Origin: an uncultured Anaeromusa sp.
GTDB taxonomy: Bacteria; Bacillota; Negativicutes; Anaeromusales; Anaeromusaceae
Assembly (NCBI RefSeq): GCF_963668665.1
Contig: NZ_OY764902.1
Coordinates: 248,001 to 312,000 of the forward strand
DNA: 64,000 bases
Direction of reading: 5' to 3'
Numbering within the stretch: position 1 is the first letter of the stretch; every line of letters starts with the position of its first letter. The notes beneath the pieces were generated by a model. It did no database searches and was not told the DNA's origin. It saw nothing but the letters and a program-made list of their open reading frames with translations. Below are positions 1 through 64,000 of this stretch, in pieces. The translations under genes and the position numbers were made by a program.

Positions 1-249
1 GCGTATCTGAACGCATTGTCTTTCTTTACCAATTTAACTCTTTTGCCTTCTATCCCAGCCTTGGCGATGGATATGGCAGGCGCGATCTTAAGTGTGATTT
101 TAATTCAATTAGGCCAAATGGGCGACCATGCTCTTGTAATCGAAACAGAATTCAGCAGCGAAGTGGAAGGTGTAAAAGGGCACTTTTTCCTGATTCCCGA
201 TCCAGGCTCTCTTAGCATCATTCTTTCAGCGATAGGGGTGAAAGAATAA
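1..249 (+). CDS. cheC: CheC-family chemotaxis phosphatase, 3' part
   Basis: Open from the first base of the window, so the 5' part lies outside. The 82 visible residues are the C-terminal half of a CheC/CheX-type protein: a hydrophobic helix (AMDMAGAILSVILIQLG), the strand segment ending in VIETEF, and the closing LIPDPGSLSIILSAIG. CheC proteins dephosphorylate CheY-P and bind CheD. The stop codon TAA overlaps the ATG of cheD by one base, so the pair is translationally coupled, and the partner is the expected one. The catalytic E-x2-N motifs of the upstream half cannot be checked here, so whether it is an active phosphatase is open. Confidence 0.85.
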   Translation, partial: AYLNALSFFTNLTLLPSIPALAMDMAGAILSVILIQLGQMGDHALVIETEFSSEVEGVKGHFFLIPDPGSLSIILSAIGVKE

Positions 250-734
250 TGGGAGAGCTGATAAAAGTAGGTATGGCGGATTACAAGGTCGGTAAGGCGC
301 CGGCAAGCTTGGTGACCTACGGTTTGGGCTCCTGCATTGGTATTGCTTTTTTTGATGCGGCCACGAAAATTGGAGGCTTGGCTCATATCATGCTGCCGGA
401 TAGTAAGCAGGCAAGAGCTTCGGACAACCCGGCTAAATTTGCCGATACGGCGTTGCCGTTGATGTTGGATGACATGTTGAAATTGGGCGCTCAAAAAGGC
501 CGCATTACGGCAAAAATTGCTGGCGGAGCCCAAATGTTTGCTTTTGCTAATGCTACGGATATTATGAGGGTGGGCGAACGAAATGCTGATGCCGTCAAAG
601 CTAAATTGAAGCAAATGGATGTCCGATTGCTCGCAGAAGATACAGGCGGCAACTATGGGAGAACGGTGGAACTGAATTTGGAAAATGGTATTTATTACAT
701 TAAAACCATTGATAAGGGGCAAAAGGAATTGTAG
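249..734 (+). CDS. cheD: Chemoreceptor glutamine deamidase CheD
   Basis: 161 residues, the usual CheD length. The segment GLGSCIGIAFFD carries the catalytic Cys (about residue 29), and GGLAHIMLPDS carries the catalytic His (about residue 46), the Cys-His pair of CheD amidohydrolases. CheD deamidates specific glutamines of methyl-accepting chemotaxis proteins and is bound by CheC, which couples adaptation to CheY-P level. Start ATG overlaps the cheC stop (TAATG), so no independent RBS is needed. It is followed after 17 bases by a small membrane protein gene and then by the motility sigma factor, the standard Firmicute motility operon end. Confidence 0.95.
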   Translation: MGELIKVGMADYKVGKAPASLVTYGLGSCIGIAFFDAATKIGGLAHIMLPDSKQARASDNPAKFADTALPLMLDDMLKLGAQKGRITAKIAGGAQMFAFANATDIMRVGERNADAVKAKLKQMDVRLLAEDTGGNYGRTVELNLENGIYYIKTIDKGQKEL

Positions 735-751
735 CCAGGAGGCCGGAGAGA

Positions 752-1069
752 ATGCCAAGGATCTGGATTATTATTATATTGACTGTGCTAGGGGCGTTGG
801 TATCCGGTTTTAGCAGCTTGTGGCAGCACGTTCGTCTGGAAGCGCTTTTTTCTCGTTCTATCATTGGGGCTGTAGTTGGCGGAGCGGTGGCAATTGTGTA
901 CTGTATGCTCGTGCAACGCTGGTTTTTGCTTCAAGAAGAGAAAGTGAAAAACGCTTTGCCTTTGAAGCCGCAATCAACCCAATTATCCCAGGAAGAGCTA
1001 GGACAGGAAGAAGCGCAGGAAAATTTTCAGCCTCTCGGAGTGGAAGAATGGCAGAATTTACCTAAATAG
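752..1069 (+). CDS. Small two-helix membrane protein in the motility operon
   Basis: 105 residues. Two hydrophobic segments are visible, about residues 4-22 and 34-56, followed by a polar, Gln/Glu-rich tail (about residues 60-105). The RBS is AGGAGG just ahead of the ATG at 752. I do not recognise a family. Position between cheD and fliA with short spacing (17 bases after cheD) makes it a co-transcribed motility-operon member. The predicted topology is two transmembrane helices with a cytoplasmic acidic tail. An opposite-strand reading frame (788-973) and another plus-strand frame (820-1065) overlap it, but neither shows a family signal. Confidence 0.7.
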   Translation: MPRIWIIIILTVLGALVSGFSSLWQHVRLEALFSRSIIGAVVGGAVAIVYCMLVQRWFLLQEEKVKNALPLKPQSTQLSQEELGQEEAQENFQPLGVEEWQNLPK

Positions 1070-1147
1070 CAATAGGCCATTAGTGCAGAGGAACAGCCAG
1101 CCGAAGGAAAGTTGAAGCGGAATGAGGTAAGGGAGGGGGCCTGCGAA

Positions 1148-1900
1148 ATGCCGACAGAGCAAAAGAGTCAGGCGCAATGGGATACTCTATGGCAGCAATA
1201 TAAAGCAAGCGGACAAGCGGTATTGCGTGACCAACTCATTGAACATTACCTGCCTCTGGTGCGTTTGGTTGCGGGGCGCTTGGCTATTAGCCTTCCTACG
1301 TACGTTGATAGAGACGATTTGATTAGTAATGGCTTTTTTGGTTTGTTGGATGCAATCGAACGTTTTGATATGCAGCGGGGCATTAAATTTGAAACCTATG
1401 CTTCTTTGCGGATTCGCGGCGCTATACTTGATGCGTTGCGGGCACAGGATTGGGCGCCGGCAACATTGCGGCACAAGGCAAGACAGTATGAGCTTGCGGT
1501 GCAGCAAGTGGAACATCGTTTAGGGCGAAATGCTAGCGAAGAAGAGGTGGCGCAGGAACTTGGCATTTCAGCTGCACAATTGCAGACTTTATTGCAGCAG
1601 TTGAGTGTCAGTACGCTGTTGCCTCTTGAAGAAGCGCTGCAGCAGGAAAAGCAAGGAAAAGAAAATAATTTATCCGCTAGGATTGAGATCGAAGAAGTGC
1701 AGCAAATGCTGGCCGAAGCGATTGAAAAATTGCCGGAAAAAGAAAAAATTGTCGTTAGTTTATATTATTATGATCGTTTGACGCTGAAGGAAATTAGCTT
1801 GATTTTAAAACTATCTGAAGCGCGTATTTCACAAATTCACACGAAAGCAATTTTTCGCTTGCGAGGGGTATTGCAGTCATTAAGGGAAAGCTTGCTCTAA
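1148..1900 (+). CDS. fliA: RNA polymerase sigma-28 (FliA/SigD/WhiG family)
   Basis: Sigma factor of the flagellar class. Region 2 is clear (DRDDLISNGFFGLLDAIERF, then GIKFETYASLRIRGAILDALR), followed by a region 3 linker and region 4 (LPEKEKIVVSLYYYDRLTLKEI and the helix-turn-helix near SEARISQIHTKAI). It directs transcription of late flagellar and chemotaxis genes. I chose ATG 1148 because GGGAGGGGG lies at 1131-1139, eight bases upstream. A TTG at 1112 extends the frame but has no good RBS. This start gives 250 residues, typical for the family. It lies between cheD and fapA, as sigD does in Bacillus-type motility operons. Confidence 0.95.
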   Translation: MPTEQKSQAQWDTLWQQYKASGQAVLRDQLIEHYLPLVRLVAGRLAISLPTYVDRDDLISNGFFGLLDAIERFDMQRGIKFETYASLRIRGAILDALRAQDWAPATLRHKARQYELAVQQVEHRLGRNASEEEVAQELGISAAQLQTLLQQLSVSTLLPLEEALQQEKQGKENNLSARIEIEEVQQMLAEAIEKLPEKEKIVVSLYYYDRLTLKEISLILKLSEARISQIHTKAIFRLRGVLQSLRESLL

Positions 1901-1921
1901 GGGTGGAACGGAGGGGCGGAC

Positions 1922-3496
1922 ATGGAAGATTCGACAACAAAACCGCAGGAAGTGGGTTTCCGTTTGGAACATCACCCGGATGGCGCTTATTTGACAGTGG
2001 ATGCAGCTTGTAGGGCGGAATTGCAAGGTGTGCTGCAGACGGTTGCCAGCGAGGCGAGCGAATACGATCCAGAGGAAATCCAAAAATGTCTGTCGGAAAA
2101 GACCGGAAAGGCTGTGCGGATTGGTCTGTCATTGCCTTTGCCGGAAATCAAATGGATGGTCTCTAAAGATCGTATGGAAGTTGTGCTGGAAATTGAGGCC
2201 GGTGAAAAGTTTCGCAAGGCAAACCCGCAGGACGTAATCGCCAAGTTAAATGCCGCGGGAATTGTCAGCGGTATTGATGAAAGCGCGGTTGCCAAGGTAT
2301 GCAAGCATCCTGGGGCCTCGGTTGTTTGTGCTACTGGTAGAAAAGCGGTGGATGGAAAAAACGCGATAATTAATATTCTAGTTAATACCGATGATTCAGG
2401 ACGTCCTGCGGAACTAGAGGATGGCCGTGTTGATTTTAAAAACTTGAACTTGTTTACCGTGGTAGAAAGTGGACAGGCTTTGGCGGAAAAAGTGCCTGCT
2501 ACGCCTGGCGAAGAGGGGCAAGACGTCTTAGGAAATCCTGTATTTCCTAGGCCGGGAAAGGACATTCCTCTGCCGATTGGAAAGAATGTTGAAATTCGAG
2601 ACGAACTGATTGTTGTCTCATCTGTTTCCGGTCAATTTAATTACGCCAATCGGAAGATTAGTGTTTTACCCATTATTGAAATCAAAGGCGATGTGGATTT
2701 ATCGACGGGTAATGTTAATTTTGTTGGCGGCGTGATTGTGCGCGGCTCGGTTACCGAGGGCTTTAGTGTCAAGGCAGGAGAAAATGTCGAGGTGCATGGT
2801 TCTGTATGCGGCGGTGTTGTGGAAGGGCAGAACGTATTTATTAAAATGGGTGTGCAGGGCATGCACAAAGGGCGCATTTTGGCGGAAAAGAATGTAGTGG
2901 CTAAGTTCATAGAAAACGCGCAGGTGGTGGCTGGCGAAGAAGTTATTGTCAGTGAAGCCATTTTGCACTCTAAGGTTAGCGCCGGTAAACGCATTATTGT
3001 TGACGGCAAGCGCGGCATGGTTATTGGCGGGACGATCACGGCAGGTGAGGAAATTCGTTCTAAAAGCCTGGGAACGCACATGGCGACCAATACAGAAGTA
3101 GAAGTAGGCGTAAATCCCATGTTACGGGAAGAGCATCAAGCGTTAAAACGTGATTTGCGCAAACAGGAACTGAGCTTGGATCAGACGCAAAAAGCCTTAG
3201 CCCTGCTTCGTTCGAGAGACTTGAATTCGTTGCCGCCGGAAAAAAGAGATATTATGCTGAAGATGACGAAAGCCCAGTTTCAATTGGCCGGCCAAGTGGA
3301 AAGCATGCGTGCACGTATGGTGGAAATTGAACTTTCGTTGGAAGAAATGCGCAATGGCAGGGTGCGTGTCATGGACACGGTTTATCCAGGGGTGAAGATT
3401 GTCTTAGGTAATCTGGTTAAATTCATTCGTGAACCGGAAAAATTTGTTTCGTATTATGCGGAAGACGGCGATATTCATAAAGGTTCGTACAAGTAA
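1922..3496 (+). CDS. fapA: FapA-family (DUF342) flagellar assembly protein A
   Basis: 524 residues. After an N-terminal region (about 1-150) comes the DUF342 core, rich in short beta-helix style repeats (GNVNFVGGVIVRGSV, GENVEVHGSVCGGVVEG, AEKNVVAKFIENAQVVAGE, ISAGKRI-type turns). The C-terminal part (about 400-480) is predicted coiled coil (LKRDLRKQELSLDQTQKAL). Proteins of this family are annotated as FapA (flagellar assembly protein A / polymer-forming). Their biochemical role is poorly known. It starts 22 bases after fliA with RBS GGAGGGG, and runs in the motility operon. Confidence is high for the family and low for a precise function. Confidence 0.88.
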   Translation: MEDSTTKPQEVGFRLEHHPDGAYLTVDAACRAELQGVLQTVASEASEYDPEEIQKCLSEKTGKAVRIGLSLPLPEIKWMVSKDRMEVVLEIEAGEKFRKANPQDVIAKLNAAGIVSGIDESAVAKVCKHPGASVVCATGRKAVDGKNAIINILVNTDDSGRPAELEDGRVDFKNLNLFTVVESGQALAEKVPATPGEEGQDVLGNPVFPRPGKDIPLPIGKNVEIRDELIVVSSVSGQFNYANRKISVLPIIEIKGDVDLSTGNVNFVGGVIVRGSVTEGFSVKAGENVEVHGSVCGGVVEGQNVFIKMGVQGMHKGRILAEKNVVAKFIENAQVVAGEEVIVSEAILHSKVSAGKRIIVDGKRGMVIGGTITAGEEIRSKSLGTHMATNTEVEVGVNPMLREEHQALKRDLRKQELSLDQTQKALALLRSRDLNSLPPEKRDIMLKMTKAQFQLAGQVESMRARMVEIELSLEEMRNGRVRVMDTVYPGVKIVLGNLVKFIREPEKFVSYYAEDGDIHKGSYK

Positions 3497-3511
3497 AGGA
3501 AGGGAAGTAAG

Positions 3512-3829
3512 ATGCTGATCAGACCGATGGACTTGCAGGTGATGCTGCCTCGGGCTGGCGAAGCGGGAAAAATGCAGCAGGCCCAAGAGCAGCAAAATCT
3601 GCAGCAACCGCAACTAGCTGGCCAAGAGTGGAAAGAACTGACTAAAATCCGCCAAGGCCAAGTGCAGCATAGCGAAGAAACCGAGCACTCCCGCATTAAA
3701 GATGAACAACGTGAACGTTCCGGACAGCACAAAGAGCAAGACGAAAAGAAGACCAAGGATAAGAAGGACGCGGAGGAAGAAGCGCCGCCGGATCCGGTGC
3801 GCGGGCATAAGATTGATATTCGAACATGA
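3512..3829 (+). CDS. Small charged protein of the motility operon
   Basis: 105 residues, extremely polar. Gln-rich from about 20-50, then Lys/Glu/Asp-rich to the end (KEQDEKKTKDKKDAEEEAPP). No transmembrane segment and no recognised domain; likely a largely disordered or coiled-coil protein. The N-terminus (MLIRPMDLQVMLPRAGE) is the only non-repetitive part and would be the region to search. It starts 15 bases after fapA with RBS AAGGAAGGG and ends 10 bases before the next gene, so it is co-transcribed. I infer a motility-associated accessory protein from position only. Confidence 0.7.
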   Translation: MLIRPMDLQVMLPRAGEAGKMQQAQEQQNLQQPQLAGQEWKELTKIRQGQVQHSEETEHSRIKDEQRERSGQHKEQDEKKTKDKKDAEEEAPPDPVRGHKIDIRT

Positions 3830-3841
3830 GGATGTAGTGTG

Positions 3842-4384
3842 ATGACAAACTGGCCTTGGATCGCGTTGACTCTTCTTTGTGTCATCGGGATCCTTTTTTA
3901 TATTCGCAAAGACCATTTGCGAAAAGTTCAAGATTTGCAGCTGCAGCTGCAAGGGCAAGAAATGGAAAGGCGCTTGCAGGAAACAGCGGAACAGATTTTG
4001 TTGCGCATGGAGCAAGAAGCCGTTCGCTTAGAGGCATTGTTGGCGCGGTGTGAAGAGCAGACGCAACGGATGGAACCATTGCAAAAATCAACTAGGGAAA
4101 GGTCCGATTTGCCAACAATAAAACCAAGCAAAACGGAAATGGCGGAAGAGCAACCTCCTAATTTTGCGATGGCCTTGCTGCAAGAAGAGTTGAATCTGCA
4201 GCCGCCGTCAGAAGCGCAAGCAGATGGGCCCGTACAGAATGTACGTTCAAAAACGGCGTCTGGCAAGGAACGCTATGAAAAAGTGTATGAGTTGGCCGCT
4301 TCCGGCTTGACCATGGGAGAAATTGCGCAGCAGACTGGACTGGGCGTAGCAGAAGTGAACTTGCTTTTGAGCTTGCGAAAATAG
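3842..4384 (+). CDS. SwrB-like membrane-anchored coiled-coil protein
   Basis: 180 residues from ATG 3842 (a GTG directly before it at 3839 is an alternative start; RBS GAGGATG at 3828-3834). One N-terminal transmembrane helix (WPWIALTLLCVIGILFYI), a long coiled coil (about 25-90), a Pro/Ser/Thr-rich linker, and a C-terminal helix-turn-helix-like segment (YELAASGLTMGEIAQQTGLG ... LLLSLRK). That domain order, the length and the place between the motility sigma gene and rpsB match Bacillus SwrB/YlxL (DUF6115-type), which activates flagellar export. The assignment rests on architecture and synteny; overall sequence similarity was not tested. Confidence 0.72.
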   Translation: MTNWPWIALTLLCVIGILFYIRKDHLRKVQDLQLQLQGQEMERRLQETAEQILLRMEQEAVRLEALLARCEEQTQRMEPLQKSTRERSDLPTIKPSKTEMAEEQPPNFAMALLQEELNLQPPSEAQADGPVQNVRSKTASGKERYEKVYELAASGLTMGEIAQQTGLGVAEVNLLLSLRK

Positions 4385-4394
4385 CTAAAAAAGC

Positions 4395-4423
4395 TTGTTT
4401 GTCTGCTGGATTCATGGTATAAT
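4395..4423 (+). promoter_or_regulatory. Housekeeping promoter for rpsB-tsf
   Basis: TTGTTT (4395-4400), 17-base spacer, perfect TATAAT (4418-4423). It opens 11 bases after the stop of the SwrB-like gene and leaves a leader of about 110 bases before rpsB, which could carry S2 autoregulation. No known leader structure was recognised in it. Confidence 0.8.
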
Positions 4424-4538
4424 TTCTCGTGTTGTATAAAAACCACACACCTCCAATTTCGTGGCTGTGCCGAACTGAAAAGGGCGGTGAAAACGAAAAA
4501 TGCGGAGCGTGGAGGAAATTAACAGGAGGTAATTTATT

Positions 4539-5273
4539 ATGGCAGTAATTTCAATGAAACAGCTTCTCGAAGCAGGGGTGCACTTTGGTCACCAGACCCG
4601 GAGATGGAACCCTAAAATGGCTCCTTATATTTTTACGGAGCGCAATGGCATCTATATCATCGACTTGCAGAAAACCGTTAAAAAAGTAGACGAGGCGTAT
4701 AACTTTGTACGTGATTTGGCTGCTGACGGCGGCACCTTGCTGTTTGTTGGTACGAAAAAGCAGGCCCAAGACGCTGTGCGTGAAGAAGCGGCTCGCTGCA
4801 ATATGTTCTTTGTCAACGAGCGTTGGCTGGGCGGTATGATGACCAATTTTAAAACCATCCAAGCGCGGATTAACCGTCTGCGTAAGCTGGAAGAAATGGA
4901 AACAAACGGCGTATTCGAAGTACTGCCGAAGAAAGAAGTTCTGCAGTTGCGTCACGAAATGGATCGCTTGCAGAAATTCCTGGGCGGCATCAAGAACATG
5001 CGCAAACTTCCGTCTGCCTTGTTCATTATTGATCCTCGCAAAGAGCGTATCGCAGTTGCGGAAGCTCGCAATCTCGGAATTCCGATCGTAGCGATTGTCG
5101 ACACAAACTGCGATCCTGATGAAATTGATCATGTAATTCCTGGCAACGATGACGCGATTCGTGCGGTTAAACTGCTGACGGCTAAGATGGCGGATGCTAT
5201 TTTGGAAGGTCGCCAAGGTGAACAGCATGATGAAGAAAATGCGGAAGTTGCTGTAGACGAAGCCGCTGAATAA
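4539..5273 (+). CDS. rpsB: 30S ribosomal protein S2
   Basis: 244 residues. Starts [21 protein letters not shown], the S2 signature, with further hallmarks [32 protein letters not shown] and [18 protein letters not shown]. It binds the 30S neck region and is needed for S1 recruitment and mRNA binding. Strong RBS AGGAGGT ten bases upstream of ATG 4539. The C-terminal tail (about 225-244) is acidic, as usual. It is followed by a hairpin that probably reduces read-through into tsf. Confidence 0.99.
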
Positions 5274-5281
5274 TGTCTAGT

Positions 5282-5310
5282 AAAGGTAAGGGGCTACCCC
5301 TTACCTTTCT
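5282..5310 (+). terminator. Intrinsic terminator/attenuator between rpsB and tsf
   Basis: Perfect 12-bp stem AAAGGTAAGGGG (5282-5293) / CCCCTTACCTTT (5297-5308) with a 3-base loop, followed by only a short T-rich stretch (TTTCT). No new promoter is obvious before tsf, so partial termination is the likely role. Confidence 0.75.
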
Positions 5311-5347
5311 CAATAAAAGATGCGAATATTGACAGGAGGATGTTCTG

Positions 5348-5995
5348 ATGATAACTGCTGCAATGGTAAAAGAGCTTCGGGAACGTACCGGAGCGGGTAT
5401 GATGGACTGTAAAAAAGCTCTTGGTGAAGTTGACGGTGACATGGATAAAGCAGTTGACTTTTTGCGGGAAAAAGGGTTGGCAGCTGCTGCGAAAAAAGCA
5501 GGCCGCATAGCAGCGGAAGGTTTAGTTGAAGCTTATATTCATGGCGCCGGACGTATTGGCGTTATGGTAGAAGTAAACTGTGAAACCGACTTTGTAGCTA
5601 AAACCGATGACTTCCATGGCTTAGCCAAGGATATTGCCATGCAAATTGCTGCTGCGAATCCGATGTATGTTCGTCGTGAAGAAGTTCCAGAAGAAATCTT
5701 GGAGCATGAAAAAGAAATTCTTCGCGCACAGGCGTTAAACGAAGGCAAGCCGGCAGCGATTGTTGAAAAAATGATTACTGGCCGTATTGAAAAATATTAT
5801 AAAGAAGTTTGCTTGATGGAGCAGGTTTTCATTAAAAATCCAGATGTGACCATTACGCAACTTATTAATGAAAAAATTGCCAAGATTGGTGAAAACATCA
5901 GCATTCGCCGCTTTACTCGCTATCAGTTGGGCGATGGCATTGAGAAAAAGGAAAATGATTTTGCAGCAGAAGTTATGGCTGCAGTACAAGGATAA
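5348..5995 (+). CDS. tsf: Elongation factor Ts
   Basis: 215 residues. N-terminal UBA-like domain with the family signature [19 protein letters not shown], then the core segment [16 protein letters not shown] that contacts EF-Tu. This is the shorter EF-Ts form, about 200-220 residues, with a single core repeat, as in many Firmicutes. It exchanges GDP for GTP on EF-Tu. RBS ACAGGAGGA eight bases before ATG 5348. It lies 75 bases after rpsB, the universal rpsB-tsf pair. Confidence 0.98.
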
Positions 5996-6016
5996 CATCC
6001 TCGGATTGAAGGAGGA

Positions 6017-6054
6017 AAATAAGAGAACACTTTTTGGTGTTCTCTTATTTTTCG
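6017..6054 (+). terminator. Intrinsic terminator after tsf
   Basis: Perfect 14-bp stem AAATAAGAGAACAC (6017-6030) / GTGTTCTCTTATTT (6037-6050), six-base loop, T tract running on. It closes the rpsB-tsf unit ahead of pyrH. Confidence 0.9.
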
Positions 6055-6099
6055 CCTGTAAACAGAAATTAGGCGCAGGATTTTACTGAGGTCTTGTAG

Positions 6100-7420
<1,321 letters not shown>

Positions 7421-7501
7421 ATTGGCTGCTTGGAATGTGATGAACATCCGCACTGTTGTCGGGAAACTGGTTTCCAGGCTGCTATGGAAAAATTGACACA
7501 G

Positions 7502-7531
7502 GACCCCCTCTGTCTGAGGGGGTCTTCCTTT
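7502..7531 (+). terminator. Intrinsic terminator after frr
   Basis: 9-bp GC-rich stem GACCCCCTC (7502-7510) / GAGGGGGTC (7516-7524), five-base loop, then TTCCTTT. It separates pyrH-frr from the lipid/isoprenoid cluster, though the T tract is interrupted and read-through is possible. Confidence 0.8.
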
Positions 7532-7566
7532 GAATTTTTGAATCCAGGCTGATGGAGGAGTTCCAC

Positions 7567-8328
7567 ATGTGGAAGAAATGGCTGACTGGCTCAGAAAAAT
7601 CAAAAACAGGCGTATCGTGCCAAGAAAAAGTACCGCGTCACGTAGCCATCATTATGGATGGCAATGGACGTTGGGCTAAGGAACGGGGCTTATTACGCAC
7701 TTTTGGGCATCGAGCAGGCGCGGAAACGTTGCAAAAAATTATTCAAACCGCATCCGATATCGGCATTGAAGTTCTCACTGTGTATGCTTTTTCGACGGAA
7801 AATTGGAAGCGCCCTGAAGAAGAAGTGGGGCTGTTGATGCGTCTCATTGCCGAATACCTGGATAGTAAGTTGGCTGCTATGCATGCTAACCAAGTGCAGC
7901 TTCGCCATCTTGGTGATTTAGCGGGTTTGCCGTCGGCGCTGCAACTGAAGCTGACTAAAGCTATGGAACAAACTAGGAATAATACAGGCTTGGTTGTCAA
8001 TTTGGCGATTAATTACGGGGGCCGAGCGGAGATTCTAGAGGCGGTAAAGGCGTTGGCCCGCGCGGTAGAAAATGGCGAAGTGCGCGCCGCTGAAATCGAT
8101 GAGGACGTGTTTGCGGCGGCTCTATACACTCAAGGACTTCCGGATCCGGACCTTTTGATCCGGACCAGTGGCGATGTTCGTCTAAGTAATTTTTTGCTTT
8201 GGCAGACTGCCTATACGGAATTGTATTTTTGCGATGTAAACTGGCCTGATTTTACGCCGGAGCATTTAATGGAGGCTATTGCTTCCTTTCAAAAGCGAGA
8301 GCGGCGTTTTGGAGGGCTTAAGAAGTAA
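7567..8328 (+). CDS. uppS: Undecaprenyl diphosphate synthase (cis-prenyltransferase)
   Basis: 253 residues. Contains the catalytic VAIIMDGNGRWAKERG, HRAGAETL, TVYAFSTENWKRP, NLAINYGGRAEI and PDPDLLIRTSGDVRLSNFLL motifs of cis-prenyltransferases. It makes the C55 carrier lipid for peptidoglycan and other wall polymers from farnesyl and isopentenyl diphosphates. I chose ATG 7567 because GGAGGAG at 7554-7560 is a perfect RBS seven bases upstream. The ATG at 7552 would put that RBS inside the gene. First gene of the uppS-cdsA-dxr-rseP-ispG-proS run. Confidence 0.98.
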   Translation: MWKKWLTGSEKSKTGVSCQEKVPRHVAIIMDGNGRWAKERGLLRTFGHRAGAETLQKIIQTASDIGIEVLTVYAFSTENWKRPEEEVGLLMRLIAEYLDSKLAAMHANQVQLRHLGDLAGLPSALQLKLTKAMEQTRNNTGLVVNLAINYGGRAEILEAVKALARAVENGEVRAAEIDEDVFAAALYTQGLPDPDLLIRTSGDVRLSNFLLWQTAYTELYFCDVNWPDFTPEHLMEAIASFQKRERRFGGLKK

Positions 8329-8342
8329 GAAATGGGTGGTCA

Positions 8343-9185
8343 ATGGTGTTAGGAAAACGGATACTGACGGCAGTCTGCGGGTTGCCGCTGGTACTTTGGC
8401 TTGTGTATGCAGGCGGTTGGTATTTTGGGTTGGCAATTTCCCTGACTGCCCTGGTATCTTGGCTTGAATACTGCCGCATGCTGCGACAGATTGAACTGCA
8501 TCCATGGCAAAGCTTGGGGATTTTATACAGCTTCCTGTTGCCCCTATGTGTCTGGCTGGGAAACTCGCAGGAAATGGTGTTCTTTTTGGTAGTGCTGTTC
8601 TTGGTGAATGGAGCGCGTTTAGTGGTGCAAGCGGCGAGTTTTTCGCCTGCAGACGCCTTTGCGACAGTGTTCGGCGTCATGTATGTACCGTTGCTGCTTG
8701 CCTTTTTCGTAGCACTGCGTATGTATTTGCCTGAAAATGCAGTTTTACCGGCCGCGCCTTTTCTATCTCAATGTGCAGGCTATGTCTATTTGTCATTTAT
8801 TGGAACCTGGGCCAGTGATACTTTTGCTTATTTTATTGGTTCCCGTTGGGGCCGACGAAAACTGTGTCCTGAGATCAGTCCCGGGAAAACAGTGGAAGGC
8901 GCTTTGGGCGGTTTAGGGGGCACCTTACTGGTTGTTGGCTGGTTGGGGAGTGCCTTTGCCGGCTTGCAATTAGAACAAGCGCTGTTATTGGGCTGCCTAA
9001 TCGGCGTGGCGGCTCCGGTTGGCGATTTGGTGGAGTCTCGTTTGAAACGGTATGCCGGCGTTAAGGACTCTGGGGCGATTCTGCCGGGGCATGGCGGCAT
9101 GCTGGACCGGATTGACAGCTTGCTGTTTGTAGTACCGGTCGTGTATTTTTATATTGGCGCTCGCAGTTTGTTTTTTTTAGGATAG
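8343..9185 (+). CDS. cdsA: Phosphatidate cytidylyltransferase (CDP-DAG synthase)
   Basis: 280-residue polytopic membrane protein with about seven or eight hydrophobic segments. The C-terminal signature is intact: GDLVESRLKRYAGVKDSGAI then PGHGGMLDRIDS. The RWGRRKLCPEISPGKTVEG loop precedes it. It makes CDP-diacylglycerol, the precursor of all phospholipids. RBS is weak, and the start lies 14 bases after uppS, consistent with coupling. The only ATG near the hydrophobic N-terminus is 8343. Confidence 0.97.
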   Translation: MVLGKRILTAVCGLPLVLWLVYAGGWYFGLAISLTALVSWLEYCRMLRQIELHPWQSLGILYSFLLPLCVWLGNSQEMVFFLVVLFLVNGARLVVQAASFSPADAFATVFGVMYVPLLLAFFVALRMYLPENAVLPAAPFLSQCAGYVYLSFIGTWASDTFAYFIGSRWGRRKLCPEISPGKTVEGALGGLGGTLLVVGWLGSAFAGLQLEQALLLGCLIGVAAPVGDLVESRLKRYAGVKDSGAILPGHGGMLDRIDSLLFVVPVVYFYIGARSLFFLG

Positions 9186-9195
9186 GAGAATATAC

Positions 9196-10353
9196 ATGCG
9201 ACAACGGATTGCTTTACTGGGAAGTACCGGTTCGATTGGCTGCCAAACTTTAGATGTGGCCGCAGCACATCCCGAAGAATGTGAAATCAGCGTATTGGCT
9301 GCTCACAGTCGCGATGAATTGTTGGAAGAGCAGATTCGCAAATTTCAGCCGGCGTATGCGGTGCTAAGCGATGAAAATGCTGCATTGCGTTTAAAAGCCC
9401 GCTACGAGGGGCCTACGACCATTTTAAGCGGTGACAAAGCGATAGAAGAACTGGCAGCATCAAACGAAATTGATACGGTGGTAACGGCTCTTGTCGGCTT
9501 TGCAGGGTTAAAGCCAACCTTAGCCGCCATTAAAGCTGGCAAAAAAATTGCCCTGGCCAATAAGGAAACGTTGGTAGCGGCTGGGGAATTGGTTACGGCT
9601 GAAGCGAAAAAGTACGGTGTGGACATTCTGCCTGTCGATAGCGAGCACAGCGCCTTGTTTCAGTGCCTGCATGGCGAGTCGCCGAAAGAGGTGCACAAGC
9701 TCCTCATTACTGCCTCGGGAGGCCCTTTCCGAGGCAGGAGCAGGGAGCAGTTGGCAAAAGTAACCTTGCAGGAGTGTTTGCAGCATCCGAATTGGTCTAT
9801 GGGCCGCAAAATCACCGTGGATTCGGCGACTCTAGCCAATAAAGGGCTGGAAGTGATTGAGGCGCGTTGGCTTTTTGATGTGTCTTACGATCAGATTGAA
9901 GTGGTGGTGCATCCGCAGAGTATTGTGCATTCCATGGTAGAATTCAGCGACTCCTCAGTGTTGGCTCAAATTGGTTATCCTGATATGCGTCTGCCGATAC
10001 AGTATGCTTTGTTTTATCCACGGCGTCTGGAAGCTTCGTGGCAGCGTTTAGATTGGAAGACCGTCCGTACGCTGACCTTTGAACCGCCTGATGTACAAGC
10101 GTTTCCGCTTTTGGCGACTGCCTTTGAAGTCGGCAGAGCCGGGGGAACGTACCCTTGCGTGTTTAATGCCGCCAACGAAGTGGCGGTAGAGGCTTTTTTG
10201 CAGGGACAAATTTCCTTTTTACAGATTACGGAAATTGTTCAAAAAGTGCTGTCTCAATATAAAGGAGGCAGTGCGGCGGAATTGGCAAGCATTTTAGCGG
10301 CAAACGACTGGGCGCGTCAAGCTGCAGCAGTTTGCTGCAGTCAGGCGAATTAA
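9196..10353 (+). CDS. dxr: 1-deoxy-D-xylulose-5-phosphate reductoisomerase
   Basis: 385 residues. N-terminal NADPH-binding GSTGSIGCQTLDV, then IALANKETLVAAGELV, PVDSEHSALFQCL (metal and substrate binding), ASGGPFRG, and HPNWSMGRKITVDSATLANK. It catalyses the first committed step of the MEP pathway to isoprenoids, converting DXP to MEP. Immediate neighbours uppS, cdsA and ispG tie isoprenoid supply to lipid and wall synthesis. RBS AGGAGAA precedes ATG 9196. Confidence 0.98.
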   Translation: MRQRIALLGSTGSIGCQTLDVAAAHPEECEISVLAAHSRDELLEEQIRKFQPAYAVLSDENAALRLKARYEGPTTILSGDKAIEELAASNEIDTVVTALVGFAGLKPTLAAIKAGKKIALANKETLVAAGELVTAEAKKYGVDILPVDSEHSALFQCLHGESPKEVHKLLITASGGPFRGRSREQLAKVTLQECLQHPNWSMGRKITVDSATLANKGLEVIEARWLFDVSYDQIEVVVHPQSIVHSMVEFSDSSVLAQIGYPDMRLPIQYALFYPRRLEASWQRLDWKTVRTLTFEPPDVQAFPLLATAFEVGRAGGTYPCVFNAANEVAVEAFLQGQISFLQITEIVQKVLSQYKGGSAAELASILAANDWARQAAAVCCSQAN

Positions 10354-10366
10354 GGAGGGAAACGGA

Positions 10367-11467
10367 TTGGGAGGACATGGAAGTTCGCTATTGGCAACCA
10401 TTCTGCTGTTTGGCTTGCTGATTTTGGTTCATGAATGGGGACATTTTATTACGGCGAAACTAACCGGTATGTGGGTTAAAGAATTTGCTATTGGTTTTGG
10501 CCCCAAGCTAATCAGTTGGCGGATGGGAGAAACACGCTATTCCTGGCGGGTCATTCCTTTAGGCGGGTTTAACAATATCGCCGGCATGCACCCAGACGAA
10601 GAAATCGATGAACTGGGCGATATGAGTGAAGAGGAGTACCGCAAGCGGGCTTTTTACGCTAAGTCGGTTTGGGCGCGCATGCTGGTCATTGCGGCTGGTT
10701 CGATTATGAATTTGCTGCTGCCGGTCATTTTGTTCACGTTGGTTTTTGTCTTTTCCGGTATTGATCGTCCGGTGGAGGCTCCGATTGTCGGGCAGGCGAT
10801 GGCAGGGCATCCAGCTGCGCAGGCAGGCCTGGAAAAAAACGATCGGATTGTCCGGATTCAAGGTCAGGATATTGCTTCATGGAAGCAGATGGTGGAGACG
10901 CTGCAGCAGGTCGGCGCCGCTACTGAGGGCAAGGGGCTTGCCGTCGAGTATGAGCGGACTTTGCCTTCAGGGGCTGTAGAACATCGAACTGCGCAGGTTT
11001 ACCCGGAAAAAGACGGCGCCAATGGACGTGTGCTTATTGGCGTGGCGGCTAAACTAGAAAACTATCAACCAGGTATTGTCGAGTCGTGCGGACTAGCGGT
11101 GCAACAGACGGTGGCTGTTGCGGCGATGATGGTCAAAGGCTTGGCCAAAATGATTACCGGTCAAGCTGCCGCTGATGTGGCGGGACCGATCGGCGTGGCT
11201 CAGATGGCCTGGGAAGTGGCTCAAAACGGTCTGATGAAGCTGCTTGGCTTTGGCGCTTTGCTAAGTATTAATTTGGGGATTATCAATTTACTGCCCATCC
11301 CGGTATTGGATGGCGGTCATATAGTGGCATTGCTCATTGAAGCGGTCCGGGGGCGGCCGATCAGCAAAGAACGTTTGCAAATGGTGCAGATGGCAGGTTT
11401 GTTACTGCTCTTGCTGATTATGGTGTTTGCAACCTTTAAGGATGTGCTGAGGTTGAATTTGTTTTAG
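10367..11467 (+). CDS. rseP: RIP metalloprotease RseP/RasP (site-2 protease)
   Basis: 366 residues. The first membrane segment carries the zinc motif HEWGH (VHEWGHFITAKLTG). A periplasmic/extracellular PDZ domain lies in the middle (about residues 130-220, GHPAAQAGLEKNDRIVRIQGQ). The C-terminal membrane part carries NLLPIPVLDGGHI, the third ligand region. It cleaves membrane-embedded regulatory or signal peptides. Start TTG 10367 with RBS AAGGAGGG at 10352-10359. It sits between dxr and ispG, as commonly seen. Confidence 0.97.
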   Translation: MGGHGSSLLATILLFGLLILVHEWGHFITAKLTGMWVKEFAIGFGPKLISWRMGETRYSWRVIPLGGFNNIAGMHPDEEIDELGDMSEEEYRKRAFYAKSVWARMLVIAAGSIMNLLLPVILFTLVFVFSGIDRPVEAPIVGQAMAGHPAAQAGLEKNDRIVRIQGQDIASWKQMVETLQQVGAATEGKGLAVEYERTLPSGAVEHRTAQVYPEKDGANGRVLIGVAAKLENYQPGIVESCGLAVQQTVAVAAMMVKGLAKMITGQAAADVAGPIGVAQMAWEVAQNGLMKLLGFGALLSINLGIINLLPIPVLDGGHIVALLIEAVRGRPISKERLQMVQMAGLLLLLLIMVFATFKDVLRLNLF

Positions 11468-11513
11468 AGACTCAGTGGTCAAACGGTAGAGTAAAGAGGA
11501 GGCGAATAGGGAG

Positions 11514-12605
11514 ATGGCTGAAATGCAGACGTTGACCTATGAACGACGAGATACCCGGCGTTTGATGATTGGCACGGTCCCGGTAGGCGCAGGAGCGCCA
11601 ATCACGGTGCAGTCCATGACCAATACTAAAACGCAGGCAGTGACGGAAACGGTAGAACAAATCAGCCGTTTGACGGCAGTTGGCTGCGATTTGGTGCGGC
11701 TGGCTGTGCCTGATAGGGAGGCTGCTAAAGCCTTGGCGCAGATTAAGCTCCAAGTGCAGGTTCCGCTGATCGCCGATATTCACTTTGATTATCGTTTGGC
11801 GTTGGCGGCTTTGGAAAGTGGCGTGGATGCGCTGCGGATCAACCCCGGCAATATTGGCGAAGCCAAGTATGTACGCATGGTGGTGGACGCTGCCAAGGAA
11901 CGGCAAGTGCCGATCCGTATTGGTGTGAACGCAGGATCTTTGGATAAGCGTATTTTGGCTAAATATGGCGGCCAAGTTACCGCCGCAGGCATGGTGGAAA
12001 GTGCGCTGGAGCACATTCGCTTGTTGGAAGAGCTGGACTTTTACGATATAAAGATATCCTTAAAAGCCCATGATGTACCGCTTACCTTGGCGGCTTACCG
12101 TTTAATGAGCCAGACGGTTAACTACCCCTTGCACCTAGGGGTTACAGAGGCGGGAACCATCCGCTCCGGTGTAATTAAGTCCGCCGTGGGCATTGGCGCT
12201 CTGCTGGCCGAGGGGATTGGCGACACCTTCCGAATTTCCTTGACCGGCGATCCGGTGCGCGAAGTGGAAGTTGGCAATGAGATTTTGAAATCCCTTGGCA
12301 TGAAAGAATATGGACCTACGCTCATTTCCTGTCCGACTTGTGGACGCTGCAATATTGACTTGGAACAATTGGCGCAAACCGTCGAAGAGCATTTAAAACA
12401 AGTGAAAAAGCCGCTAAAAGTGGCAGTTATGGGTTGCGCCGTCAATGGGCCGGGTGAAGCCCGCGAAGCGGATATCGGCCTTGCCGGCGGCAAAGGGGAA
12501 GGTCTTATTTTCCGCAAAGGCGTGATCGTGCGCAAAGTCGCGGAAGCAGAATTAATGAAAGCATTTTTAGAAGAATTGGAACAATTGCTGAAGGAGGAAC
12601 CCTGA
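11514..12605 (+). CDS. ispG: (E)-4-hydroxy-3-methylbut-2-enyl-diphosphate synthase
   Basis: 363 residues. TIM-barrel start [15 protein letters not shown] with [11 protein letters not shown]-terminal [4Fe-4S] ligands in SCPTCGRC and [11 protein letters not shown]. It converts MEcPP to HMBPP in the MEP pathway and needs reduced ferredoxin or flavodoxin. ATG 11514, RBS GGAGGCGA. It is placed between rseP and proS. In Bacillus the equivalent stretch goes directly from rasP to proS, so ispG is an added member typical of Clostridia and Negativicutes. Confidence 0.98.
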
Positions 12606-12607
12606 TT

Positions 12608-14317
12608 ATGCGTGCATCCAAATTATTTGCCCCGACGTTGCGAGAAGTTCCGGCGGAGGCTGAAGTTGTCAGTCATCAGCTGATGCTGCGCGCCGGTATG
12701 CTGCGGAAAGCGGCTGGCGGTATTTATAACTATTTGCCTCTTACTTGGCGAGTTTTAAAGAAGATAGAGGCCATTGTTCGAGAAGAAATGGATGAGGCCG
12801 GCGGCCAGGAATTGTTGATGCCGATCATCCAACCGGCGGAGCTGTGGCAGGAAACCGGCCGTTGGGATGTGTACGGAGACGAAATGTTTCGCCTCCAGGA
12901 TCGACATGGCCGTAATTTTTGCCTGGGGCCTACGCACGAGGAAATGATTACAACGCTGGTGCGTTCGGAAGTGCGCTCCTATCGTCAGCTTCCGTTGATG
13001 CTCTACCAGATCCAAAACAAATATCGTGATGAAATTCGGCCGCGTTTTGGCTTGATGCGGGGACGCGAATTTATTATGAAAGATCTGTATTCCTTTGATC
13101 GCGATGAAGCCGGCTTAGAGGTAAGCTACCGCAAAATGTATGATGCGTATACGCGCATTTTTAATCGCTGCGGCTTAAAGTTCAGGGCGGTAGAAGCGGA
13201 CGGCGGCGCTATTGGCGGTACCGGAACGCATGAGTTCATGGTCATCGCTGAATCCGGCGAAGCGGCGATTGTCTTCTGCCCTGATTGCGAATATGCAGCC
13301 AATGTGGAAAAGGCGGAAGGTCAGGTACTGCCTAGTAATACGGAACCCTCTTCGCAAGATCTGACTCCGGTGGCTACGTCTGGCAAGCGCTCTATTGAAG
13401 AGGTGACAGCCTTTTTAAAAGTCCCTGCAGAGCAGACCATCAAATCCATTGCCTTCCGCACGGAACATGGGCTGGTGGTTGCCTTGGCGCGCGGTGATCA
13501 TGAAATTAACGACGTGAAGGTGCAAAACTTGGTGGGCGCCATTCAAATCGAACTGGCGGATGAAGCGGATATTCAGCGGGAACTGGGCAGTGTCGCTGGA
13601 TTTTTGGGTCCTGTGGGGCTGGCCGGAAAATGTACAATTGTTGCCGATAGCAGTGTTATGAATTTGCATGATGCTGTGTGCGGCGCTAATAAGCCTGATG
13701 AACATTTGCTCCATGTAGAGCCTTCGCGGGATTTCAAGCCGGATCAAATTGCGGATCTGCGCATGGTAAAAGCCGGCGAGCCTTGTCCTCGTTGCGGCAG
13801 TGCGTTGGCGACCGCCAGAGGCATTGAAGTGGGCCAGGTATTCAAGTTGTTTACTAAATACAGTGAAGCGCTAAAGGCGACTTTCCTGGATGAAAACGGC
13901 AAAGAAAAACCCATGGTCATGGGTTGCTACGGCATTGGCGTCAGCCGGACCATGGCGGCTGCTATTGAGCAGCACAATGACGTTGACGGTATCATTTGGC
14001 CGGCGGCGATTGCGCCGTTTCAGGTAGCGGTTGTGCCGATCAATACCAAAGATGAAGCGCAACTGCAGCTGGCGGAGCGCATTTACGGCGAGTTGAAAGC
14101 GGCTGGGGTTGATGTGCTTCTTGATGATCGCAATGAACGGCCCGGCGTTAAATTTAAAGACGCGGATCTGATTGGCTATCCGGTACGTATTGCTCTTGGG
14201 CCGAAGGCGTTAGCCGAAGGTATGGTGGAAATCAAATGCCGTCGCGATGGTCAGGTTTTGCTGGTGCCGCAAACGGAATATTTACAAAAAGTACAGGAAT
14301 TGCTCGCTGGCCTGTAA
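12608..14317 (+). CDS. proS: Prolyl-tRNA synthetase (bacterial type with editing domain)
   Basis: 569 residues. Class II motif 1 and 2 region ([60 protein letters not shown]). An inserted YbaK/INS editing domain follows (about 230-400), then motif 3 ([19 protein letters not shown]) and the anticodon-binding domain ([16 protein letters not shown]). It charges tRNA-Pro and edits mischarged Ala-tRNA-Pro. It starts three bases after ispG. Coincidentally a tRNA-Pro(GGG) gene lies about 3.1 kb downstream. Confidence 0.98.
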
Positions 14318-14333
14318 GGGGAAAAGTCAATTA

Positions 14334-14376
14334 ACAACCGGGAACTGTTTTGGTGACAGTTTCCGGTTGTTTTTGT
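14334..14376 (+). terminator. Intrinsic terminator after proS
   Basis: 14-bp stem 14334-14347 / 14357-14370 with one G-U pair, nine-base loop, then a T-rich stretch. It ends the uppS-to-proS transcript. Confidence 0.9.
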
Positions 14377-14490
14377 TAAAAAGTAGAAAATGTATTTTCA
14401 GAATACTGCCTGTATTACACTGGATATGGATAGGAGCCGGAAAAAGTAGTAACAAATACAGCGGATAGTGCGATAAACGAAGAATTTTAC

Positions 14491-14520
14491 TTGTCTTTTT
14501 CAAGGTGACAATGGTATAAT
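14491..14520 (+). promoter_or_regulatory. Promoter of the ACT protein-hom-thrB unit
   Basis: TTGTCT (14491-14496), 18-base spacer, perfect TATAAT (14515-14520). Leader of about 45 bases to the TTG start at 14573. No leader peptide or T-box was seen. Confidence 0.75.
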
Positions 14521-14572
14521 GTCTACCATATAAAGATATTTATATTTTAAAAATGATATGGAGGGGTTTGCT

Positions 14573-15019
14573 TTGGCAGAGCAAAAATCTGTTTTTTATT
14601 TGGTCCGTGAAGAAATTTTACCAGAGGCAATTAAGAAAACCATTAAGGTAAAGGATATGCTGAAACGCGGCGAAGCGCGGACGATCAATGAAGCGGTGGA
14701 AAAAATGGAGTTAAGCCGCAGCGCATATTACAAGTATAAAGATTATGTTTTTCCTTTTTATGAAGCCAGCCAGGAGAAAATCATTACTTTGTCGCTGCTT
14801 TTGGATCACAAATCAGGCGTACTGTCCCGTGTGCTCAATACCATTGCAGGAGAGCGTGGCAGCGTGTTGACGATCAACCAGGGCATCCCGCTGCAGGGAG
14901 TGGCTAATGCCAGCATTTCCATTGAAACTGCGGATTTGAAGATTGATCTGGAGGCGTTGATGGATAAATTGCGCATGGTAGATGGCGTAAAACGCATCGA
15001 AATTTTAGGACAGGTTTGA
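14573..15019 (+). CDS. ACT domain-containing protein (PheB/UPF0735 type)
   Basis: 148 residues. N-terminal small helical part (LVREEILPEAIKKTIKVKDM ... SRSAYYKYKDYVFPF), then an ACT domain (about 70-148, ITLSLLLDHKSGVLSRVLNTI). ACT domains bind amino acids; this family (UPF0735, often labelled PheB) is a small regulator whose ligand is unproven. Start is TTG 14573, because GAGGGG at 14561-14566 sits seven bases upstream; the ATG at 14558 lies in front of that RBS. It is the first gene of a unit with hom, which suggests a threonine/homoserine regulatory role. Confidence 0.88.
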   Translation: MAEQKSVFYLVREEILPEAIKKTIKVKDMLKRGEARTINEAVEKMELSRSAYYKYKDYVFPFYEASQEKIITLSLLLDHKSGVLSRVLNTIAGERGSVLTINQGIPLQGVANASISIETADLKIDLEALMDKLRMVDGVKRIEILGQV

Positions 15020-15084
15020 GAAGCTAAGAGATAAAGACGCTAAGGAAAAAAGCGGCCGGGCAGGACCGAGGGAGGAAATGTGAG

Positions 15085-16371
15085 ATGAAAGATTGTATTC
15101 AAGTCGGCATGCTTGGTCTAGGAACGGTTGGAACCGGCGTAGCCAAAGTGCTTTGTCAAAATGGCGCTAGTATTGCGCATAAGGTGGGTAAACCCATTGT
15201 TTTAAAAACCGTGCTGGTGCGTGATGTGCATAAAGAGCGCTCCTTGCCGCAGCCAGTTCAAGTTACAGATAAAGTGGAAGACATTTTAAACGATCCCGAG
15301 ATTGATATTGTCATTGAAGTCATGGGCGGCGAAGAGCCGGCTAAAGACTATATGCTGCGCGCTATGAAGGCCGGAAAGCATGTTGTGACGGCCAATAAGG
15401 ACGTAGTGGCTCAACATGGTAAAGAACTCTTTGCGGCTGCCGAGGAAGCGCAGGTAGACTTTTTGTTTGAAGCCAGCGTAGGCGGCGGTATTCCGATCAT
15501 TAGGCCCTTGAAGCAGTGTCTCGCAGGCAATCATATCTATGAAGTGATGGGCATTGTTAACGGAACGACCAACTATATGCTGACCAAGATGACCCAAGAA
15601 GGGCTAGATTTTGCGGATGTGCTGGCCGAGGCCCAGGCCAAGGGCTATGCGGAAGCGGACCCGACGGCAGACGTAGGCGGTCTTGATGCAGCGCGTAAGC
15701 TTGCGATTCTTGCTTCCATTGCCTTTAACGCCCGGGTTACCTTTGATGATGTCTATGTAGAAGGAATTACCAATATCTCCAGTGAAGACATTGCCTATGC
15801 TTCTGAGCTGGGATATGTTATTAAACTGCTCGCGATTGCCCGCGAAGAAGAAGGGCGCATCAGCGTGCGCGTGCATCCTACGTTTTTGCCGAGCAGTCAT
15901 CCTTTAGCCAATGTGAATGACGTGTACAATGCGGTGTTTGTACGCGGAGACGCTGTTGGCGAAGCCATGTTCTACGGGCGAGGCGCAGGTGAGATGCCTA
16001 CAGCCAGTGCGGTGGTAGGTGATGTGATTGATGCAGCCCGGAATCTATATCGCGGCGCTTCCGGGCGCATTTTGTGCACTTGCTTTGAAGATCGTCCCAT
16101 TCAGCCTATCAGTGAGACAAAGGCGCCTTATTTTATCCGGCTGTTAGTTCAAGATCAGCCAGGGGTATTGGCGGCCATTGCCGGCGCTTTTGGCGCCCAG
16201 CAGGTTAGCTTGAATTCGGTTATTCAGAAGCGTAAAATTAACGGTTGCGCAGAATTGGCGGTTATAACGTATGAAGTGCCCGATTCTTGCGTGCAACTGG
16301 CGCTTAGCACGATGCGCGGCATGTCGGTGGTAAGCGAAGTGCGCAGCGTAATTCGCGTAGCTATGGATTAA
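15085..16371 (+). CDS. hom: Homoserine dehydrogenase
   Basis: 428 residues. N-terminal NAD(P)-binding GLGTVGTGVAKVL, catalytic-domain signature MGIVNGTTNYMLTKM and ADPTADVGGLDAARKL, then a C-terminal ACT domain (about 350-428, FIRLLVQDQPGVLAAIAGAF) that usually gives feedback control by threonine. It reduces aspartate semialdehyde to homoserine. It is cotranscribed with the ACT protein upstream and thrB downstream, with a strong hairpin between hom and thrB. Confidence 0.97.
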   Translation: MKDCIQVGMLGLGTVGTGVAKVLCQNGASIAHKVGKPIVLKTVLVRDVHKERSLPQPVQVTDKVEDILNDPEIDIVIEVMGGEEPAKDYMLRAMKAGKHVVTANKDVVAQHGKELFAAAEEAQVDFLFEASVGGGIPIIRPLKQCLAGNHIYEVMGIVNGTTNYMLTKMTQEGLDFADVLAEAQAKGYAEADPTADVGGLDAARKLAILASIAFNARVTFDDVYVEGITNISSEDIAYASELGYVIKLLAIAREEEGRISVRVHPTFLPSSHPLANVNDVYNAVFVRGDAVGEAMFYGRGAGEMPTASAVVGDVIDAARNLYRGASGRILCTCFEDRPIQPISETKAPYFIRLLVQDQPGVLAAIAGAFGAQQVSLNSVIQKRKINGCAELAVITYEVPDSCVQLALSTMRGMSVVSEVRSVIRVAMD

Positions 16372-16382
16372 ACGAAGTAAGG

Positions 16383-16416
16383 CGGGGCTGCCGAATCGGC
16401 AGCCCCGTTGGATTTT
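16383..16416 (+). terminator. Hairpin between hom and thrB (partial terminator)
   Basis: 12-bp perfect inverted repeat CGGGGCTGCCGA (16383-16394) / TCGGCAGCCCCG (16396-16407), followed by TTGGATTTT. The poor T tract suggests partial termination or RNA stabilisation within the operon. Confidence 0.6.
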
Positions 16417-16442
16417 AACGGTGGAGCAAGGAGGCAGTATCC

Positions 16443-17366
16443 ATGCAAAAATACATACGTGTGTTGGTTCCGGCGACGACGGCCAACTGCGGACCTGGCT
16501 TTGATTGTCTGGGTATGGCGTGTACTTTGTACAATGAGGTGACCGTGAAGGCGCATTATGGCCAAAGTGGCCTGGTTATGTGCGTGCAAGGTGAAGGGGA
16601 AGCTTTTATCTCCAAAGGTAAAGATAATTTGTTTTATAAAGCGCTACAGTGCGTATTTTCTATGGCAGGAGAGCCCATTCCCGCTCTGGAAATCGTGATG
16701 ACCAATCGCATTCCTTTGTCTCGCGGCCTTGGCAGCAGCGCTGCGGCTATAGCCAGCGGTTTGGCAGCGGCGAATGCTTTACTGCAGAATTCTGTGCTTA
16801 ATGATCAGCAGTTGCTGGCCTTGGCTACGGAAATGGAAGGCCATCCTGATAATGTCGCTCCGGCGTTATTTGGCGGCATTACCGTTAGCATCATGGATGG
16901 GCAAAATCCGTATACGCAGCAGTTGCCAATTGAAATTCCTCTACGCATGGTTGTGGCTATTCCTGACTTTCATTTGGCGACGAAAAAAGCAAGAGAAGTG
17001 CTCCCGCAAACGGTTCCCTTGCAAGATGCCGTGTATAATGTTTCCCGTGCCGCCTGGCTGGTAGCCAAGTTGGTAGTCGGAGATGCTGAGTCACTGGGAC
17101 TTGGCTTTGGCGATCGTCTGCATCAGCCCTACCGGCAGCCCTTGATTCCGGGTATGGAGGGCGTCTTGGCTGCAGCACGCCGTGAAGGCGCCTTAGGAGC
17201 TGTTTTGAGCGGCGCTGGTCCTTGCTTAATGGCATTTGCTACGGAGAAGGAAGAAGCTATCGGCGAAGCCATGGTAGAAGCCTTTGCTAAGGCGAATATT
17301 ACCTCGCGCTATCTGATTTTAGATCTTGACCATCAGGGCTGCCAGGTGGAAGAGCTGCCACTATAA
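16443..17366 (+). CDS. thrB: Homoserine kinase (GHMP family)
   Basis: 307 residues. N-terminal VPATTANCGPGFDCLGMA, ATP-binding PLSRGLGSSAAAIASGL, and the third GHMP motif GAVLSGAGPCLMAF. It phosphorylates homoserine on the way to threonine. RBS AAGGAGG lies before ATG 16443. No thrC follows; the next features are a tRNA gene and an intron, so threonine synthase must be elsewhere. Confidence 0.97.
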   Translation: MQKYIRVLVPATTANCGPGFDCLGMACTLYNEVTVKAHYGQSGLVMCVQGEGEAFISKGKDNLFYKALQCVFSMAGEPIPALEIVMTNRIPLSRGLGSSAAAIASGLAAANALLQNSVLNDQQLLALATEMEGHPDNVAPALFGGITVSIMDGQNPYTQQLPIEIPLRMVVAIPDFHLATKKAREVLPQTVPLQDAVYNVSRAAWLVAKLVVGDAESLGLGFGDRLHQPYRQPLIPGMEGVLAAARREGALGAVLSGAGPCLMAFATEKEEAIGEAMVEAFAKANITSRYLILDLDHQGCQVEELPL

Positions 17367-17404
17367 AAAGCGGCGGGAAACTACTTAGAATCAAGAGTTT
17401 GCTA

Positions 17405-17433
17405 TTGACTTTCTTTGCATAGAAAGGTACAAT
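17405..17433 (+). promoter_or_regulatory. Promoter of tRNA-Pro
   Basis: TTGACT (17405-17410), 17-base spacer, TACAAT (17428-17433), ending 16 bases before the tRNA 5' end. A near-consensus housekeeping promoter. Confidence 0.85.
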
Positions 17434-17449
17434 ATGTTTCGTGGAATCT

Positions 17450-17526
17450 CGGGGCGTAGCTCAGCTTGGTAGAGCGCTACCTTGGGGTGGTAGAGGTCGC
17501 ACGTTCAAGTCGTGTCGCTCCGACCA
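17450..17526 (+). tRNA. tRNA-Pro(GGG)
   Basis: 77 bases including an encoded CCA end. Acceptor CGGGGCG pairs with CGCTCCG (one G-U). D arm GCTCAGCTTGGTAGAGC, anticodon stem CTACC/GGTAG around the seven-base loop TTGGGGT with anticodon GGG, T arm GCACG-TTCAAGT-CGTGT. Single gene with its own promoter and terminator. Confidence 0.97.
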
Positions 17527-17545
17527 TTCTTACCCCAACAAAAAC

Positions 17546-17579
17546 AAGGCTTACAGCGATGTGAGCCTTATTTTTTTTT
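17546..17579 (+). terminator. Terminator of tRNA-Pro and insertion site of the intron
   Basis: 10-bp stem 17546-17555 / 17560-17569 with one G-U pair, GCGA loop and a T9 tract (17571-17579). The group II intron begins one base later, the placement preferred by group IIC introns. Confidence 0.9.
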
Positions 17580-17580
17580 G

Positions 17581-19485
17581 GTTTGCCCGGCATGGGCAGT
17601 AACTAGGCGGTGAAAGTCCGCTATGGGCTTGGTAGTGGGAACCATTAGCTGAACAGCAAGGGTGTCCATCGTGAGGTGGAATCTGAAGGAAGCTGAAAGC
17701 AAAGTCCTGCACCGACGAACAGAAACCGCATATAAGGCAAGTGTGGAGCGGACGAGTTTGCCAGACAAAACGAAGTCCAACACTACCCGAACTCCATGGT
17801 GTAGATGCGGCGGTGACATGGGATGAAAGTTACTGTTCTTAACCGGGGAGGTCTTGCAAGGCTTCGAAAGACATTGGCAACCCCATGACACCCGAAGAAC
17901 CCATGCAGTGATGTATGGCTCAATTGCAAGAAGTCAGCAGAGGTCATAGTACCGAAAGTTTTTTTTTTTCGGGAAGGACCGAACAATAACAGCTCTTTTG
18001 AGCGAGAAGAAGGTGAGGCAATGCGAAGAGAGCAGAAAACGACTAAGGTCGGCTGCCGCTGCGAGGGTATGTTGGAAACAGAGAGTAACAGCGGAGTGCA
18101 GAGTATTGCCACACTGGAAACCGCAGAGAAAGACGGTGCAGAAGACCTGCTTGAACAGATACTGCATAGAGATAACCTAAACGAAGCCTACAAGCGGGTA
18201 ATGAAAAACGGCGGAGCTCCTGGCATTGACGGCATGACGGTGGGCGAAATGCTGCCGTATCTGAAGGAACACAAAGAAGAACTTTTAAGGAGCCTGCGCG
18301 GAGGTTGGTATAAACCTAAACCGGTCAGACGGGTGCAAATTCCCAAACCAGATGGTGGGACGAGAAATCTCGGCGTACCCACCGTAATCGACCGAATGAT
18401 TCAACAGGCGATAGCGCAGGTATTGACACCAATATTTGAAGAGAAATTTAGCGACAGCAGCTACGGATTCAGACCAGGACGTAGTGCGCATCAGGCGATT
18501 AAGAAGACGGAAGAATACTACAAGCAAGGCTATGTGAAAGTAGTTGACATAGACCTCACGCAGTATTTTGACACGGTCAACCATGACATCCTAATCGAAC
18601 AAGTAAAGAAAGTCATACAAGACCGAGCCGTTATCAATTTGATACGCAAATTTCTCAAGAGTGGAGTCATGTTCAATGGGCTGGTTAGTGCGACGACGGA
18701 AGGAACGCCGCAAGGCGGGAACCTGTCGCCACTGCTGTCGAACCTCTATCTAACGGCGTTTGACCGAATGCTGGAAGAGCGCGGGCACAAATTTGTCCGT
18801 TATGCAGACGACTGCAACATATACGTCAAAAGCCAGCGAGCAGCCAAACGCGTGATGGCCGGTTGCAAAGATTATCTCGAAAAGAAACTGAAACTCAAGG
18901 TGAACGAAGCCAAAAGCAAAGCTGGAAGCCCGCTAAGACTAAAGTTTCTAGGTTTCTCTATGTACAAAGTAACCAAAAGCATAGGGATACGCCCTCATGC
19001 CAAAGCGATGAACAGGTTTAAAGGACGATTGAGGCAATTGACAAGCCGAAAGCAAGCTAATTCAGTTTCTGACATTCTAAGTAAGTTGAAACGGTATACG
19101 ACAGGCTGGCTTGGGTACTATTCGATAGCAGCCATGAGTTTCAAGATGAAAGAACTGAACGAATGGCTGCGAAGAAGAATCCGGCAAATCTTCTGGAAGC
19201 AATGGAAGAAGCCGTCTGCCAGATATGAAAACCTAAAACGTCTTGGCATCGACAAGTCGAAAGCAAGGGAGTGGGCAAATTCCCGACGAGGCTATTGGCG
19301 AGTTGCCAGGAGCTGGATTTTAAGCAGGTCATTAACAAACGAATACCTCGTATCGAGTGGTTATGATGACATAGCCGAACGATACGAGGTACTGCACTCA
19401 AGTTATTGAACCGCCGTATACCGAACGGTACGTACGGTGGTGTGAGAGGTCGGCTGTTCAATTAATGGGCAGCCTCCTACTCGAT
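17581..19485 (+). mobile_element. Group IIC intron with its own maturase
   Basis: Starts with GTTTGCCCGG at 17581 and continues with a structured domain I rich in group II features. The reverse transcriptase ORF follows at 18021-19409. Domain V is directly after the stop codon at 19410-19441: lower stem ACCGCCGTA/TACGGTGGT, two-base bulge CG, upper stem TACC/GGTA. Domain VI extends to about 19485 (TACTCGAT). The catalytic triad reads CGC, the form seen in class IIC rather than AGC. Insertion right after an intrinsic terminator and the lack of an endonuclease domain in the ORF agree with IIC. The exact ends are inferred to within a few bases. The ORF is intact, so the element may be active. 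Confidence 0.85.
18021..19409 (+). CDS. ltrA: Group II intron reverse transcriptase/maturase
   Basis: 462 residues. RT domain: VRRVQIPKPDGGTRNLGVPT, YGFRPGRSAHQAI, the catalytic aspartate in VVDIDLTQYFDTVNHD, EGTPQGGNLSPLLSNLYL, and RYADDCNIYVKS with the YADD box. Thumb/domain X follows (TGWLGYYSIAAMSF, RRRIRQIFWKQWKKP, NSRRGYWRVARSWILSR). No HNH endonuclease after domain X, as in class C enzymes related to the Geobacillus IIC maturase. It splices the intron RNA and copies it into DNA at new sites. An N-terminal extension of about 45 residues precedes the usual start of the RT0 region. RBS AAGGTGAGG ahead of ATG 18021. Confidence 0.95.
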   Translation: MRREQKTTKVGCRCEGMLETESNSGVQSIATLETAEKDGAEDLLEQILHRDNLNEAYKRVMKNGGAPGIDGMTVGEMLPYLKEHKEELLRSLRGGWYKPKPVRRVQIPKPDGGTRNLGVPTVIDRMIQQAIAQVLTPIFEEKFSDSSYGFRPGRSAHQAIKKTEEYYKQGYVKVVDIDLTQYFDTVNHDILIEQVKKVIQDRAVINLIRKFLKSGVMFNGLVSATTEGTPQGGNLSPLLSNLYLTAFDRMLEERGHKFVRYADDCNIYVKSQRAAKRVMAGCKDYLEKKLKLKVNEAKSKAGSPLRLKFLGFSMYKVTKSIGIRPHAKAMNRFKGRLRQLTSRKQANSVSDILSKLKRYTTGWLGYYSIAAMSFKMKELNEWLRRRIRQIFWKQWKKPSARYENLKRLGIDKSKAREWANSRRGYWRVARSWILSRSLTNEYLVSSGYDDIAERYEVLHSSY

Positions 19486-19763
19486 CCGTTTGGGCACACT
19501 TTGGACACACTTTTGAAAATCGCACTTCTGAAACTGAAAAAATAAACCATGAACCTTAAAAAAATCAAGGTTTCATGGCTTATTTATGTCTCCTTTAATA
19601 GGGTTCCCTACTTACGGATATTCAACGGTGATCAAGGTGCGAAATGCTCAAAATTGCAGATTGGGTGGAAAATAAATTAGCTCTTGAGCTTGCCTACGGG
19701 CAATGATACACTTTTTACATATATACGGTGGATTGAATCCTTTGGAATTGAGGCATAGAGAGC
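19486..19763. other. Intergenic stretch between the intron and recD2
   Basis: No gene is visible. It holds one imperfect hairpin (CCATGAACCTT 19547-19557 / AAGGTTTCATGG 19567-19578) that has a better T tract on the minus strand, so it would serve a leftward transcript although no leftward gene now lies to its right. The direct short repeat GGGCACACTTTGGACACAC (19492-19510) is unexplained. Confidence 0.5.
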
Positions 19764-21992
19764 ATGGGGAATGTAGATACAGCAAACTCTCAAGGAGAAA
19801 AGATTTCTCTAAGCGGAACCGTTGAACGCGTGACCTATCACAACGCAGACAACGGTTTTTGTGTATTGCGGGTAAAGGCCAAAGGGTTTAGGGACTTAGT
19901 GACCGTAGTAGGTCATGTTTCTATTATTGCCTGCGGGGAATTTGTAGAAGCGATCGGTAGCTGGAAAAACGATCCTCAGTATGGTTTGCAATTGGCCGCT
20001 TTTTCTCTAAAAGCCATGCCGCCCACCGGTGTTGACGGAATCCAGAAGTATCTGTCCTCAGGGATGATCAAAGGCATTGGCACGGTTTACGGAGAACGCC
20101 TGGTTGCTGCTTTTGGGACAGAGGTTTTTCAGATCATTGAAAATCAGCCTGAGCGTCTGCAAGAAGTCGAAGGCATCGGCAAAGTGCGCCGCGAGAAGAT
20201 TGTAAAAGGTTGGGACGTGCAAAAAAAGATAAAAGAAATTATGTTGTTTCTCTATGCCAATGGAGTCGGGACTTCAAAGGCGGTTCGGATTTATAAGATG
20301 TACGGTGATCAGGCCATTCCTTTAATTCAGGAGAATCCGTATCGTCTGGCCCAGGATATTTATGGCATTGGCTTTTTGACGGCTGACCAGATAGCGCAAA
20401 AAATGGGTATTAAAAAAACATCGCTATTGCGTGCTAAAGCTGGTATTCGCCATGCGTTATTTGAAGAAGTTGGTAACGGACATTGCGCTTACCCTCGCAC
20501 TGCCTTGTTGGCGCAAGCAGCTGAATTATTGGAGATTCCTCTTGAAACCATAGAAATAGCGGCTGCAGAAGAAATTCACGCACAAGGTCTTCGCATCGAT
20601 ACGATTTGTGATGAAGAATGTTTGTTTATTCCCAGCCTGCACTACTACGAAAAATACATTGCTGAACGAATTGCAGCCTTGTCCCAAGGCGTTCCTATGT
20701 GGGGGACCATCAATGCAGAAGCAGCCATTCCTTGGGTAGAAAAGAAGCTAGGCATTCAGTTGGCGGAAAACCAAAAAAAAGCGGTAGCTGCCGCCATACA
20801 AGCAAAATTCATGGTGATTACCGGCGGGCCGGGTGTTGGCAAAACTACCATTGTTAACTCTATTATCAAGATTTTGGAAGCGAAAAAGCTGCAGATCCTG
20901 CTGGCTGCACCAACGGGACGCGCGGCTAAGCGTCTGGCGGAAACGACAGGGCTTGAGGCCAAAACCATTCATCGGCTTCTTGAATACGATCCAGCAGAGC
21001 ATCGCTTTAAAAGGGATTTGGAGAATCCGTTGGAGTGTAGTCTTTTGGTTATTGACGAAAGCTCTATGGTGGATGTGCAGCTGATGCATTCCTTGTTAAA
21101 GGCAGTCCCTGATGCTGCATCTGTTTTACTTGTGGGGGATGTGAACCAGCTTCCTTCCGTTGGAGCTGGGCAAGTCTTGGCGGACATTATCGAGTCCCAA
21201 GTCGTTATGGTTGTAACCCTGACGGATATATTTCGTCAAGCAAAGACGAGCAAGATTATTACAAATGCCCATGCCATCAACAGCGGGAGCATGCCTGAAC
21301 TTTCCAACCAGTTGGAGGGAGATTTCTTTTTTGTACATGCAGAAGCTCCGGAAGATGCCGTTAGGAAAGTGGTTCAGATTGCAAAAGAGCGCATTCCCCG
21401 GCGGTGGCGTTATAATCCCATTCGCGACGTACAAGTTCTTTGCCCTGCCAATATAGGTGGTATTGGCGCTAAGTCGCTGAATATTGAGCTGCAAAAAGCG
21501 CTGAATCCCGCAGGAAGTGAAAAGGTCGAGAAATTTGGCGTTACCTTTGCGATAGGCGATAAAGTAATGCAGGTCCAGAATAACTATGACAAGGAAGTAT
21601 TTAACGGAGATATAGGCTTTATTACGCGAATTAACGCGGAGGAACGAGAAGCGTATATTGATTTTGATAACCGCGAAGTGGTCTATGAATTTGACGAATT
21701 GGATGAAATCGCGTTAGCGTACGCTTGTACGATTCATAAAAGTCAGGGTTCGGAGTACCCGGTAGTTGTTATTCCTATTATGATGCAGCACTTCATGATG
21801 CTCCAACGTAATCTGATTTACACAGGCGTGACAAGGGGGAAAAAACTAGTAATTCTCGTGGGGCAAAAGAAAGCCTTAAGCATAGCTGTTAAAGGGAAAA
21901 AGCAGAATAAAGCCCGCTATTCAAAGCTCAAAGAATGGCTTTTACAAGCAGAGAAAAATAAAGCAGATTACGAAAGAAGAGGTGGTAGATGA
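19764..21992 (+). CDS. recD2: RecD2-type SF1B DNA helicase
   Basis: 742 residues. N-terminal OB-like region (SGTVERVTYHNADNGFCVLRV), two helix-hairpin-helix segments (VEGIGKVRREKIVKGW and IYGIGFLTADQIAQ), then the superfamily 1 helicase core with Walker A TGGPGVGKTTIVN, Walker B LLVIDESSMVD, LVGDVNQLPSVG, and the C-terminal UvrD_C_2 motif ACTIHKSQGSEYPVVV. A 5'-3' helicase acting in DNA repair and stress tolerance outside RecBCD. The length is normal for the family. The RBS is weak. Monocistronic between the intron and a terminator. Confidence 0.96.
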   Translation: MGNVDTANSQGEKISLSGTVERVTYHNADNGFCVLRVKAKGFRDLVTVVGHVSIIACGEFVEAIGSWKNDPQYGLQLAAFSLKAMPPTGVDGIQKYLSSGMIKGIGTVYGERLVAAFGTEVFQIIENQPERLQEVEGIGKVRREKIVKGWDVQKKIKEIMLFLYANGVGTSKAVRIYKMYGDQAIPLIQENPYRLAQDIYGIGFLTADQIAQKMGIKKTSLLRAKAGIRHALFEEVGNGHCAYPRTALLAQAAELLEIPLETIEIAAAEEIHAQGLRIDTICDEECLFIPSLHYYEKYIAERIAALSQGVPMWGTINAEAAIPWVEKKLGIQLAENQKKAVAAAIQAKFMVITGGPGVGKTTIVNSIIKILEAKKLQILLAAPTGRAAKRLAETTGLEAKTIHRLLEYDPAEHRFKRDLENPLECSLLVIDESSMVDVQLMHSLLKAVPDAASVLLVGDVNQLPSVGAGQVLADIIESQVVMVVTLTDIFRQAKTSKIITNAHAINSGSMPELSNQLEGDFFFVHAEAPEDAVRKVVQIAKERIPRRWRYNPIRDVQVLCPANIGGIGAKSLNIELQKALNPAGSEKVEKFGVTFAIGDKVMQVQNNYDKEVFNGDIGFITRINAEEREAYIDFDNREVVYEFDELDEIALAYACTIHKSQGSEYPVVVIPIMMQHFMMLQRNLIYTGVTRGKKLVILVGQKKALSIAVKGKKQNKARYSKLKEWLLQAEKNKADYERRGGR

Positions 21993-22080
21993 AATTTCGA
22001 GAGCAGCTAAAAAGCAATGCTGGAAGATGAAGAATTTTGAGGACAACGCATTTATTTACTAGGAGTGGATCGTAAATAGA

Positions 22081-22121
22081 AGACCCTCCCGTAGCTGCGC
22101 TGGCTGCTGGGAGGGTCTTTG
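22081..22121. terminator. Bidirectional terminator between recD2 and the convergent gene
   Basis: 10-bp perfect stem AGACCCTCCC (22081-22090) / GGGAGGGTCT (22109-22118). It lies between two convergent genes, with a T-rich flank on the plus side and TCTT on the minus side. Confidence 0.85.
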
Positions 22122-22122
22122 G

Positions 22123-22773
22123 TTATTTTTGTGCAGTTGCCTCAGGGGCTGGTACTTTCAATTCTTCACGCACTTGGGAGATAAGTAAGGCTGCTTGTAT
22201 TGAGAAACGTTGCCCCATTTGCAAGTCTTCAAGAACTCTTTTTTGCTTGCTTGGAGTTGGATCATCTAGCCAGGCTATGGCATGCTCAGCGGCATCTGCG
22301 CGGCAACTAGCAGCCGTAGACATTTTGTTAGCGGCATCACTTAGTATTTTCTGGTGCGTGTCGTTCAGTTCTTGCGGCGATTTAACTTCGTGAAAACTGC
22401 GTGAGTTGTTGGCAAGCAATTCTTTAAGATCTTTAAGTTTTCCATAGGCGGTCCCAGAACTAATTTCCTTGGCAGTCAACTGATCAAAGATAGATTCCCA
22501 CGTTTGTTCCGTACCATTGAAAAACTTGACTTTAGAGTCCATCTCGACGGACCAATTTCTATAGGCTGTTTGTTGTTGCTCAAGGGTATAGGTCGGCGCT
22601 GCTTTTTGAGGAGACTCACTAGTAAAGCCTTCGATTGCGAATATAAGAAGAAAGCAGCCCAAGCCTGCCATGATTTTTTTTACCCATCTTCGGTCTTTCG
22701 CTGCGTGAGCATTAAAGGCTTTTACAAAGAAATAGCATCCAAGCAAGAGTAGGATGATGTAGATACCTCCCAA
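22123..22773 (-). CDS. Hypothetical membrane protein with two N-terminal helices
   Basis: 216 residues. Transmembrane segments at about 3-20 and 34-52, then a soluble, mostly helical part (about 60-205) without recognised motifs (PTYTLEQQQTAYRNW, STAASCRADAAEHAIAWL). Start is TTG 22773, supported by a perfect AAGGAGG seven bases upstream on the minus strand; no ATG fits the hydrophobic N-terminus. It ends just before the bidirectional terminator. No known family was recognised; a membrane-anchored extracytoplasmic or cytoplasmic helical domain are both possible. Confidence 0.75.
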   Translation of the reverse strand: MGGIYIILLLLGCYFFVKAFNAHAAKDRRWVKKIMAGLGCFLLIFAIEGFTSESPQKAAPTYTLEQQQTAYRNWSVEMDSKVKFFNGTEQTWESIFDQLTAKEISSGTAYGKLKDLKELLANNSRSFHEVKSPQELNDTHQKILSDAANKMSTAASCRADAAEHAIAWLDDPTPSKQKRVLEDLQMGQRFSIQAALLISQVREELKVPAPEATAQK

Positions 22774-23220
22774 GACAATTCCTCCTTAAGTGTTTAGCAT
22801 TAATTATTCAGTACGGCATTGAAATGCAAACTCCTGCCATAAAACAGAAAACCCCGGATGTTGGCCAAGGTATTTGTAAAGAAGATATTCTTGTTTAGCT
22901 TGTCCTGCGGGAGGGAGAGGTTATCTTTTATACCGGCTTCCTCTATGCTTGGGGGAACGTACCTGGAGTGGGCTGGTTATGTCGGCGGGCAAGAGAGAGC
23001 GGATAATTAAATTAAATACAAAAAATACAAAAAATTCTGCAAAAAATATTATGGTTTGCAGGAGGTTTGTCTTTTTTTGGTAAATTAGTTAGCTGGGGGC
23101 AGAACTGGTTAGATCTTTTTTGTTGTACCAGGAACTTGTTGGAAAGTGTTAAAGCGTGAGAGGTGACCTTTATCTTTAGCCAGCGAAGCGAAAAATTGAT
23201 TAACGTTGAGGAGGTAGGAA
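22774..23220. other. 447-bp divergent intergenic region
   Basis: It lies between a leftward membrane protein gene and the rightward DUF3089 gene and must hold both promoters. An inverted repeat CTGCAAA (23037-23043) / TTTGCAG (23055-23061) is followed by a T7 run at about 23073. GCAGGAGGTTT at 23058 resembles a sigma-H -35 box, but no GAAT follows at the right distance. No ORF or RNA gene was recognised. Confidence 0.4.
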
Positions 23221-24234
23221 ATGAACGCAAAAAAAATTCTGCTAGTGCTTATTGCTCTTTGTTTCAGTTTAACTATGGTGGCAGCCGCTAGCGAAAGCCA
23301 GGCAACTGATTATTCGAAAGCTGCGAACTGGCTGGCTTTACCGGGCGAGGTTGACAAGCAGGTGGATGTTTTTTACCTTTATCCCACGGCCTGGCAAAAA
23401 GCAAATGCAAATGAACCTAATATTTGTGAAATTGATAATCCTTCCATGAAGAGAGGTTCAAAACTGGCATTTGGCAGGCAAGCTACCGCTTTTGAAAGTT
23501 TCGCCAATATTTATGCGCCCTACTATCGCCAAGCCGATGCATTGTATTGCCTGTTGTTACCTTTAAAAGAGCAAGAAAAGTTTATTGGGGGCATACCGAA
23601 AACAGACGCATTCGCGGCATTCGACTATTACATCAAACATTATAATCATGGCCGGCCGTTTATTTTAGCCGGACATTCTCAAGGTTCAAATTTATTGGTG
23701 TATTTATTATCTGATTACCTGAAAGAACATCCTGAGGTATATGCTAGAATGATTGCGGCATACGTCATCGGCTATTCTATCACTGATAGTTATCTTATTC
23801 AAAATCAGCATCTGAAATTTGCGCAAGGCCCAGATGATACAGGCGTAATCATTTCATACAATACGGAAGCGCCAGTGGTTGAAGGAAACAACCCAGTTGT
23901 CTTGCCAGGGGCGCTTGTTATTAACCCGATTACTTGGACCAGAGAAGAAACCTTGGCGACCGCAGAACAGAACTTAGGGTCCATTGTGCTAAAGCCAACG
24001 GGAGAAATTGCTGCTTATAACGTTAGAAATTATGCTGATGCTCGTATCGACAAACAAAAAGGAGTATTGGTTTGTAGCACTGCCGATGTGGAAAAGTTAT
24101 CCCCGGGGAATAAAGTTTTTGGCAAAGGCGTATTTCATAGCTTTGATTATCCATTTTACTACAATAACATTCGGCAAAATGCCGCCAACAGAGTTGACAA
24201 GTATTTTCTCAGCCATAAAGAAATTTCCCACTGA
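23221..24234 (+). CDS. Secreted DUF3089 alpha/beta-hydrolase-like protein
   Basis: 337 residues. A clear Sec signal peptide (MNAKKILLVLIALCFSLTMVAAA). The mature part opens with the DUF3089 pattern (VDVFYLYPTAW, FESFANIYAPYYRQADALYC) and carries the nucleophile elbow LAGHSQGSN, with the Ser at about residue 154. The family is of the alpha/beta-hydrolase fold and is taken to contain lipases or esterases, but the substrate is unknown. RBS GAGGAGG before ATG 23221. It stands alone and is followed by a strong terminator. Confidence 0.85.
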   Translation: MNAKKILLVLIALCFSLTMVAAASESQATDYSKAANWLALPGEVDKQVDVFYLYPTAWQKANANEPNICEIDNPSMKRGSKLAFGRQATAFESFANIYAPYYRQADALYCLLLPLKEQEKFIGGIPKTDAFAAFDYYIKHYNHGRPFILAGHSQGSNLLVYLLSDYLKEHPEVYARMIAAYVIGYSITDSYLIQNQHLKFAQGPDDTGVIISYNTEAPVVEGNNPVVLPGALVINPITWTREETLATAEQNLGSIVLKPTGEIAAYNVRNYADARIDKQKGVLVCSTADVEKLSPGNKVFGKGVFHSFDYPFYYNNIRQNAANRVDKYFLSHKEISH

Positions 24235-24261
24235 AATATAAGTGGTGATGTGACTTTGCGG

Positions 24262-24306
24262 GATGGCTACGCCCCTTGGATTCAGGGGTGTAGCCATCTT
24301 TTTTTG
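24262..24306 (+). terminator. Terminator after the DUF3089 gene
   Basis: About 14-bp stem GATGGCTACGCCCC (24262-24275) / GGGGTGTAGCCATC (24285-24298), followed by a T7 tract. Confidence 0.9.
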
Positions 24307-24362
24307 ATTAGACGCAGGCGGGGATCGTGTTGCTGGACAGTGGCGTAAACATATATTTCCTA

Positions 24363-24378
24363 CGTGATGTTAGTCACA
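24363..24378 (+). promoter_or_regulatory. Crp/Fnr-type operator upstream of hemerythrin gene
   Basis: CGTGATGTTAGTCACA contains GTGA-N6-TCAC, the Crp-type palindrome. Its centre (24370.5) is about 41-42 bases upstream of the start expected from the TATAAT at 24401-24406, the class II activator position. There is no good -35 box, as expected for an activated promoter. Confidence 0.6.
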
Positions 24379-24400
24379 GCATTACAAGCAATACTATCGC

Positions 24401-24406
24401 TATAAT
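24401..24406 (+). promoter_or_regulatory. -10 box of the hemerythrin gene
   Basis: Perfect TATAAT with no matching -35 hexamer. The upstream GTGA-N6-TCAC site probably substitutes for it. Confidence 0.6.
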
Positions 24407-24441
24407 ATAGCTAAGGTAGTAGCCGCTTAGGAGGGGTAAAA

Positions 24442-24849
24442 ATGGATATTAAGAATATACTAAGACAACATGATGAGGTTTTTGGCTTGATCAAGCAAGT
24501 TCGTACTTATCAAAATCAAGAGCAGGTGAAAGAGCATGCCTTTGAAATTTCTAAAGCACTGGCTCAATTAGCGGGAATTTTAAAAGTTCATTTGTCTTCG
24601 GAGGATAAGTTTGTTTATCCAGTACTTGTTAAGCACCAAGATGCTGTAATCAGAACAACTGCGGAAGCCTTCGCTCAAGAAATGGGTGAATTGTTCAAAG
24701 TATTTGATGTGTATAAGACCAAATATATGGGGGCGAGTAAGATTGCTGAAAACGCTGCCGCCTTCTTAGATGAGACTAAGACGGTTTTTCTTGCTCTGGA
24801 AACGAGGATAAATAAGGAAAATATGTCTTTATACCCTCTTGTAAAGTAA
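24442..24849 (+). CDS. Hemerythrin HHE-domain protein
   Basis: 135 residues forming one four-helix hemerythrin-like domain. Likely diiron ligands are His10 (LRQHDEVF), His in LKVHLSSEDKFVYPVL with the following Glu, and the C-terminal ENMSLYPLVK helix. Such proteins bind O2 or NO, or sense iron or oxygen. RBS AGGAGGGG precedes ATG 24442. The promoter carries a Crp/Fnr-type site, and a Crp/Fnr protein is encoded 270 bases downstream, consistent with an oxygen- or NO-responsive role (inference). Confidence 0.82.
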   Translation: MDIKNILRQHDEVFGLIKQVRTYQNQEQVKEHAFEISKALAQLAGILKVHLSSEDKFVYPVLVKHQDAVIRTTAEAFAQEMGELFKVFDVYKTKYMGASKIAENAAAFLDETKTVFLALETRINKENMSLYPLVK

Positions 24850-24960
24850 TTTTGTTAAAGAATTTGATGGATGAAGATGGATATTGGTTTGAGTTGAATT
24901 TGAAAAAATAGTATTTTGAAGAAGACGAGTTGATAATAGGTTTGCTGGCTGGCATAAAGA

Positions 24961-25000
24961 AAGCCGACTAGGATGGAAAGCATCTTGGGCGGCTTTTTTG
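24961..25000 (+). terminator. Terminator after hemerythrin gene
   Basis: Stem AAGCCG...GGATG (24961-24975) / CATCTTGGGCGGCTT (24981-24995) with some wobble and mismatch, followed by a T6 tract. Confidence 0.75.
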
Positions 25001-25122
25001 CCATGTTTAAGGAGTCTTATTAAATTAGAATCGATTACTGCTTAGGAATAGTCACTAGGACATTGTTGTAAAATATGTTATTTTATAAGTGAACGAAAAT
25101 TCATAGTACAAGGTTGGCTGCG

Positions 25123-25815
25123 ATGAAGATGAATATACAAGAAGCAGTGTCTGTGGTTGGACTATTCCAGAAGGTTTCTCCTAAGGCCCTTGTTGCGCTG
25201 GCGGCCTGCGGTAAGTTGCGCCAGTTTGTTAAAGGGGAGCATTTGTTTTTTGATAAAGATCAGGTGGAGACCATCTATGTTGTGGTCAGCGGCTTAGTAT
25301 CGCTTTACAAAACGAATGCACAAGGGGAGAAAAAAGTTATTTTTATTTTGGACCAGGGGAAATTGATTAATGAGGTGGTTTTGCAAGGGACGACGGCGTC
25401 CGTCAATTGCGAAGTCTTTGAAACGGCGCAAGTTCTATGCTTTAATAAATATGATTTTTTGGATATTATGGAACATGATTTTGCCTTAACGAAGGGAGTC
25501 TTAGATTCGCTGTCCATAAAAGTGAGGCGGACGTATCGGCAACTGAAGAACACCTCTACCGCATTGCGCGGGGATAAGCGCGTTGTCGCTAAACTTTGGA
25601 AGCTGTCGAAAGACTTTGGCGTCGCTGGACCTGGGGGAACCACTATAACTTTCAATTTAAGTATTACGTATCTGGCAGATCTTCTGGGGTTAAAGAGAGA
25701 GACCGTTTCAAGGCAATTAAAGGCTTTAGCCCAGCAGGGGTTAATTCGTATCGAAAACGGACGAATAACGATATTGGATTGTGACAAATTGTGTGAGTTT
25801 TTTAAAGCGCCATGA
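25123..25815 (+). CDS. Crp/Fnr-family transcriptional regulator
   Basis: 230 residues from ATG 25123 (a TTG at 25114 is in frame but less likely). N-terminal cyclic-nucleotide-binding-like beta roll (about 20-130, GEHLFFDKDQVETIYVVVSG), long dimer helix, then a C-terminal winged helix with recognition helix KRETVSRQLKAL. The R-E-x3-R arrangement matches Crp-type recognition of GTGA half-sites. There is no N-terminal Cys cluster of the Fnr type, so the signal is not an Fnr-like 4Fe-4S cluster; scattered Cys residues occur (ACGKL, NCEVF, LCFNK). The hemerythrin gene upstream and the CGGC gene at 46256 have matching sites. Confidence 0.9.
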   Translation: MKMNIQEAVSVVGLFQKVSPKALVALAACGKLRQFVKGEHLFFDKDQVETIYVVVSGLVSLYKTNAQGEKKVIFILDQGKLINEVVLQGTTASVNCEVFETAQVLCFNKYDFLDIMEHDFALTKGVLDSLSIKVRRTYRQLKNTSTALRGDKRVVAKLWKLSKDFGVAGPGGTTITFNLSITYLADLLGLKRETVSRQLKALAQQGLIRIENGRITILDCDKLCEFFKAP

Positions 25816-25869
25816 GAACAATCACAAAAATCTGTGCTCAGGTGAAGTCTGGCAGCAGCCCACAGATGG

Positions 25870-25875
25870 TATAAT
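25870..25875 (+). promoter_or_regulatory. -10 box of the response regulator gene
   Basis: TATAAT about 70 bases before the start codon. No good -35 hexamer at the matching distance. Confidence 0.45.
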
Positions 25876-25946
25876 GGTGCTACGGGCGGCATATGTTTCA
25901 AGAACGTGTTGATTGAAGAGATGAGAATGGAGAAAAGAGGCAAACT

Positions 25947-26516
25947 ATGATTTCCAAATTATCTGTTTTAGTGGTAGATGATTCACCTTTTGCGCGTACC
26001 CTGTTATTGAGGGCCCTTGTGGATATCGGCTTTAGGGAGGCTCAAGTTTTCCAAGCCCCAAATGGTGAAGAAGTATTGCAAATAATGAAGGAAAGAGCTT
26101 TTTCTTTGGTTATTTTAGATATTGTAATGACAGGAATTGATGGGGTCTCTGTGCTGCGAGAAATAAAGAAAAGTCATCCGCAAGCAAAGGTCATTATGTG
26201 CAGCAGCAGTAACTCAGAAGAAATAATTAAAGAGAGTGTTTTGTTGGGGAGCGATGCGTTTATTGTGAAGCCCTATCAAAACGAAACGCTGAAGCGAGTC
26301 GTGAATCGAATTATGAATTTGAATATTGAAGATATGAATACCGAATCATTAGTTGCGAAATGTCATGTTTGCAGCCAGAAGATGATTGAAGTGAATTCTA
26401 GTGATTTAGTAAGCTTTTATTGTCCTCAAAATTGTATGAAACTGGGTCCTTGGTCCAATGTATTAGTAAACCAAGCGGATTTAGACAATGAATATGAAAA
26501 AGCAAAGAAAATTTAA
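25947..26516 (+). CDS. CheY-like receiver protein with a Cys-rich C-terminal tail
   Basis: 189 residues. Receiver domain (1-125) with acidic pair Asp11/Asp12, phosphoacceptor Asp58 (LVILDIVMTG) and Lys108 (FIVKPY). After it, a tail of about 60 residues holds four cysteines, C139-x2-C142 and C159-x3-C163, spaced like a zinc ribbon. There is no DNA-binding or enzymatic output domain, so it is a stand-alone regulator whose tail may bind metal or a partner. It sits alone next to the Crp/Fnr gene; no histidine kinase gene is adjacent. Confidence 0.85.
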   Translation: MISKLSVLVVDDSPFARTLLLRALVDIGFREAQVFQAPNGEEVLQIMKERAFSLVILDIVMTGIDGVSVLREIKKSHPQAKVIMCSSSNSEEIIKESVLLGSDAFIVKPYQNETLKRVVNRIMNLNIEDMNTESLVAKCHVCSQKMIEVNSSDLVSFYCPQNCMKLGPWSNVLVNQADLDNEYEKAKKI

Positions 26517-26664
26517 GCAAACATTGCTTTTGCTTTCTTAATACTTGCCGAGCTTCTATGCAAATAGGAGCTTTTTTTATTGTGGTATACGTTGTTCTTT
26601 GATATGCATTTTCGCCGTTGGCACAATAAGGTTATTTAACAGTTGGGAAATAAATAGTAATTTT

Positions 26665-28131
26665 CTATATATGGATTTTTTCTTGAGAATTCATGGAGTA
26701 GCCGTCGCGAAAGGATACATGATTAGGATCGACGCTAGTATCCTTACTTTCGACTTGTTTAAGCTGTTTCACAGCGCCGTAGGATGTCGTTAGGGAGAGG
26801 CCCTTGCTGTTGCCAGATAGAATCCACAGGGTTTTATAGCCTTTAGGCTGGATCTGCAGAGCTTTTTCACCTTGGCCGTCCGTAAAATAGATGAGCAAGT
26901 TGATGTTGTGACGATTGGCATAGTCAAAGACTGGGGTAAAGCGCGTAGCACCACGGATTTTCAGACGTTCTTTAAGGTCTTTGGCTGTTTTTACGGGGGA
27001 TATGCGGCGAATTTCATCATCACATTCGATCACGGTGATTTCATGCTTGTAGTTTTTGACAATGCCAAAGACTTCTTGCATGGCCTGCTGAAATTCTTCG
27101 TCGCTAATACTGCCGCTCATATCAAGGGCTACGGCGATTTTAGCCTTATAACCTCTCAGTTCACCCCGCAAGTCCAAGCGGTCTGGTTGTCTGCGGTTGC
27201 GGCGGGCTGTCGTTTTTTGTCTCGCACTAGCTACTGTTCCCAAGACCTGCTTGAGGTACAAGTTCCAGGGAAGTTCGCTTTTATGGGCGGCGAGAGCCTC
27301 TAGCATACTGAGGATATAAGCAGGGGGCGTGCCTTTTTGGGCCTGAAGCGCCAGCTTTTCGGTAATTTCCAGAAAAGTTTTCGCGTCAGTCTCGCTGGAT
27401 TCTTGCCAGAGATCGTGGGTTCGCTCAATTTCGTACTTTGTTTCTACAGCCTCGTCAATGCGGCTGTCATCAAGGGCGCCGTCATCATCGGTAGCGAGCA
27501 AATTAATAGCCGCCTGGATTTTCCCGGCGTAATATTCAAAGGTTTCAAAGGGGAGAAGCTGCAACTGATAATAAGAATTGGCCCAGGCTAGTGTTGTCGC
27601 GTAAGGCGGCAGATAATCAAGATACGTATTGACGACAATATCCATGGCCATATTTGTGGCAAGTGTCCCGTAGTGACTTTTGAGGTTTCTAGCTCGTAAC
27701 AAATGAAGTGACAGCACATGAAGAATTTCGTGTTTGATCGTGCTTTCCATTTGCTTTTTGGTGAGAGTTAGAAAAATGACGGGATTAAAGTACAAAACAT
27801 AGTGAGGCGCTTTGAAATTGACGCCAGTGGGGCTAGACATGTCAAAACGGAGCTCGCGCTCCATTTGAAACAAAAAATAACCATAGAAATTATCCTGAGC
27901 GGCCATGAGGCCGAGATTGACTTGATCGACCAGCTGAAAAAAGTTTTCCTTAAAGGTGGCCGGAATCGGAACTTTACGGGAAGCATCCTGTTTGCTGGAA
28001 CGGAGAAATTCGGTAATGATTGTTTTGGCCTCGTCATAGAGGAGTTGCCGCTTTTGGGCAAAGGGAGTTTTTTCAGCAGGGGGTATTGAAAGGGCGTTTA
28101 TTAAATCAGTATGGCTAGCATGGAGATTCAT
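26665..28131 (-). CDS. HEXXH metallopeptidase-like + VWA protein (DUF2201 type)
   Basis: 488 residues from ATG 28131; RBS AGGTG upstream. A GTG at 28140 would overlap the stop of the MoxR gene and is an alternative. N-terminal zincin-like domain with HEILH at 134-138 (STIKHEILHVLSLHLLR). C-terminal von Willebrand A domain with MIDAS DMSGSIS (Asp337), TRFTP and TDGQGE. Such proteins pair with MoxR ATPases, which are thought to act as chaperones for metal insertion or complex assembly on VWA partners. The last 30 residues extend beyond the usual end and are polar. It forms the third gene of a three-gene leftward unit. Confidence 0.9.
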   Translation of the reverse strand: MNLHASHTDLINALSIPPAEKTPFAQKRQLLYDEAKTIITEFLRSSKQDASRKVPIPATFKENFFQLVDQVNLGLMAAQDNFYGYFLFQMERELRFDMSSPTGVNFKAPHYVLYFNPVIFLTLTKKQMESTIKHEILHVLSLHLLRARNLKSHYGTLATNMAMDIVVNTYLDYLPPYATTLAWANSYYQLQLLPFETFEYYAGKIQAAINLLATDDDGALDDSRIDEAVETKYEIERTHDLWQESSETDAKTFLEITEKLALQAQKGTPPAYILSMLEALAAHKSELPWNLYLKQVLGTVASARQKTTARRNRRQPDRLDLRGELRGYKAKIAVALDMSGSISDEEFQQAMQEVFGIVKNYKHEITVIECDDEIRRISPVKTAKDLKERLKIRGATRFTPVFDYANRHNINLLIYFTDGQGEKALQIQPKGYKTLWILSGNSKGLSLTTSYGAVKQLKQVESKDTSVDPNHVSFRDGYSMNSQEKIHI

Positions 28132-28136
28132 TGCTA

Positions 28137-29225
28137 TCACCTGCTTGAGCGGTAGGTCGCAAAATAGGCTTCGACGAAAGCATCGTCAGCGAGGGCTGCT
28201 GCATAGGTTTGTTCATAATTTTGTTTCATATCCTTCATGAGCCCGATCATTAAGTCGGCAGGGCAAGCCTGTAAAAAATCAATCAGGCGGCTGACTAGCA
28301 GGGAGGTTTCGTTCGAGTTCTGGTTTATCTGGGTTTCCAGGTGCTTGAGGATGTTTTTCGCTGCGAGGTAGAGTCTGGTATGACTTTCTGCTTTGATCCG
28401 CTGGCGAGCTGCGTCAGATAAAGCTGTGCCAGAAAAAATGTCTTCATAGGTAAGGAGCGGCTCATAGTTTGATTCAACAAAGCTGACAAATTCTTCGGCA
28501 ATGAGTCGGCCTACATTACCGCGAATCACATTCAGGAGGACGGAACGGGAAATCGAAGCGGCGTTTTCCTGGTAGATCTTATAAATACTAGAGATTCGTT
28601 CATAGCTTCTAGGGGTGGCCCGTAGGTCTGACTCGTTAGTTTTATGCAGGTATTCAGGGAAAGTAGCAATAAATTCAATGACTTTTGTTTCAAGCCCGGC
28701 TTCTGCCGCCCAGTCGAGCCACTGGTGGTAATCGGGCTCCATATAGAGCCATACAAAGCGATTTTCCTGGGCGGCGTCCATGTCAACAACTTGGTAGTCA
28801 TACTCGGCGCCGTATTTGCCGGAGGGATTCATGGCTGCCAGAATTTTTACAGTTGGCGGCAGAGTAAAGCCGTTAATTTCGCGGTTTAAAATCAAATTCA
28901 TCAATTCCTGCTGCACGGCATGTTCACAGCGATTGATTTCATCAATGAATAAAAGGACGGTTTCGCCCTGCGCGGCTGCTTTTTCTAACTCTTTTAATTT
29001 ATGATGGACGGCATAGACGGTTGTATTGTCTTTCACCGTAGGCAGGCCGCCGATTTCGCCTTCTTTTAAGAGGTTGGCGTCAATGGTGATGAGATTCCAG
29101 CTTTTTTTGCGGGCTAGTTCTTTAGCTAAATCGGTCTTGCCAATGCCGCTTTCACCGACAATGAGAGGTACGGTTTCGGTTGCAAGCACTAAATCAGCGC
29201 TTGTTAAGGTATCGATAAAATTCAC
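28137..29225 (-). CDS. MoxR-family AAA+ ATPase
   Basis: 362 residues. Walker A GESGIGKT (about 24-31), Walker B LLFIDEINRCE, sensor 1 region ILAAMNPSGKYGAEYDYQVV and the arginine-finger segment MDAAQENRFVWLYMEPDYH. The remaining 170 residues are helical lid and C-terminal extension. Start GTG 29225 with RBS AGGAGGAA. The stop codon overlaps the start region of the VWA gene, so the two proteins are made together. MoxR ATPases remodel or load VWA-domain partners; the precise target here is unknown. Confidence 0.93.
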   Translation of the reverse strand: MNFIDTLTSADLVLATETVPLIVGESGIGKTDLAKELARKKSWNLITIDANLLKEGEIGGLPTVKDNTTVYAVHHKLKELEKAAAQGETVLLFIDEINRCEHAVQQELMNLILNREINGFTLPPTVKILAAMNPSGKYGAEYDYQVVDMDAAQENRFVWLYMEPDYHQWLDWAAEAGLETKVIEFIATFPEYLHKTNESDLRATPRSYERISSIYKIYQENAASISRSVLLNVIRGNVGRLIAEEFVSFVESNYEPLLTYEDIFSGTALSDAARQRIKAESHTRLYLAAKNILKHLETQINQNSNETSLLVSRLIDFLQACPADLMIGLMKDMKQNYEQTYAAALADDAFVEAYFATYRSSR

Positions 29226-29236
29226 AGGAGTTCCTC

Positions 29237-30040
29237 CTAAAGTAACTTGAGTTTTTCATCTACTGCAATTCGCTTTGCTGTTCGACTGCCATACTGGTCA
29301 AGCAGCCGGAGTCTGTCGATTGCCATAATAGGGCTTTGCTTGTCAATGGTGCTGTACGTTAAAAAATCTCTTACGTATTTTTCGGCAACCGTTTCTTTGG
29401 CAAGCTCTATTTGCAAGACTTGCTGCAATTCGTCTACAGAGATTTCCTTCATAACGAGTTTAATAACGAGAAAATTGATGGCGAGAAATTCTAGAATTTT
29501 GGCTTTCGTAAGATCATTAATCCATTGAAGGGCCCTTTCATTTTGAAGGATCGCAAGTCGTTCCGCTTGGGCCGAAGGAGCTTTGATATAGCGCAGCGCT
29601 TCGTAGCTATGCTGGATGGCCGCTAACTGGACTGGTTCACTTGGCTCTTTGATAAATTTGAGGGCATCGTAATTCTTGCTTACCGCCAGCCGTTGTAAGG
29701 ATTCACTGGGGTTTTTTACATACTTAATCGCCCAGCCGGATTGGTTGAGAGCCTGCTTAATAGCTAGTTCTGAAGGGCTTTTCAGATATTCTAAGTTTGT
29801 CCAACTAGCCATAATCGCTTTTTGCATCATTTCCTCGGTAGGATTTTCAATATATTCGATAGCGCGGCTATTGTTTGCGAAAGCGGCTTGCTTCATTGTT
29901 TTCGTTGGATTTTTAATATGTTTTAACATGAGGCCGTTTTTGTTGACGGCAAGCAGCTTCATCTCATCTGTTGGATTCGAAATCGAAGTGATGGCATGGG
30001 GATTTTGACGGATTAATTCCATAAAAGTTGTATTTTCCAT
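29237..30040 (-). CDS. 22-residue tandem-repeat protein of the MoxR-VWA unit
   Basis: 267 residues. Residues about 22-175 are seven consecutive 22-residue repeats of the pattern NPTxEMxxxAVxxNxxAIxYIK, without gaps. Examples are NPTKTMKQAAFANNSRAIEY and NPSESLQRLAVSKNYDALKF. Each repeat predicts two short helices, so the protein should be an alpha-solenoid resembling repeat proteins seen in phages and plasmids. The C-terminal 90 residues are helical, without repeats. RBS AAAGGAAAA before ATG 30040. It is the first gene of the leftward unit, with 11 bases between it and the MoxR gene, and probably supplies partner or target binding. Confidence 0.8.
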   Translation of the reverse strand: MENTTFMELIRQNPHAITSISNPTDEMKLLAVNKNGLMLKHIKNPTKTMKQAAFANNSRAIEYIENPTEEMMQKAIMASWTNLEYLKSPSELAIKQALNQSGWAIKYVKNPSESLQRLAVSKNYDALKFIKEPSEPVQLAAIQHSYEALRYIKAPSAQAERLAILQNERALQWINDLTKAKILEFLAINFLVIKLVMKEISVDELQQVLQIELAKETVAEKYVRDFLTYSTIDKQSPIMAIDRLRLLDQYGSRTAKRIAVDEKLKLL

Positions 30041-30211
30041 AGGCTATTTTCCTTTAGTTTATATGTTTGTTGTTATAATTATTACTTACGATTTTCTATT
30101 AAAGCTAAATCAAATTTATTATAGCACTTTCAACTAACAGGGTCTATTCTATAACCCAAAGACGATTTTACTGCATTTGAAGAGGAGAGTGCATTCAAGC
30201 GGCAAGAAAAG

Positions 30212-30247
30212 CGGGAGACATCTACCAACCAAGGTAGATGTCTCCCG
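30212..30247 (-). terminator. Terminator of the leftward XRE gene
   Basis: Perfect 15-bp stem CGGGAGACATCTACC (30212-30226) / GGTAGATGTCTCCCG (30233-30247), six-base loop. On the minus strand it is followed by CTTTTCTT. It lies 22 bases past the XRE stop codon. Confidence 0.88.
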
Positions 30248-30268
30248 TAAGATCGATGAATATGCTAA

Positions 30269-30853
30269 TTATATACGTTGAGAGAAGAGGCCGTGATTCG
30301 AGCAATAAAAGAAAAGCTGACCGTGGCCTAGTTTGTGGAAACGTAAAGAAAGATTCCATTCTGGGTATTGCTTCATTACGAAAGCTTTATCGCCGGTAAT
30401 ATAGGCGACAAAAGAGATATAATGTTCTTTTTGCATTGCGTGTGGAGAGGTTATATAAAGCTCATCTTCAACCGGCTCAACAGTAAGAGCATGTTCTGAG
30501 GTTACTGGTGTAGCAAGTAATTCGGTTAATTTTTTACTGCAGCACGATATAGTGGCATCGCCTGTTGCGGTAATTAAATTATGACATTGAGGGCAAACAT
30601 AGAATTTCAGTTTTTTCATATTTCCACCGACCATTTCATTTTGCGTTAAATTGCCTGTTAATAGTTCATCGATGTTGGCGTCAAGAATTTTTGCCAATTC
30701 AGACAAGAGAGAGATGTCAGGGCAGCCAAGTCCTCTTTCCCATTTGCTGATCGTTTTATCACTGATATTCATAAGATCGGCCAGTTGTTTTTGCGTCATA
30801 GCTTTTTCTTTGCGGAGCTTGTAAATCATAGCGCCAATTTTTTCACAATCCAT
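30269..30853 (-). CDS. XRE regulator with desulfoferrodoxin/SOR-like C-terminal domain
   Basis: 194 residues. HTH_XRE domain at about 1-65 (LRKEKAMTQKQLADLMNISD KTISKWERG). Then a Cys pair CPQCHNLI with a further Cys pair (SCCSKK), and a C-terminal domain that looks like superoxide reductase: EHYISFVAYITGDKAF, RFHKLGHGQLFFYCSNHGLF. The closing C-x2-HG resembles the SOR active site. I infer a sensor regulator for iron or reactive oxygen. ATG 30853 is chosen because GAGGTG is six bases upstream; GTG 30862 and ATG 30859 are alternatives. Confidence 0.82.
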   Translation of the reverse strand: MDCEKIGAMIYKLRKEKAMTQKQLADLMNISDKTISKWERGLGCPDISLLSELAKILDANIDELLTGNLTQNEMVGGNMKKLKFYVCPQCHNLITATGDATISCCSKKLTELLATPVTSEHALTVEPVEDELYITSPHAMQKEHYISFVAYITGDKAFVMKQYPEWNLSLRFHKLGHGQLFFYCSNHGLFSQRI

Positions 30854-31022
30854 TTGCATCACCTCACAAAGGTAGTGTAGATGATATTTGGGACATGATC
30901 AATCGACGAATCGTAGAGTTTTACATGAACGAGGTGAAGTGAGGCCGGCGCAAGCGAAACATGATTAGAATAGGGAAAGAGTGAAGGGCGGCGCTACGAC
31001 AGAAAAAACTGCAAGAACAGTA

Positions 31023-31057
31023 AAACGCCTTTAGAGAAACATTCTCTAAAGGCGTTT
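31023..31057 (-). terminator. Terminator of the leftward ArsR gene
   Basis: 16-bp stem AACGCCTTTAGAGAA / TTCTCTAAAGGCGTT with one more A-T pair (31023-31038 / 31042-31057), three-base loop, T4 on the minus strand. Confidence 0.88.
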
Positions 31058-31068
31058 GTTCAGACTCT

Positions 31069-31386
31069 TTAAAACCGCTTTAACAGTGCTTGGCTTTGAG
31101 TTATCTGCTCTTTTAAAACATCTTCTACGTCTGTGATGATTTTATGCGTAGTAGGATTTTTCAACCAGTACAATACGCTAGTTCCTTCGCTTTTGGAGTC
31201 AACAATTCCTTGCTTTTTCAGTACATTTAAATGTTGAGACAAGTTTGACTGCTCTATGTTGAGCTTAGCTGCAATATCTTTCACATACTGTTCTTTTTCG
31301 ACTAAAATTTTAATTATTTTGATTCGGCTAGGATGAGACATTGCTTTAAGATAATTTGCTGTCATATTAGCTATGGCTTTTTCCAT
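31069..31386 (-). CDS. ArsR-family transcriptional regulator
   Basis: 105 residues. Winged helix with LKAMSHPSRIKIIKILVEKE, YVKDIAAKLNIEQSNLSQHL and LKKQGIVDSKSEGTSVLYWL. There is no ELCVCD-type metal motif and no cysteine at all, so metal sensing through Cys thiolates is unlikely. Signal unknown. RBS AAGGAGGG before ATG 31386. The promoter side contains two inverted repeats (31404-31433 and 31437-31461) that could be its own operators. Confidence 0.9.
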   Translation of the reverse strand: MEKAIANMTANYLKAMSHPSRIKIIKILVEKEQYVKDIAAKLNIEQSNLSQHLNVLKKQGIVDSKSEGTSVLYWLKNPTTHKIITDVEDVLKEQITQSQALLKRF

Positions 31387-31403
31387 GAAATATCCCTCCT
31401 TGT

Positions 31404-31461
31404 CATAGTCATTGCTTAGTTATGGAGACTATGTAAAATAGTGAAACCTATTATCACTATT
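31404..31461 (-). promoter_or_regulatory. Candidate operators upstream of the ArsR gene
   Basis: Two inverted repeats in tandem: CATAGTC (31404-31410) / GACTATG (31427-31433), and AATAGTGA (31437-31444) / TCACTATT (31454-31461). They lie 18-75 bases upstream of the ArsR start and would suit autoregulation. Everything else in the 335-bp gap to the next gene is AT-rich and without an ORF. Confidence 0.5.
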
Positions 31462-31654
31462 ATTTTATTATTAGTATCGAATGAAATCAATTTAAAAGTG
31501 CGTTAACTTACGAAAATGTTATACCCTTCTAGTGAGGCCATTGTGCTAGGATGTAATTTTTTTATACCGTTCTAGATTAATTGATGAGTATTTTAGAAAA
31601 ATGTTCAATTGGCGCTTGTAGTTTGTGGTATTTTTATTTTAGAGTATAAATAGG

Positions 31655-31682
31655 GCAGGAAATAAAAGGAAAGACAGGGAAT
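31655..31682 (+). promoter_or_regulatory. Sigma-H-like promoter of the sia operon
   Basis: GCAGGAAAT (AGGA at 31657-31660), 18 bases, GAAT (31679-31682). This matches the sigma-H consensus RnAGGAwWW-N11/12-RnnGAATww except the last two positions. The expected start near 31690 leaves a leader of about 30 bases. Confidence 0.55.
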
Positions 31683-31721
31683 GCTTCTGTATGCTGTAAG
31701 TGGCAGACGGAGGAAAAGGAG

Positions 31722-32276
31722 ATGATAAATATGAGTATTGACTTATTAGAAATTCAGAAAGTATTGCAAAATTATGGCGTGTTGATTAATTTTTCTGGAC
31801 GCTTTACGCAGGCAATTATTGAAGAGCTTGGAGATGCAGTGAAAAAATATTTAGAAGATGATTCTATGTCGCAAGGTGATACATACAATGTGTTTTCAGT
31901 GTTTATTGAACAAACGCAAAATATCAGGAACTATTCGATTCGTAAAGAGTCTACGGCAATAGGGGAACGGATCGCAAATTCTGGCATTATTACGATTGGA
32001 CGTTCCGAAGACGGCTATTTTGTAGCATCGGGAAATTTGATAGATAACCAAGATGTTGCGGCGTTAACTGCTAAATTTGAGGAACTTGCTGATTTGGATA
32101 AAACAGCCTTAAAGAAGCGGTATAAGGAAGAAATGAGAAAACCAATTTTGTCAGATTCTGACGGTGCGGGGCTGGGTATTATAGATATGGCTAGGCGTGC
32201 TAAAAAACCGGTGAAATATACTTTTGCACATCTTGATGAAGAGGTGTCCTTTTTTACCTTAGAGGTTTACGTTTGA
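31722..32276 (+). CDS. siaB: SiaB-family protein kinase
   Basis: 184 residues (ATG 31731, nine bases behind AAGGAG, is an alternative start; ATG 31722 has GGAGG eight bases upstream). The N-terminal signature VLINFSGRFTQAIIEELGDA is that of DUF6272/SiaB proteins, and the nucleotide-binding Bergerat-like end reads DSDGAGLGIIDMARRAKKPV. SiaB phosphorylates SiaC, opposed by the SiaA phosphatase, to set diguanylate cyclase activity and aggregation in Pseudomonas. The next genes encode exactly those partners, so the call is well supported. Confidence 0.9.
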   Translation: MINMSIDLLEIQKVLQNYGVLINFSGRFTQAIIEELGDAVKKYLEDDSMSQGDTYNVFSVFIEQTQNIRNYSIRKESTAIGERIANSGIITIGRSEDGYFVASGNLIDNQDVAALTAKFEELADLDKTALKKRYKEEMRKPILSDSDGAGLGIIDMARRAKKPVKYTFAHLDEEVSFFTLEVYV

Positions 32277-32288
32277 GGGGGTGTTAGG

Positions 32289-32678
32289 ATGGAAGTTTTA
32301 TATATTGAGCAGACAAAATCAACCCCTAGGGTGGAGTTTGATGCGCAAAGCGGCAAGTTGTCTATTGAAGGGCAATCCTATCCGGAAAATGCATTCCGTT
32401 TTTATGAGCCGATTTTTAAGTGGCTAGAAGACTATCTAAATGCTACGGATACGGAGCTTGTCTTAGATATTTATTTTCATATGCCGTATATCAATACGAG
32501 CAGTGCAAAATGTATTATGATGTTGTTGGACATTCTTGAAAATGCATATCAAGAAGGGAAAAAAGTTAAGATTCGCTGGTATTATGATAAAGAAAATGAG
32601 GAAGCCTTAGAGTGTGCAGAAGAATTTAAGGAAGACTTAGAACTGCCGTTTGAAATTAGTCTTGTTGGAGGCGTGTAA
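32289..32678 (+). CDS. siaC: SiaC-family regulatory phosphoprotein (DUF1987)
   Basis: 129 residues. YIEQTKSTPRVEFDAQSG and the conserved HMPYINTSSAKCIMMLLDIL, whose Thr70 matches the threonine phosphorylated by SiaB in Pseudomonas (Thr68). The partner-switch protein is active on the diguanylate cyclase when dephosphorylated. It sits 12 bases after siaB and six bases before the phosphatase gene. An acidic helix (DKENEEALECAEEFKEDLE) closes the protein. Confidence 0.9.
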   Translation: MEVLYIEQTKSTPRVEFDAQSGKLSIEGQSYPENAFRFYEPIFKWLEDYLNATDTELVLDIYFHMPYINTSSAKCIMMLLDILENAYQEGKKVKIRWYYDKENEEALECAEEFKEDLELPFEISLVGGV

Positions 32679-32684
32679 AAACAG

Positions 32685-34529
32685 ATGAACAAACAAGAGC
32701 CGCGACAAAAAGCCGGGAATTTTGGATTTATTTATAATCAAAATACGATTAATGTAGTTGTCCTTGCTTGTGTGGTCATTATGACATCGGTCGTTCTTAC
32801 GGGAACTATCAGTTATTTTGTTACACGTGATGCGGCTTTGGAAAAACTTAAAACCAAAGATATGGTGAATATTATTGACGCCATCGATTCTAAAATCGTC
32901 GGCAGAATTGAAAGAGCTAAAGAAACTTCACTGCTTTTGGCTCGCGACCCAGCGGTTACAGCATGGATTTTGAGCGGCGAAACAGATGAAATACGCGGCC
33001 AGATTGCCAAAGCTCGCCTTGAAGAAATTTATCGTAATTATGATTATGCCAATGCATTTATTGTGAGCGCAGTAACAAATCAGTATTGGGCGGAAGGCGC
33101 CCGGATGATCCAGGTTATGTCGCCAACCGATCCGATGGCAAGTTGGTTTTTTTCAAGTTTAAAATTACATAAAGAGGTACTTCTTAATATTGATTATAAT
33201 AGTGCGCGGCAAAATACTTTTATTTTTGTGAATGCCTTGGTGGGGGAGGTTAATAAGCCGATCGGGGTAGCTGGCGTGGGTTTGAGTATTAAGGAGTTTG
33301 CGGCTGAGTTTCAGCGTTATAAATACAGCCAGAACAGCGTGATTTGGCTGGTGGATGAAAAAGGGAAAATACATTTAGCCGATGAGTTAGCTCAAAACGG
33401 GATGTATTTAAATGATTATATGCCTCCCGAAGTGGCGGCGGCGATTATCGATGATAAAGAAGCGACGGTGAAAAAAGCGCGGACTATTGATTATGAAGAT
33501 ACGCAGGGGAGAGTCTTTGATATAGCCTATCAAAAGATGCAGGGTACTGATTGGAAATTAGTAGTACGAGTGCCGCGTGAAGAGAGCTTGGCCGTTTTGA
33601 ATAGTATAAAGTGGAATACGATGGTTGCAAGTTTAATCACCTTAGCGCTTTCTATCTTCGTTTTTTATTTTGTTTCTCGAAAAATCGCTAACCCCTTAAA
33701 ACAGGCTTTGCTGCTTAATCAAGAAATGGAACGCTTGGTGTTGACTCGGACAAGCGAGTTATCATTGCAAAATGAAAGGATTATGGATAGCATAAGCTAT
33801 GCGAAACGTTTGCAAGAGGCGATACTTCCCGCGAGTTCTGAACTAGACGCAATTTTTAAAGCGCATTTTGTAATTTGGAAGCCGCGAGATGTTGTCGGCG
33901 GCGATTTTTATTGGAGTAGGCGAGTCAGTTCCCATAAAAGCCTTATTGCACTTTGTGATTGTACAGGTCATGGTGTGCCAGGGGCGTTTATGACGATGGC
34001 AGTAAACACGTTACTGAATCACATAGTGGCGCAGGGAGTGCATAACCCCTCTGAAGTATTGGCTAAGTTGAATCGCGAATTCAAAGCTACCTTACATCGG
34101 CAACAACAAGCAGATATTACAGATGACGGCTTGGATATAGGTATTTGCCTAATTGAAGGAAGGCGCATTACTTTTGCCGGGGCGAAGATTGTTTTATATA
34201 AGCTGCGGGATGGCCAGATATGCGCTGTAAAAGGAGATCGAAAAAGCATTGGTTATCGACGTGCCAAAGAGGACCTGCAATTTACAACACACGAGATCAT
34301 GGTGCAAGAGGGAGATCGTTTTTACTTGGCTACTGATGGCTATACGGATCAGAACGGTGAGAAAAACGAATATCCATTTGGTCGTAAAAGGTTGATAGCA
34401 AGCCTCGAAGCGTGCGCAGCTATGCCGCTGGAGGAACAAGAGCAATGGTTGACGCAGTGTTTGGAGGAATATCAGGGGAGGGAGCCGCAGCGTGACGATA
34501 TTACGTTGCTTGGCTTTTCCTTGCAGTAA
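32685..34529 (+). CDS. siaA: SiaA-like membrane PP2C/SpoIIE phosphatase with CACHE sensor
   Basis: 614 residues. Transmembrane helix at about 25-45, an extracytoplasmic double-CACHE sensor (about 50-300), a second helix (about 310-330), a short coiled coil (LLLNQEMERLVLTRTSELSL), and a PP2C-like phosphatase domain (about 370-614) with metal ligands in VGGDFYWS, DCTGHGVPGAFM and LATDGYTDQNG. It should dephosphorylate SiaC in response to an external small molecule (not identified). Third gene of the sia unit. Confidence 0.9.
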   Translation: MNKQEPRQKAGNFGFIYNQNTINVVVLACVVIMTSVVLTGTISYFVTRDAALEKLKTKDMVNIIDAIDSKIVGRIERAKETSLLLARDPAVTAWILSGETDEIRGQIAKARLEEIYRNYDYANAFIVSAVTNQYWAEGARMIQVMSPTDPMASWFFSSLKLHKEVLLNIDYNSARQNTFIFVNALVGEVNKPIGVAGVGLSIKEFAAEFQRYKYSQNSVIWLVDEKGKIHLADELAQNGMYLNDYMPPEVAAAIIDDKEATVKKARTIDYEDTQGRVFDIAYQKMQGTDWKLVVRVPREESLAVLNSIKWNTMVASLITLALSIFVFYFVSRKIANPLKQALLLNQEMERLVLTRTSELSLQNERIMDSISYAKRLQEAILPASSELDAIFKAHFVIWKPRDVVGGDFYWSRRVSSHKSLIALCDCTGHGVPGAFMTMAVNTLLNHIVAQGVHNPSEVLAKLNREFKATLHRQQQADITDDGLDIGICLIEGRRITFAGAKIVLYKLRDGQICAVKGDRKSIGYRRAKEDLQFTTHEIMVQEGDRFYLATDGYTDQNGEKNEYPFGRKRLIASLEACAAMPLEEQEQWLTQCLEEYQGREPQRDDITLLGFSLQ

Positions 34530-34541
34530 GGAGGGGCAAGC

Positions 34542-36176
34542 TTGGGGAGGGACATAAATGAGGAACTTTTTGAGGGCGAACGCAAGATTGTTGATAAAGC
34601 GGAAAGTACGATGCATGCTTCCGAAAACGAGAATAATCCGTTGCTGGGACCGTATAAAGCCCTTCTAGGGGATTATAAAAAATTACTGAGACAGTCGCAA
34701 AAGGTATATTATATTAGCGATAGCCAAGGATATCTGGTAAAAAAACATCAATCGGAGCTCCAAAATTTGCTTGACAATGCGAATCAAGGCTTCTTGTCTT
34801 TCGGAAAAGACTTACTGGTGAATCGACAATATAGTGCAGAATGCGTACGAATTTTTGGCAGAGAGATTGCAGGGGAGTCGATTGTAGATTTATTAACTCA
34901 AGGAGAAAAAGAACGAAAAAATAGTTTGGCCGAGTGCTTAAAAGAGGTTTTTGGCAGCGTCTCAGGAAATCGTGAAAAAATAGGGGAAATTCCTTCGCGT
35001 TTTCCTATCGGACCGCTTGAGGTGCAGGTAGAATGTAAAATTGTTGATGCACCGGAAAGTGAAACAGATTCTTTTTTAGTTATGATGATTTTGACGGATA
35101 TTTCTGCACAAGTAGAAGCGGAAGCTAAAATTGAATTTTTGAGTTATCATGATGCGTTGACAGGGCTATATAATCGTGCGCATGTGGACTTTGCGTTGGA
35201 GGAGATTTCTCGACAAAATAAGTCACCGCTTAGTATTGTTATAGCAGATATGAATGGATTAAAGTTAGTGAATGACGTGTTTGGACATCTGCATGGAGAC
35301 GCTATGTTGTGCAGGTTGTCGGAAGTCTTACAGCAAGTTGCCCGTCAAGGAGATGTTCTTATTCGTTGGGGCGGTGATGAATTTTTGCTCTTACTGCCGT
35401 GTGCCAATGAACAGGAATGCTTTGCGATGTGTGAGGAGATACGCATCAGGTGTAAACAAATCGCAGGGGAAGCAGTGCCTTTAAGTATTGCTATGGGAAC
35501 CGCGACACAGACGCAGTCTAACTTAATTTTTAACGACCTGTTTGCGTTAGCTGAGAGTCGAATGTATAAAGATAAGCTCCAGAAAAGTAAAGAGTTTCGT
35601 CATGCCGTTTTACAAGTGTTTCAAACGTCCTTAAACGATGCTTGCCTTGAAAAAAAAGAGCATTTGCAGCGAGTGGGGGAAATGGCCATTGCTTTTGCCA
35701 AGCATTTGGAATCTGACTTTACCGCTGAGTCAAAGAAGTCGTTGCAAAGATTAGCGGAACTTCATGATATTGGAAAAGTGGCGATTGCAGCGGAGCTATT
35801 AGGGAAAGAGAGCGCTTTGACCGAAGAAGAGCGGGAAATAGTGCAAAAACATAGTGAAATTGGGTATCGGTTGGCGCAAGCCATTGGAGAGATAGAAGTT
35901 GCAGAGCTAATTCTTGCGGTTCGTGAGCATTGGGATGGAAGCGGCTATCCTTATCGGCTCAAAAGGGAAGAAATTCCTTTTTATGCAAGGCTATTTACAA
36001 TTGTAGACGCGTATGACGTGATGACTCATGACCAGCCTTATAGGAAAGCTTTATCACCGGAAAAGGCGCAAGCGGAAATCCATGCATGCCAAGGACGACA
36101 GTTTGATCCTGTTTTGGCGGAACAATTTTGCGCTTTTTTGACGGTTACCGGCAGGATATTGAAAGTGGAAGCCTAA
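34542..36176 (+). CDS. SiaD-like protein with GGDEF and HD-GYP domains
   Basis: 544 residues from TTG 34542 (RBS AAGGAGGGG, five bases away). An N-terminal coiled coil and a PAS-like part (LDNANQGFLSFGKDLLVNRQ), then GGDEF (about 200-360) with intact GGDEF at 277-281 and an I-site RQGD five residues before it, then HD-GYP (about 375-540) with HDIGK at 408 and GSGYP at 466. It can in principle both make and break c-di-GMP. Pseudomonas SiaD is a GGDEF protein without HD-GYP, so the fusion is a departure. It is placed directly after siaA. Confidence 0.88.
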   Translation: MGRDINEELFEGERKIVDKAESTMHASENENNPLLGPYKALLGDYKKLLRQSQKVYYISDSQGYLVKKHQSELQNLLDNANQGFLSFGKDLLVNRQYSAECVRIFGREIAGESIVDLLTQGEKERKNSLAECLKEVFGSVSGNREKIGEIPSRFPIGPLEVQVECKIVDAPESETDSFLVMMILTDISAQVEAEAKIEFLSYHDALTGLYNRAHVDFALEEISRQNKSPLSIVIADMNGLKLVNDVFGHLHGDAMLCRLSEVLQQVARQGDVLIRWGGDEFLLLLPCANEQECFAMCEEIRIRCKQIAGEAVPLSIAMGTATQTQSNLIFNDLFALAESRMYKDKLQKSKEFRHAVLQVFQTSLNDACLEKKEHLQRVGEMAIAFAKHLESDFTAESKKSLQRLAELHDIGKVAIAAELLGKESALTEEEREIVQKHSEIGYRLAQAIGEIEVAELILAVREHWDGSGYPYRLKREEIPFYARLFTIVDAYDVMTHDQPYRKALSPEKAQAEIHACQGRQFDPVLAEQFCAFLTVTGRILKVEA

Positions 36177-36179
36177 TTA

Positions 36180-36224
36180 AAGAACCTGGCTGCTACCTTT
36201 AAGGGGGCAGACAGGTTCTTTTTA
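36180..36224 (+). terminator. Terminator of the sia operon
   Basis: 9-bp stem AAGAACCTG (36180-36188) / CAGGTTCTT (36212-36220) with a 23-base loop region, then TTT. Confidence 0.75.
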
Positions 36225-36342
36225 GTGGTTTTTCCGTAGCCGCCATTCGCCCATATCTTCGTCTGCGATACGAGGATGAATGCCAATAGTAATGTATCAA
36301 CATCAAAAGATAAGGGGAAAAAGGTAAGTATTTTGCTAGTTA

Positions 36343-36370
36343 GCAGGAGCTTTTGGTTATGTGCAGGAAT
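36343..36370 (+). promoter_or_regulatory. Possible weak sigma-H-like promoter
   Basis: GCAGGAGCT (AGGA 36345-36348), 18 bases, GAAT (36367-36370). It misses two A/T positions of the -35 and the purine ahead of GAAT, so it is weaker than the others; 42 bases before the hydrolase start. Confidence 0.3.
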
Positions 36371-36411
36371 AACTAGAATTATATAAGAAATTCAAGTAGA
36401 GGAGCTGTGTC

Positions 36412-38424
36412 GTGAAACAGTTGGCCAAAGTCATCAGTAGCTTTATTTGCTTTTTACTGGTATTGTCCCCTGTGGCGTTGTGCCAAATGCAGGTCGGCAG
36501 CGAACCCGCGCAGGCAGCGGCAGTGGCACGCGGCGCCATTTGGAAAGAAATCACCTCTGGTCATGCTGGAAGCGCTACCGTAGCGATCACGGACAGTGGC
36601 AGGACTGTGTATGCCGAAGGCTTTGGCATGGCAGACAGAGAGCAAAGCATTCCTGTTGAGCGCGACACTTTGTTTAATATAGGTTCCGTTAGCAAGGTCT
36701 ACTGCGCGATGGCTGTTATGCTGCTTGTCGACGAGGGCAAGGTTGAGCTGGATCAGCCTGTGACCGCCTATTTGCCGGGATTTACGATGGAGGATATGCG
36801 CTACAAGGATATCACCGTCAGAATGCTTTTGAATCATTCCTCCGGTTTACCGGGCACAAATTATGTTAATTCTTACGGCTTTGCTTATAACGACAATTTT
36901 TATCAGGAAACGCTGGGAATTTTGGCGCAGTCTCAGTTAAAGCATAAGCCTGGTGAAATGGCTGTATATTGTAATGACGGCTTTACTCTTGCCGAGATGA
37001 TTGTGGCCAAGCTGTCTGGCCGGTCTTATCGGGAATTTTTGGAGGAGCGGATTTTTAAACCATTGGCGCTCCGGAAAACCGATTTGGCTGTAGGCCAAAG
37101 GGATACAAGAGGGTTGACGGTAGCCCGGTATTATAATGGCGAAGGAGTGTCAGAACCGCTGGAAGTATTGTCTTTTTGGGCATCCGGCGGGCTTTCGACA
37201 AGCGCTGAAGAACTGTGCCGTTTTGTGGATGCTTTTTCTGCTGAAGGGACTCAACTTTTATCACAAAGCTCTTTAGGAGAAATGCAAAAAAAGCAGCCAG
37301 CCCAGTTTTGGGGGAAACTTCGTCATCCTCAGATGAGTTTTGGTTTGGGTTGGGATATGGCAGAAATTCCAGACTATGAAAACAAAGGCATCCATGTATT
37401 GGGGAAAAGCGGTGGAACGGGGCATTATACGTCTATGGTGTATACGGTGCCGGATAAAAGAATTTCCGTTGCCGTGATTACTACTGGGAATAGCTCCGCG
37501 ATGGAAATAGCGCGGAAGATCCTTGATGCGTATTTGGTGGAAAAGGGCTTGATGAAGGAAGAGGTTGCAAAAGTAAAGGTTCCGGTGAAAGCGCAGGCGC
37601 TGCCCGATACGTATCAAGAATATGCCGGCTTCTATGTTGGCTCGGAGGGAGTTCTGTATAAGGTTGATTTAGACATTCCTAAAGGGAAGCTAATTGCGTA
37701 TAGTCTGGAGAATGGCGGAAAAAAAGAGATACTAGCGGCTGCGTATGGCAATTCTTATTTCCATACAGCAGATGACAGTGCGTACTACTTCGCGACCGTC
37801 GATGGCAGCCGCTATTTTATTTCTTGCGGCCGCGTGGACGCTGTACTCTGGCAAAAAATCGAACCGCTCAAGGCCAGTGAGCGAGCAGTGCTTGCGGTGG
37901 AAGTAGACGGGCAACAGTGGCTGCGGCGAAATGTTAAAGCCTATGAAGGGCCGTTGTATGCTTCTACCCATGTTGTAACCTCGCGGCAGATCGAAAAATT
38001 GCCGGGATATGTGGACTTTATGGGGCTAAAGCTGGTGCGCTCGCCCTTATATGCGGGCTTGCCCGGCGAGGCGGTTCGCGATGCTACGGAACTCAAGTTA
38101 AACGAGAGCCGGAAGGCTGAGCTATGGTTGTCCGGCGGCTTGTATAGGAACGCGAAAGAAGCTGCGAAGGCGCAAGTAGGGAAGAATAAGATTGTTCTCG
38201 GCGCGCAAGGTTACAATGAATGGCTGGCGTTGCCGCAAGCTGCGGTGCTTCATTTTGCAAAGCCGTCTCAAGGCAGGATTATTGTGTTTTCGCCTTCCGG
38301 CAGTATTCTTTATGACAGCATCGTAAAGCAAGGAGACATATTTGCTCCTGCAGGAAGCTTTGCGGAGCTGCTGGGCGAACCGGGAGACGTATTTGAGCTT
38401 GGCGTATCCTTAGTGGAACAGTAA
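36412..38424 (+). CDS. Secreted class-C beta-lactamase-fold serine hydrolase, copy 1
   Basis: 670 residues from GTG 36412. A signal peptide of about 35 residues. Beta-lactamase/PBP domain (about 40-390) with SxxK as S92-V-S-K95, YxN as Y186-C-N188, and a KSGGTG-like third motif. The C-terminal 280 residues are a separate beta-rich module repeated in the convergent paralogue at 38512-40515. The family covers penicillin-binding proteins, esterases and D-aminopeptidases; the actual substrate cannot be read from sequence. It ends at a shared bidirectional terminator. Confidence 0.85.
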   Translation: MKQLAKVISSFICFLLVLSPVALCQMQVGSEPAQAAAVARGAIWKEITSGHAGSATVAITDSGRTVYAEGFGMADREQSIPVERDTLFNIGSVSKVYCAMAVMLLVDEGKVELDQPVTAYLPGFTMEDMRYKDITVRMLLNHSSGLPGTNYVNSYGFAYNDNFYQETLGILAQSQLKHKPGEMAVYCNDGFTLAEMIVAKLSGRSYREFLEERIFKPLALRKTDLAVGQRDTRGLTVARYYNGEGVSEPLEVLSFWASGGLSTSAEELCRFVDAFSAEGTQLLSQSSLGEMQKKQPAQFWGKLRHPQMSFGLGWDMAEIPDYENKGIHVLGKSGGTGHYTSMVYTVPDKRISVAVITTGNSSAMEIARKILDAYLVEKGLMKEEVAKVKVPVKAQALPDTYQEYAGFYVGSEGVLYKVDLDIPKGKLIAYSLENGGKKEILAAAYGNSYFHTADDSAYYFATVDGSRYFISCGRVDAVLWQKIEPLKASERAVLAVEVDGQQWLRRNVKAYEGPLYASTHVVTSRQIEKLPGYVDFMGLKLVRSPLYAGLPGEAVRDATELKLNESRKAELWLSGGLYRNAKEAAKAQVGKNKIVLGAQGYNEWLALPQAAVLHFAKPSQGRIIVFSPSGSILYDSIVKQGDIFAPAGSFAELLGEPGDVFELGVSLVEQ

Positions 38425-38436
38425 AGCGGGAAGAAG

Positions 38437-38479
38437 AAAGACCGTTAACGCATATCTCTTTAGAGCGTTAACGGTCTTT
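38437..38479. terminator. Bidirectional terminator between the hydrolase paralogues
   Basis: Perfect 15-bp stem AAAGACCGTTAACGC (38437-38451) / GCGTTAACGGTCTTT (38465-38479), 13-base loop, T/A flanks on both sides. Confidence 0.88.
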
Positions 38480-38511
38480 CTGTAAATCCGTAGCGACGTG
38501 CGTGTTGTTTG

Positions 38512-40515
38512 TTACTTGCTTGGAGCAGTTTGAAGCGTTAATTTGAAGGCATCTCCGACGGCGCCGGCGATTTCGACAAAGCTGCCGGAGGGGGCAAAAA
38601 CATCGCCTGTATCTACGGCGCTGTCGAAAAGTACAGCGTTGTCCGGGGCGAAGACGATCATACGGCCTTGCGTTGATTTTTCGCAGCGCAGGATGCTGTC
38701 AGCCACGATTTTAAACCACTGATTATAGCCGTGTGTATTCAGGACATGGGTTGTCGTTTCAGGAGAAAGCAGGTCCGCCAGATCAGCGGGCATAAAGAGG
38801 GAGCCGCCGCTTCGCGCCCAAAATTGATTGTCTTTTTGAATTAAGTGGATTTCGGTCAAATCGCGTGACGTTTGAACGGCCATGCCGGCAAAGGACGGAG
38901 AAATGACCTTTTTTATACCGCAAAAATCAATGTAGCCGGGCAGGTCCGGTAATATATGCGATTCTGTGATATGATCCGGCACAGAGGAAGTTCCTTCAAA
39001 CGCTTTTACATTCCTGCGAAGCCACTTTTTCCCTTCAATGGGGATTTCCAGTTGTTGCGGCGTTTCGCAGGAAGCGAGTTTCTCCAGGTAGATGCCGTCT
39101 CCTTTAAAGGCATCTACATATAGTACAAGATAGCTGGTTTTGTCGATTTCTTCGAAATAGAGTTTCCTTTCATCTTTGTAAAAAAAACCATTGTTGTATA
39201 CCGCGGATAGTGTTGGAGCTTTGGCGTTGTTATACAGCGTCATGACGCCGTTAGGCGCATCCAAGGAGACTTGAAATACTTCATTTCCATTCGCGTAGAA
39301 CCCTTCAAAGCGCTTAAGGTCGAACGGAATCGGTTGGGCTTTTACTGGCGGTGTTACGGGCTTTGCGGGCAGCTTCAGCAAGGCGTTAGATGCAAGATAG
39401 GCTTGCAGTACTTTGTCTGCAATAGGCAAAGCTCCGCCTGCTCTGCCGGTAGAAACGACAGCCACCGATATGCGCAGGTCCGGGGCCGTGAAGACTTGCG
39501 CCGTATAGGTGCTGCTGTTGCCGCCTTTGCCTAAGACCTTAATTCCATTTGCTTTATAAGGTTCATACGTAGTGACATCCCAGCCGAGCCCCCAAGGTAT
39601 GTCTGGACCGCGCAGCTTACCGCGGAACGAAGGGGGCTGTTCTTTCTTGATTTCCTCTAAGGAGGCCGCGGTGAGAATTTGCGGCCCTTTGCCGGAAAAC
39701 GTATCGACAAAATGGCATAAATCTTCCGCTGAAGAGGATAAACCGCCTGCCCCTAACAAAGATAAAACTTCAAGCGGTTCACTGAAAGCTTTTCCCGGAG
39801 GATAAAATTTGGCTATGTTTCCTCCAAGGGCCGGCTGCCTTTGGCCTACGCCTGCACCGGTATTATGCAAGGCCAATGGTTGAAAAAGGCGCTCCTGCAG
39901 GAATTCGAGATAGGACTGTCCAGAGACGCGGGCAACGATCATTTCTGCTAAGGTAAAACCATCGTTACAGTAGATAGACCTTTCTCCTGGGCGGTGTTTT
40001 AACTGTGAGCTGGCCAAGGCGTCCAAAGTGTCTTTATAGACATCCTGGTTGAAGGCAAAGCCAAAGTTGTTTTCTCCGGTTGTGCCGGGCAAACCGGAGG
40101 AGTGATTGAGAAGCATTCTAACGGTGATATCCTTATAGCGTTCGTCGACCATGGAAAAATCAGGCAGGTACTTGCTTGCCGGCGCGTCAAGGGCTACTTT
40201 TCCCTCGTCAACCAAGACCATAATGGTGGTTGCGACATAAATTTTACTGACGGAACCAATATCAAAGATGGTTTTTTTATTGACAGGTATGCTTTTTTCA
40301 CGGTCAGCCATGCCAAAGCCTTCAGAATATACGACTTTTCCTTTATCCATAATCGCAATAGCGGCGCTGCCGATGGCTCCGGTGTTGAGGTCCTTCCAAA
40401 TTTCTGTACGGGCAGTGGTGATTGCTTGGGTGGTAATGGTTCCGCTTGCAGATGCTGCCTGCACAAATAGGAGCAGCAGACATGCTAAGGAACAAAGTAG
40501 TCTAAGTACGCGCAT
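38512..40515 (-). CDS. Secreted class-C beta-lactamase-fold serine hydrolase, copy 2
   Basis: 667 residues, signal peptide of about 24 residues ending SAS. SxxK as S88-V-S-K91, YxN (IYCNDGF), and a C-terminal module like that of copy 1. Shared long stretches include RYKDITVRMLLNHSSGLPGT and LKHRPGE versus LKHKPGE. RBS GGAGG before ATG 40515 on the minus strand. It is convergent with copy 1, an inverted duplication with considerable divergence. No transposase or flanking repeat was seen. Confidence 0.85.
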   Translation of the reverse strand: MRVLRLLCSLACLLLLFVQAASASGTITTQAITTARTEIWKDLNTGAIGSAAIAIMDKGKVVYSEGFGMADREKSIPVNKKTIFDIGSVSKIYVATTIMVLVDEGKVALDAPASKYLPDFSMVDERYKDITVRMLLNHSSGLPGTTGENNFGFAFNQDVYKDTLDALASSQLKHRPGERSIYCNDGFTLAEMIVARVSGQSYLEFLQERLFQPLALHNTGAGVGQRQPALGGNIAKFYPPGKAFSEPLEVLSLLGAGGLSSSAEDLCHFVDTFSGKGPQILTAASLEEIKKEQPPSFRGKLRGPDIPWGLGWDVTTYEPYKANGIKVLGKGGNSSTYTAQVFTAPDLRISVAVVSTGRAGGALPIADKVLQAYLASNALLKLPAKPVTPPVKAQPIPFDLKRFEGFYANGNEVFQVSLDAPNGVMTLYNNAKAPTLSAVYNNGFFYKDERKLYFEEIDKTSYLVLYVDAFKGDGIYLEKLASCETPQQLEIPIEGKKWLRRNVKAFEGTSSVPDHITESHILPDLPGYIDFCGIKKVISPSFAGMAVQTSRDLTEIHLIQKDNQFWARSGGSLFMPADLADLLSPETTTHVLNTHGYNQWFKIVADSILRCEKSTQGRMIVFAPDNAVLFDSAVDTGDVFAPSGSFVEIAGAVGDAFKLTLQTAPSK

Positions 40516-40680
40516 CTTTTTTGGCCTCCCTTTTTATACGGTTTTAGTGGAAATTTGGTACTTGCTTCCAATTCTTATAAAGTTCCCTAGGGGGATAATA
40601 GTTCCTCTTTTTGAACGGAAAATTTCTTTTTGGTTCGAAACCATTCCTTTCATTTATGGTAAGTATATTTTGATATTGAC

Positions 40681-40708
40681 GCAGGAATTTCAGGAAAGAA
40701 AAAAGAAT
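40681..40708 (+). promoter_or_regulatory. Sigma-H-like promoter of the GGDEF-EAL gene
   Basis: GCAGGAATT (AGGA 40683-40686), 18 bases, GAAT (40705-40708). Full match to RnAGGAwWW and RnnGAATww. The expected start near 40715 gives a leader of about 205 bases. Confidence 0.6.
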
Positions 40709-40828
40709 TAAACAATAATTACAATCGACTTATCACAGATACATGGAGCTACCTTATTGTTCTAGCGCATATAAGCTGTAACTGATTAAAGGGAGTAGCT
40801 TGGCCATTGTAGATGATACGTAGTAAAC

Positions 40829-40872
40829 AAGAACTTGCCGGCAAGCTATTAAAGGCAAGTTCTTCTTTTTTT
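40829..40872 (+). terminator. Intrinsic terminator inside the leader of the GGDEF-EAL gene
   Basis: 11-bp perfect stem AAGAACTTGCC (40829-40839) / GGCAAGTTCTT (40854-40864) with a 14-base loop, then CT8. It lies 49 bases before the likely start and points downstream, with no upstream rightward gene to terminate. An internal palindrome CTTGCCGGCAAG (40835-40846) could compete with it. Confidence 0.75.
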
Positions 40873-40920
40873 ATAGTGACCGATAATCCAAATAGCGACG
40901 GCATAGTGGAGAGGATACGT

Positions 40921-43900
40921 ATGAAAAAAGTAGGGCATACACATCAGCGTGATGGCGTTTTTAGCATTAAAAGCATACGGGTGCGGCTGCTTCTTATTAT
41001 GTTGGCGCTTATGTGCGGTTCGTTAAGTTTGCTAACGGGCCTGAGTTACTATTTTTCTGACAAAGCATTATCGAAAAGCGTTAATGAAACAGCGGCTGCA
41101 ATTAGTCTGGATTATTCACAACGCTCCAGCGCTTTTGTGAACGAACTAGTAGTTTTTGTGCAAGATATAGCGGTAAATCCGCATATTGTGAACCCTCAGA
41201 ACCGGCAGGAAATTGTAGATGTGCTGGCTTTGAGCTTGCAGCGCAACAACAAGTTTACGGGTATTAACTACGGGGATCTTGCGGGAAACGTGATTCGCGC
41301 GCAAGGAGACACCGCCTATTTAGGTGATCGTGATTATTATCTAAAGGCAATCAAAACGAAAGAGCTTACTATTTCCGAGCCTTTAGTATCCAAAGGCTCA
41401 GGGCGCTTGTCTCTTGCTATTGCAGCCCCGGTGCTGGTAAATGGCGAGGTAAAGGCGGTTATTCAAGCGACAATGCCCCTTGATAGTCTCAATGAGCTGG
41501 TTGGTGCTATTCGTTTTATGGACAGCGGTTATGGCTTTATTGCCGATCAGTCTGGAGTTATTATTGCGCATGCAGTACATTCAGAAATCAATGGCAAGGT
41601 GCGTATTGGCAAGTCGCCAGCAGAAGCGTCCTTGGCAGTGGAGGTTCCTGAAGCAGACGAGCGGCTGGCAGATTTGTTTACAAAGGCGATTGCTGGAGAA
41701 GGGCCAGTGCAAGGAGTGTATACGTTAAGGAATCGACCCATCTTTACGGTACTGACGCCAGTGGAGCTTCCCGGAGGAGCCCGCTGGCTTTTGGGAGTTT
41801 CAGCGCCGGAAAGCGAAGTAATCGCCGAGGTTGTAACTCTTAATACCATTTTATTGCTGGCGGCATTAGGTTGTGTCGTTTCAGGAGCATTTGTAATTAT
41901 TCTCATCAGCAGGCGTTTTGCAAGGCCGGAAGAAAAATATTTTAAAGCCTTTCGTTATGTTGATGATGCAGTGGGAATTGTAAGTTTTGCTTCAGGAACT
42001 TTTATTGAGGTTAATGATGCGTTTTTTGAACTATTGGGCTATGAACGAGATGAAATTTTGGCAAGACCCGTGGAATCATTAGGCTTGTGGGTGGAAGAGC
42101 AAAATTCGCAGGTCCAATGGCTGCTTAAAAATGAGCGTTCTGTAAGCAAGGTAGAGACCTTCTGGCGTGGACGAAACGGTGAAATTCGGATTGGCCTTTT
42201 TTCCGCGGATGTATTTGAAATGGGCAAAGAACGCTATTATGTATTTGTTTGGCATGATATTACAGAGCAAAAAAAAGCGGAAGAGAGTTTGAAAAAAGCA
42301 TATGAAGAGCTGGAACAGAAAGTAGAAGAGAGAACACAAGAGCTTTTTGCCGCTAACGAAGAACTTACTGCTGCCAACGAAGAGATGCTGGCGATGAATG
42401 ACGAATTAGATATGGCGAATCGGCGCTTGCAAGAAGAAAATAATATACGCTGTCAAACCGAAGACAAGCTGCTATTGCGCGAACGGCAGTATCGAGCGGC
42501 TACTGGTTTCTTGACTCGTCCTGTTGAAAATGTTGAAGTGCTTATGGAAAAAATGCTGGCTAATGCATTGCAGTTGGTGCAGGCGACAGGCGGCTTTGTA
42601 GGTATTTATAATGACGCAGGAACATCAGTCAAGCTTCATCATGGAATCGGTATGCCCCAAGAGGCTGTTAAGGCGCCTCTTACGGCTGACGATGGACCGC
42701 TTAAGAAAATGCACGATACAGGGGAGCCTTTATTTATCAAAGATTCCTGGTGGAATATGGTTTTTCAAAAAGAAGATTTGCGAAATTCCAGTGTTATCTT
42801 GATTCCGCTGCAACAGGGGCGGGAAGTTAAAGGCGTTTTGGCGGCGAGCTGGATTGGCGAGGAGCGACCCTTAGAAGCAGAGACTGCAGAAGTGTTGCGG
42901 CAGTTCGCAGATTTGGCGGTGTTGGCTTTAGAACGAGCCGAGGCGCAGGATAAAATTAGCCATATGGCGTTTTTCGATTTACTAACCGGCTTGCCCAATC
43001 GGGTAAATTTAAATTTGTATCTTGAAAAGGAGTTTGCAAAAGTTAGAACAGGAGCAGCAGCAGGCGTTTTGTTTTTTATTGACATGGATGATTTGAAAAC
43101 CATAAATGATACCTTTGGTCATTCGGCGGGAGATAAGGTGATTATGCAGGCAGGGGAAACCCTGCGGCGCAGGATGAAAGAGGAGCTCTTTGTTGCACGC
43201 ATCAGCGGCGATGAGTTTGTTGTTGTCGATCCTAGAAAAGGAGCAGCCCAGCAGGCGGAAGCGTTGGCGGATCAAATGATTAAAGAGCTCTGCCAGGAAT
43301 ACGATTTAGGAGAAGCTAAGATTCAAATGTCCGCTAGTATCGGCATTGTTGAATATCCCCAGCATGGCCTAGTGCCTGAAGTTATTTTGCAAAAAGCGGA
43401 CGTTGCCATGTATGCGGCTAAAGAAACCGGTCGCAATTGCTGGCATGTTTTTGAAGCGGCCCTATTGGAAAAGACTTCGGAAGATACGATGTTGATTAAT
43501 GCTATGCGTTTTGCTTTAGAGAGAGAAGAGATGTTTTTGCAATATCAGCCGCAATGGACGGTGGACGGAGCGAAAATTATTGGCGTAGAAGCGTTGCTGC
43601 GATGGGAAAGCAGAGAACATGGCCGTATCTCGCCAGCGAGATTTATTCCCTTAGCCGAAAGGAGCCGCTTGATTTTGCAAATTGGTCAATGGGTGCTTCG
43701 GCAAGCTTGTCGATTTGCTGCTCGTTTGGCGCATGAGGGACGGTGTGATGTACGTGTAGCCGTAAATATATCACCGAGGCAGATTAAAGATGAAAATTTT
43801 GTTTCTTATGTTTTGAATACGATCAAAGAAGAAGGGGTTCAGCCTTGGCAAATTGAATTGGAAGTAACGGAAAGCGTATTTATTGACCATACGGATGAAA

Positions 43901-44259
43901 GTATTTCTAAGTTGAAACAATTAAAAGAACAAGGAATTCATTTATCAGTAGATGATTTTGGAACTGGATTTTCTTCCTTGTCGTATTTGCGCAAACTGCC
44001 GGTGAATTGTTTGAAAATCGATAAATCTTTTGTTGATGAAATTGCTAGTGATGATATGCAGTTCCAGTTTGTAAATTCGATTATTAATATGGGGCATACG
44101 CTGGGCGTCAGTATTGTAGCAGAAGGAGTTGAAACCAAAGAACAATTGGCAGAGCTAGATAAGTGCAACTGTGATTATATACAAGGATTTCTTCTTAGCA
44201 AACCGTTGGTGGAAGAAGAAGCAATGGCTGTAGTGCTTAAAGGATTTTCAACCCTTTAA
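40921..44259 (+). CDS. CACHE-PAS-GAF-GGDEF-EAL c-di-GMP protein
   Basis: 1112 residues from ATG 40921 (GAGAGG upstream). The frame is open from 40813, but that part contains an intrinsic terminator and is unlikely to be coding. Domains: transmembrane helix (about 18-40), dCACHE (45-300), second helix (about 305-330), PAS (345-460), coiled coil with repeated ANEELTAANEEM, GAF (about 540-680), GGDEF (about 690-850) and EAL (about 860-1105). The cyclase motif is SGDEF at 762-766, a variant of GGDEF; the EAL motif (E890-A-L) and DDFGTG (1011) are intact. Hence a probable phosphodiesterase with a questionable cyclase. Confidence 0.9.
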   Translation: MKKVGHTHQRDGVFSIKSIRVRLLLIMLALMCGSLSLLTGLSYYFSDKALSKSVNETAAAISLDYSQRSSAFVNELVVFVQDIAVNPHIVNPQNRQEIVDVLALSLQRNNKFTGINYGDLAGNVIRAQGDTAYLGDRDYYLKAIKTKELTISEPLVSKGSGRLSLAIAAPVLVNGEVKAVIQATMPLDSLNELVGAIRFMDSGYGFIADQSGVIIAHAVHSEINGKVRIGKSPAEASLAVEVPEADERLADLFTKAIAGEGPVQGVYTLRNRPIFTVLTPVELPGGARWLLGVSAPESEVIAEVVTLNTILLLAALGCVVSGAFVIILISRRFARPEEKYFKAFRYVDDAVGIVSFASGTFIEVNDAFFELLGYERDEILARPVESLGLWVEEQNSQVQWLLKNERSVSKVETFWRGRNGEIRIGLFSADVFEMGKERYYVFVWHDITEQKKAEESLKKAYEELEQKVEERTQELFAANEELTAANEEMLAMNDELDMANRRLQEENNIRCQTEDKLLLRERQYRAATGFLTRPVENVEVLMEKMLANALQLVQATGGFVGIYNDAGTSVKLHHGIGMPQEAVKAPLTADDGPLKKMHDTGEPLFIKDSWWNMVFQKEDLRNSSVILIPLQQGREVKGVLAASWIGEERPLEAETAEVLRQFADLAVLALERAEAQDKISHMAFFDLLTGLPNRVNLNLYLEKEFAKVRTGAAAGVLFFIDMDDLKTINDTFGHSAGDKVIMQAGETLRRRMKEELFVARISGDEFVVVDPRKGAAQQAEALADQMIKELCQEYDLGEAKIQMSASIGIVEYPQHGLVPEVILQKADVAMYAAKETGRNCWHVFEAALLEKTSEDTMLINAMRFALEREEMFLQYQPQWTVDGAKIIGVEALLRWESREHGRISPARFIPLAERSRLILQIGQWVLRQACRFAARLAHEGRCDVRVAVNISPRQIKDENFVSYVLNTIKEEGVQPWQIELEVTESVFIDHTDESISKLKQLKEQGIHLSVDDFGTGFSSLSYLRKLPVNCLKIDKSFVDEIASDDMQFQFVNSIINMGHTLGVSIVAEGVETKEQLAELDKCNCDYIQGFLLSKPLVEEEAMAVVLKGFSTL

Positions 44260-44262
44260 AAT

Positions 44263-44281
44263 AATATTGATTATCATTATC
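44263..44281 (+). promoter_or_regulatory. Fur box over the promoter of the small Cys protein
   Basis: AATATTGATTATCATTATC matches 17 of 19 positions of the consensus GATAATGATTATCATTATC. It covers the -35 hexamer TTGATT (44267-44272); a 17-base spacer leads to TATTAT (44290-44295). Confidence 0.8.
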
Positions 44282-44354
44282 GACCATGCTATTATTGAGA
44301 AGCATGGTTATGAAAAATATCTCTGACATTTGCAGAGAATAAGGAGTGGATTTT

Positions 44355-44666
44355 ATGTGTACTTCATGTACTGAATCTAAAAAAGTGTTTTCTGTTCAAA
44401 TCGCGACGGCGGAGTCGGTTAGCAATAACATGGATTTGTATAAAGAAATAGCTTGCCGCTTATTTCGTGAAAAAGTGATATCTCATATTAATGTTGGAAA
44501 TAATCGAACCTATGTTGAAAATTCTCAGAATGTTTTTGCGTTTGACCTTCATTTGACGAATGTTCATGATATCGGAAAAGTAACGTTGGAAAACATTGAG
44601 AGTGCTTTAGACGGAGTTCTGCTGTCGTTTAAAGGTTATGAAGAGTTGAAAGTAGCACTTTCTTAG
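44355..44666 (+). CDS. Small iron-regulated protein with N-terminal MCTSC
   Basis: 103 residues from ATG 44355 (AAGGAG eight bases upstream). Starts MCTSCTESKKVFSVQ, so a C-x2-C pair lies at the extreme N-terminus; another Cys is in IACRLFREK. The rest is a mixed alpha/beta segment with no known domain that I recognise. The Fur box in its promoter indicates expression under iron limitation. It is monocistronic, with its own terminator. Possible roles are iron handling or a replacement of an Fe-S function, but no evidence decides. Confidence 0.72.
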   Translation: MCTSCTESKKVFSVQIATAESVSNNMDLYKEIACRLFREKVISHINVGNNRTYVENSQNVFAFDLHLTNVHDIGKVTLENIESALDGVLLSFKGYEELKVALS

Positions 44667-44690
44667 GAAAACGAAAACCAACAAAAAAGA

Positions 44691-44736
44691 AATAAGAAGG
44701 ACCGTATCACGAAGATGCGGTCCTTCTTATTTTGAC
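44691..44736 (+). terminator. Terminator after the small Cys protein
   Basis: 19-position stem AAATAAGAAGGACCG-ATC (44691-44709) / GAT-CGGTCCTTCTTATTT (44715-44733), five-base loop, T4. Confidence 0.88.
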
Positions 44737-44795
44737 GCTTAGAGAAGGCTTGAGGCAGAAAATACTTACTTGAAGGAAAGGACATGAATACTTCG

Positions 44796-44824
44796 TTGAA
44801 AACAGAGAAGCAACCCAGTATAAT
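44796..44824 (+). promoter_or_regulatory. Promoter of the radical SAM gene
   Basis: TTGAAA (44796-44801), 17-base spacer, TATAAT (44819-44824). Leader of about 60 bases. Confidence 0.75.
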
Positions 44825-44888
44825 TTAAAGGTGTTCATACTTGGCAAATTTTGTGAAGTACTAGATTAAATAGATAGGCGGCTAAAAC

Positions 44889-46013
44889 ATGAAAATTTCT
44901 AAGCAAGATGCGTTGATATGGTTTGACTTTTTCTCCCAATTACCGGAGCAAGAGGGAATCAGTACGAAACATGAGGAAATTATTTATGCGACCTTTGCGC
45001 AAATTGAAGCAGCAGTGGACCAAAGAAATGAAACCTTGATGTCGGAAATTAAAAATTTAAAGACCTTGGAAAATAGAACTTTTTTTGTCGGTAAGGAAAG
45101 TAAATTTCCCCAAGGCTGCCGTTCTTGTTTGCTGGGGACGGGGTTGAGCGCCATTCGCAAAACGAATAAATGTAACTTGGAATGTAAATTCTGCTATAAT
45201 TATGGCGAATTAGATGCAATCCATCCGGTGGGCGAAGGCATGTGGGAGATTGGAGGCACAAAATTCTACGAAAAGGATCTTGACTTGCTTCTATCGGTTT
45301 ACGAAAAACCTACTGGTATTTCTTACGTTTACTTAGAGCCTTTTATGGAAATTGAAAAGTATTATTCCATTATCAAGAAGTTTAAGGCTGCGGGCATTCA
45401 CCAGCATTTATATACCAATGGCACTCTGGCTACGGAAGAGACCTTGAAAGCCTTGGGAGAGGCGGGGCTTGATGAGATCCGTTTTAACTTAGGCGCCTCA
45501 AACTGTGCGGACAAAGTAATTGAAAATATTGGCTTAGCAAAAAAATACATCAAAAACGTAGGCATTGAAACGCCGATGACGCCGGAATTCTATGCAGCGT
45601 TTTTCAAAAAGAAGCAGGCGATTTTTGCGACACACCTTGACTTTATCAATTGTGCGGAACTGCATTTAAATGAGAACAATATCAACAATTATTACGGCGA
45701 AAACATGTATATTTGCAGACAGGGGTACGTATCTCCCATTTGGAGCCGGGAACTGACCCTGAAATTTATGAAGATTGCCGACGAGGAAAACTGGGACTTG
45801 GCGGTTCATGACTGCTCAAACTACACAAAATTTGCACGCAGCTTAAATTTGAGCAGCAAAGCGGGCATGTGGTTTGGCGCCAGCAATTACGCTTGCGAAT
45901 TTTCATCTCTTCCGTACGAATTGTTTATGCCCATATTAAACGATGATGACTTTGAATTTTTGCAAGAAGAAGAGCTGCCTGACGGTTATAAACCAAAGCT
46001 TCTAGAACTTTAA
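44889..46013 (+). CDS. Radical SAM protein with an additional N-terminal Cys pair
   Basis: 374 residues. Radical SAM motif C95-x3-C99-x2-C102 (CNLECKFCYNYGE), preceded by C77-x2-C80 (QGCRSCLLGTGLSAI). The barrel continues with YVYLEPFMEIEKYY and HLYTNGTLAT (a GGE-equivalent) and further cysteines (NCADK, NCAELH, YICRQG, HDCSNY). It looks like a SPASM/Twitch-free peptide-modification or activating-type enzyme, but no substrate gene is adjacent; the small MCTSC protein upstream has a separate promoter. Function unknown. Confidence 0.85.
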   Translation: MKISKQDALIWFDFFSQLPEQEGISTKHEEIIYATFAQIEAAVDQRNETLMSEIKNLKTLENRTFFVGKESKFPQGCRSCLLGTGLSAIRKTNKCNLECKFCYNYGELDAIHPVGEGMWEIGGTKFYEKDLDLLLSVYEKPTGISYVYLEPFMEIEKYYSIIKKFKAAGIHQHLYTNGTLATEETLKALGEAGLDEIRFNLGASNCADKVIENIGLAKKYIKNVGIETPMTPEFYAAFFKKKQAIFATHLDFINCAELHLNENNINNYYGENMYICRQGYVSPIWSRELTLKFMKIADEENWDLAVHDCSNYTKFARSLNLSSKAGMWFGASNYACEFSSLPYELFMPILNDDDFEFLQEEELPDGYKPKLLEL

Positions 46014-46123
46014 GGAATAACGTGCAGCGGCATTTCTTACAGTAGTCATGCATCAACTTGCTTGGAGGATATTCGTTCTGCAGCGAGTTGTATGCATGTC
46101 TTTTTTGTTGCGGTGGTTAGTGC

Positions 46124-46139
46124 TGTGATACAAATCACG
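46124..46139 (+). promoter_or_regulatory. Crp/Fnr-type operator upstream of the CGGC gene
   Basis: TGTGATACAAATCACG contains GTGA (46125-46128)-N6-TCAC (46135-46138), centre 46131.5. It is about 41 bases before the start implied by the -10 candidate TACGAT (46161-46166). Same motif as at 24363. Confidence 0.6.
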
Positions 46140-46255
46140 GTACAAGGCGGAAATACCAGTTACGATGTAATAGAGAAGAATTTTAAAACCGCTACAGGCA
46201 AGGACTTGGCTAAAAGAAGAGTTTTGCAGTAACTAAGCAAGGGAGAAGATATACA

Positions 46256-46603
46256 ATGAAAATTGCTATTCTTGTGCGCGAAGAAACTATGGAGCGCTGT
46301 ACCGTAGGGGGCTGTCTAAAGGCTTTTTTTCAAAAAGAGGACGCTTTTGAACGGTATCGGGATATGGAAAACGTGGAATTACTGTCGTTGACGCATAACG
46401 GCGGAGACTTGGCTAAAAAAATTGAAACACTGCGAAAAAAAGAAGTGGATGTCATTCACCTTTCTTCCTGTATGAGAAAGAAAGATCCTAATTATAAAGC
46501 GGTGGCCGAGGCGCTGTCGGAACATTTTGCCGTTGTAGGCTATACGCATGGTCAAGAAGATGCCAATACGATTTGTGCGGCAAGAAAGTCTGGAGAACAG
46601 TAG
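46256..46603 (+). CDS. CGGC domain-containing protein
   Basis: 115 residues. C15-TVGG-C20 is the CGGC-type motif, and HLSSCMRKKDPNYK is the second conserved element of this small family of putative metal-binding proteins. The fold is a small alpha/beta sandwich (IAILVREE... VIHLSSC ... FAVVGYTHG). No biochemical role is established. RBS AAGGGAGAAG before ATG 46256; the promoter carries a Crp/Fnr-type site, suggesting redox-linked expression. Confidence 0.85.
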   Translation: MKIAILVREETMERCTVGGCLKAFFQKEDAFERYRDMENVELLSLTHNGGDLAKKIETLRKKEVDVIHLSSCMRKKDPNYKAVAEALSEHFAVVGYTHGQEDANTICAARKSGEQ

Positions 46604-46632
46604 GCAAGTAGCAAGAGAATACGAAAAACCAG

Positions 46633-46676
46633 AGCCGGCGGAGCGCAACAGGAGCGTTTTAGCCGGCTTTAGATTT
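46633..46676 (+). terminator. Hairpin terminator after the CGGC gene
   Basis: AGCCGGC (46633-46639) / GCCGGCT (46662-46668) with an inner GCGC-rich loop, followed by TTAGATTTT. Confidence 0.6.
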
Positions 46677-46779
46677 TAGCAGATGCTATGTCTTAGAGCC
46701 CCTCGCCGTAACCCTCTGCGTACCCTCTGTTTACTCTGTTACTCTTTGTTCGTTCCCTAGCGGTTTTTCTTATTTATCC

Positions 46780-46808
46780 TTGTTATCTCCTGTTGCACAT
46801 GCTAAAAT
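46780..46808 (+). promoter_or_regulatory. Promoter of the exporter operon
   Basis: TTGTTA (46780-46785), 17-base spacer, TAAAAT (46803-46808). Overlaps the palindromic operator that starts at 46808. Confidence 0.65.
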
Positions 46809-46827
46809 GAAAGTGAATTCACATTCA
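46808..46827 (+). promoter_or_regulatory. Palindromic operator, probably for the TetR at the operon end
   Basis: TGAAAGTGAATTCACATTCA: 20-bp palindrome with a single mismatched pair, centred on GAATTC. It starts in the -10 box and covers the start point, so binding would repress. TetR proteins of the CecR/YbiH type control such exporter operons. Confidence 0.65.
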
Positions 46828-46870
46828 CAATAGATTGATCCAATTTTATTTAAGATATGGGGGCGCCGGT

Positions 46871-47866
46871 ATGAAAAAAAGACTAAAGGTGTTACTGCTT
46901 TTGCTGCTCGTAGGTCTAATGGCTGCAGGTGTATATTCTTTGTACTTTAAGAAACAGAGCGATCCCAATAGTATTAAGGTTTCCGGCAATATTGAAACTA
47001 CCACAGTCGGAGTTGGCTTTAAAATAGCCGGGCATGTGGCGCAGCGCTTTGTGGACGAAGGCGAAAAAGTGCCAAAGGGGCAGCCTATTGCTGCTTTGGA
47101 GCAGGCCGATTTGGAATTGGATGTGGCTAACGCTAAGGCCCAGCTTCTTGCGGCGCAAGCGATGCTGCTGCAATTGAACAACGGCTCGCGAGTGCAAGAT
47201 GTTACAGCGGCGCAGGCCGCCTTGCGCAGTGCCGAGGCGGACAAAGAAAACGCGGCCACGGATTATCAACGCATGCGGCAGCTGTATTCTCAAGGAGCCA
47301 TAGCCGAACAGCAGTTGGACCGGAGCCGCACTGTTTATGCAACGGCAAACGCCCGCAGCGATCAAGCGGCGCAGCAGCTTAGTCTGCTTGTCGAAGGTCC
47401 CCGGCAGGAAGAAATTGCGTTGGCCGCAGCCAAGGTGGAGCAAAGCAAACAGGTGTTAAACTTAGCGCAGACTCGTCTTGGCTATTCGCAGATTATTGCG
47501 CCTATCGACGGTTTTGTTTTATCTAAAAATATTGAAGCCGGCGAATATGTGTCTCCGGGTACGGCGGTAGTCACTCTTGGCGAATTAGGTCAGGTTTGGC
47601 TTAAAGCCTATATTTCCGAAACCGACTTGGGCAAGGTAAAGCTTGGGCAGCCGGTCACCGTGACCACCGATACGTATCCAGGAAAAAAATATCAGGGCCA
47701 GATTCAATTTGTTGCCTCGGAAGCGGAATTTACACCGAAAAATATCCAGACCGCCGAAGAGCGGGTTAAGCTGGTGTATCGCATTAAGATTTCCATTGCC
47801 AATGAAGCCTATGAACTAAAACCAGGGATGCCGGCGGATGCGCAAATTCTCTTGAATGGAGAATAG
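46871..47866 (+). CDS. HlyD-family periplasmic adaptor of an ABC exporter
   Basis: 331 residues from ATG 46871. N-terminal membrane anchor (LKVLLLLLLVGLMAAGVYSL), lipoyl half-domain (VSGNIETTTVGVGFKIAGHV), coiled-coil hairpin (about 95-195, repeated AQLLAAQAM, EKRM-type heptads) and the second lipoyl half (IIAPIDGFVLSKNIEAGEYV). It links the ATPase/permease pair to an outer-membrane channel; the Negativicutes have an outer membrane, so the adaptor is meaningful. Resembles YhiI/YbhG in order and context. Confidence 0.93.
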   Translation: MKKRLKVLLLLLLVGLMAAGVYSLYFKKQSDPNSIKVSGNIETTTVGVGFKIAGHVAQRFVDEGEKVPKGQPIAALEQADLELDVANAKAQLLAAQAMLLQLNNGSRVQDVTAAQAALRSAEADKENAATDYQRMRQLYSQGAIAEQQLDRSRTVYATANARSDQAAQQLSLLVEGPRQEEIALAAAKVEQSKQVLNLAQTRLGYSQIIAPIDGFVLSKNIEAGEYVSPGTAVVTLGELGQVWLKAYISETDLGKVKLGQPVTVTTDTYPGKKYQGQIQFVASEAEFTPKNIQTAEERVKLVYRIKISIANEAYELKPGMPADAQILLNGE

Positions 47867-48799
47867 ATGATGGATGCAATTAAGATGCACGAGGTGACGC
47901 AAAAATTTGGCGCAGTCACCGCTGTGGAGCAGTTGACTCTTGCTGTGCAGGAAGGCGAGATTTTTGGTTTGTTAGGGCCTGACGGAGCGGGTAAGACGAC
48001 CATCATGAGGCTTTTGGCGGGCCTTTTGACGCCAAGCGCAGGAGAAGCCTGGGTGTGTGGTTTTCATACTCTAAGCGATGTCGAAGCGCTCCGCAACCAT
48101 ATTAGCTATATGCCGCAGCGCTTTGGCTTGTATCTTGATTTGACGGTACAAGAGAATATTGACTTTTACGCAGATTTATATAATGTTCCCCAAACCATTC
48201 GCAAAGAAAAAATACCGGAACTGCTGGCGTTTAGCAATATGACTGCTTTTCGCGACAGGCAGGCGCGGAATTTATCCGGCGGCATGAAGCAAAAACTGGC
48301 TCTTGCCTGCGCCCTTGTGCATACGCCGAAGGTGCTGTTTTTGGATGAGCCGACAAACGGCGTAGATCCGATGTCGCGGCGAGATTTTTGGCGTATTTTA
48401 GGTAAGCTGTTGGAAGAAAAGGTGACGATTTTTGTTTCTACTTCGTATCTTGACGAAGCGGAACGCTGTGATCGCGTCGGTCTCTTGTATAAGGGACGGT
48501 TGATTTTGGCAGGCAGGCCGGCGGAAATCAAAGCTAAAATGAATGGCGTTTTGTTGGAAATACGCTGTAGTGCGCCTAGAACCGTATTACCGCTGCTCAA
48601 AGCGGTTATGCAGCCTCGTTCCGCCGGTTTGTTCGGCAATAAGATTCATTTAGTTGCCATGGGTGAAGCCGCACAGGTCGAGGCGGACCTTAAGGAGAAA
48701 TTGCGCGAGCTAGACATTCAAGGGGAAGTGGCAGTGATAACGCCTTCCCTGGAGGACGTGTTTATTTCGATGCTTACGACGGGAGAAAGTGGTGACTGA
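47867..48799 (+). CDS. ABC exporter ATPase, first
   Basis: 310 residues. Walker A GPDGAGKTTIM, Q-loop SYMPQRFGLY, signature LSGGMKQKLALACAL, Walker B LFLDEPTNGVDP, switch region STSYLDEA. The C-terminal part (about 220-310) is the extension usual in drug-exporter ATPases. ATG 47867 follows the adaptor stop directly (TAG ATG ATG). The neighbour ATPase at 48789 overlaps it by 11 bases, so two ATPases are made together. Confidence 0.94.
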   Translation: MMDAIKMHEVTQKFGAVTAVEQLTLAVQEGEIFGLLGPDGAGKTTIMRLLAGLLTPSAGEAWVCGFHTLSDVEALRNHISYMPQRFGLYLDLTVQENIDFYADLYNVPQTIRKEKIPELLAFSNMTAFRDRQARNLSGGMKQKLALACALVHTPKVLFLDEPTNGVDPMSRRDFWRILGKLLEEKVTIFVSTSYLDEAERCDRVGLLYKGRLILAGRPAEIKAKMNGVLLEIRCSAPRTVLPLLKAVMQPRSAGLFGNKIHLVAMGEAAQVEADLKEKLRELDIQGEVAVITPSLEDVFISMLTTGESGD

Positions 48800-49607
48800 G
48801 GTGGAAGACAGCCGCAATGACTCGGAATATGCTGTAATTGTTGAAGACCTGGCAAAGCGTTACGGCAGCTTTACGGCTGTCAACAATGTATCCTTTCGGG
48901 TGAAAAGGGGAGAAATCTTTGGTTTTCTTGGGCCCAATGGCGCAGGAAAGTCGACTACCATCCGCATGCTGTGCGGTATTATCTTGCCTACGTCCGGCAA
49001 GGCCCAGGTAATCGGTTTGGATGTATTCCGCCAGGCGGAGGAAATTAAAGCCAATATCGGTTATATGTCACAAAAATTTTCGCTTTATGAAGACCTCACA
49101 GTGGAAGAAAATATTGATTTTTATAGCGGCATCTACGAAATTCCGGCGGCACGAAAGCAAGAACGTAAGGCATGGGTGCTTAAAATGGCCGAGCTGGAGG
49201 AGCAGCGCAACAGCTTTACTTCTAACTTGGCCGGCGGCTGGAGGCAGCGGCTGGCGTTAGGGTGTTCACTGCTGCATGAGCCGCAAGTACTGTTTTTGGA
49301 TGAACCGACATCAGGGGTGGACCCCATTTCACGGCGCAACTTTTGGGATTTAATTTATCATCTCGCAGGCGAGGGAGTTACTGTTTTTGTCACCACGCAT
49401 TATATGGATGAAGCCGAATATTGTGACCGCCTGGCTATGATTTATCGAGGCGAGCTGGTGGCCATAGGCACGCCGGATGAGTTGAAAAATAAGCATATTG
49501 CTGCGCAAAGTATCAATTTGGAATGTATGGACTCCAAATTAATTAGACCATCCCTGGAAGACGTGTTTGTGTCTATCATTGAAGCGCAGGATCAGAAAGT
49601 AACGTGA
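48789..49607 (+). CDS. ABC exporter ATPase, second
   Basis: 272 residues. Walker A GPNGAGKSTTI, Q-loop GYMSQKFSLY, Walker B LFLDEPTSGVDP, switch His in TTHYMDEA. The signature is LAGGWRQRLALGC, not LSGGQ, a variation in this ATPase. Starts at GTG 48789 (GTG 48792 or 48801 are possible), inside the end of the first ATPase. The two ATPases together with two permeases give the YbhF-like plan, split here into separate genes. Confidence 0.93.
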   Translation: MVTEVEDSRNDSEYAVIVEDLAKRYGSFTAVNNVSFRVKRGEIFGFLGPNGAGKSTTIRMLCGIILPTSGKAQVIGLDVFRQAEEIKANIGYMSQKFSLYEDLTVEENIDFYSGIYEIPAARKQERKAWVLKMAELEEQRNSFTSNLAGGWRQRLALGCSLLHEPQVLFLDEPTSGVDPISRRNFWDLIYHLAGEGVTVFVTTHYMDEAEYCDRLAMIYRGELVAIGTPDELKNKHIAAQSINLECMDSKLIRPSLEDVFVSIIEAQDQKVT

Positions 49608-49624
49608 GCAAGGAGGGGCGGGTT

Positions 49625-50758
49625 GTGAGTATTCATCGCATAGCGGCTATTATTCGCAAGGAATTTATTCATATTCTCCGCGACTCCCGCAGTTTGAGCA
49701 TGGCTATTGCCATGCCGGTGCTGTTGATTTTTCTTTTTGGCTCTTCCTTAAGTCTTGATGTAGATCGCGTGCCGCTCGTGGTCTGGGATCAAAGCCAAAC
49801 CACCGACAGCCGTGAATTAATCGGCCGTTTCACATCTTCGCAGTATTTTAGCTTGGCCGCCACAGCCTCTTCGTATGCGGACATTGAGGCGGCCATTGAC
49901 CGACGGGAGGCTATCCTGGCGCTTGTCGTTCCCTATGACTTCGGCCGTAAACTGGAAAGCGCACAGCAGGCGGAGGCGCAGCTTCTCGTCGACGGCAGCG
50001 ACGCCAATACAGCTACCATTGCGATCGGCTATGCCCAAGGTGTAACAAATGGCTACAACAGCGCTTTGCTGTTGAAAGCCTCGCAAAAAAAAGGCGGCAA
50101 AGCCGTGGCTATGCCGCTGGAGGGGAAGCTGCGCGTTTGGTTTAACCAGAATATGCAGGCGAAAAACTACATTGTTCCCGGGCTTATCGCCGTAATCATG
50201 ATGGTGATTGCGTCCTTGCTGACTTCTCTGACCATTGCCCGTGAATGGGAAAACGGAACCATGGAGCAGTTGATTACAACCCCGCTCAAGCCGTTGGAAC
50301 TGATTATTGGCAAGCTGACGCCATATTTTGTGATTGGCATGCTGGATGTGGCGCTGGTGGTGCTGATGGGACGATTCTTGTTTGATGTGCCGCTGCGGGG
50401 GAATGGGGCCCTTGTCTTTGGAATGGCGGCTTTGTTTTTGCCGGGCGCTCTGGCTATGGGGATGTTGATCAGCATTGTAACGAGATCACAGCTTTTGGCT
50501 AGTCAGCTGGCGATGGTGCTGACCTTTTTGCCCTCATTCCTGCTGTCCGGCTTTATGTACGCTATTGCGAATATGCCGGAGCCCATTCAAGTACTTACCC
50601 ACCTGATACCTTCACGCTACTTTGTCACTATTTTAAAGAACGTCTATTTAAAAGGGGCGGGGCTGGAAATCATTTGGGCGGAAGCGGTATTCCTTTTCTT
50701 CTTTGGGGTGATTATGGTTTTTGTTGCCAACAAGAAACTCAAAAAGAGACTGGTGTGA
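49625..50758 (+). CDS. ABC-2 exporter permease, first
   Basis: 377 residues from GTG 49625, chosen because AAGGAGGGG lies six bases upstream; the frame is open from 49604. ABC2_membrane topology: one N-terminal helix (about 20-38), an extracytoplasmic domain of about 130 residues (VVWDQSQTTDSRELIGRFTS), then five helices. The segment AREWENGTMEQLITTPLKP is the coupling-helix region of drug exporters. YbhS-like. Confidence 0.92.
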   Translation: MSIHRIAAIIRKEFIHILRDSRSLSMAIAMPVLLIFLFGSSLSLDVDRVPLVVWDQSQTTDSRELIGRFTSSQYFSLAATASSYADIEAAIDRREAILALVVPYDFGRKLESAQQAEAQLLVDGSDANTATIAIGYAQGVTNGYNSALLLKASQKKGGKAVAMPLEGKLRVWFNQNMQAKNYIVPGLIAVIMMVIASLLTSLTIAREWENGTMEQLITTPLKPLELIIGKLTPYFVIGMLDVALVVLMGRFLFDVPLRGNGALVFGMAALFLPGALAMGMLISIVTRSQLLASQLAMVLTFLPSFLLSGFMYAIANMPEPIQVLTHLIPSRYFVTILKNVYLKGAGLEIIWAEAVFLFFFGVIMVFVANKKLKKRLV

Positions 50759-50761
50759 GCT

Positions 50762-51886
50762 ATGGCTTTTGAACGTTTGCGGCAAATGATAAAAAAAGAA
50801 TTTATTCAGGTTCTTCGCAATCCCAAAATGAGAGCGATTGTATTAGTCATGCCTGTCGTACAAAGTCTTATTTTCGGCTACGCTGTGACGACCGATGTAA
50901 ATCGAGTAACTACGGCTATTTTTGACCAGGCGCAAACGCCGGAAAGCCGGGGATTGACGGATCGCTTTAGCCGTTCGGGATATTTTGCTGTGAACGCAGT
51001 GTTGCAAAGCGACCGAGAGGTAGACGAAGTAATTGGTTTGGGGAAAAGTACGGTAGTGCTGCGCATCCCAACTTCGTTCAGCCGCGATCTGGCCAGCGGC
51101 GCTACGGCGAACGTGCAAATCATAGTGGATGGCGTGGATTCCAATACCGCCGGCGTAGTGTTGAATTATGCCGGGACTATTCTGCAAAATGAGAATGTTG
51201 AGCTGCTGAAAAAACGCGCAGGTCTTCCTGGCTGGGAGCCAGCGGGAGTGCAGCTGCAAACGCGGCCGTGGTTTAACGAGAATCTAACAAGCCGCAATTT
51301 TTATGTTCCGGGAGTTATTGCGGCTATTGTCATGTTGGTCTCACTTTTGTTGACCAGTATGTCCATTGTGCGGGAAAAAGAAATGGGCACGATGGAACAA
51401 ATTGTCGTGACGCCGATTAAGCCGTTAGAGTTCATTTTAGGCAAGACCATGCCGTCTATTGTTCTGGGCTTTGTGAATATGATTTTTGTCACGTTGATCA
51501 GTGTCTTTTGGTTTGATATTCCTGTGCGCGGCAGTGTACCGCTCTTGTTTGTAGCCAATGGCTTGTATTTGATGACAACCGTCGGTATTGGTCTCTTGAT
51601 TTCTACTATTTCCGATACGCAGCAGCAGGCCATGATGTCGAGCTTCTTTTTCTACCTGCCGGCGATTCTGTTGTCCGGCTTTATGTTCCCCATTGCCAAT
51701 ATGCCGGAAGTAGTGCAATGGTGTACCTATGCCAACCCGTTGCGTTATTTTTTAATCATTATTCGCGGTATTTTTCTAAAGGGTGTGGGGCTGTCGATCT
51801 TGTGGCCTCAATTACTGGCGTTGTTTTTATTGGGGATGGCGCTCTTGACATTGGCGGTCAAAAAATTTCGCAAGAATTTGGCGTAA
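50762..51886 (+). CDS. ABC-2 exporter permease, second
   Basis: 374 residues. Same topology as the first permease (one helix, an extracytoplasmic domain of about 130 residues, five helices), with VREKEMGTMEQIVVTPIKPL at the same place. Starts four bases after the first. YbhR-like. The pair is paralogous and probably heterodimeric. Confidence 0.92.
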   Translation: MAFERLRQMIKKEFIQVLRNPKMRAIVLVMPVVQSLIFGYAVTTDVNRVTTAIFDQAQTPESRGLTDRFSRSGYFAVNAVLQSDREVDEVIGLGKSTVVLRIPTSFSRDLASGATANVQIIVDGVDSNTAGVVLNYAGTILQNENVELLKKRAGLPGWEPAGVQLQTRPWFNENLTSRNFYVPGVIAAIVMLVSLLLTSMSIVREKEMGTMEQIVVTPIKPLEFILGKTMPSIVLGFVNMIFVTLISVFWFDIPVRGSVPLLFVANGLYLMTTVGIGLLISTISDTQQQAMMSSFFFYLPAILLSGFMFPIANMPEVVQWCTYANPLRYFLIIIRGIFLKGVGLSILWPQLLALFLLGMALLTLAVKKFRKNLA

Positions 51887-51901
51887 GGGAGAGAAAAATA
51901 A

Positions 51902-52489
51902 ATGCGCAGCAGAAAAACGACGGAAATACGCCGTGAGGAAATCTTGCGAGCGGCGCTGTTTATTGTGGAACAGCAGGGCTTAGATAATTTGAATACCAAT
52001 GCGATTGCCGCGGTGATTCAATTGGTGCCGTCTGCCATTTACCGGCATTTTAAAAATAAAGAAGAAATTATTGCGGCTCTTATTGACTTTATTGGTGAGC
52101 GTCTGCAGCAAAATTTGCAGCAAGCGACAACTCAGGAAGGGACGGCGCTGGAACGTTTAAAAAGTCTCTTTGAACTTCATGTGAAATTGCTGCAAGAAGA
52201 GCCGGCGATTCCACGTATTCTTTATTTCTTAATTAGCAGTGAGCGCAATCAGGAATTGAAAAAAAAGATGCTCGCTGAAATTGACGCCTATGTATATGAA
52301 ACGAAAAAACTGCTGCTCCAAGGGAAGAAAGCCGGCGAAATCAATCCTGCGGTGGATGTTGCGGCAGCGGCCATGATGTTTTTAGGCATGATCCAGCCGC
52401 TAGTCATTCTCAGCCAAGAGAATAAGGACGTATTAGATGAATACCCGCAAAAACTGTGGCAGTGTTATCAACGCGCGATTGCTTTCTAG
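51902..52489 (+). CDS. TetR-family repressor of the exporter operon
   Basis: 195 residues. N-terminal HTH (RREEILRAALFIVEQQGLDN, TNAIAAVIQLVPSAIYRHFK) and an all-helical ligand domain. RBS GGGAGAG before ATG 51902. It is the last gene of the exporter operon and the natural owner of the palindrome at 46808-46827, a CecR-like arrangement. The ligand is unknown. Confidence 0.92.
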   Translation: MRSRKTTEIRREEILRAALFIVEQQGLDNLNTNAIAAVIQLVPSAIYRHFKNKEEIIAALIDFIGERLQQNLQQATTQEGTALERLKSLFELHVKLLQEEPAIPRILYFLISSERNQELKKKMLAEIDAYVYETKKLLLQGKKAGEINPAVDVAAAAMMFLGMIQPLVILSQENKDVLDEYPQKLWQCYQRAIAF

Positions 52490-52551
52490 AAAGAGCGAAA
52501 AGCCAAGCTGAGGAAAAAGAGTAACTATATTGAAACAAATATGGTTTTTTA

Positions 52552-52578
52552 GCAGGGGATTCATGCCCAGCGGCGAAT
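52552..52578 (+). promoter_or_regulatory. Sigma-H-like promoter of the HMA/dehydrogenase unit
   Basis: GCAGGGGATT (AGGG 52554-52557), 17 bases, GAAT (52575-52578). The -35 core has G for the last A of AGGA. Start expected near 52585. Confidence 0.45.
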
Positions 52579-52589
52579 AAAAATAATAA

Positions 52590-52690
52590 GCAATACTTCT
52601 ACGAAAGAAGTGTAATACACATGAATGTGTAACAGCCAGTGTTGTTTCCTTCCGCTTGTGGCAGGAAACTGATTGGCTGTTGTTTTTTTA
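52590..52690 (+). ncRNA. Conserved two-hairpin leader with terminator, copy 1
   Basis: Hairpin 1 ACTTCT-ACGAA-AGAAGT (52595-52611), then GTAAT, hairpin 2 ACACA-TGAA-TGTGT (52617-52630), AACAGC (52631-52636), then a terminator: AACAGCCA (52631-52638) / TGGCTGTT (52674-52681), inner stem GTTTCCT/AGGAAAC, T7. The same order, with compensatory changes in hairpin 1, is found at 55269-55357. It lies 43 bases after the -35 start in both copies. I do not recognise it as a known riboswitch. Confidence 0.65.
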
Positions 52691-52732
52691 CTTTCTTAGC
52701 TTAGAGGCTTTTGCGAAGGGAAGGGTAATGTT

Positions 52733-52993
52733 ATGTGTAAATCCTGCGGTTGCTTTTCGCTGGGTACAAGCCAGCTGAAGCTGCTGATTAAAGACTTGGA
52801 TGCGCAGCAGGCGCAAGAAGTGGAGACGTTCTTGGGCGGAATTCCCGGGATAAAACACGTTCATATTCACGCAGACAATGGCAAAGCGACAATACATTAC
52901 GTAACAAAGCAGTTGTCTCAAGATACGATCATTCAGTTACTCAAGGACTATCATCCCCAAAAAGCAAAAACGTTTCTTGGAAAATGGTGGTAA
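52733..52993 (+). CDS. Heavy-metal-associated (HMA-like) small protein
   Basis: 86 residues. N-terminal MCKSCGCFSLG carries three Cys (C-x2-C-x-C), followed by a ferredoxin-like beta-alpha-beta fold typical of HMA proteins (LKLLIKDLDAQQAQEVETFL, IPGIKHVHIHADNGKATIHY). The usual MxCxxC loop is not in its normal place; the Cys cluster is shifted to the extreme N-terminus. It may carry a metal ion or act as a sensor. First gene after the leader with terminator, 65 bases before the dehydrogenase. Confidence 0.75.
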   Translation: MCKSCGCFSLGTSQLKLLIKDLDAQQAQEVETFLGGIPGIKHVHIHADNGKATIHYVTKQLSQDTIIQLLKDYHPQKAKTFLGKWW

Positions 52994-53057
52994 AAAACTG
53001 GGCGGAATGGAATCGCCTACTATAAAAGAAAAGCACTAAAAAGAGGAGCGATGGATT

Positions 53058-54020
53058 ATGAATTTCCCTAAACGTAAGTTGGCTATTGTCGGGGTAGGAC
53101 ATGTTGGTTCGGCGGTGTTGAATTGCGCCTTGGCGTTTAATTTGGCGGCGGATATTGCTTTGATTGATATTCTTGAAGAAAAGGCAATGGGAGAGGCGTT
53201 AGACGCCAGCCACGGCACGCCGTATACCTTTAGCCCCAGCGCCTACGTGCACGCAGGGGGCTACGAAGAATGCAAGGATGCGGATGTGATTATTGTTGCC
53301 GCCGGTCCAAGTATTCTTCCGGGCGCTAATTTGGATCGCCTGCTGTTGGCGGAGAGCAATGTAAAAACCATTCATGACGTGATGAACTCCATTACGAAGT
53401 ACACAAAAGACGCCATTATCATTATGATTACAAATCCTTTAGATATTACTACGTATTGCGCGCAAAATCTCTTTGGCTATCCTAAACATAAGATTTTAGG
53501 GACCGGGACAACCTTGGAGACCGCGCGGCTGCGCAGGATTTTGGGCAATAAATACAACGTCGATCCCAAGAACGTACATGGTTATATTCTCGGCGAGCAT
53601 GGAAACTCCGCCTTCCCGGCTTGGAGCCTGGTGAGCGTGGCTGGTATTGCAGCTGACAAGCTAGATTCGTATTTCCAGCCGGAAGAACCCTTGGATTATG
53701 AAAAAACGGGTGCAGCGGTGGTCAATGTCGCCTATGACGTACTGAACTACAAGGGCTGCACCAACTCTGGCATTGCCATGGTAGCCTGTCGAATTGCCAG
53801 AGCGGTATTTTATAATGAAAACAGCATTTTCCCGGTATCAACGACCTTAAGCGGAGAATATGGCTTGGCCGGCATTGCCTTGAGTCTGCCTTGCGTCGTG
53901 AATTCCGAGGGGGTTCGGCAGCGTTTGGAAGTGCCGTTGAACGAAACGGAAATTGGCAAGCTGAAAGCTAGCTTTGAAAACTTGGGACAAGTGTTAAAAT
54001 CGGTGGGCGTTAAAAAATAA
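53058..54020 (+). CDS. Lactate/malate dehydrogenase family, 2-hydroxyacid dehydrogenase-like
   Basis: 320 residues. NAD-binding VGVGHVGSAVLN, ITNPLDITTYCAQ, catalytic loop GTGTTLETARLRRILG and the active-site GEHGNSAFPAWS. The substrate loop reads LPGANLDRLLLAE, so position 102 is neither Gln (lactate) nor Arg (malate). The LDR arrangement recalls L-2-hydroxyisocaproate dehydrogenases (GDRFAEL). I infer an L-2-hydroxyacid dehydrogenase for branched or longer 2-oxoacids, which suits an amino-acid fermenter. Confidence 0.85.
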   Translation: MNFPKRKLAIVGVGHVGSAVLNCALAFNLAADIALIDILEEKAMGEALDASHGTPYTFSPSAYVHAGGYEECKDADVIIVAAGPSILPGANLDRLLLAESNVKTIHDVMNSITKYTKDAIIIMITNPLDITTYCAQNLFGYPKHKILGTGTTLETARLRRILGNKYNVDPKNVHGYILGEHGNSAFPAWSLVSVAGIAADKLDSYFQPEEPLDYEKTGAAVVNVAYDVLNYKGCTNSGIAMVACRIARAVFYNENSIFPVSTTLSGEYGLAGIALSLPCVVNSEGVRQRLEVPLNETEIGKLKASFENLGQVLKSVGVKK

Positions 54021-54046
54021 GAATCAAAATTAAGGAGGCGGAACTA

Positions 54047-55132
54047 ATGACTATGGCAGTAGAACAAGTAAGCTTTCCCCAGAATGTTTTTCGCGGACGC
54101 GGGGCGTTGCCGCAGATTGGCGCATATTGCAAAGAACTAGGTGGGCCGGTCTTTGTTTTGGGCGGCAAAACAGCGCTTGGGAAAACCCAGGCCATCTTGG
54201 AAGCCAGCTTGCAGGAAGCAGGGGTCAAAATTGCGGCGGTGGAATGGTATGGCGGCGAATGTACACAGGACAACATTGACCGTTTGGCGGCTGGCGTGCG
54301 CCAGCATGGCGCGAAGGTTATTATTGCCGTGGGCGGCGGCAAGGCGCTCGATACCGGCAAGCTGACCGGTGATGCTTGCGGCGTTCCGGTAGTAACGGTG
54401 CCGACCATTGCGGCTACCTGTGCGGCGGCTACGCCGGTAGCGGTGCTGTACGACAATGACGGTATCTTTATCCGCATCGTATCCTTTCCTAATTGTCCGG
54501 TAGGCATGATCATTGACACCGATATTTTGCTGGCAGCGCCAGCAGAGTATTTGTCTGCAGGCTTAGGAGATACCCTGGCCAAATGGTACGAATACCGCGC
54601 CGCGATTCAGTGCGTGGAGCAGAATAGTTTAAGTCTGGCTGCCTTGGCTCAGGGCCGGTTGTGTTATGACTTGGTGGCTCGTTTCGGCGGCGAAGCCCAA
54701 AATGCGGCAGCGACCAAAGAATATGCTGCAGCGCTGGAAGCTACGGCGGATGCTATTATTCTTTATGCGGGGATGGCCTCGATTTATGGCGGAGAAAAGC
54801 TGCGTTCGGCAGCGGCTCATGCTTTATACAACGCCTTTACGATTATTCCGGAAGCCCATGAAATGGGGCATGGCCGGACCGTGGGCTATGGAAATCTTTG
54901 CTTATTGGCGTTGGAAGGCCGGGCGGACGAAGAACTTCTGGAAGCCGTTGAAATTGCTAAAGCTTGCGGCGTGCCCGTGACTAGCCAGCAAATTGCTAAA
55001 ACCACAGCGGCTCAACTGGAAGCTGTTGCAGCCAAAGCGGTATCGCTGCCGGATATGAAAAACATGCCGTTGACAGTAACGACGGAAAAAATGCTCCAGG
55101 CGATTGCGCGCGTAGACGCATTAAGCTCATAA
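54047..55132 (+). CDS. GldA-family iron/zinc-containing dehydrogenase
   Basis: 361 residues. AVGGGKALDTGKL (NAD-binding), PTIAATCAAATPVAV, metal ligands Asp in SAGLGDTLAKWYE, His in AAHALYNAF and His in EMGHGRTVGYG. It belongs to the glycerol dehydrogenase/iron-containing alcohol dehydrogenase family. RBS AAGGAGGCGG before ATG 54047. Cotranscribed with the 2-hydroxyacid dehydrogenase. The substrate may be glycerol or a hydroxy compound; it cannot be read from sequence. Confidence 0.88.
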   Translation: MTMAVEQVSFPQNVFRGRGALPQIGAYCKELGGPVFVLGGKTALGKTQAILEASLQEAGVKIAAVEWYGGECTQDNIDRLAAGVRQHGAKVIIAVGGGKALDTGKLTGDACGVPVVTVPTIAATCAAATPVAVLYDNDGIFIRIVSFPNCPVGMIIDTDILLAAPAEYLSAGLGDTLAKWYEYRAAIQCVEQNSLSLAALAQGRLCYDLVARFGGEAQNAAATKEYAAALEATADAIILYAGMASIYGGEKLRSAAAHALYNAFTIIPEAHEMGHGRTVGYGNLCLLALEGRADEELLEAVEIAKACGVPVTSQQIAKTTAAQLEAVAAKAVSLPDMKNMPLTVTTEKMLQAIARVDALSS

Positions 55133-55150
55133 CGCAAAATTCATTACAGG

Positions 55151-55185
55151 AGTCAGGCAGAGTGATCTGCCTGATTCTTGCTTTT
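55151..55185 (+). terminator. Terminator after the GldA-family gene
   Basis: 9-11 bp stem around TCAGGCAGA (55153-55161) / TCTGCCTGA (55166-55174), four-base loop, then TTCTTGCTTTT. Confidence 0.8.
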
Positions 55186-55225
55186 GGGCGTTAATCCATT
55201 GCGGAGAAAGAAAATAACTGCCTAG

Positions 55226-55252
55226 GCAGGGAATTTGTTAAAAACGAAGAAT
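55226..55252 (+). promoter_or_regulatory. Sigma-H-like promoter of the ABC importer
   Basis: GCAGGGAATT (AGGG 55228-55231), 17 bases, GAAT (55249-55252). Same AGGG variant as at 52552. Start expected near 55259. Confidence 0.5.
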
Positions 55253-55263
55253 AGATATACACA

Positions 55264-55357
55264 AGAAAGCTTTCACGAAGAAAGCGTAATACACACGAAT
55301 GTGTAACAGCTGCAAATTCGTCTGCGAGCCGCAGGCGTAGTTGGGCTGTTGTTTTTT
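55264..55357 (+). ncRNA. Conserved two-hairpin leader with terminator, copy 2
   Basis: Hairpin 1 GCTTTC-ACGAA-GAAAGC (55269-55285), GTAAT, hairpin 2 ACACA-CGAA-TGTGT (55291-55304), AACAGC (55305-55310), then terminator stem AACAGC / GCTGTT (55345-55350) with an inner CTGC/GCAG helix and T6. Stem 1 differs from copy 1 at five of six pairs, yet pairs perfectly, while the loops are kept. Confidence 0.65.
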
Positions 55358-55387
55358 ATGCAAAGAGAAGAAAGGTTGTTGTGGAAG

Positions 55388-56950
55388 ATGAAGAAAAAGA
55401 CAGCTCTCTATCTTATGCTGTGCGGCATGGTAATGGCAGCATTACTGTTGACAGGGTGCGGCGGGAAAAAAGAAGCGAAGACCCCGGCGGATGCGATTGT
55501 CTTGGGGGTTGAGAATGAGTCTGCCAAGGTAAATCCGCTCTTTACAGACGAGCATGATGATGCGGTAATGCTGATCTTTACCGGCTTGACTAGATATAAT
55601 GAAAAGAACGAACTGACGCCGGATTTAGCGGAATCCTGGCAGATAAGCGCCGATCAAAAGGAATACATATTCAAGCTGCGGCAAAACGTAAAATGGCATG
55701 ACGGCCAGCCGTTTACAGCGGAAGACGTTAAATTTACGATTGATACGGCGTTAGACAAAAAAAGCAATTCGACCATTCGCGAACGTTTTGAAGAAATTCA
55801 AGAGGTAAGCGTACTGGATCCCTATACGGTCAAGATTGTTTTAAAGACGCCTTTTCCTTTGCTGGACGCTATGACGACCGGCATGATTCCGAAACATGCC
55901 TTAGCGGGAAAAGACGTGAATCAAGACGCCTTTAACGCCCAGCCGATTGGCACCGGACCTTTCCGTCTGAGCCAATGGCAAAAAGGACAAGCGATGACGC
56001 TGGAAGCCAATAAGGATTTTTATCGGGGCGCTCCGAAAGTGGCGAAAGTGATCTTGAAGTTCCTGCCGGATCAGAACGTCCGGGCCTTGCAGTTGGAAAC
56101 CGGAGAAATTGATGTAGCTCTTGTCGATCCGGCTCAAGTGGAGCGGGTGCAAAAAGTGCAGAGCCTCCAGGTGGAACGAGTAGTAACGGCGGATTATCGC
56201 TGCTTGATGTATAATCGCCAATTTCCCTTATGGAATGATGCGCGTGTACGCCAGGCGTTGAATTTTGCCGTAGACCGGGAGGCGCTGGTAAAAGGCGTGA
56301 TGCTTGGCTGGGGCAAAGCGGCTTATGGACCGCTGCAGCTCAATTGGGCCAATAACAGTGCCGTAGAAACATACGCCTATAATCCGGCGAAGGCGAAAGA
56401 ACTGCTGGCGGCGGCAGGCTATACGCCGGGCGCGGACGGGATGCTGCAAAAAGACGGGAAGAAGCTGACCTTTAAAATTACTACCTTTGCCCATGACCCG
56501 GTGCGGGTTTCCTTAGCGAACGCCTTGTCTACGCAGTTTAAACAAATTGGCGTAGACGCTGTGCCGGATCCGCGAGAAAAGGGGTCCTTTAAAATCGCAG
56601 ACATGGAAACATTTTTGTTGGGCTGGGGCAGTCCCTTTGATCCGGATCAAGATACGTACCGGATCTTCCATGGCAGCGACCCCAGCGGCCAAAACTATGA
56701 ACACTATAAAAACGCTAAGGTAGATGCGGCTTTGACAGCGGCGCGGCAAACAATGAATCAAGAAGCGCGCAAAGGATTGTACGCTCAGTTCCAGCAAGCG
56801 TTGGCAGAGGATCCGCCGTTTAATTTCTTGGTTTACTTGGATGTTGCCGTAGTGCATAATAAAAGCATCGGCGGCTTTAAGGCAAGGACGTTGGGCCATC
56901 ATGGCGCCGGTTATACTTGGAATGTGGAAGAATGGAGCAAGACTCCCTGA
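55388..56950 (+). CDS. ABC importer substrate-binding lipoprotein (nickel/peptide type)
   Basis: 520 residues from ATG 55388. Lipoprotein signal with lipobox LLTGCGG. SBP family 5 fold: FTGLTRYNEKNELTPDLAESW, VKWHDGQPFTAEDVKFT, IGTGPFRLSQW and GEIDVALVDPAQV. The end AVVHNKSIGGFKARTLGHHG resembles nickel-binding NikA-type members, and the length is that of NikA (about 520). The set of five genes with these lengths fits NikABCDE better than Opp; peptide transport is not excluded. First gene behind the leader, 255 bases after GldA. Confidence 0.85.
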   Translation: MKKKTALYLMLCGMVMAALLLTGCGGKKEAKTPADAIVLGVENESAKVNPLFTDEHDDAVMLIFTGLTRYNEKNELTPDLAESWQISADQKEYIFKLRQNVKWHDGQPFTAEDVKFTIDTALDKKSNSTIRERFEEIQEVSVLDPYTVKIVLKTPFPLLDAMTTGMIPKHALAGKDVNQDAFNAQPIGTGPFRLSQWQKGQAMTLEANKDFYRGAPKVAKVILKFLPDQNVRALQLETGEIDVALVDPAQVERVQKVQSLQVERVVTADYRCLMYNRQFPLWNDARVRQALNFAVDREALVKGVMLGWGKAAYGPLQLNWANNSAVETYAYNPAKAKELLAAAGYTPGADGMLQKDGKKLTFKITTFAHDPVRVSLANALSTQFKQIGVDAVPDPREKGSFKIADMETFLLGWGSPFDPDQDTYRIFHGSDPSGQNYEHYKNAKVDAALTAARQTMNQEARKGLYAQFQQALAEDPPFNFLVYLDVAVVHNKSIGGFKARTLGHHGAGYTWNVEEWSKTP

Positions 56951-57939
56951 TGTTGCTGTTTATTTTGCGGAGGCTGCTGGCTAGTGTGCCGGTGCTGCTG
57001 GTTGTCAGCCTCTGCTCCTTTTTCTTTATTCATACGGCTCATGGAGATCCGGCGGTGGCCATGTACGGCAGCCAGTTGGAGCGGATGCGCCCGGCGGACC
57101 AGGAGCGCATTCGTGAAAACTTGGGGCTGGATCAACCATTGCCTGTACAGTATGGACGCTGGCTGTCACAGGCTATGCAAGGCGAATTGGGAACTTCATA
57201 TATTACCGGTCGCCCGGTATCGCAAATGCTGGCGGAGAGACTACCGCGCACCATTGTGTTGAATGTGAGCGCGTTGGCGCTGATGGTCTGCCTGGCGGTT
57301 GCTGTGGGCTTGGCTAGCGCCATTCGGCAATATTCGTGGCTTGATTATCTGGCGACGTTTTTTTCGTTTCTCTTTTTTTCCATTCCTAGCTTTTGGCTGG
57401 CGTTGTTAGCGATTTTGTTTTTTAGCGTCTATTTAGGCTGGCTGCCATCCGCTGGCATGGCTTCTTTAGGGAATGATGGAGATTGGCTCGACCGGCTGCG
57501 GCATTTGCTGCTGCCGGTCGTTGTGCTGGCGTTAAGTCATGTGGGCGCTTATATTCGCTTTGTGCGGTCCAGCATGCTGGAAGTGCTGGGCAAGGAATAT
57601 ATTCGTATGGCCCATGCCAAAGGCTTATCGCCGCGAAGAGTGCATTATCTGCATGCCTTTCGCAATGCCTTGGTGCCTGTTATTACTTATGGCGGGTTAT
57701 CTTTTTCTTCTCTTGTCGGGGGCGGTTATCTGGTGGAGACGGTATTTGCTTATCCAGGATTGGGACAATTAAGCATTCAAGCCGCCTCCATGCGCGATTA
57801 TCCGCTGTTGATGGGAACGATATTGCTAACAGGCTGCTTTGTCGTCGCCGGAAACTTGCTGGCGGATATTGCCTGCGCTTGGGTAGATCCCAGACTGACG
57901 GTGGAAGGGCTGCGAAAGAAGGTGGGCGGCATTGGGTAA
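56950..57939 (+). CDS. ABC importer permease, NikB/DppB type
   Basis: 329 residues from ATG 56950, which overlaps the SBP stop (TGATG); an upstream in-frame ATG at 56932 is possible. N-terminal helix (FILRRLLASVPVLLVVSLCS), the conserved LDQPLPVQYGRWL, then five helices and the EAA loop (HAKGLSPRRVHYLHAFRNAL). Inner membrane permease of a nickel/dipeptide system. Confidence 0.92.
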   Translation: MLLFILRRLLASVPVLLVVSLCSFFFIHTAHGDPAVAMYGSQLERMRPADQERIRENLGLDQPLPVQYGRWLSQAMQGELGTSYITGRPVSQMLAERLPRTIVLNVSALALMVCLAVAVGLASAIRQYSWLDYLATFFSFLFFSIPSFWLALLAILFFSVYLGWLPSAGMASLGNDGDWLDRLRHLLLPVVVLALSHVGAYIRFVRSSMLEVLGKEYIRMAHAKGLSPRRVHYLHAFRNALVPVITYGGLSFSSLVGGGYLVETVFAYPGLGQLSIQAASMRDYPLLMGTILLTGCFVVAGNLLADIACAWVDPRLTVEGLRKKVGGIG

Positions 57940-58801
57940 CAAGGCTTTTTGGAAACGTCTGGTGCGCCACCGTTTGGGGCAGGGCGGTTTAATCGTCTTG
58001 GCGATTATGCTCTTACTGGCTGCTGCGGCGCCGCTTCTGGCGGCGTATAGCCCGATAGACGCCGACTTAGCAGCCGTGCGGCAGCCTCCTAACGGTATGC
58101 ATCTATTTGGTACGGATGAATTGGGACGTGATATTTTCAGCCGCCTGTTGTATGGAGCGAGGGTGTCCCTGGCGGTGGGCATTGCTTCGGTGGCTCTTGC
58201 GACTACCCTAGGGCTTCTGTACGGCGTGGTCAGCGGCTATACAGGGGGCTTGGCGGATAACGCGCTGATGCGCTTGTTGGATGGCTTGCTTTCGGTGCCT
58301 ACGCTGGTGCTGGTTATTGCCTTGCAGGCGCTGAGCGGTCAAGGCTTTCAAAGTGTTATTGGGGTAATTGCGGCTACCAGTTGGATGCAGACCGCCCGTA
58401 TTGTGCGGACCGAGTTTTTAGCTGTGAAACAGCAGCCCTTTGTGCAGGCGGCGCTTACATGCGGCGCAAGCGACGGAACGGTGATTTGGCGGCATATCTT
58501 GCCGAATTGTTTGCCTTCGGTTGTCGTGTTGGCGACGATGAGCGTGGGCCATGCGATTGTAACGGAAGCGGCTCTCAGCTTTCTGGGCATGGGGATTCCG
58601 CCGCACCTTCCTTCATGGGGGAATATGCTGATGGGCGGGCAGCGGAGCATTTTAGCGGGCGCCTGGTGGATTGCTTTTTTCCCGGGCTGCTTTATTGTCT
58701 TGACCGTATTAGCCATTAACTTCTTGGGAGATGCGGTGCGAGACGCTCTTGACCCGTTGGGAGGCAAAGGAAATTTCGGAGCAAAAGGAGAGGCGTCATG
58801 A
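57932..58801 (+). CDS. ABC importer permease, NikC/DppC type
   Basis: 289 residues from TTG 57932 (RBS AAGAAGGTGGG), overlapping the preceding permease by eight bases. N-terminal helix (GLIVLAIMLLLAAAAPLLAA), the motif HLFGTDELGRDIFSRLLYGAR that is diagnostic of the DppC/NikC class, and the EAA loop (TCGASDGTVIWRHILPNCL). Heterodimer partner of the NikB-type permease. Confidence 0.93.
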   Translation: MGNKAFWKRLVRHRLGQGGLIVLAIMLLLAAAAPLLAAYSPIDADLAAVRQPPNGMHLFGTDELGRDIFSRLLYGARVSLAVGIASVALATTLGLLYGVVSGYTGGLADNALMRLLDGLLSVPTLVLVIALQALSGQGFQSVIGVIAATSWMQTARIVRTEFLAVKQQPFVQAALTCGASDGTVIWRHILPNCLPSVVVLATMSVGHAIVTEAALSFLGMGIPPHLPSWGNMLMGGQRSILAGAWWIAFFPGCFIVLTVLAINFLGDAVRDALDPLGGKGNFGAKGEAS

Positions 58802-59616
58802 AGGAGTCTTGTTTGTCCTTGCGCCATGTGTCGGTTTCTATTGATGGCGCGCCTTTAGTTCGGGATGTGACCTTTGATGTGCCTGCCGGTGAAGTCTTGG
58901 GTTTGGTAGGAGAAAGCGGCAGTGGCAAGTCGTTGACGCTGCAGGCGGTGATGGGACTGGCCGGTATGGGGCGCAACAATGTGCAGGTTCAAGGGGAAGC
59001 CTGGTTTCAAGGAAAAAACCTATGCGCCTTGAAGCCGGAGGAGCTGCGCGCGCTGCGCGGTGCGGCGATCGGCATGGTCTTCCAAGATCCCCTGGCGTCG
59101 CTGAATCCGGTATTGCCTGTAGGCTGGCAAGTAGCGGAGCTTTTTCGGGTGCATCGGAAGCTGTCGCGTCGAGAGGCTGGAGTCGGGGCGAGACAAGCCC
59201 TGCTTCGTGCGGGTGTTACAAAGCCGGAAGAGCTGTACTATCGCTTTCCGCACCAATTGTCAGGCGGTCAGCGGCAGAGAGTGCTGATTGCTATGGCTGT
59301 GGCGCTGGAGCCTCCTTTGATCATCGCAGATGAGCCGACTACCGCCTTGGATGTGACCTTGCAAGCGCAGATTATCGAAGAATTGCGCCGCTTGCAGCAA
59401 GAGGGAGGAAGCTCGGTGCTTTTGGTCTCTCATGATATGGGCGTGATTGCAGAGCTGGCGGATCAGGTGGCGGTCATGCGCGAGGGGCGTGTGGTAGAAC
59501 AGGGAAGCTGCATGGAAATTTTTGATGCGCCTCAGGAGGCCTATACGCAGCGCTTGTTGGCAGCCAGTCGCTTCGAATTGATAGAGGAGGCGGCGCATGA
59601 GTCTGCTTGTAGTTGA
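58798..59616 (+). CDS. ABC importer ATPase, NikD/DppD type
   Basis: 272 residues. Walker A GESGSGKSLTL, Q-loop MVFQDPLASLNP, signature LSGGQRQRVLIAMA, Walker B IIADEPTTALDVT, H-loop LLVSHDMG. The short C-terminus lacks the long Cys-containing oligopeptide extension of OppD, and the length is like NikD (about 255). Start overlaps the previous permease by four bases. Confidence 0.94.
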   Translation: MKESCLSLRHVSVSIDGAPLVRDVTFDVPAGEVLGLVGESGSGKSLTLQAVMGLAGMGRNNVQVQGEAWFQGKNLCALKPEELRALRGAAIGMVFQDPLASLNPVLPVGWQVAELFRVHRKLSRREAGVGARQALLRAGVTKPEELYYRFPHQLSGGQRQRVLIAMAVALEPPLIIADEPTTALDVTLQAQIIEELRRLQQEGGSSVLLVSHDMGVIAELADQVAVMREGRVVEQGSCMEIFDAPQEAYTQRLLAASRFELIEEAAHESACS

Positions 59617-60406
59617 AAACGCTTGTTGCCGTTATCGGTTGCATTCGCATTGGCTGGCCGGACACAAAGAAGTAAAGGCCGTAGAAAAGGTATCCTTGCA
59701 GATTGCCGAAGGAGAGCGCTTTGCGTTAGCTGGAGAAAGCGGCAGCGGGAAGAGTACGCTGGCGAGAGCGATCTTGTTATTGGAGCCATTGGCATCAGGA
59801 AAAATTCTTTTTGATGGTGCGGATATTTCCGCACTAAAGGGGAATGCGCAAAAAAATTATCGCCGCCAAGTGCAGATGGTGTTTCAAGACGCTTATTCTT
59901 CCATGAATCCCCGTATGCAAGTAGGCGAAATTCTAGCGGAACCGGTACGCTCTTTTGCTCTAAAAGAAAATGAAGCTCGCGCAAAGAAGCGGATCAGCAG
60001 TATGCTGGAATGCTGCGGTTTATCCGCTAAAGTTCTGGCGCGGTATCCGGGAGAACTTTCCGGCGGGGAGTGCCAGCGAGTTGCCTTGGCTAGGGCTCTT
60101 TTGCCGCAGCCAAGGCTGGTTGTTTTTGATGAGGCTACGTCGAGTTTGGATGTGACGCTGCAGAATCAGATTCTTGGCTTGCTGCATCAAGTGCGGCAGC
60201 AGATGAATTTGACCTATCTTTTCATTACGCATAATCTAGCCATGCTGCCCCACGTCGCGGACCGCGTCGGCATTATGCAAGAAGGCAGGCTGGTAGAAGT
60301 CTTACCTGCGCATCAGTTAACGCAAGGAAAACATTCTTATACGCAAAAGCTGCTGGCGGCAGCCCCGGTGACACATCCGAAGGATCGAAGAGCCTTGTCA
60401 AAGTAA
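59597..60406 (+). CDS. ABC importer ATPase, NikE/DppF type
   Basis: 269 residues. Walker A GESGSGKSTLA, Q-loop MVFQDAYSSMNP, signature LSGGECQRVALARAL, Walker B VVFDEATSSLDVT, H-loop FITHNLA. Overlaps its partner by 20 bases. Length equals NikE (about 268). Last gene of the importer unit. Confidence 0.94.
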   Translation: MSLLVVENACCRYRLHSHWLAGHKEVKAVEKVSLQIAEGERFALAGESGSGKSTLARAILLLEPLASGKILFDGADISALKGNAQKNYRRQVQMVFQDAYSSMNPRMQVGEILAEPVRSFALKENEARAKKRISSMLECCGLSAKVLARYPGELSGGECQRVALARALLPQPRLVVFDEATSSLDVTLQNQILGLLHQVRQQMNLTYLFITHNLAMLPHVADRVGIMQEGRLVEVLPAHQLTQGKHSYTQKLLAAAPVTHPKDRRALSK

Positions 60407-60454
60407 TGGCGTATAGAATTTGCCACGCCGCTTTTATGTATGCTAGAGACGAGG

Positions 60455-60460
60455 TATAAT
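60455..60460 (+). promoter_or_regulatory. -10 box of the HD-domain gene
   Basis: TATAAT, 60 bases before the start codon. The -35 region is poor (TTTTAT at 17-base spacing). Confidence 0.45.
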
Positions 60461-60520
60461 GAATGTTGTAATCGTAGGAAGAACTAGAATGCAAGATATT
60501 GTTGTATGGAGGCGGCGGAA

Positions 60521-61090
60521 ATGGCAAAGTTAACCTTGGAAAAAGCGCAAGGCATTTTAAAGAAACATGTTACGGAAAAACACTTACTATTGCACGCTCA
60601 GGCGGTTAGCGCAGCAATGGAAGCAATGGGAGAATATTTTCAAGAGGATGCGGCTCATTGGGCGGCTATCGGCTATTTGCATGATGTTGACTATGAAAAA
60701 TATCCGGAGGAGCACTGTCAGCATGTGCGGGAGCTTTTAGGCGGCGAAGATGTGGAAGAGGCCGATATCCGTGCTATTCTTTCCCATGGCTATGGTCTTT
60801 GCACAGAGGAATGCGAGCCTCTTACAAACTTGGAAAAAAGCTTGTTTACTGTAGATGAACTGACTGGCATTATTATGGCTGCTGCTTTAATGCGCCCTAC
60901 GGGCATTGAGGATATGGAAGTGAAAAGCCTGAAGAAAAAATTCAAGGATAAAAGCTTTGCCGCTAAATGCAACCGCGAGGTCATTAACCAAGGCTTTGCC
61001 CTGTTAAATCTGGAGGCGAATACGGTCATGCAATGCTGTATCGAAGGCATGCGGAAGTACAAAGATCAATTAGGAATTGGCGCCAAATAA
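60521..61090 (+). CDS. HD-domain phosphohydrolase
   Basis: 189 residues from ATG 60521; GGAGG at 60508-60512 is eight bases upstream, so the ATG at 60506 is not used. HD motif H-D in AIGYLHDVDYEKYPEEH, preceded by KHLLLHAQAVSAAM (first His), then ILSHGYGL and VDELTGIIMAAALMRP. This is the small HDIG-type family often annotated as a metal-dependent phosphohydrolase with unknown substrate. A single gene between the importer and the cobalamin riboswitch. Confidence 0.85.
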   Translation: MAKLTLEKAQGILKKHVTEKHLLLHAQAVSAAMEAMGEYFQEDAAHWAAIGYLHDVDYEKYPEEHCQHVRELLGGEDVEEADIRAILSHGYGLCTEECEPLTNLEKSLFTVDELTGIIMAAALMRPTGIEDMEVKSLKKKFKDKSFAAKCNREVINQGFALLNLEANTVMQCCIEGMRKYKDQLGIGAK

Positions 61091-61134
61091 GAAGCGCGCA
61101 GACGGAAGAAGTTTGCTGGACGACGAAAAACGAC

Positions 61135-61162
61135 TTGACAAAAAGAACAAAACTGCTAGTAT
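61135..61162 (+). promoter_or_regulatory. Promoter of the cobalamin-riboswitch transcript
   Basis: Perfect TTGACA (61135-61140), 16-base spacer, TAGTAT (61157-61162). Start expected near 61169, shortly before the aptamer. Confidence 0.75.
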
Positions 61163-61179
61163 TTAAATTAGTAAAGAAA

Positions 61180-61352
61180 ACCGCATAAAGAGGGTTTAGG
61201 TGCCCGTGAGGGCTTAATAGGGAAGTCCGGTGTAATACCGGCGCGGTCCCGCCACTGTAATGGGAGAGTTGCTTCAAAAGATACCACTGGAAGAATGGTT
61301 CCGGGAAGGTTTGAAGCCGCGATGATCCAGAGCCAGGAGAACTGCCTAACCA
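61180..61352 (+). promoter_or_regulatory. Cobalamin (AdoCbl) riboswitch aptamer
   Basis: Contains the conserved series GGTGCCCGTGAGGGCTTAAT, GGGAAGTCCGGTGTAATACC, GCGCGGTCCCGCCACTGTAA (the B12 box neighbourhood) and GAGCCAGGAGAACTGCCT. The order and spacing match the AdoCbl class. It precedes methylmalonyl-CoA mutase, an AdoCbl enzyme, which is logical but less usual than control of transport or synthesis genes. Confidence 0.95.
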
Positions 61353-61413
61353 ACAATCACCGCTATACCTGCGAGCGACAGGAAGGGGATTTCGTGAGAC
61401 GATTTTACATAGT

Positions 61414-61450
61414 AAGACTGACCATTCCAGGTCAGTCTTATTTTATTTTA
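61414..61450 (+). terminator. Riboswitch terminator 1
   Basis: Perfect 10-bp stem AAGACTGACC (61414-61423) / GGTCAGTCTT (61430-61439), six-base loop, ATTTTATTTT. The likely expression platform. Confidence 0.85.
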
Positions 61451-61474
61451 TGTAAAATCTACCTGCGAAACACC

Positions 61475-61506
61475 ACCCTTTTGCTGTTGCAAAAGGGTTT
61501 TCTTTA
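61475..61506 (+). terminator. Terminator 2 in the mutA leader
   Basis: CCCTTTTGC (61476-61484) / GCAAAAGGG (61489-61497), TGTT loop, TTTTCTTT. A second hairpin terminator 60 bases after the first, 80 bases before the start codon. Confidence 0.8.
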
Positions 61507-61585
61507 TGGAATGGAATAAACTGGGGGTGGAATTGGGCGTAATGTCGAGAGAAAGCCGAATTTGTTAAAGGAAGGAACATGCGAA

Positions 61586-63703
61586 ATGGAAACAGAGGAA
61601 AAAAATGTTGCGGAAAAAGCATTTCCTGCAGTGCAGTTTACTGAGTTTGAGCCGACAACGTATGAAGCTTGGAAGGAAGAAGCGATCGTTTCGTTGAAAG
61701 GCGGCGACTTTCAAAAGAAGCTTTTTACCAAAACCTTTGAAAATATTACCTTAGAGCCGATTTATACGCCAGCGCATATGGAAAAAATACCAGCTTTAGA
61801 AGAAACGCCAGGAACTGGGAGCTTTCGGCGGGGAATTCACGCCGCTGGCTATCGCTCGCATCCTTGGCGCATTGCGCAGGAGATTGGTCTGACTTTGCCG
61901 GAAGAAGCCAATAGTGCGGCCAAACTGGAGCTGGAAAAAGGGGCGACGGCGTTGCGCTTTGCTTTGAATGGCGCAACTTTGGCCGGGGAAAATCCTTCAT
62001 GGGTGAAGGAAACGGGCGTTTCGATTACAACCTTGGAAGACATGGAAAAGTTGTTGTCCGGGATGGACGCGGATATTCCCGTATATGTTTACGCAGGAGC
62101 CTCGGCGGCGTCTGTGGTATCCCTTTTGGCGGCGGCTATGACGAAAAAAGGGGACTTGATCAAGCATACGGTGGGCTGCGTGGGAGCGGATCCCTTGGGC
62201 TACTGGGCGCAGGAAGGGCAGCTTGGCATTTCACTAGACCAGCTATATGACGAAGCGGCTCATTGCGTTGTCTGGGCTGGAAAAAATACTCCGGCTTTAC
62301 GTACGCTTTTGGTGCGCGGCGGTGTATATCATGAGGGCGGCGCTAATTCGGTGCAGGAGCTGGCTTATGCTTTCAGCACGGCTATCGCATACATGAATGC
62401 GTTGCGTCAACGGGGCTTGACGGCCGATCAAATTGCTTCACAGATCATGGTGGAAGTTCATTTAGGCTCTAACTATTTTATGGAAATTGCTAAGCTGCGC
62501 GCCGCGAGGATGCTTTGGTCGCAGATTGCTGCAGCCTTTGGCTGCTCGGAGGAAAACCGTAAATTGCATCTATTGGCCAGGACGGCCGCTTTTAATAAAA
62601 CCGTATATGACCCCTATGTAAATATGCTGCGGACGACGACAGAGGCGTTTTCGGCGGTGGTTGGGGGCATTGAAGCCTTGACTGTAGCGCCCTTTGACGA
62701 AGTAATACGGCCCAGCGATACGTTCTCACGACGCATTTCCCGCAATATTCAAATTATGTTGCAGGGAGAATGTCACCTGCTGCAGCCGGTGGACCCTGCA
62801 GGGGGCTCCTGGTATGTGGAGACGCTGACGCAACAGTTGGCGGAAGCCGCGTGGAAGCTGATTCAGGAAACCGAAGAAGCAGGCGGCGTAGAAGCCGCTT
62901 TAAAAACAGGTAAAATCCAGCAGGATATTAACGCGGTGCTCCAAGAGCGGTTTAAAAAGCTGGATCGACGCGCCGACGTGGCCGTAGGGAACAATATGTA
63001 CCCAAATCCAGGGGAAGAACTATTGCTGCCGCCAGAGGAAACGCAACAGCCTTTGCGGAGCATTAAAGAAGCGATTTTGACGCAGGAACAAAAAGCGGCG
63101 TTGTTGCAAGCGGCGGCGGGGACGGCAGGCGACTTGCCGCCTGCGTTAATGGATGTGTTTTATAGCGGCGCCTCTCTTGGGGAAATACGGGAAGTGTTAA
63201 ATGACGGCATGCCGGGGGAAACGGATATTGTACCGATAAGCCGTCATCGCTGGACAGAGCAGTTTGAAGAATTGCGGCAGCGCACGGAGCGGTACAAAGC
63301 AAAAACCGGTGAAAATTTGAAGGTGTTTCAGGCGAATATGGGGCCGATCCCGCAGCACAAAGCACGGGCTGATTTTAGCCGCGGCTTTTTGGAAGTAGCC
63401 GCTTTTGAAGTTTTGAAAAACGACGGTTTCCCCAGCGTGGAGGAAGCGGTAGCTGCGGCCAAAGAATCGGGCGCCGACGTTACTGTAATCTGCTCTACGG
63501 ATGCGACCTATCCGGAGCTGGTACCGCCGCTGGCGAAGCAGCTTAAGGAAGCCTGCCCCAAGATGTCCGTTCTTTTAGCGGGGGCTGCGCCTCCGGAGTT
63601 GGAGCCGGTCTACCGGGAGGCTGGGGTTGATGACTTCGTGCATGTACGTGCCAACTGCCGTAAGATTTTGCAAGCTATACAAGAAGCAAAGGGGATGATC
63701 TAA
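61586..63703 (+). CDS. mutA: Methylmalonyl-CoA mutase small (alpha/beta non-catalytic) subunit
   Basis: 705 residues from ATG 61586 (AAGGAAGG upstream; the TTG at 61562 is in frame but lacks an RBS). TIM-barrel and C-terminal B12-type fold as in MutB, but the DxHxxG cobalamin motif is absent from the C-terminus, the mark of the non-catalytic subunit. Typical segments are [28 protein letters not shown] and [15 protein letters not shown]. It converts, with MutB, succinyl-CoA and methylmalonyl-CoA, the step leading to propionate. The stop codon overlaps the mutB start (TAATG). Confidence 0.95.
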
Positions 63704-64000
63704 TGAGTAAAAAACCTGATTTTTCGCAGCTGTCGTTTCAGCCTCCCCGGTCTTCTGTTGATGACTGGAAGAAGCGCCTGGAGCAAGAAACAGGCCAATC
63801 CTTTGAAGACTTTTTTACTAAAACGATGGAACAAATTGATTTGAAACCCTTGTATACACAAGATGTGTACAAGGAGATGACCCATTTACAATATATGGCA
63901 GGGGTGCCTCCTTTTTTGCGCGGACCGTATCCGACAATGTATGTAACGCGGCCTTGGACGGTTCGGCAGTACGCGGGCTTTTCTACAGCGGAAGAAAGTA
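63703..64000 (+). CDS. mutB: Methylmalonyl-CoA mutase large subunit, 5' part
   Basis: Runs off the window end after 99 codons. Diagnostic N-terminal stretch [20 protein letters not shown] followed by [12 protein letters not shown], which is the substrate-channel start of MutB. Starts one base inside the mutA stop, so the two subunits are coupled. The cobalamin domain is outside the window. Confidence 0.95.

Follow-up and report, generated by a model that had tools for sequence, protein, structure and literature searches.

Two gene units in the window, by which we mean the whole 64 kb stretch of DNA analysed, are each preceded by a copy of a 44-nt element whose predicted fold is a pair of small hairpins, P1 and P2, directly before a predicted intrinsic terminator (Table 1). 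A TetR-family gene lies just upstream of the element region. An earlier note on this DNA had described a duplicated leader of conserved structure ending in a predicted terminator, and this description holds for both copies and for four genomes.

Table 1. Features of the two leaders and of the genes behind them (window coordinates).
Feature	Coordinates	Strand	Remarks
Copy 1, −35-like box (AGGGGATT)	52554..52561	+	taken to be sigma-H-like
Copy 1, −10-like box GAATA	52575..52579	+	
Copy 1, 44-nt element	52593..52636	+	
Copy 1, P1, loop ACGAA	52595..52611	+	predicted fold, covariation
Copy 1, P2, loop UGAA	52616..52631	+	predicted fold
Copy 1, predicted terminator	52631..52689	+	foot AACAGCC, its first A shared with P2, with GGCTGTT at 52675–52681, then U tract 52683–52689
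Weakly HMA-like small protein	52733..52993	+	window genome; not found in three relatives
ldh, L-lactate dehydrogenase family	53058..54020	+	first gene after copy 1 in three relatives
gldA-like, glycerol-dehydrogenase-like, iron-containing ADH family	54047..55132	+	
Hairpin, 9 bp, 3' of gldA	55153..55174	+	possible end of first unit; not listed by simple terminator scan
Copy 2, −35-like box (AGGGAATT)	55228..55235	+	
Copy 2, −10-like box GAATA	55249..55253	+	
Copy 2, 44-nt element	55267..55310	+	
Copy 2, P1, loop ACGAA	55269..55285	+	predicted fold, covariation
Copy 2, P2, loop CGAA	55290..55305	+	predicted fold
Copy 2, predicted terminator	55305..55357	+	foot AACAGC, its first A shared with P2, with GCTGTT, then U tract 55352–55357
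Family 5 solute-binding protein	55388..56950	+	peptide/nickel-type importer
Two permeases and two ATPases	56953..60406	+	same peptide/nickel-type importer

The element reads, in order, P1 with loop AYGAA, a linker GNAA, P2 as UACACA-YGAA-UGUGUA, and ACAGC, the foot of the predicted terminator. Hairpin 2 had been proposed earlier as ACACA-YGAA-TGTGT; the hairpin is present, but its stem is longer, at 6 bp (UACACA/UGUGUA). Its loop YGAA is of 4 nt, or of 6 nt if the top A-U pair opens. In all eight leaders described below the P1 loop is 5 nt and the P1–P2 linker 4 nt long, both loops have A as their first base and G as their third, and AYGAA is common to both hairpins (extended to AYGAAU in P2), as expected for a repeated binding site. 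The minimum-energy folds of both window copies are those described before, with P1, P2 and the U tracts located; their z-scores are −5.3 and −3.5, and none of 200 shuffles folds equally well. A joint pattern, composed after the copies had been seen, asks for a hairpin with loop AYGAA and then one with AYGAAT; it matches the window twice on the + strand and never on the − strand, and 200 first-order Markov sequences of 64 kb average 0.0 matches. The P2 palindrome alone, at up to two mismatches, occurs twice against 1.19 expected, i.e. not above chance.

Upstream of the element, promoter-like boxes whose type we take to be sigma-H fit the pattern AGG[GT]RATT-N13-GAAT in 8/8 leaders; a sigma-70 scan of 52450–55450 gave no promoter at either leader. 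The −35-like GCAGG (at 52552 and 55226) is 43 bases from P1 in both window copies, an equality remarked on previously, but over the eight leaders the promoter-to-element distance spans a range of 7 bases.

A search of the window's own genome with model R2 returned the two copies at E values of 9.0e-17 and 9.7e-16, which are not independent, R2 having been built partly from these copies; the next match has E 3.96. Each of the four genomes of the order that were covered has exactly two copies at E <0.05, for eight leaders in total (a third, weak match in G001 has E 0.098). The same genes lie behind the leader pair in the four genomes: ldh-gldA, which in the window genome is separated from its leader by the HMA-like gene, and the importer. 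Identity between the two elements of one genome is 82–86%, and between the 44 nt that follow only 16–27% (ungapped). Among the seven distinct element sequences, all from one genus, every P1 pair is kept and both sides have changed at four of the six pairs; the P1 covariation score was reached by none of 500 shuffles, and slid controls scored lower. The compensatory changes that the earlier note saw in hairpin 1 are supported, although it overstated the difference between the window copies, where three of the six pairs differ and not nearly every one. P2 is invariant across the seven sequences, so that its pairing is without covariation support.

A perfect, invariant palindrome such as P2 (TACACA-N4-TGTGTA in DNA) might instead be an operator bound by a dimeric repressor, with the RNA pairing incidental, and the TetR-family gene just upstream would suit this. 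We consider it very improbable, since the P1 pairs change on both sides while the loop stays AYGAA, the conserved P2 centre (YGAA) is asymmetric, all eight leaders have the element directly against the terminator foot, and no third P2 site at up to two mismatches occurs in the window, within which the operon with the TetR gene as its last gene begins. An operator of the TetR gene itself was rejected.

A scan of 380 genomes of the class found matches at E <= 0.05 in 29. Four of these are the present genus (E <= 1e-15); the other 25 are weak, with E 0.003–0.048, where 19 are expected from the E-values. The weak loci that were read by eye, with no formal test (nine of the 25, plus six from the first model, of which L006 is also one of the 25), are missing a hairpin or the loops, or resemble coding sequence; L024, truncated and without the matching stretch, was set aside. 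The nearest, L020 (ACACA...TGTGTATACAGC), has a first hairpin without the AYGAA loop and is unconvincing as a further copy. In the phylum scan, whose genomes overlap partly with those of the class scan, one of 398 genomes matches at E <= 0.001, namely the window's own. Thus neither the class (376 further genomes) nor the phylum (397 others sampled) yielded a convincing copy, in scans which, covering over 40 genomes, ran with stricter filters and may miss distant relatives. The covariance-model search of the class that had been put forward earlier has in this way yielded homologues with P1 covariation within the genus but none that convinces beyond it. Viral contigs gave no matches to the element. 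A pattern scan of genome contigs, incomplete in that G000, G001 and G002 did not come up in it, gave one record with two matches, which we take to be G117 and not a fifth genome. When the model was run without filters on 15 loci that surround homologues of gldA or of the importer, a subset of such loci, the best E was 0.45, and the sequence upstream of the G043 importer homologue (68% identity) differs. In agreement with the earlier note, which recognised no described class, comparison with 4227 Rfam families gave nothing above the gathering threshold, and relaxing the limit to E 10 led to no family either.

Both copies, in all four genomes, show the order promoter-like boxes, P1–P2, complementary terminator arms, U-rich tract. 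The two copies have an identical terminator foot, AACAGC/GCTGTT, and different upper stems; the ldh leaders of G001, G002 and G117 have an interrupted U tract, and a simple terminator scan of 52450–55450 listed neither leader terminator. In the predicted folds of all eight leaders P1, P2 and the terminator form together, the terminator being able to take up two bases, and at most two, of the 3' side of P2. With the 3' arm of the terminator removed, no alternative partner for AACAGC common to the eight leaders emerged. Joint folding and the lack of a common alternative antiterminator make it unlikely that refolding of P2 alone decides termination, contrary to what had been suggested for hairpin 2, and mutual exclusion of P2 and terminator was rejected as the sole switch. 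A partner would then be needed to change the outcome.

Since some 140 nt hold the promoter-like boxes, both stable hairpins and the terminator, the leaders could also yield two paralogous short RNAs, or serve as 5' stabilisers, the hairpins acting in trans or protecting the 5' end and the genes being read through leaky termination. There is a precedent in EutX, a decoy RNA for an ANTAR protein (PMC8934654). This is rather unlikely in our judgement, given that both copies keep the same pre-gene sites in four genomes and that the own-genome search brought up no further copy.

A riboswitch for a small molecule or ion is likewise an unlikely explanation. Here the two hairpins would form a compact aptamer whose ligand blocks or favours the terminator, and the leaders have much of the look of one: they are small and structured, with conserved loops and a terminator that could be the expression platform, and the genes behind them serve transport and metabolism. 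Against this, the eight leaders have no alternative fold in common and the element is confined to one genus in the scans. The known class most like it is guanidine-II (mini-ykkC), which also has two stem-loops, and ACGA occurs inside most element loops. Guanidine-II has ACGR tetraloops and a spacer of at least 13 nt in the great majority, and a 14-nt linker there spans 49 Å (PMC5486947). The element is without ACGR tetraloops, allows U for C, and has a linker of 4 nt, which by our extension from that case would be unlikely to span two collinear stems in the guanidine-II manner. The mini-ykkC Rfam model gave no match up to E 10, and no guanidine-type genes were recognised downstream of the leaders. 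Guanidine-II was rejected on the AYGAA pentaloop of P1, the YGAA of P2, the 4-nt linker in 8/8 leaders and the missing Rfam match.

Of the metal or peptide-related signal that the earlier note held possible, the metal part is weak: the HMA-like protein has no Pfam match at E 0.001, its NCBIfam matches are all far below cut-offs, and its gene was not found between leader and ldh in three relatives, on which ground a metal riboswitch led by the HMA gene was rejected. The importer does belong to the peptide/nickel family, and nickel is possible.

We favour, tentatively, protein-dependent antitermination: the element would be a 5'-leader antitermination site of the ldh-gldA and importer units, likely bound by a putative protein. 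Transcription is predicted to start just upstream of P1 and, with both hairpins and the terminator formed by default, mostly to stop. A dimeric or tandem-binding protein may recognise the near-identical loops, AYGAA in P1 and AYGAAU in P2, together with the invariant P2-ACAGC joint; once bound it could keep ACAGC off GCUGU at the terminator foot, and RNA polymerase would read into the genes. The layout resembles that of the ANTAR two-hairpin antiterminators (PMC3369931, PMC8934654). With at most two bases shared between P2 and terminator, an overlap smaller than that published for ANTAR targets, blocking would need to be mostly steric. It is doubtful that this is a new type of antiterminator site, with a loop code of its own (paired AYGAA hairpins and the P2-ACAGC joint), read by an RNA-binding family new to antitermination and serving a two-unit regulon of a single order. 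Terminator-linked leaders are common; this one matches no Rfam family searched, and its loops depart from the rules of both kinds nearest to it. The search for a partner is made tractable by a compact element that occurs exactly twice per genome and has the same loop sequence twice and an invariant terminator joint. A new RNA-binding antiterminator as partner would mean a second two-hairpin recognition code beside that of ANTAR.

The partner might be the one ANTAR response regulator that the genus has, the element then being a divergent ANTAR target. One ANTAR match was found per genome in 4/4 genomes of the genus, and in the window's own genome the gene sits beside an ORF resembling, by eye, a sensor kinase. 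Like the eut, nasF and amiE leaders, the element places two small, tandem, like-looped hairpins (each of at least 3 bp, predicted in 8/8, P1 with covariation) in a 5' leader, right ahead of an intrinsic terminator. The loops differ. ANTAR targets have hexanucleotide loops, each with A as its first and G as its fourth base (PMC3369931, PMC8934654), whereas the element has 5 nt in P1, YGAA or AYGAAU in P2, and A1 with G3 in 8/8 leaders. Its P2 abuts the terminator, which can extend two bases into it, less than the overlap of P2 with the terminator stem in ANTAR targets, and its linker is of 4 nt against 5–12 in the E. faecalis eut leaders. Nor is the regulator restricted to the genus: all five genomes tested have one match, G043 included, and G043 gave none with model R1. 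The EutV contact positions Y164/R168/N173/R177 are F/Q/A/S in the protein of the genus and F/Q/D/T in Rv1626 (alignments read by eye), which looks like ordinary variation. We judge an ANTAR target improbable, and as the loops break both the ANTAR and the guanidine-II rules, the element is filed in neither. Should the resident regulator prove to be the partner, the A1-G4 rule would need widening.

Two other antitermination systems bear comparison with the favoured reading. The RAT sites of BglG/LicT also work by protein-dependent antitermination at a leader hairpin, as proposed here. The RAT is a single asymmetric hairpin, and the element is two short perfect ones; a search for CAT_RBD proteins at E 0.001 was negative in all four genomes (controls positive in 4/14). 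RAT was rejected. For GlpP leaders, the own-genome R2 search up to E 10 gave no element match at the glpK-glpP locus; the likeness lies in GlpP-family proteins, encoded in all four genomes at scores over the cut-off, and in the glycerol-dehydrogenase-like gene downstream.

The leader, in which two hairpins are linked to a terminator, is real and lineage-restricted; its sequence code is new, while leaders of this general kind are already known. Both window copies have the same order: promoter-like boxes, a first hairpin (P1, 6 bp, loop AYGAA), GNAA, a second hairpin (P2, UACACA-YGAA-UGUGUA), ACAGC, terminator and U tract. The foot of the predicted terminator, AACAGC/GCTGTT, is identical in the two, while the upper stem differs. 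Both copies occur in all four genomes examined of the order, which belong to one genus (eight leaders). The two elements of one genome are 82-86% identical, with 25-57% for the flanking 44 nt upstream and 16-27% for those downstream (ungapped).

Coordinates of the elements and of further features in the window and at two other loci
Feature	Location	Remarks
Element, ldh copy	52593-52636	before ldh-gldA
Element, opp copy	55267-55310	before importer
HMA-like gene	52733-52993	86 aa; between leader and ldh
Hairpin, 20 bp, loop ACGAA	44689-44733	3' of large gene; second element hairpin absent after it; probably an ordinary terminator
Cobalamin riboswitch	61181-61363	Rfam, 111.6 bits; gene behind it presumably methylmalonyl-CoA-mutase-like
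tRNA, then group II intron pieces	17450-19485	Rfam
Fluoride riboswitch	L087 (G043 locus) 2531-2593	Rfam, 41.9 bits; away from importer
Sequence upstream of importer	L087 6900-7080	terminator-like hairpin at end, by eye
Second GlpP-family gene	L111 (window-genome locus) 5288-5980	beside ORFs resembling an iron-type ABC transporter more than glp genes

Across the seven distinct element sequences all 84 cells are paired, with both-sided changes at 4 of the 6 pairs of P1; the six pairs of P2 are invariant and speak neither for nor against pairing. The covariation score was reached by none of 500 shuffles, the number of both-sided-change pairs by 10 and the number of further pair types by 325, and every slid control fell below the element. 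Since this is a set of related sequences, two of which supplied the structure, these controls make the case look somewhat stronger than it is.

A model search of the window genome (G000) returned the two copies at E 9.0e-17 and 9.7e-16 and a third-best match at E 3.96; the model was made from six of the eight sequences, which therefore match by construction. The left-out copies, from the same-species genome G117, scored E 8.3e-17 and 3.2e-16 in the class scan, although the opp copy does not differ from G000_opp within the element. The joint two-hairpin pattern occurs twice in the window, whereas 200 random sequences averaged 0.0 occurrences. Strong matches were confined to 4 of 380 genomes of the class; 25 more had weak ones (E 0.003-0.048), near the 19 expected. 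A phylum sample of 398 genomes yielded the window genome alone at E <= 0.001, a genome-contig pattern scan one record, taken to be G117, and viral contigs none.

In unit 1, ldh encodes an L-lactate dehydrogenase (NCBIfam L-LDH-NAD, above cut-off), and the gldA product is glycerol-dehydrogenase-like, below NCBIfam cut-offs, with glycerol dehydrogenases as its closest solved chains. The HMA-like protein has no Pfam match, sub-threshold NCBIfam matches only, and one database relative, differing at 2 residues; no match to it was found in the examined stretches of G117 (same species), G001 and G002 (congeners). In unit 2 a pair of permeases and a pair of ATPases accompany a family 5 solute-binding protein, and none of the five reaches the NCBIfam cut-offs shown; the binding protein is closest to the solved chains 8efz and 4oet, the latter presumably the Campylobacter nickel-binding protein NikZ. 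Leaving aside the HMA-like protein, the seven products of the two units share 93-99% identity between the window and either G001 or G002. Elsewhere in the class, gldA homologues (49-59% identity) have no match to this ldh within the roughly 1.5 kb examined either side, and 15 loci, each surrounding a homologue of gldA or of the importer, yielded no element (best E 0.45). The importer of G043, a genome outside the genus, is 68% identical and has a different upstream sequence, without an Rfam match.

A hairpin 3' of gldA, not listed by the terminator scan, together with the second promoter-like box suggests separate transcripts for the two units. The boxes, AGG[GT]RATT-N13-GAAT, a pattern composed after the sequences had been inspected, keep constant spacing in all eight leaders and resemble what we take to be the Bacillus sigma-H consensus. 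The related pattern GCAGGNATT-N9-16-GAATA has 11 matches in the window genome and its reversed control has none, which suggests that promoters of this type are in use there.

In predicted folds the terminator forms alongside P1 and P2 in 8/8 leaders and can reach two bases into P2; in G000_ldh, 5 additional pairs join the 5' end to the U tract. When the 3' arm of the terminator is left out of the fold, the AACAGC arm has no predicted partner common to all eight: in G000_opp and G117_opp the partner is the arm's own downstream stem, in G001_ldh and G002_ldh the linker takes two bases of the arm, and in the remaining four the arm is mostly free. The predicted default is thus OFF, with no internal switch common to the leaders. 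The loop repeat, the P2-ACAGC joint that never varies and a terminator foot preserved in both copies would best be accounted for by a putative protein that grips both loops and covers ACAGC.

Each genome of the genus encodes one ANTAR response regulator, which in the window genome adjoins an ORF reading, by eye, like a sensor kinase. According to PMC3369931 and PMC8934654, ANTAR recognition requires hexaloops with A1 and G4, a rule that the loops here do not follow. By the rules given in PMC5486947, the element also fails as guanidine-II, on loop and linker. GlpP proteins, encoded in all four genomes of the genus, are possible candidates, but the window-genome search placed no element at the glpK-glpP locus; a CAT_RBD protein was found in none of the four.
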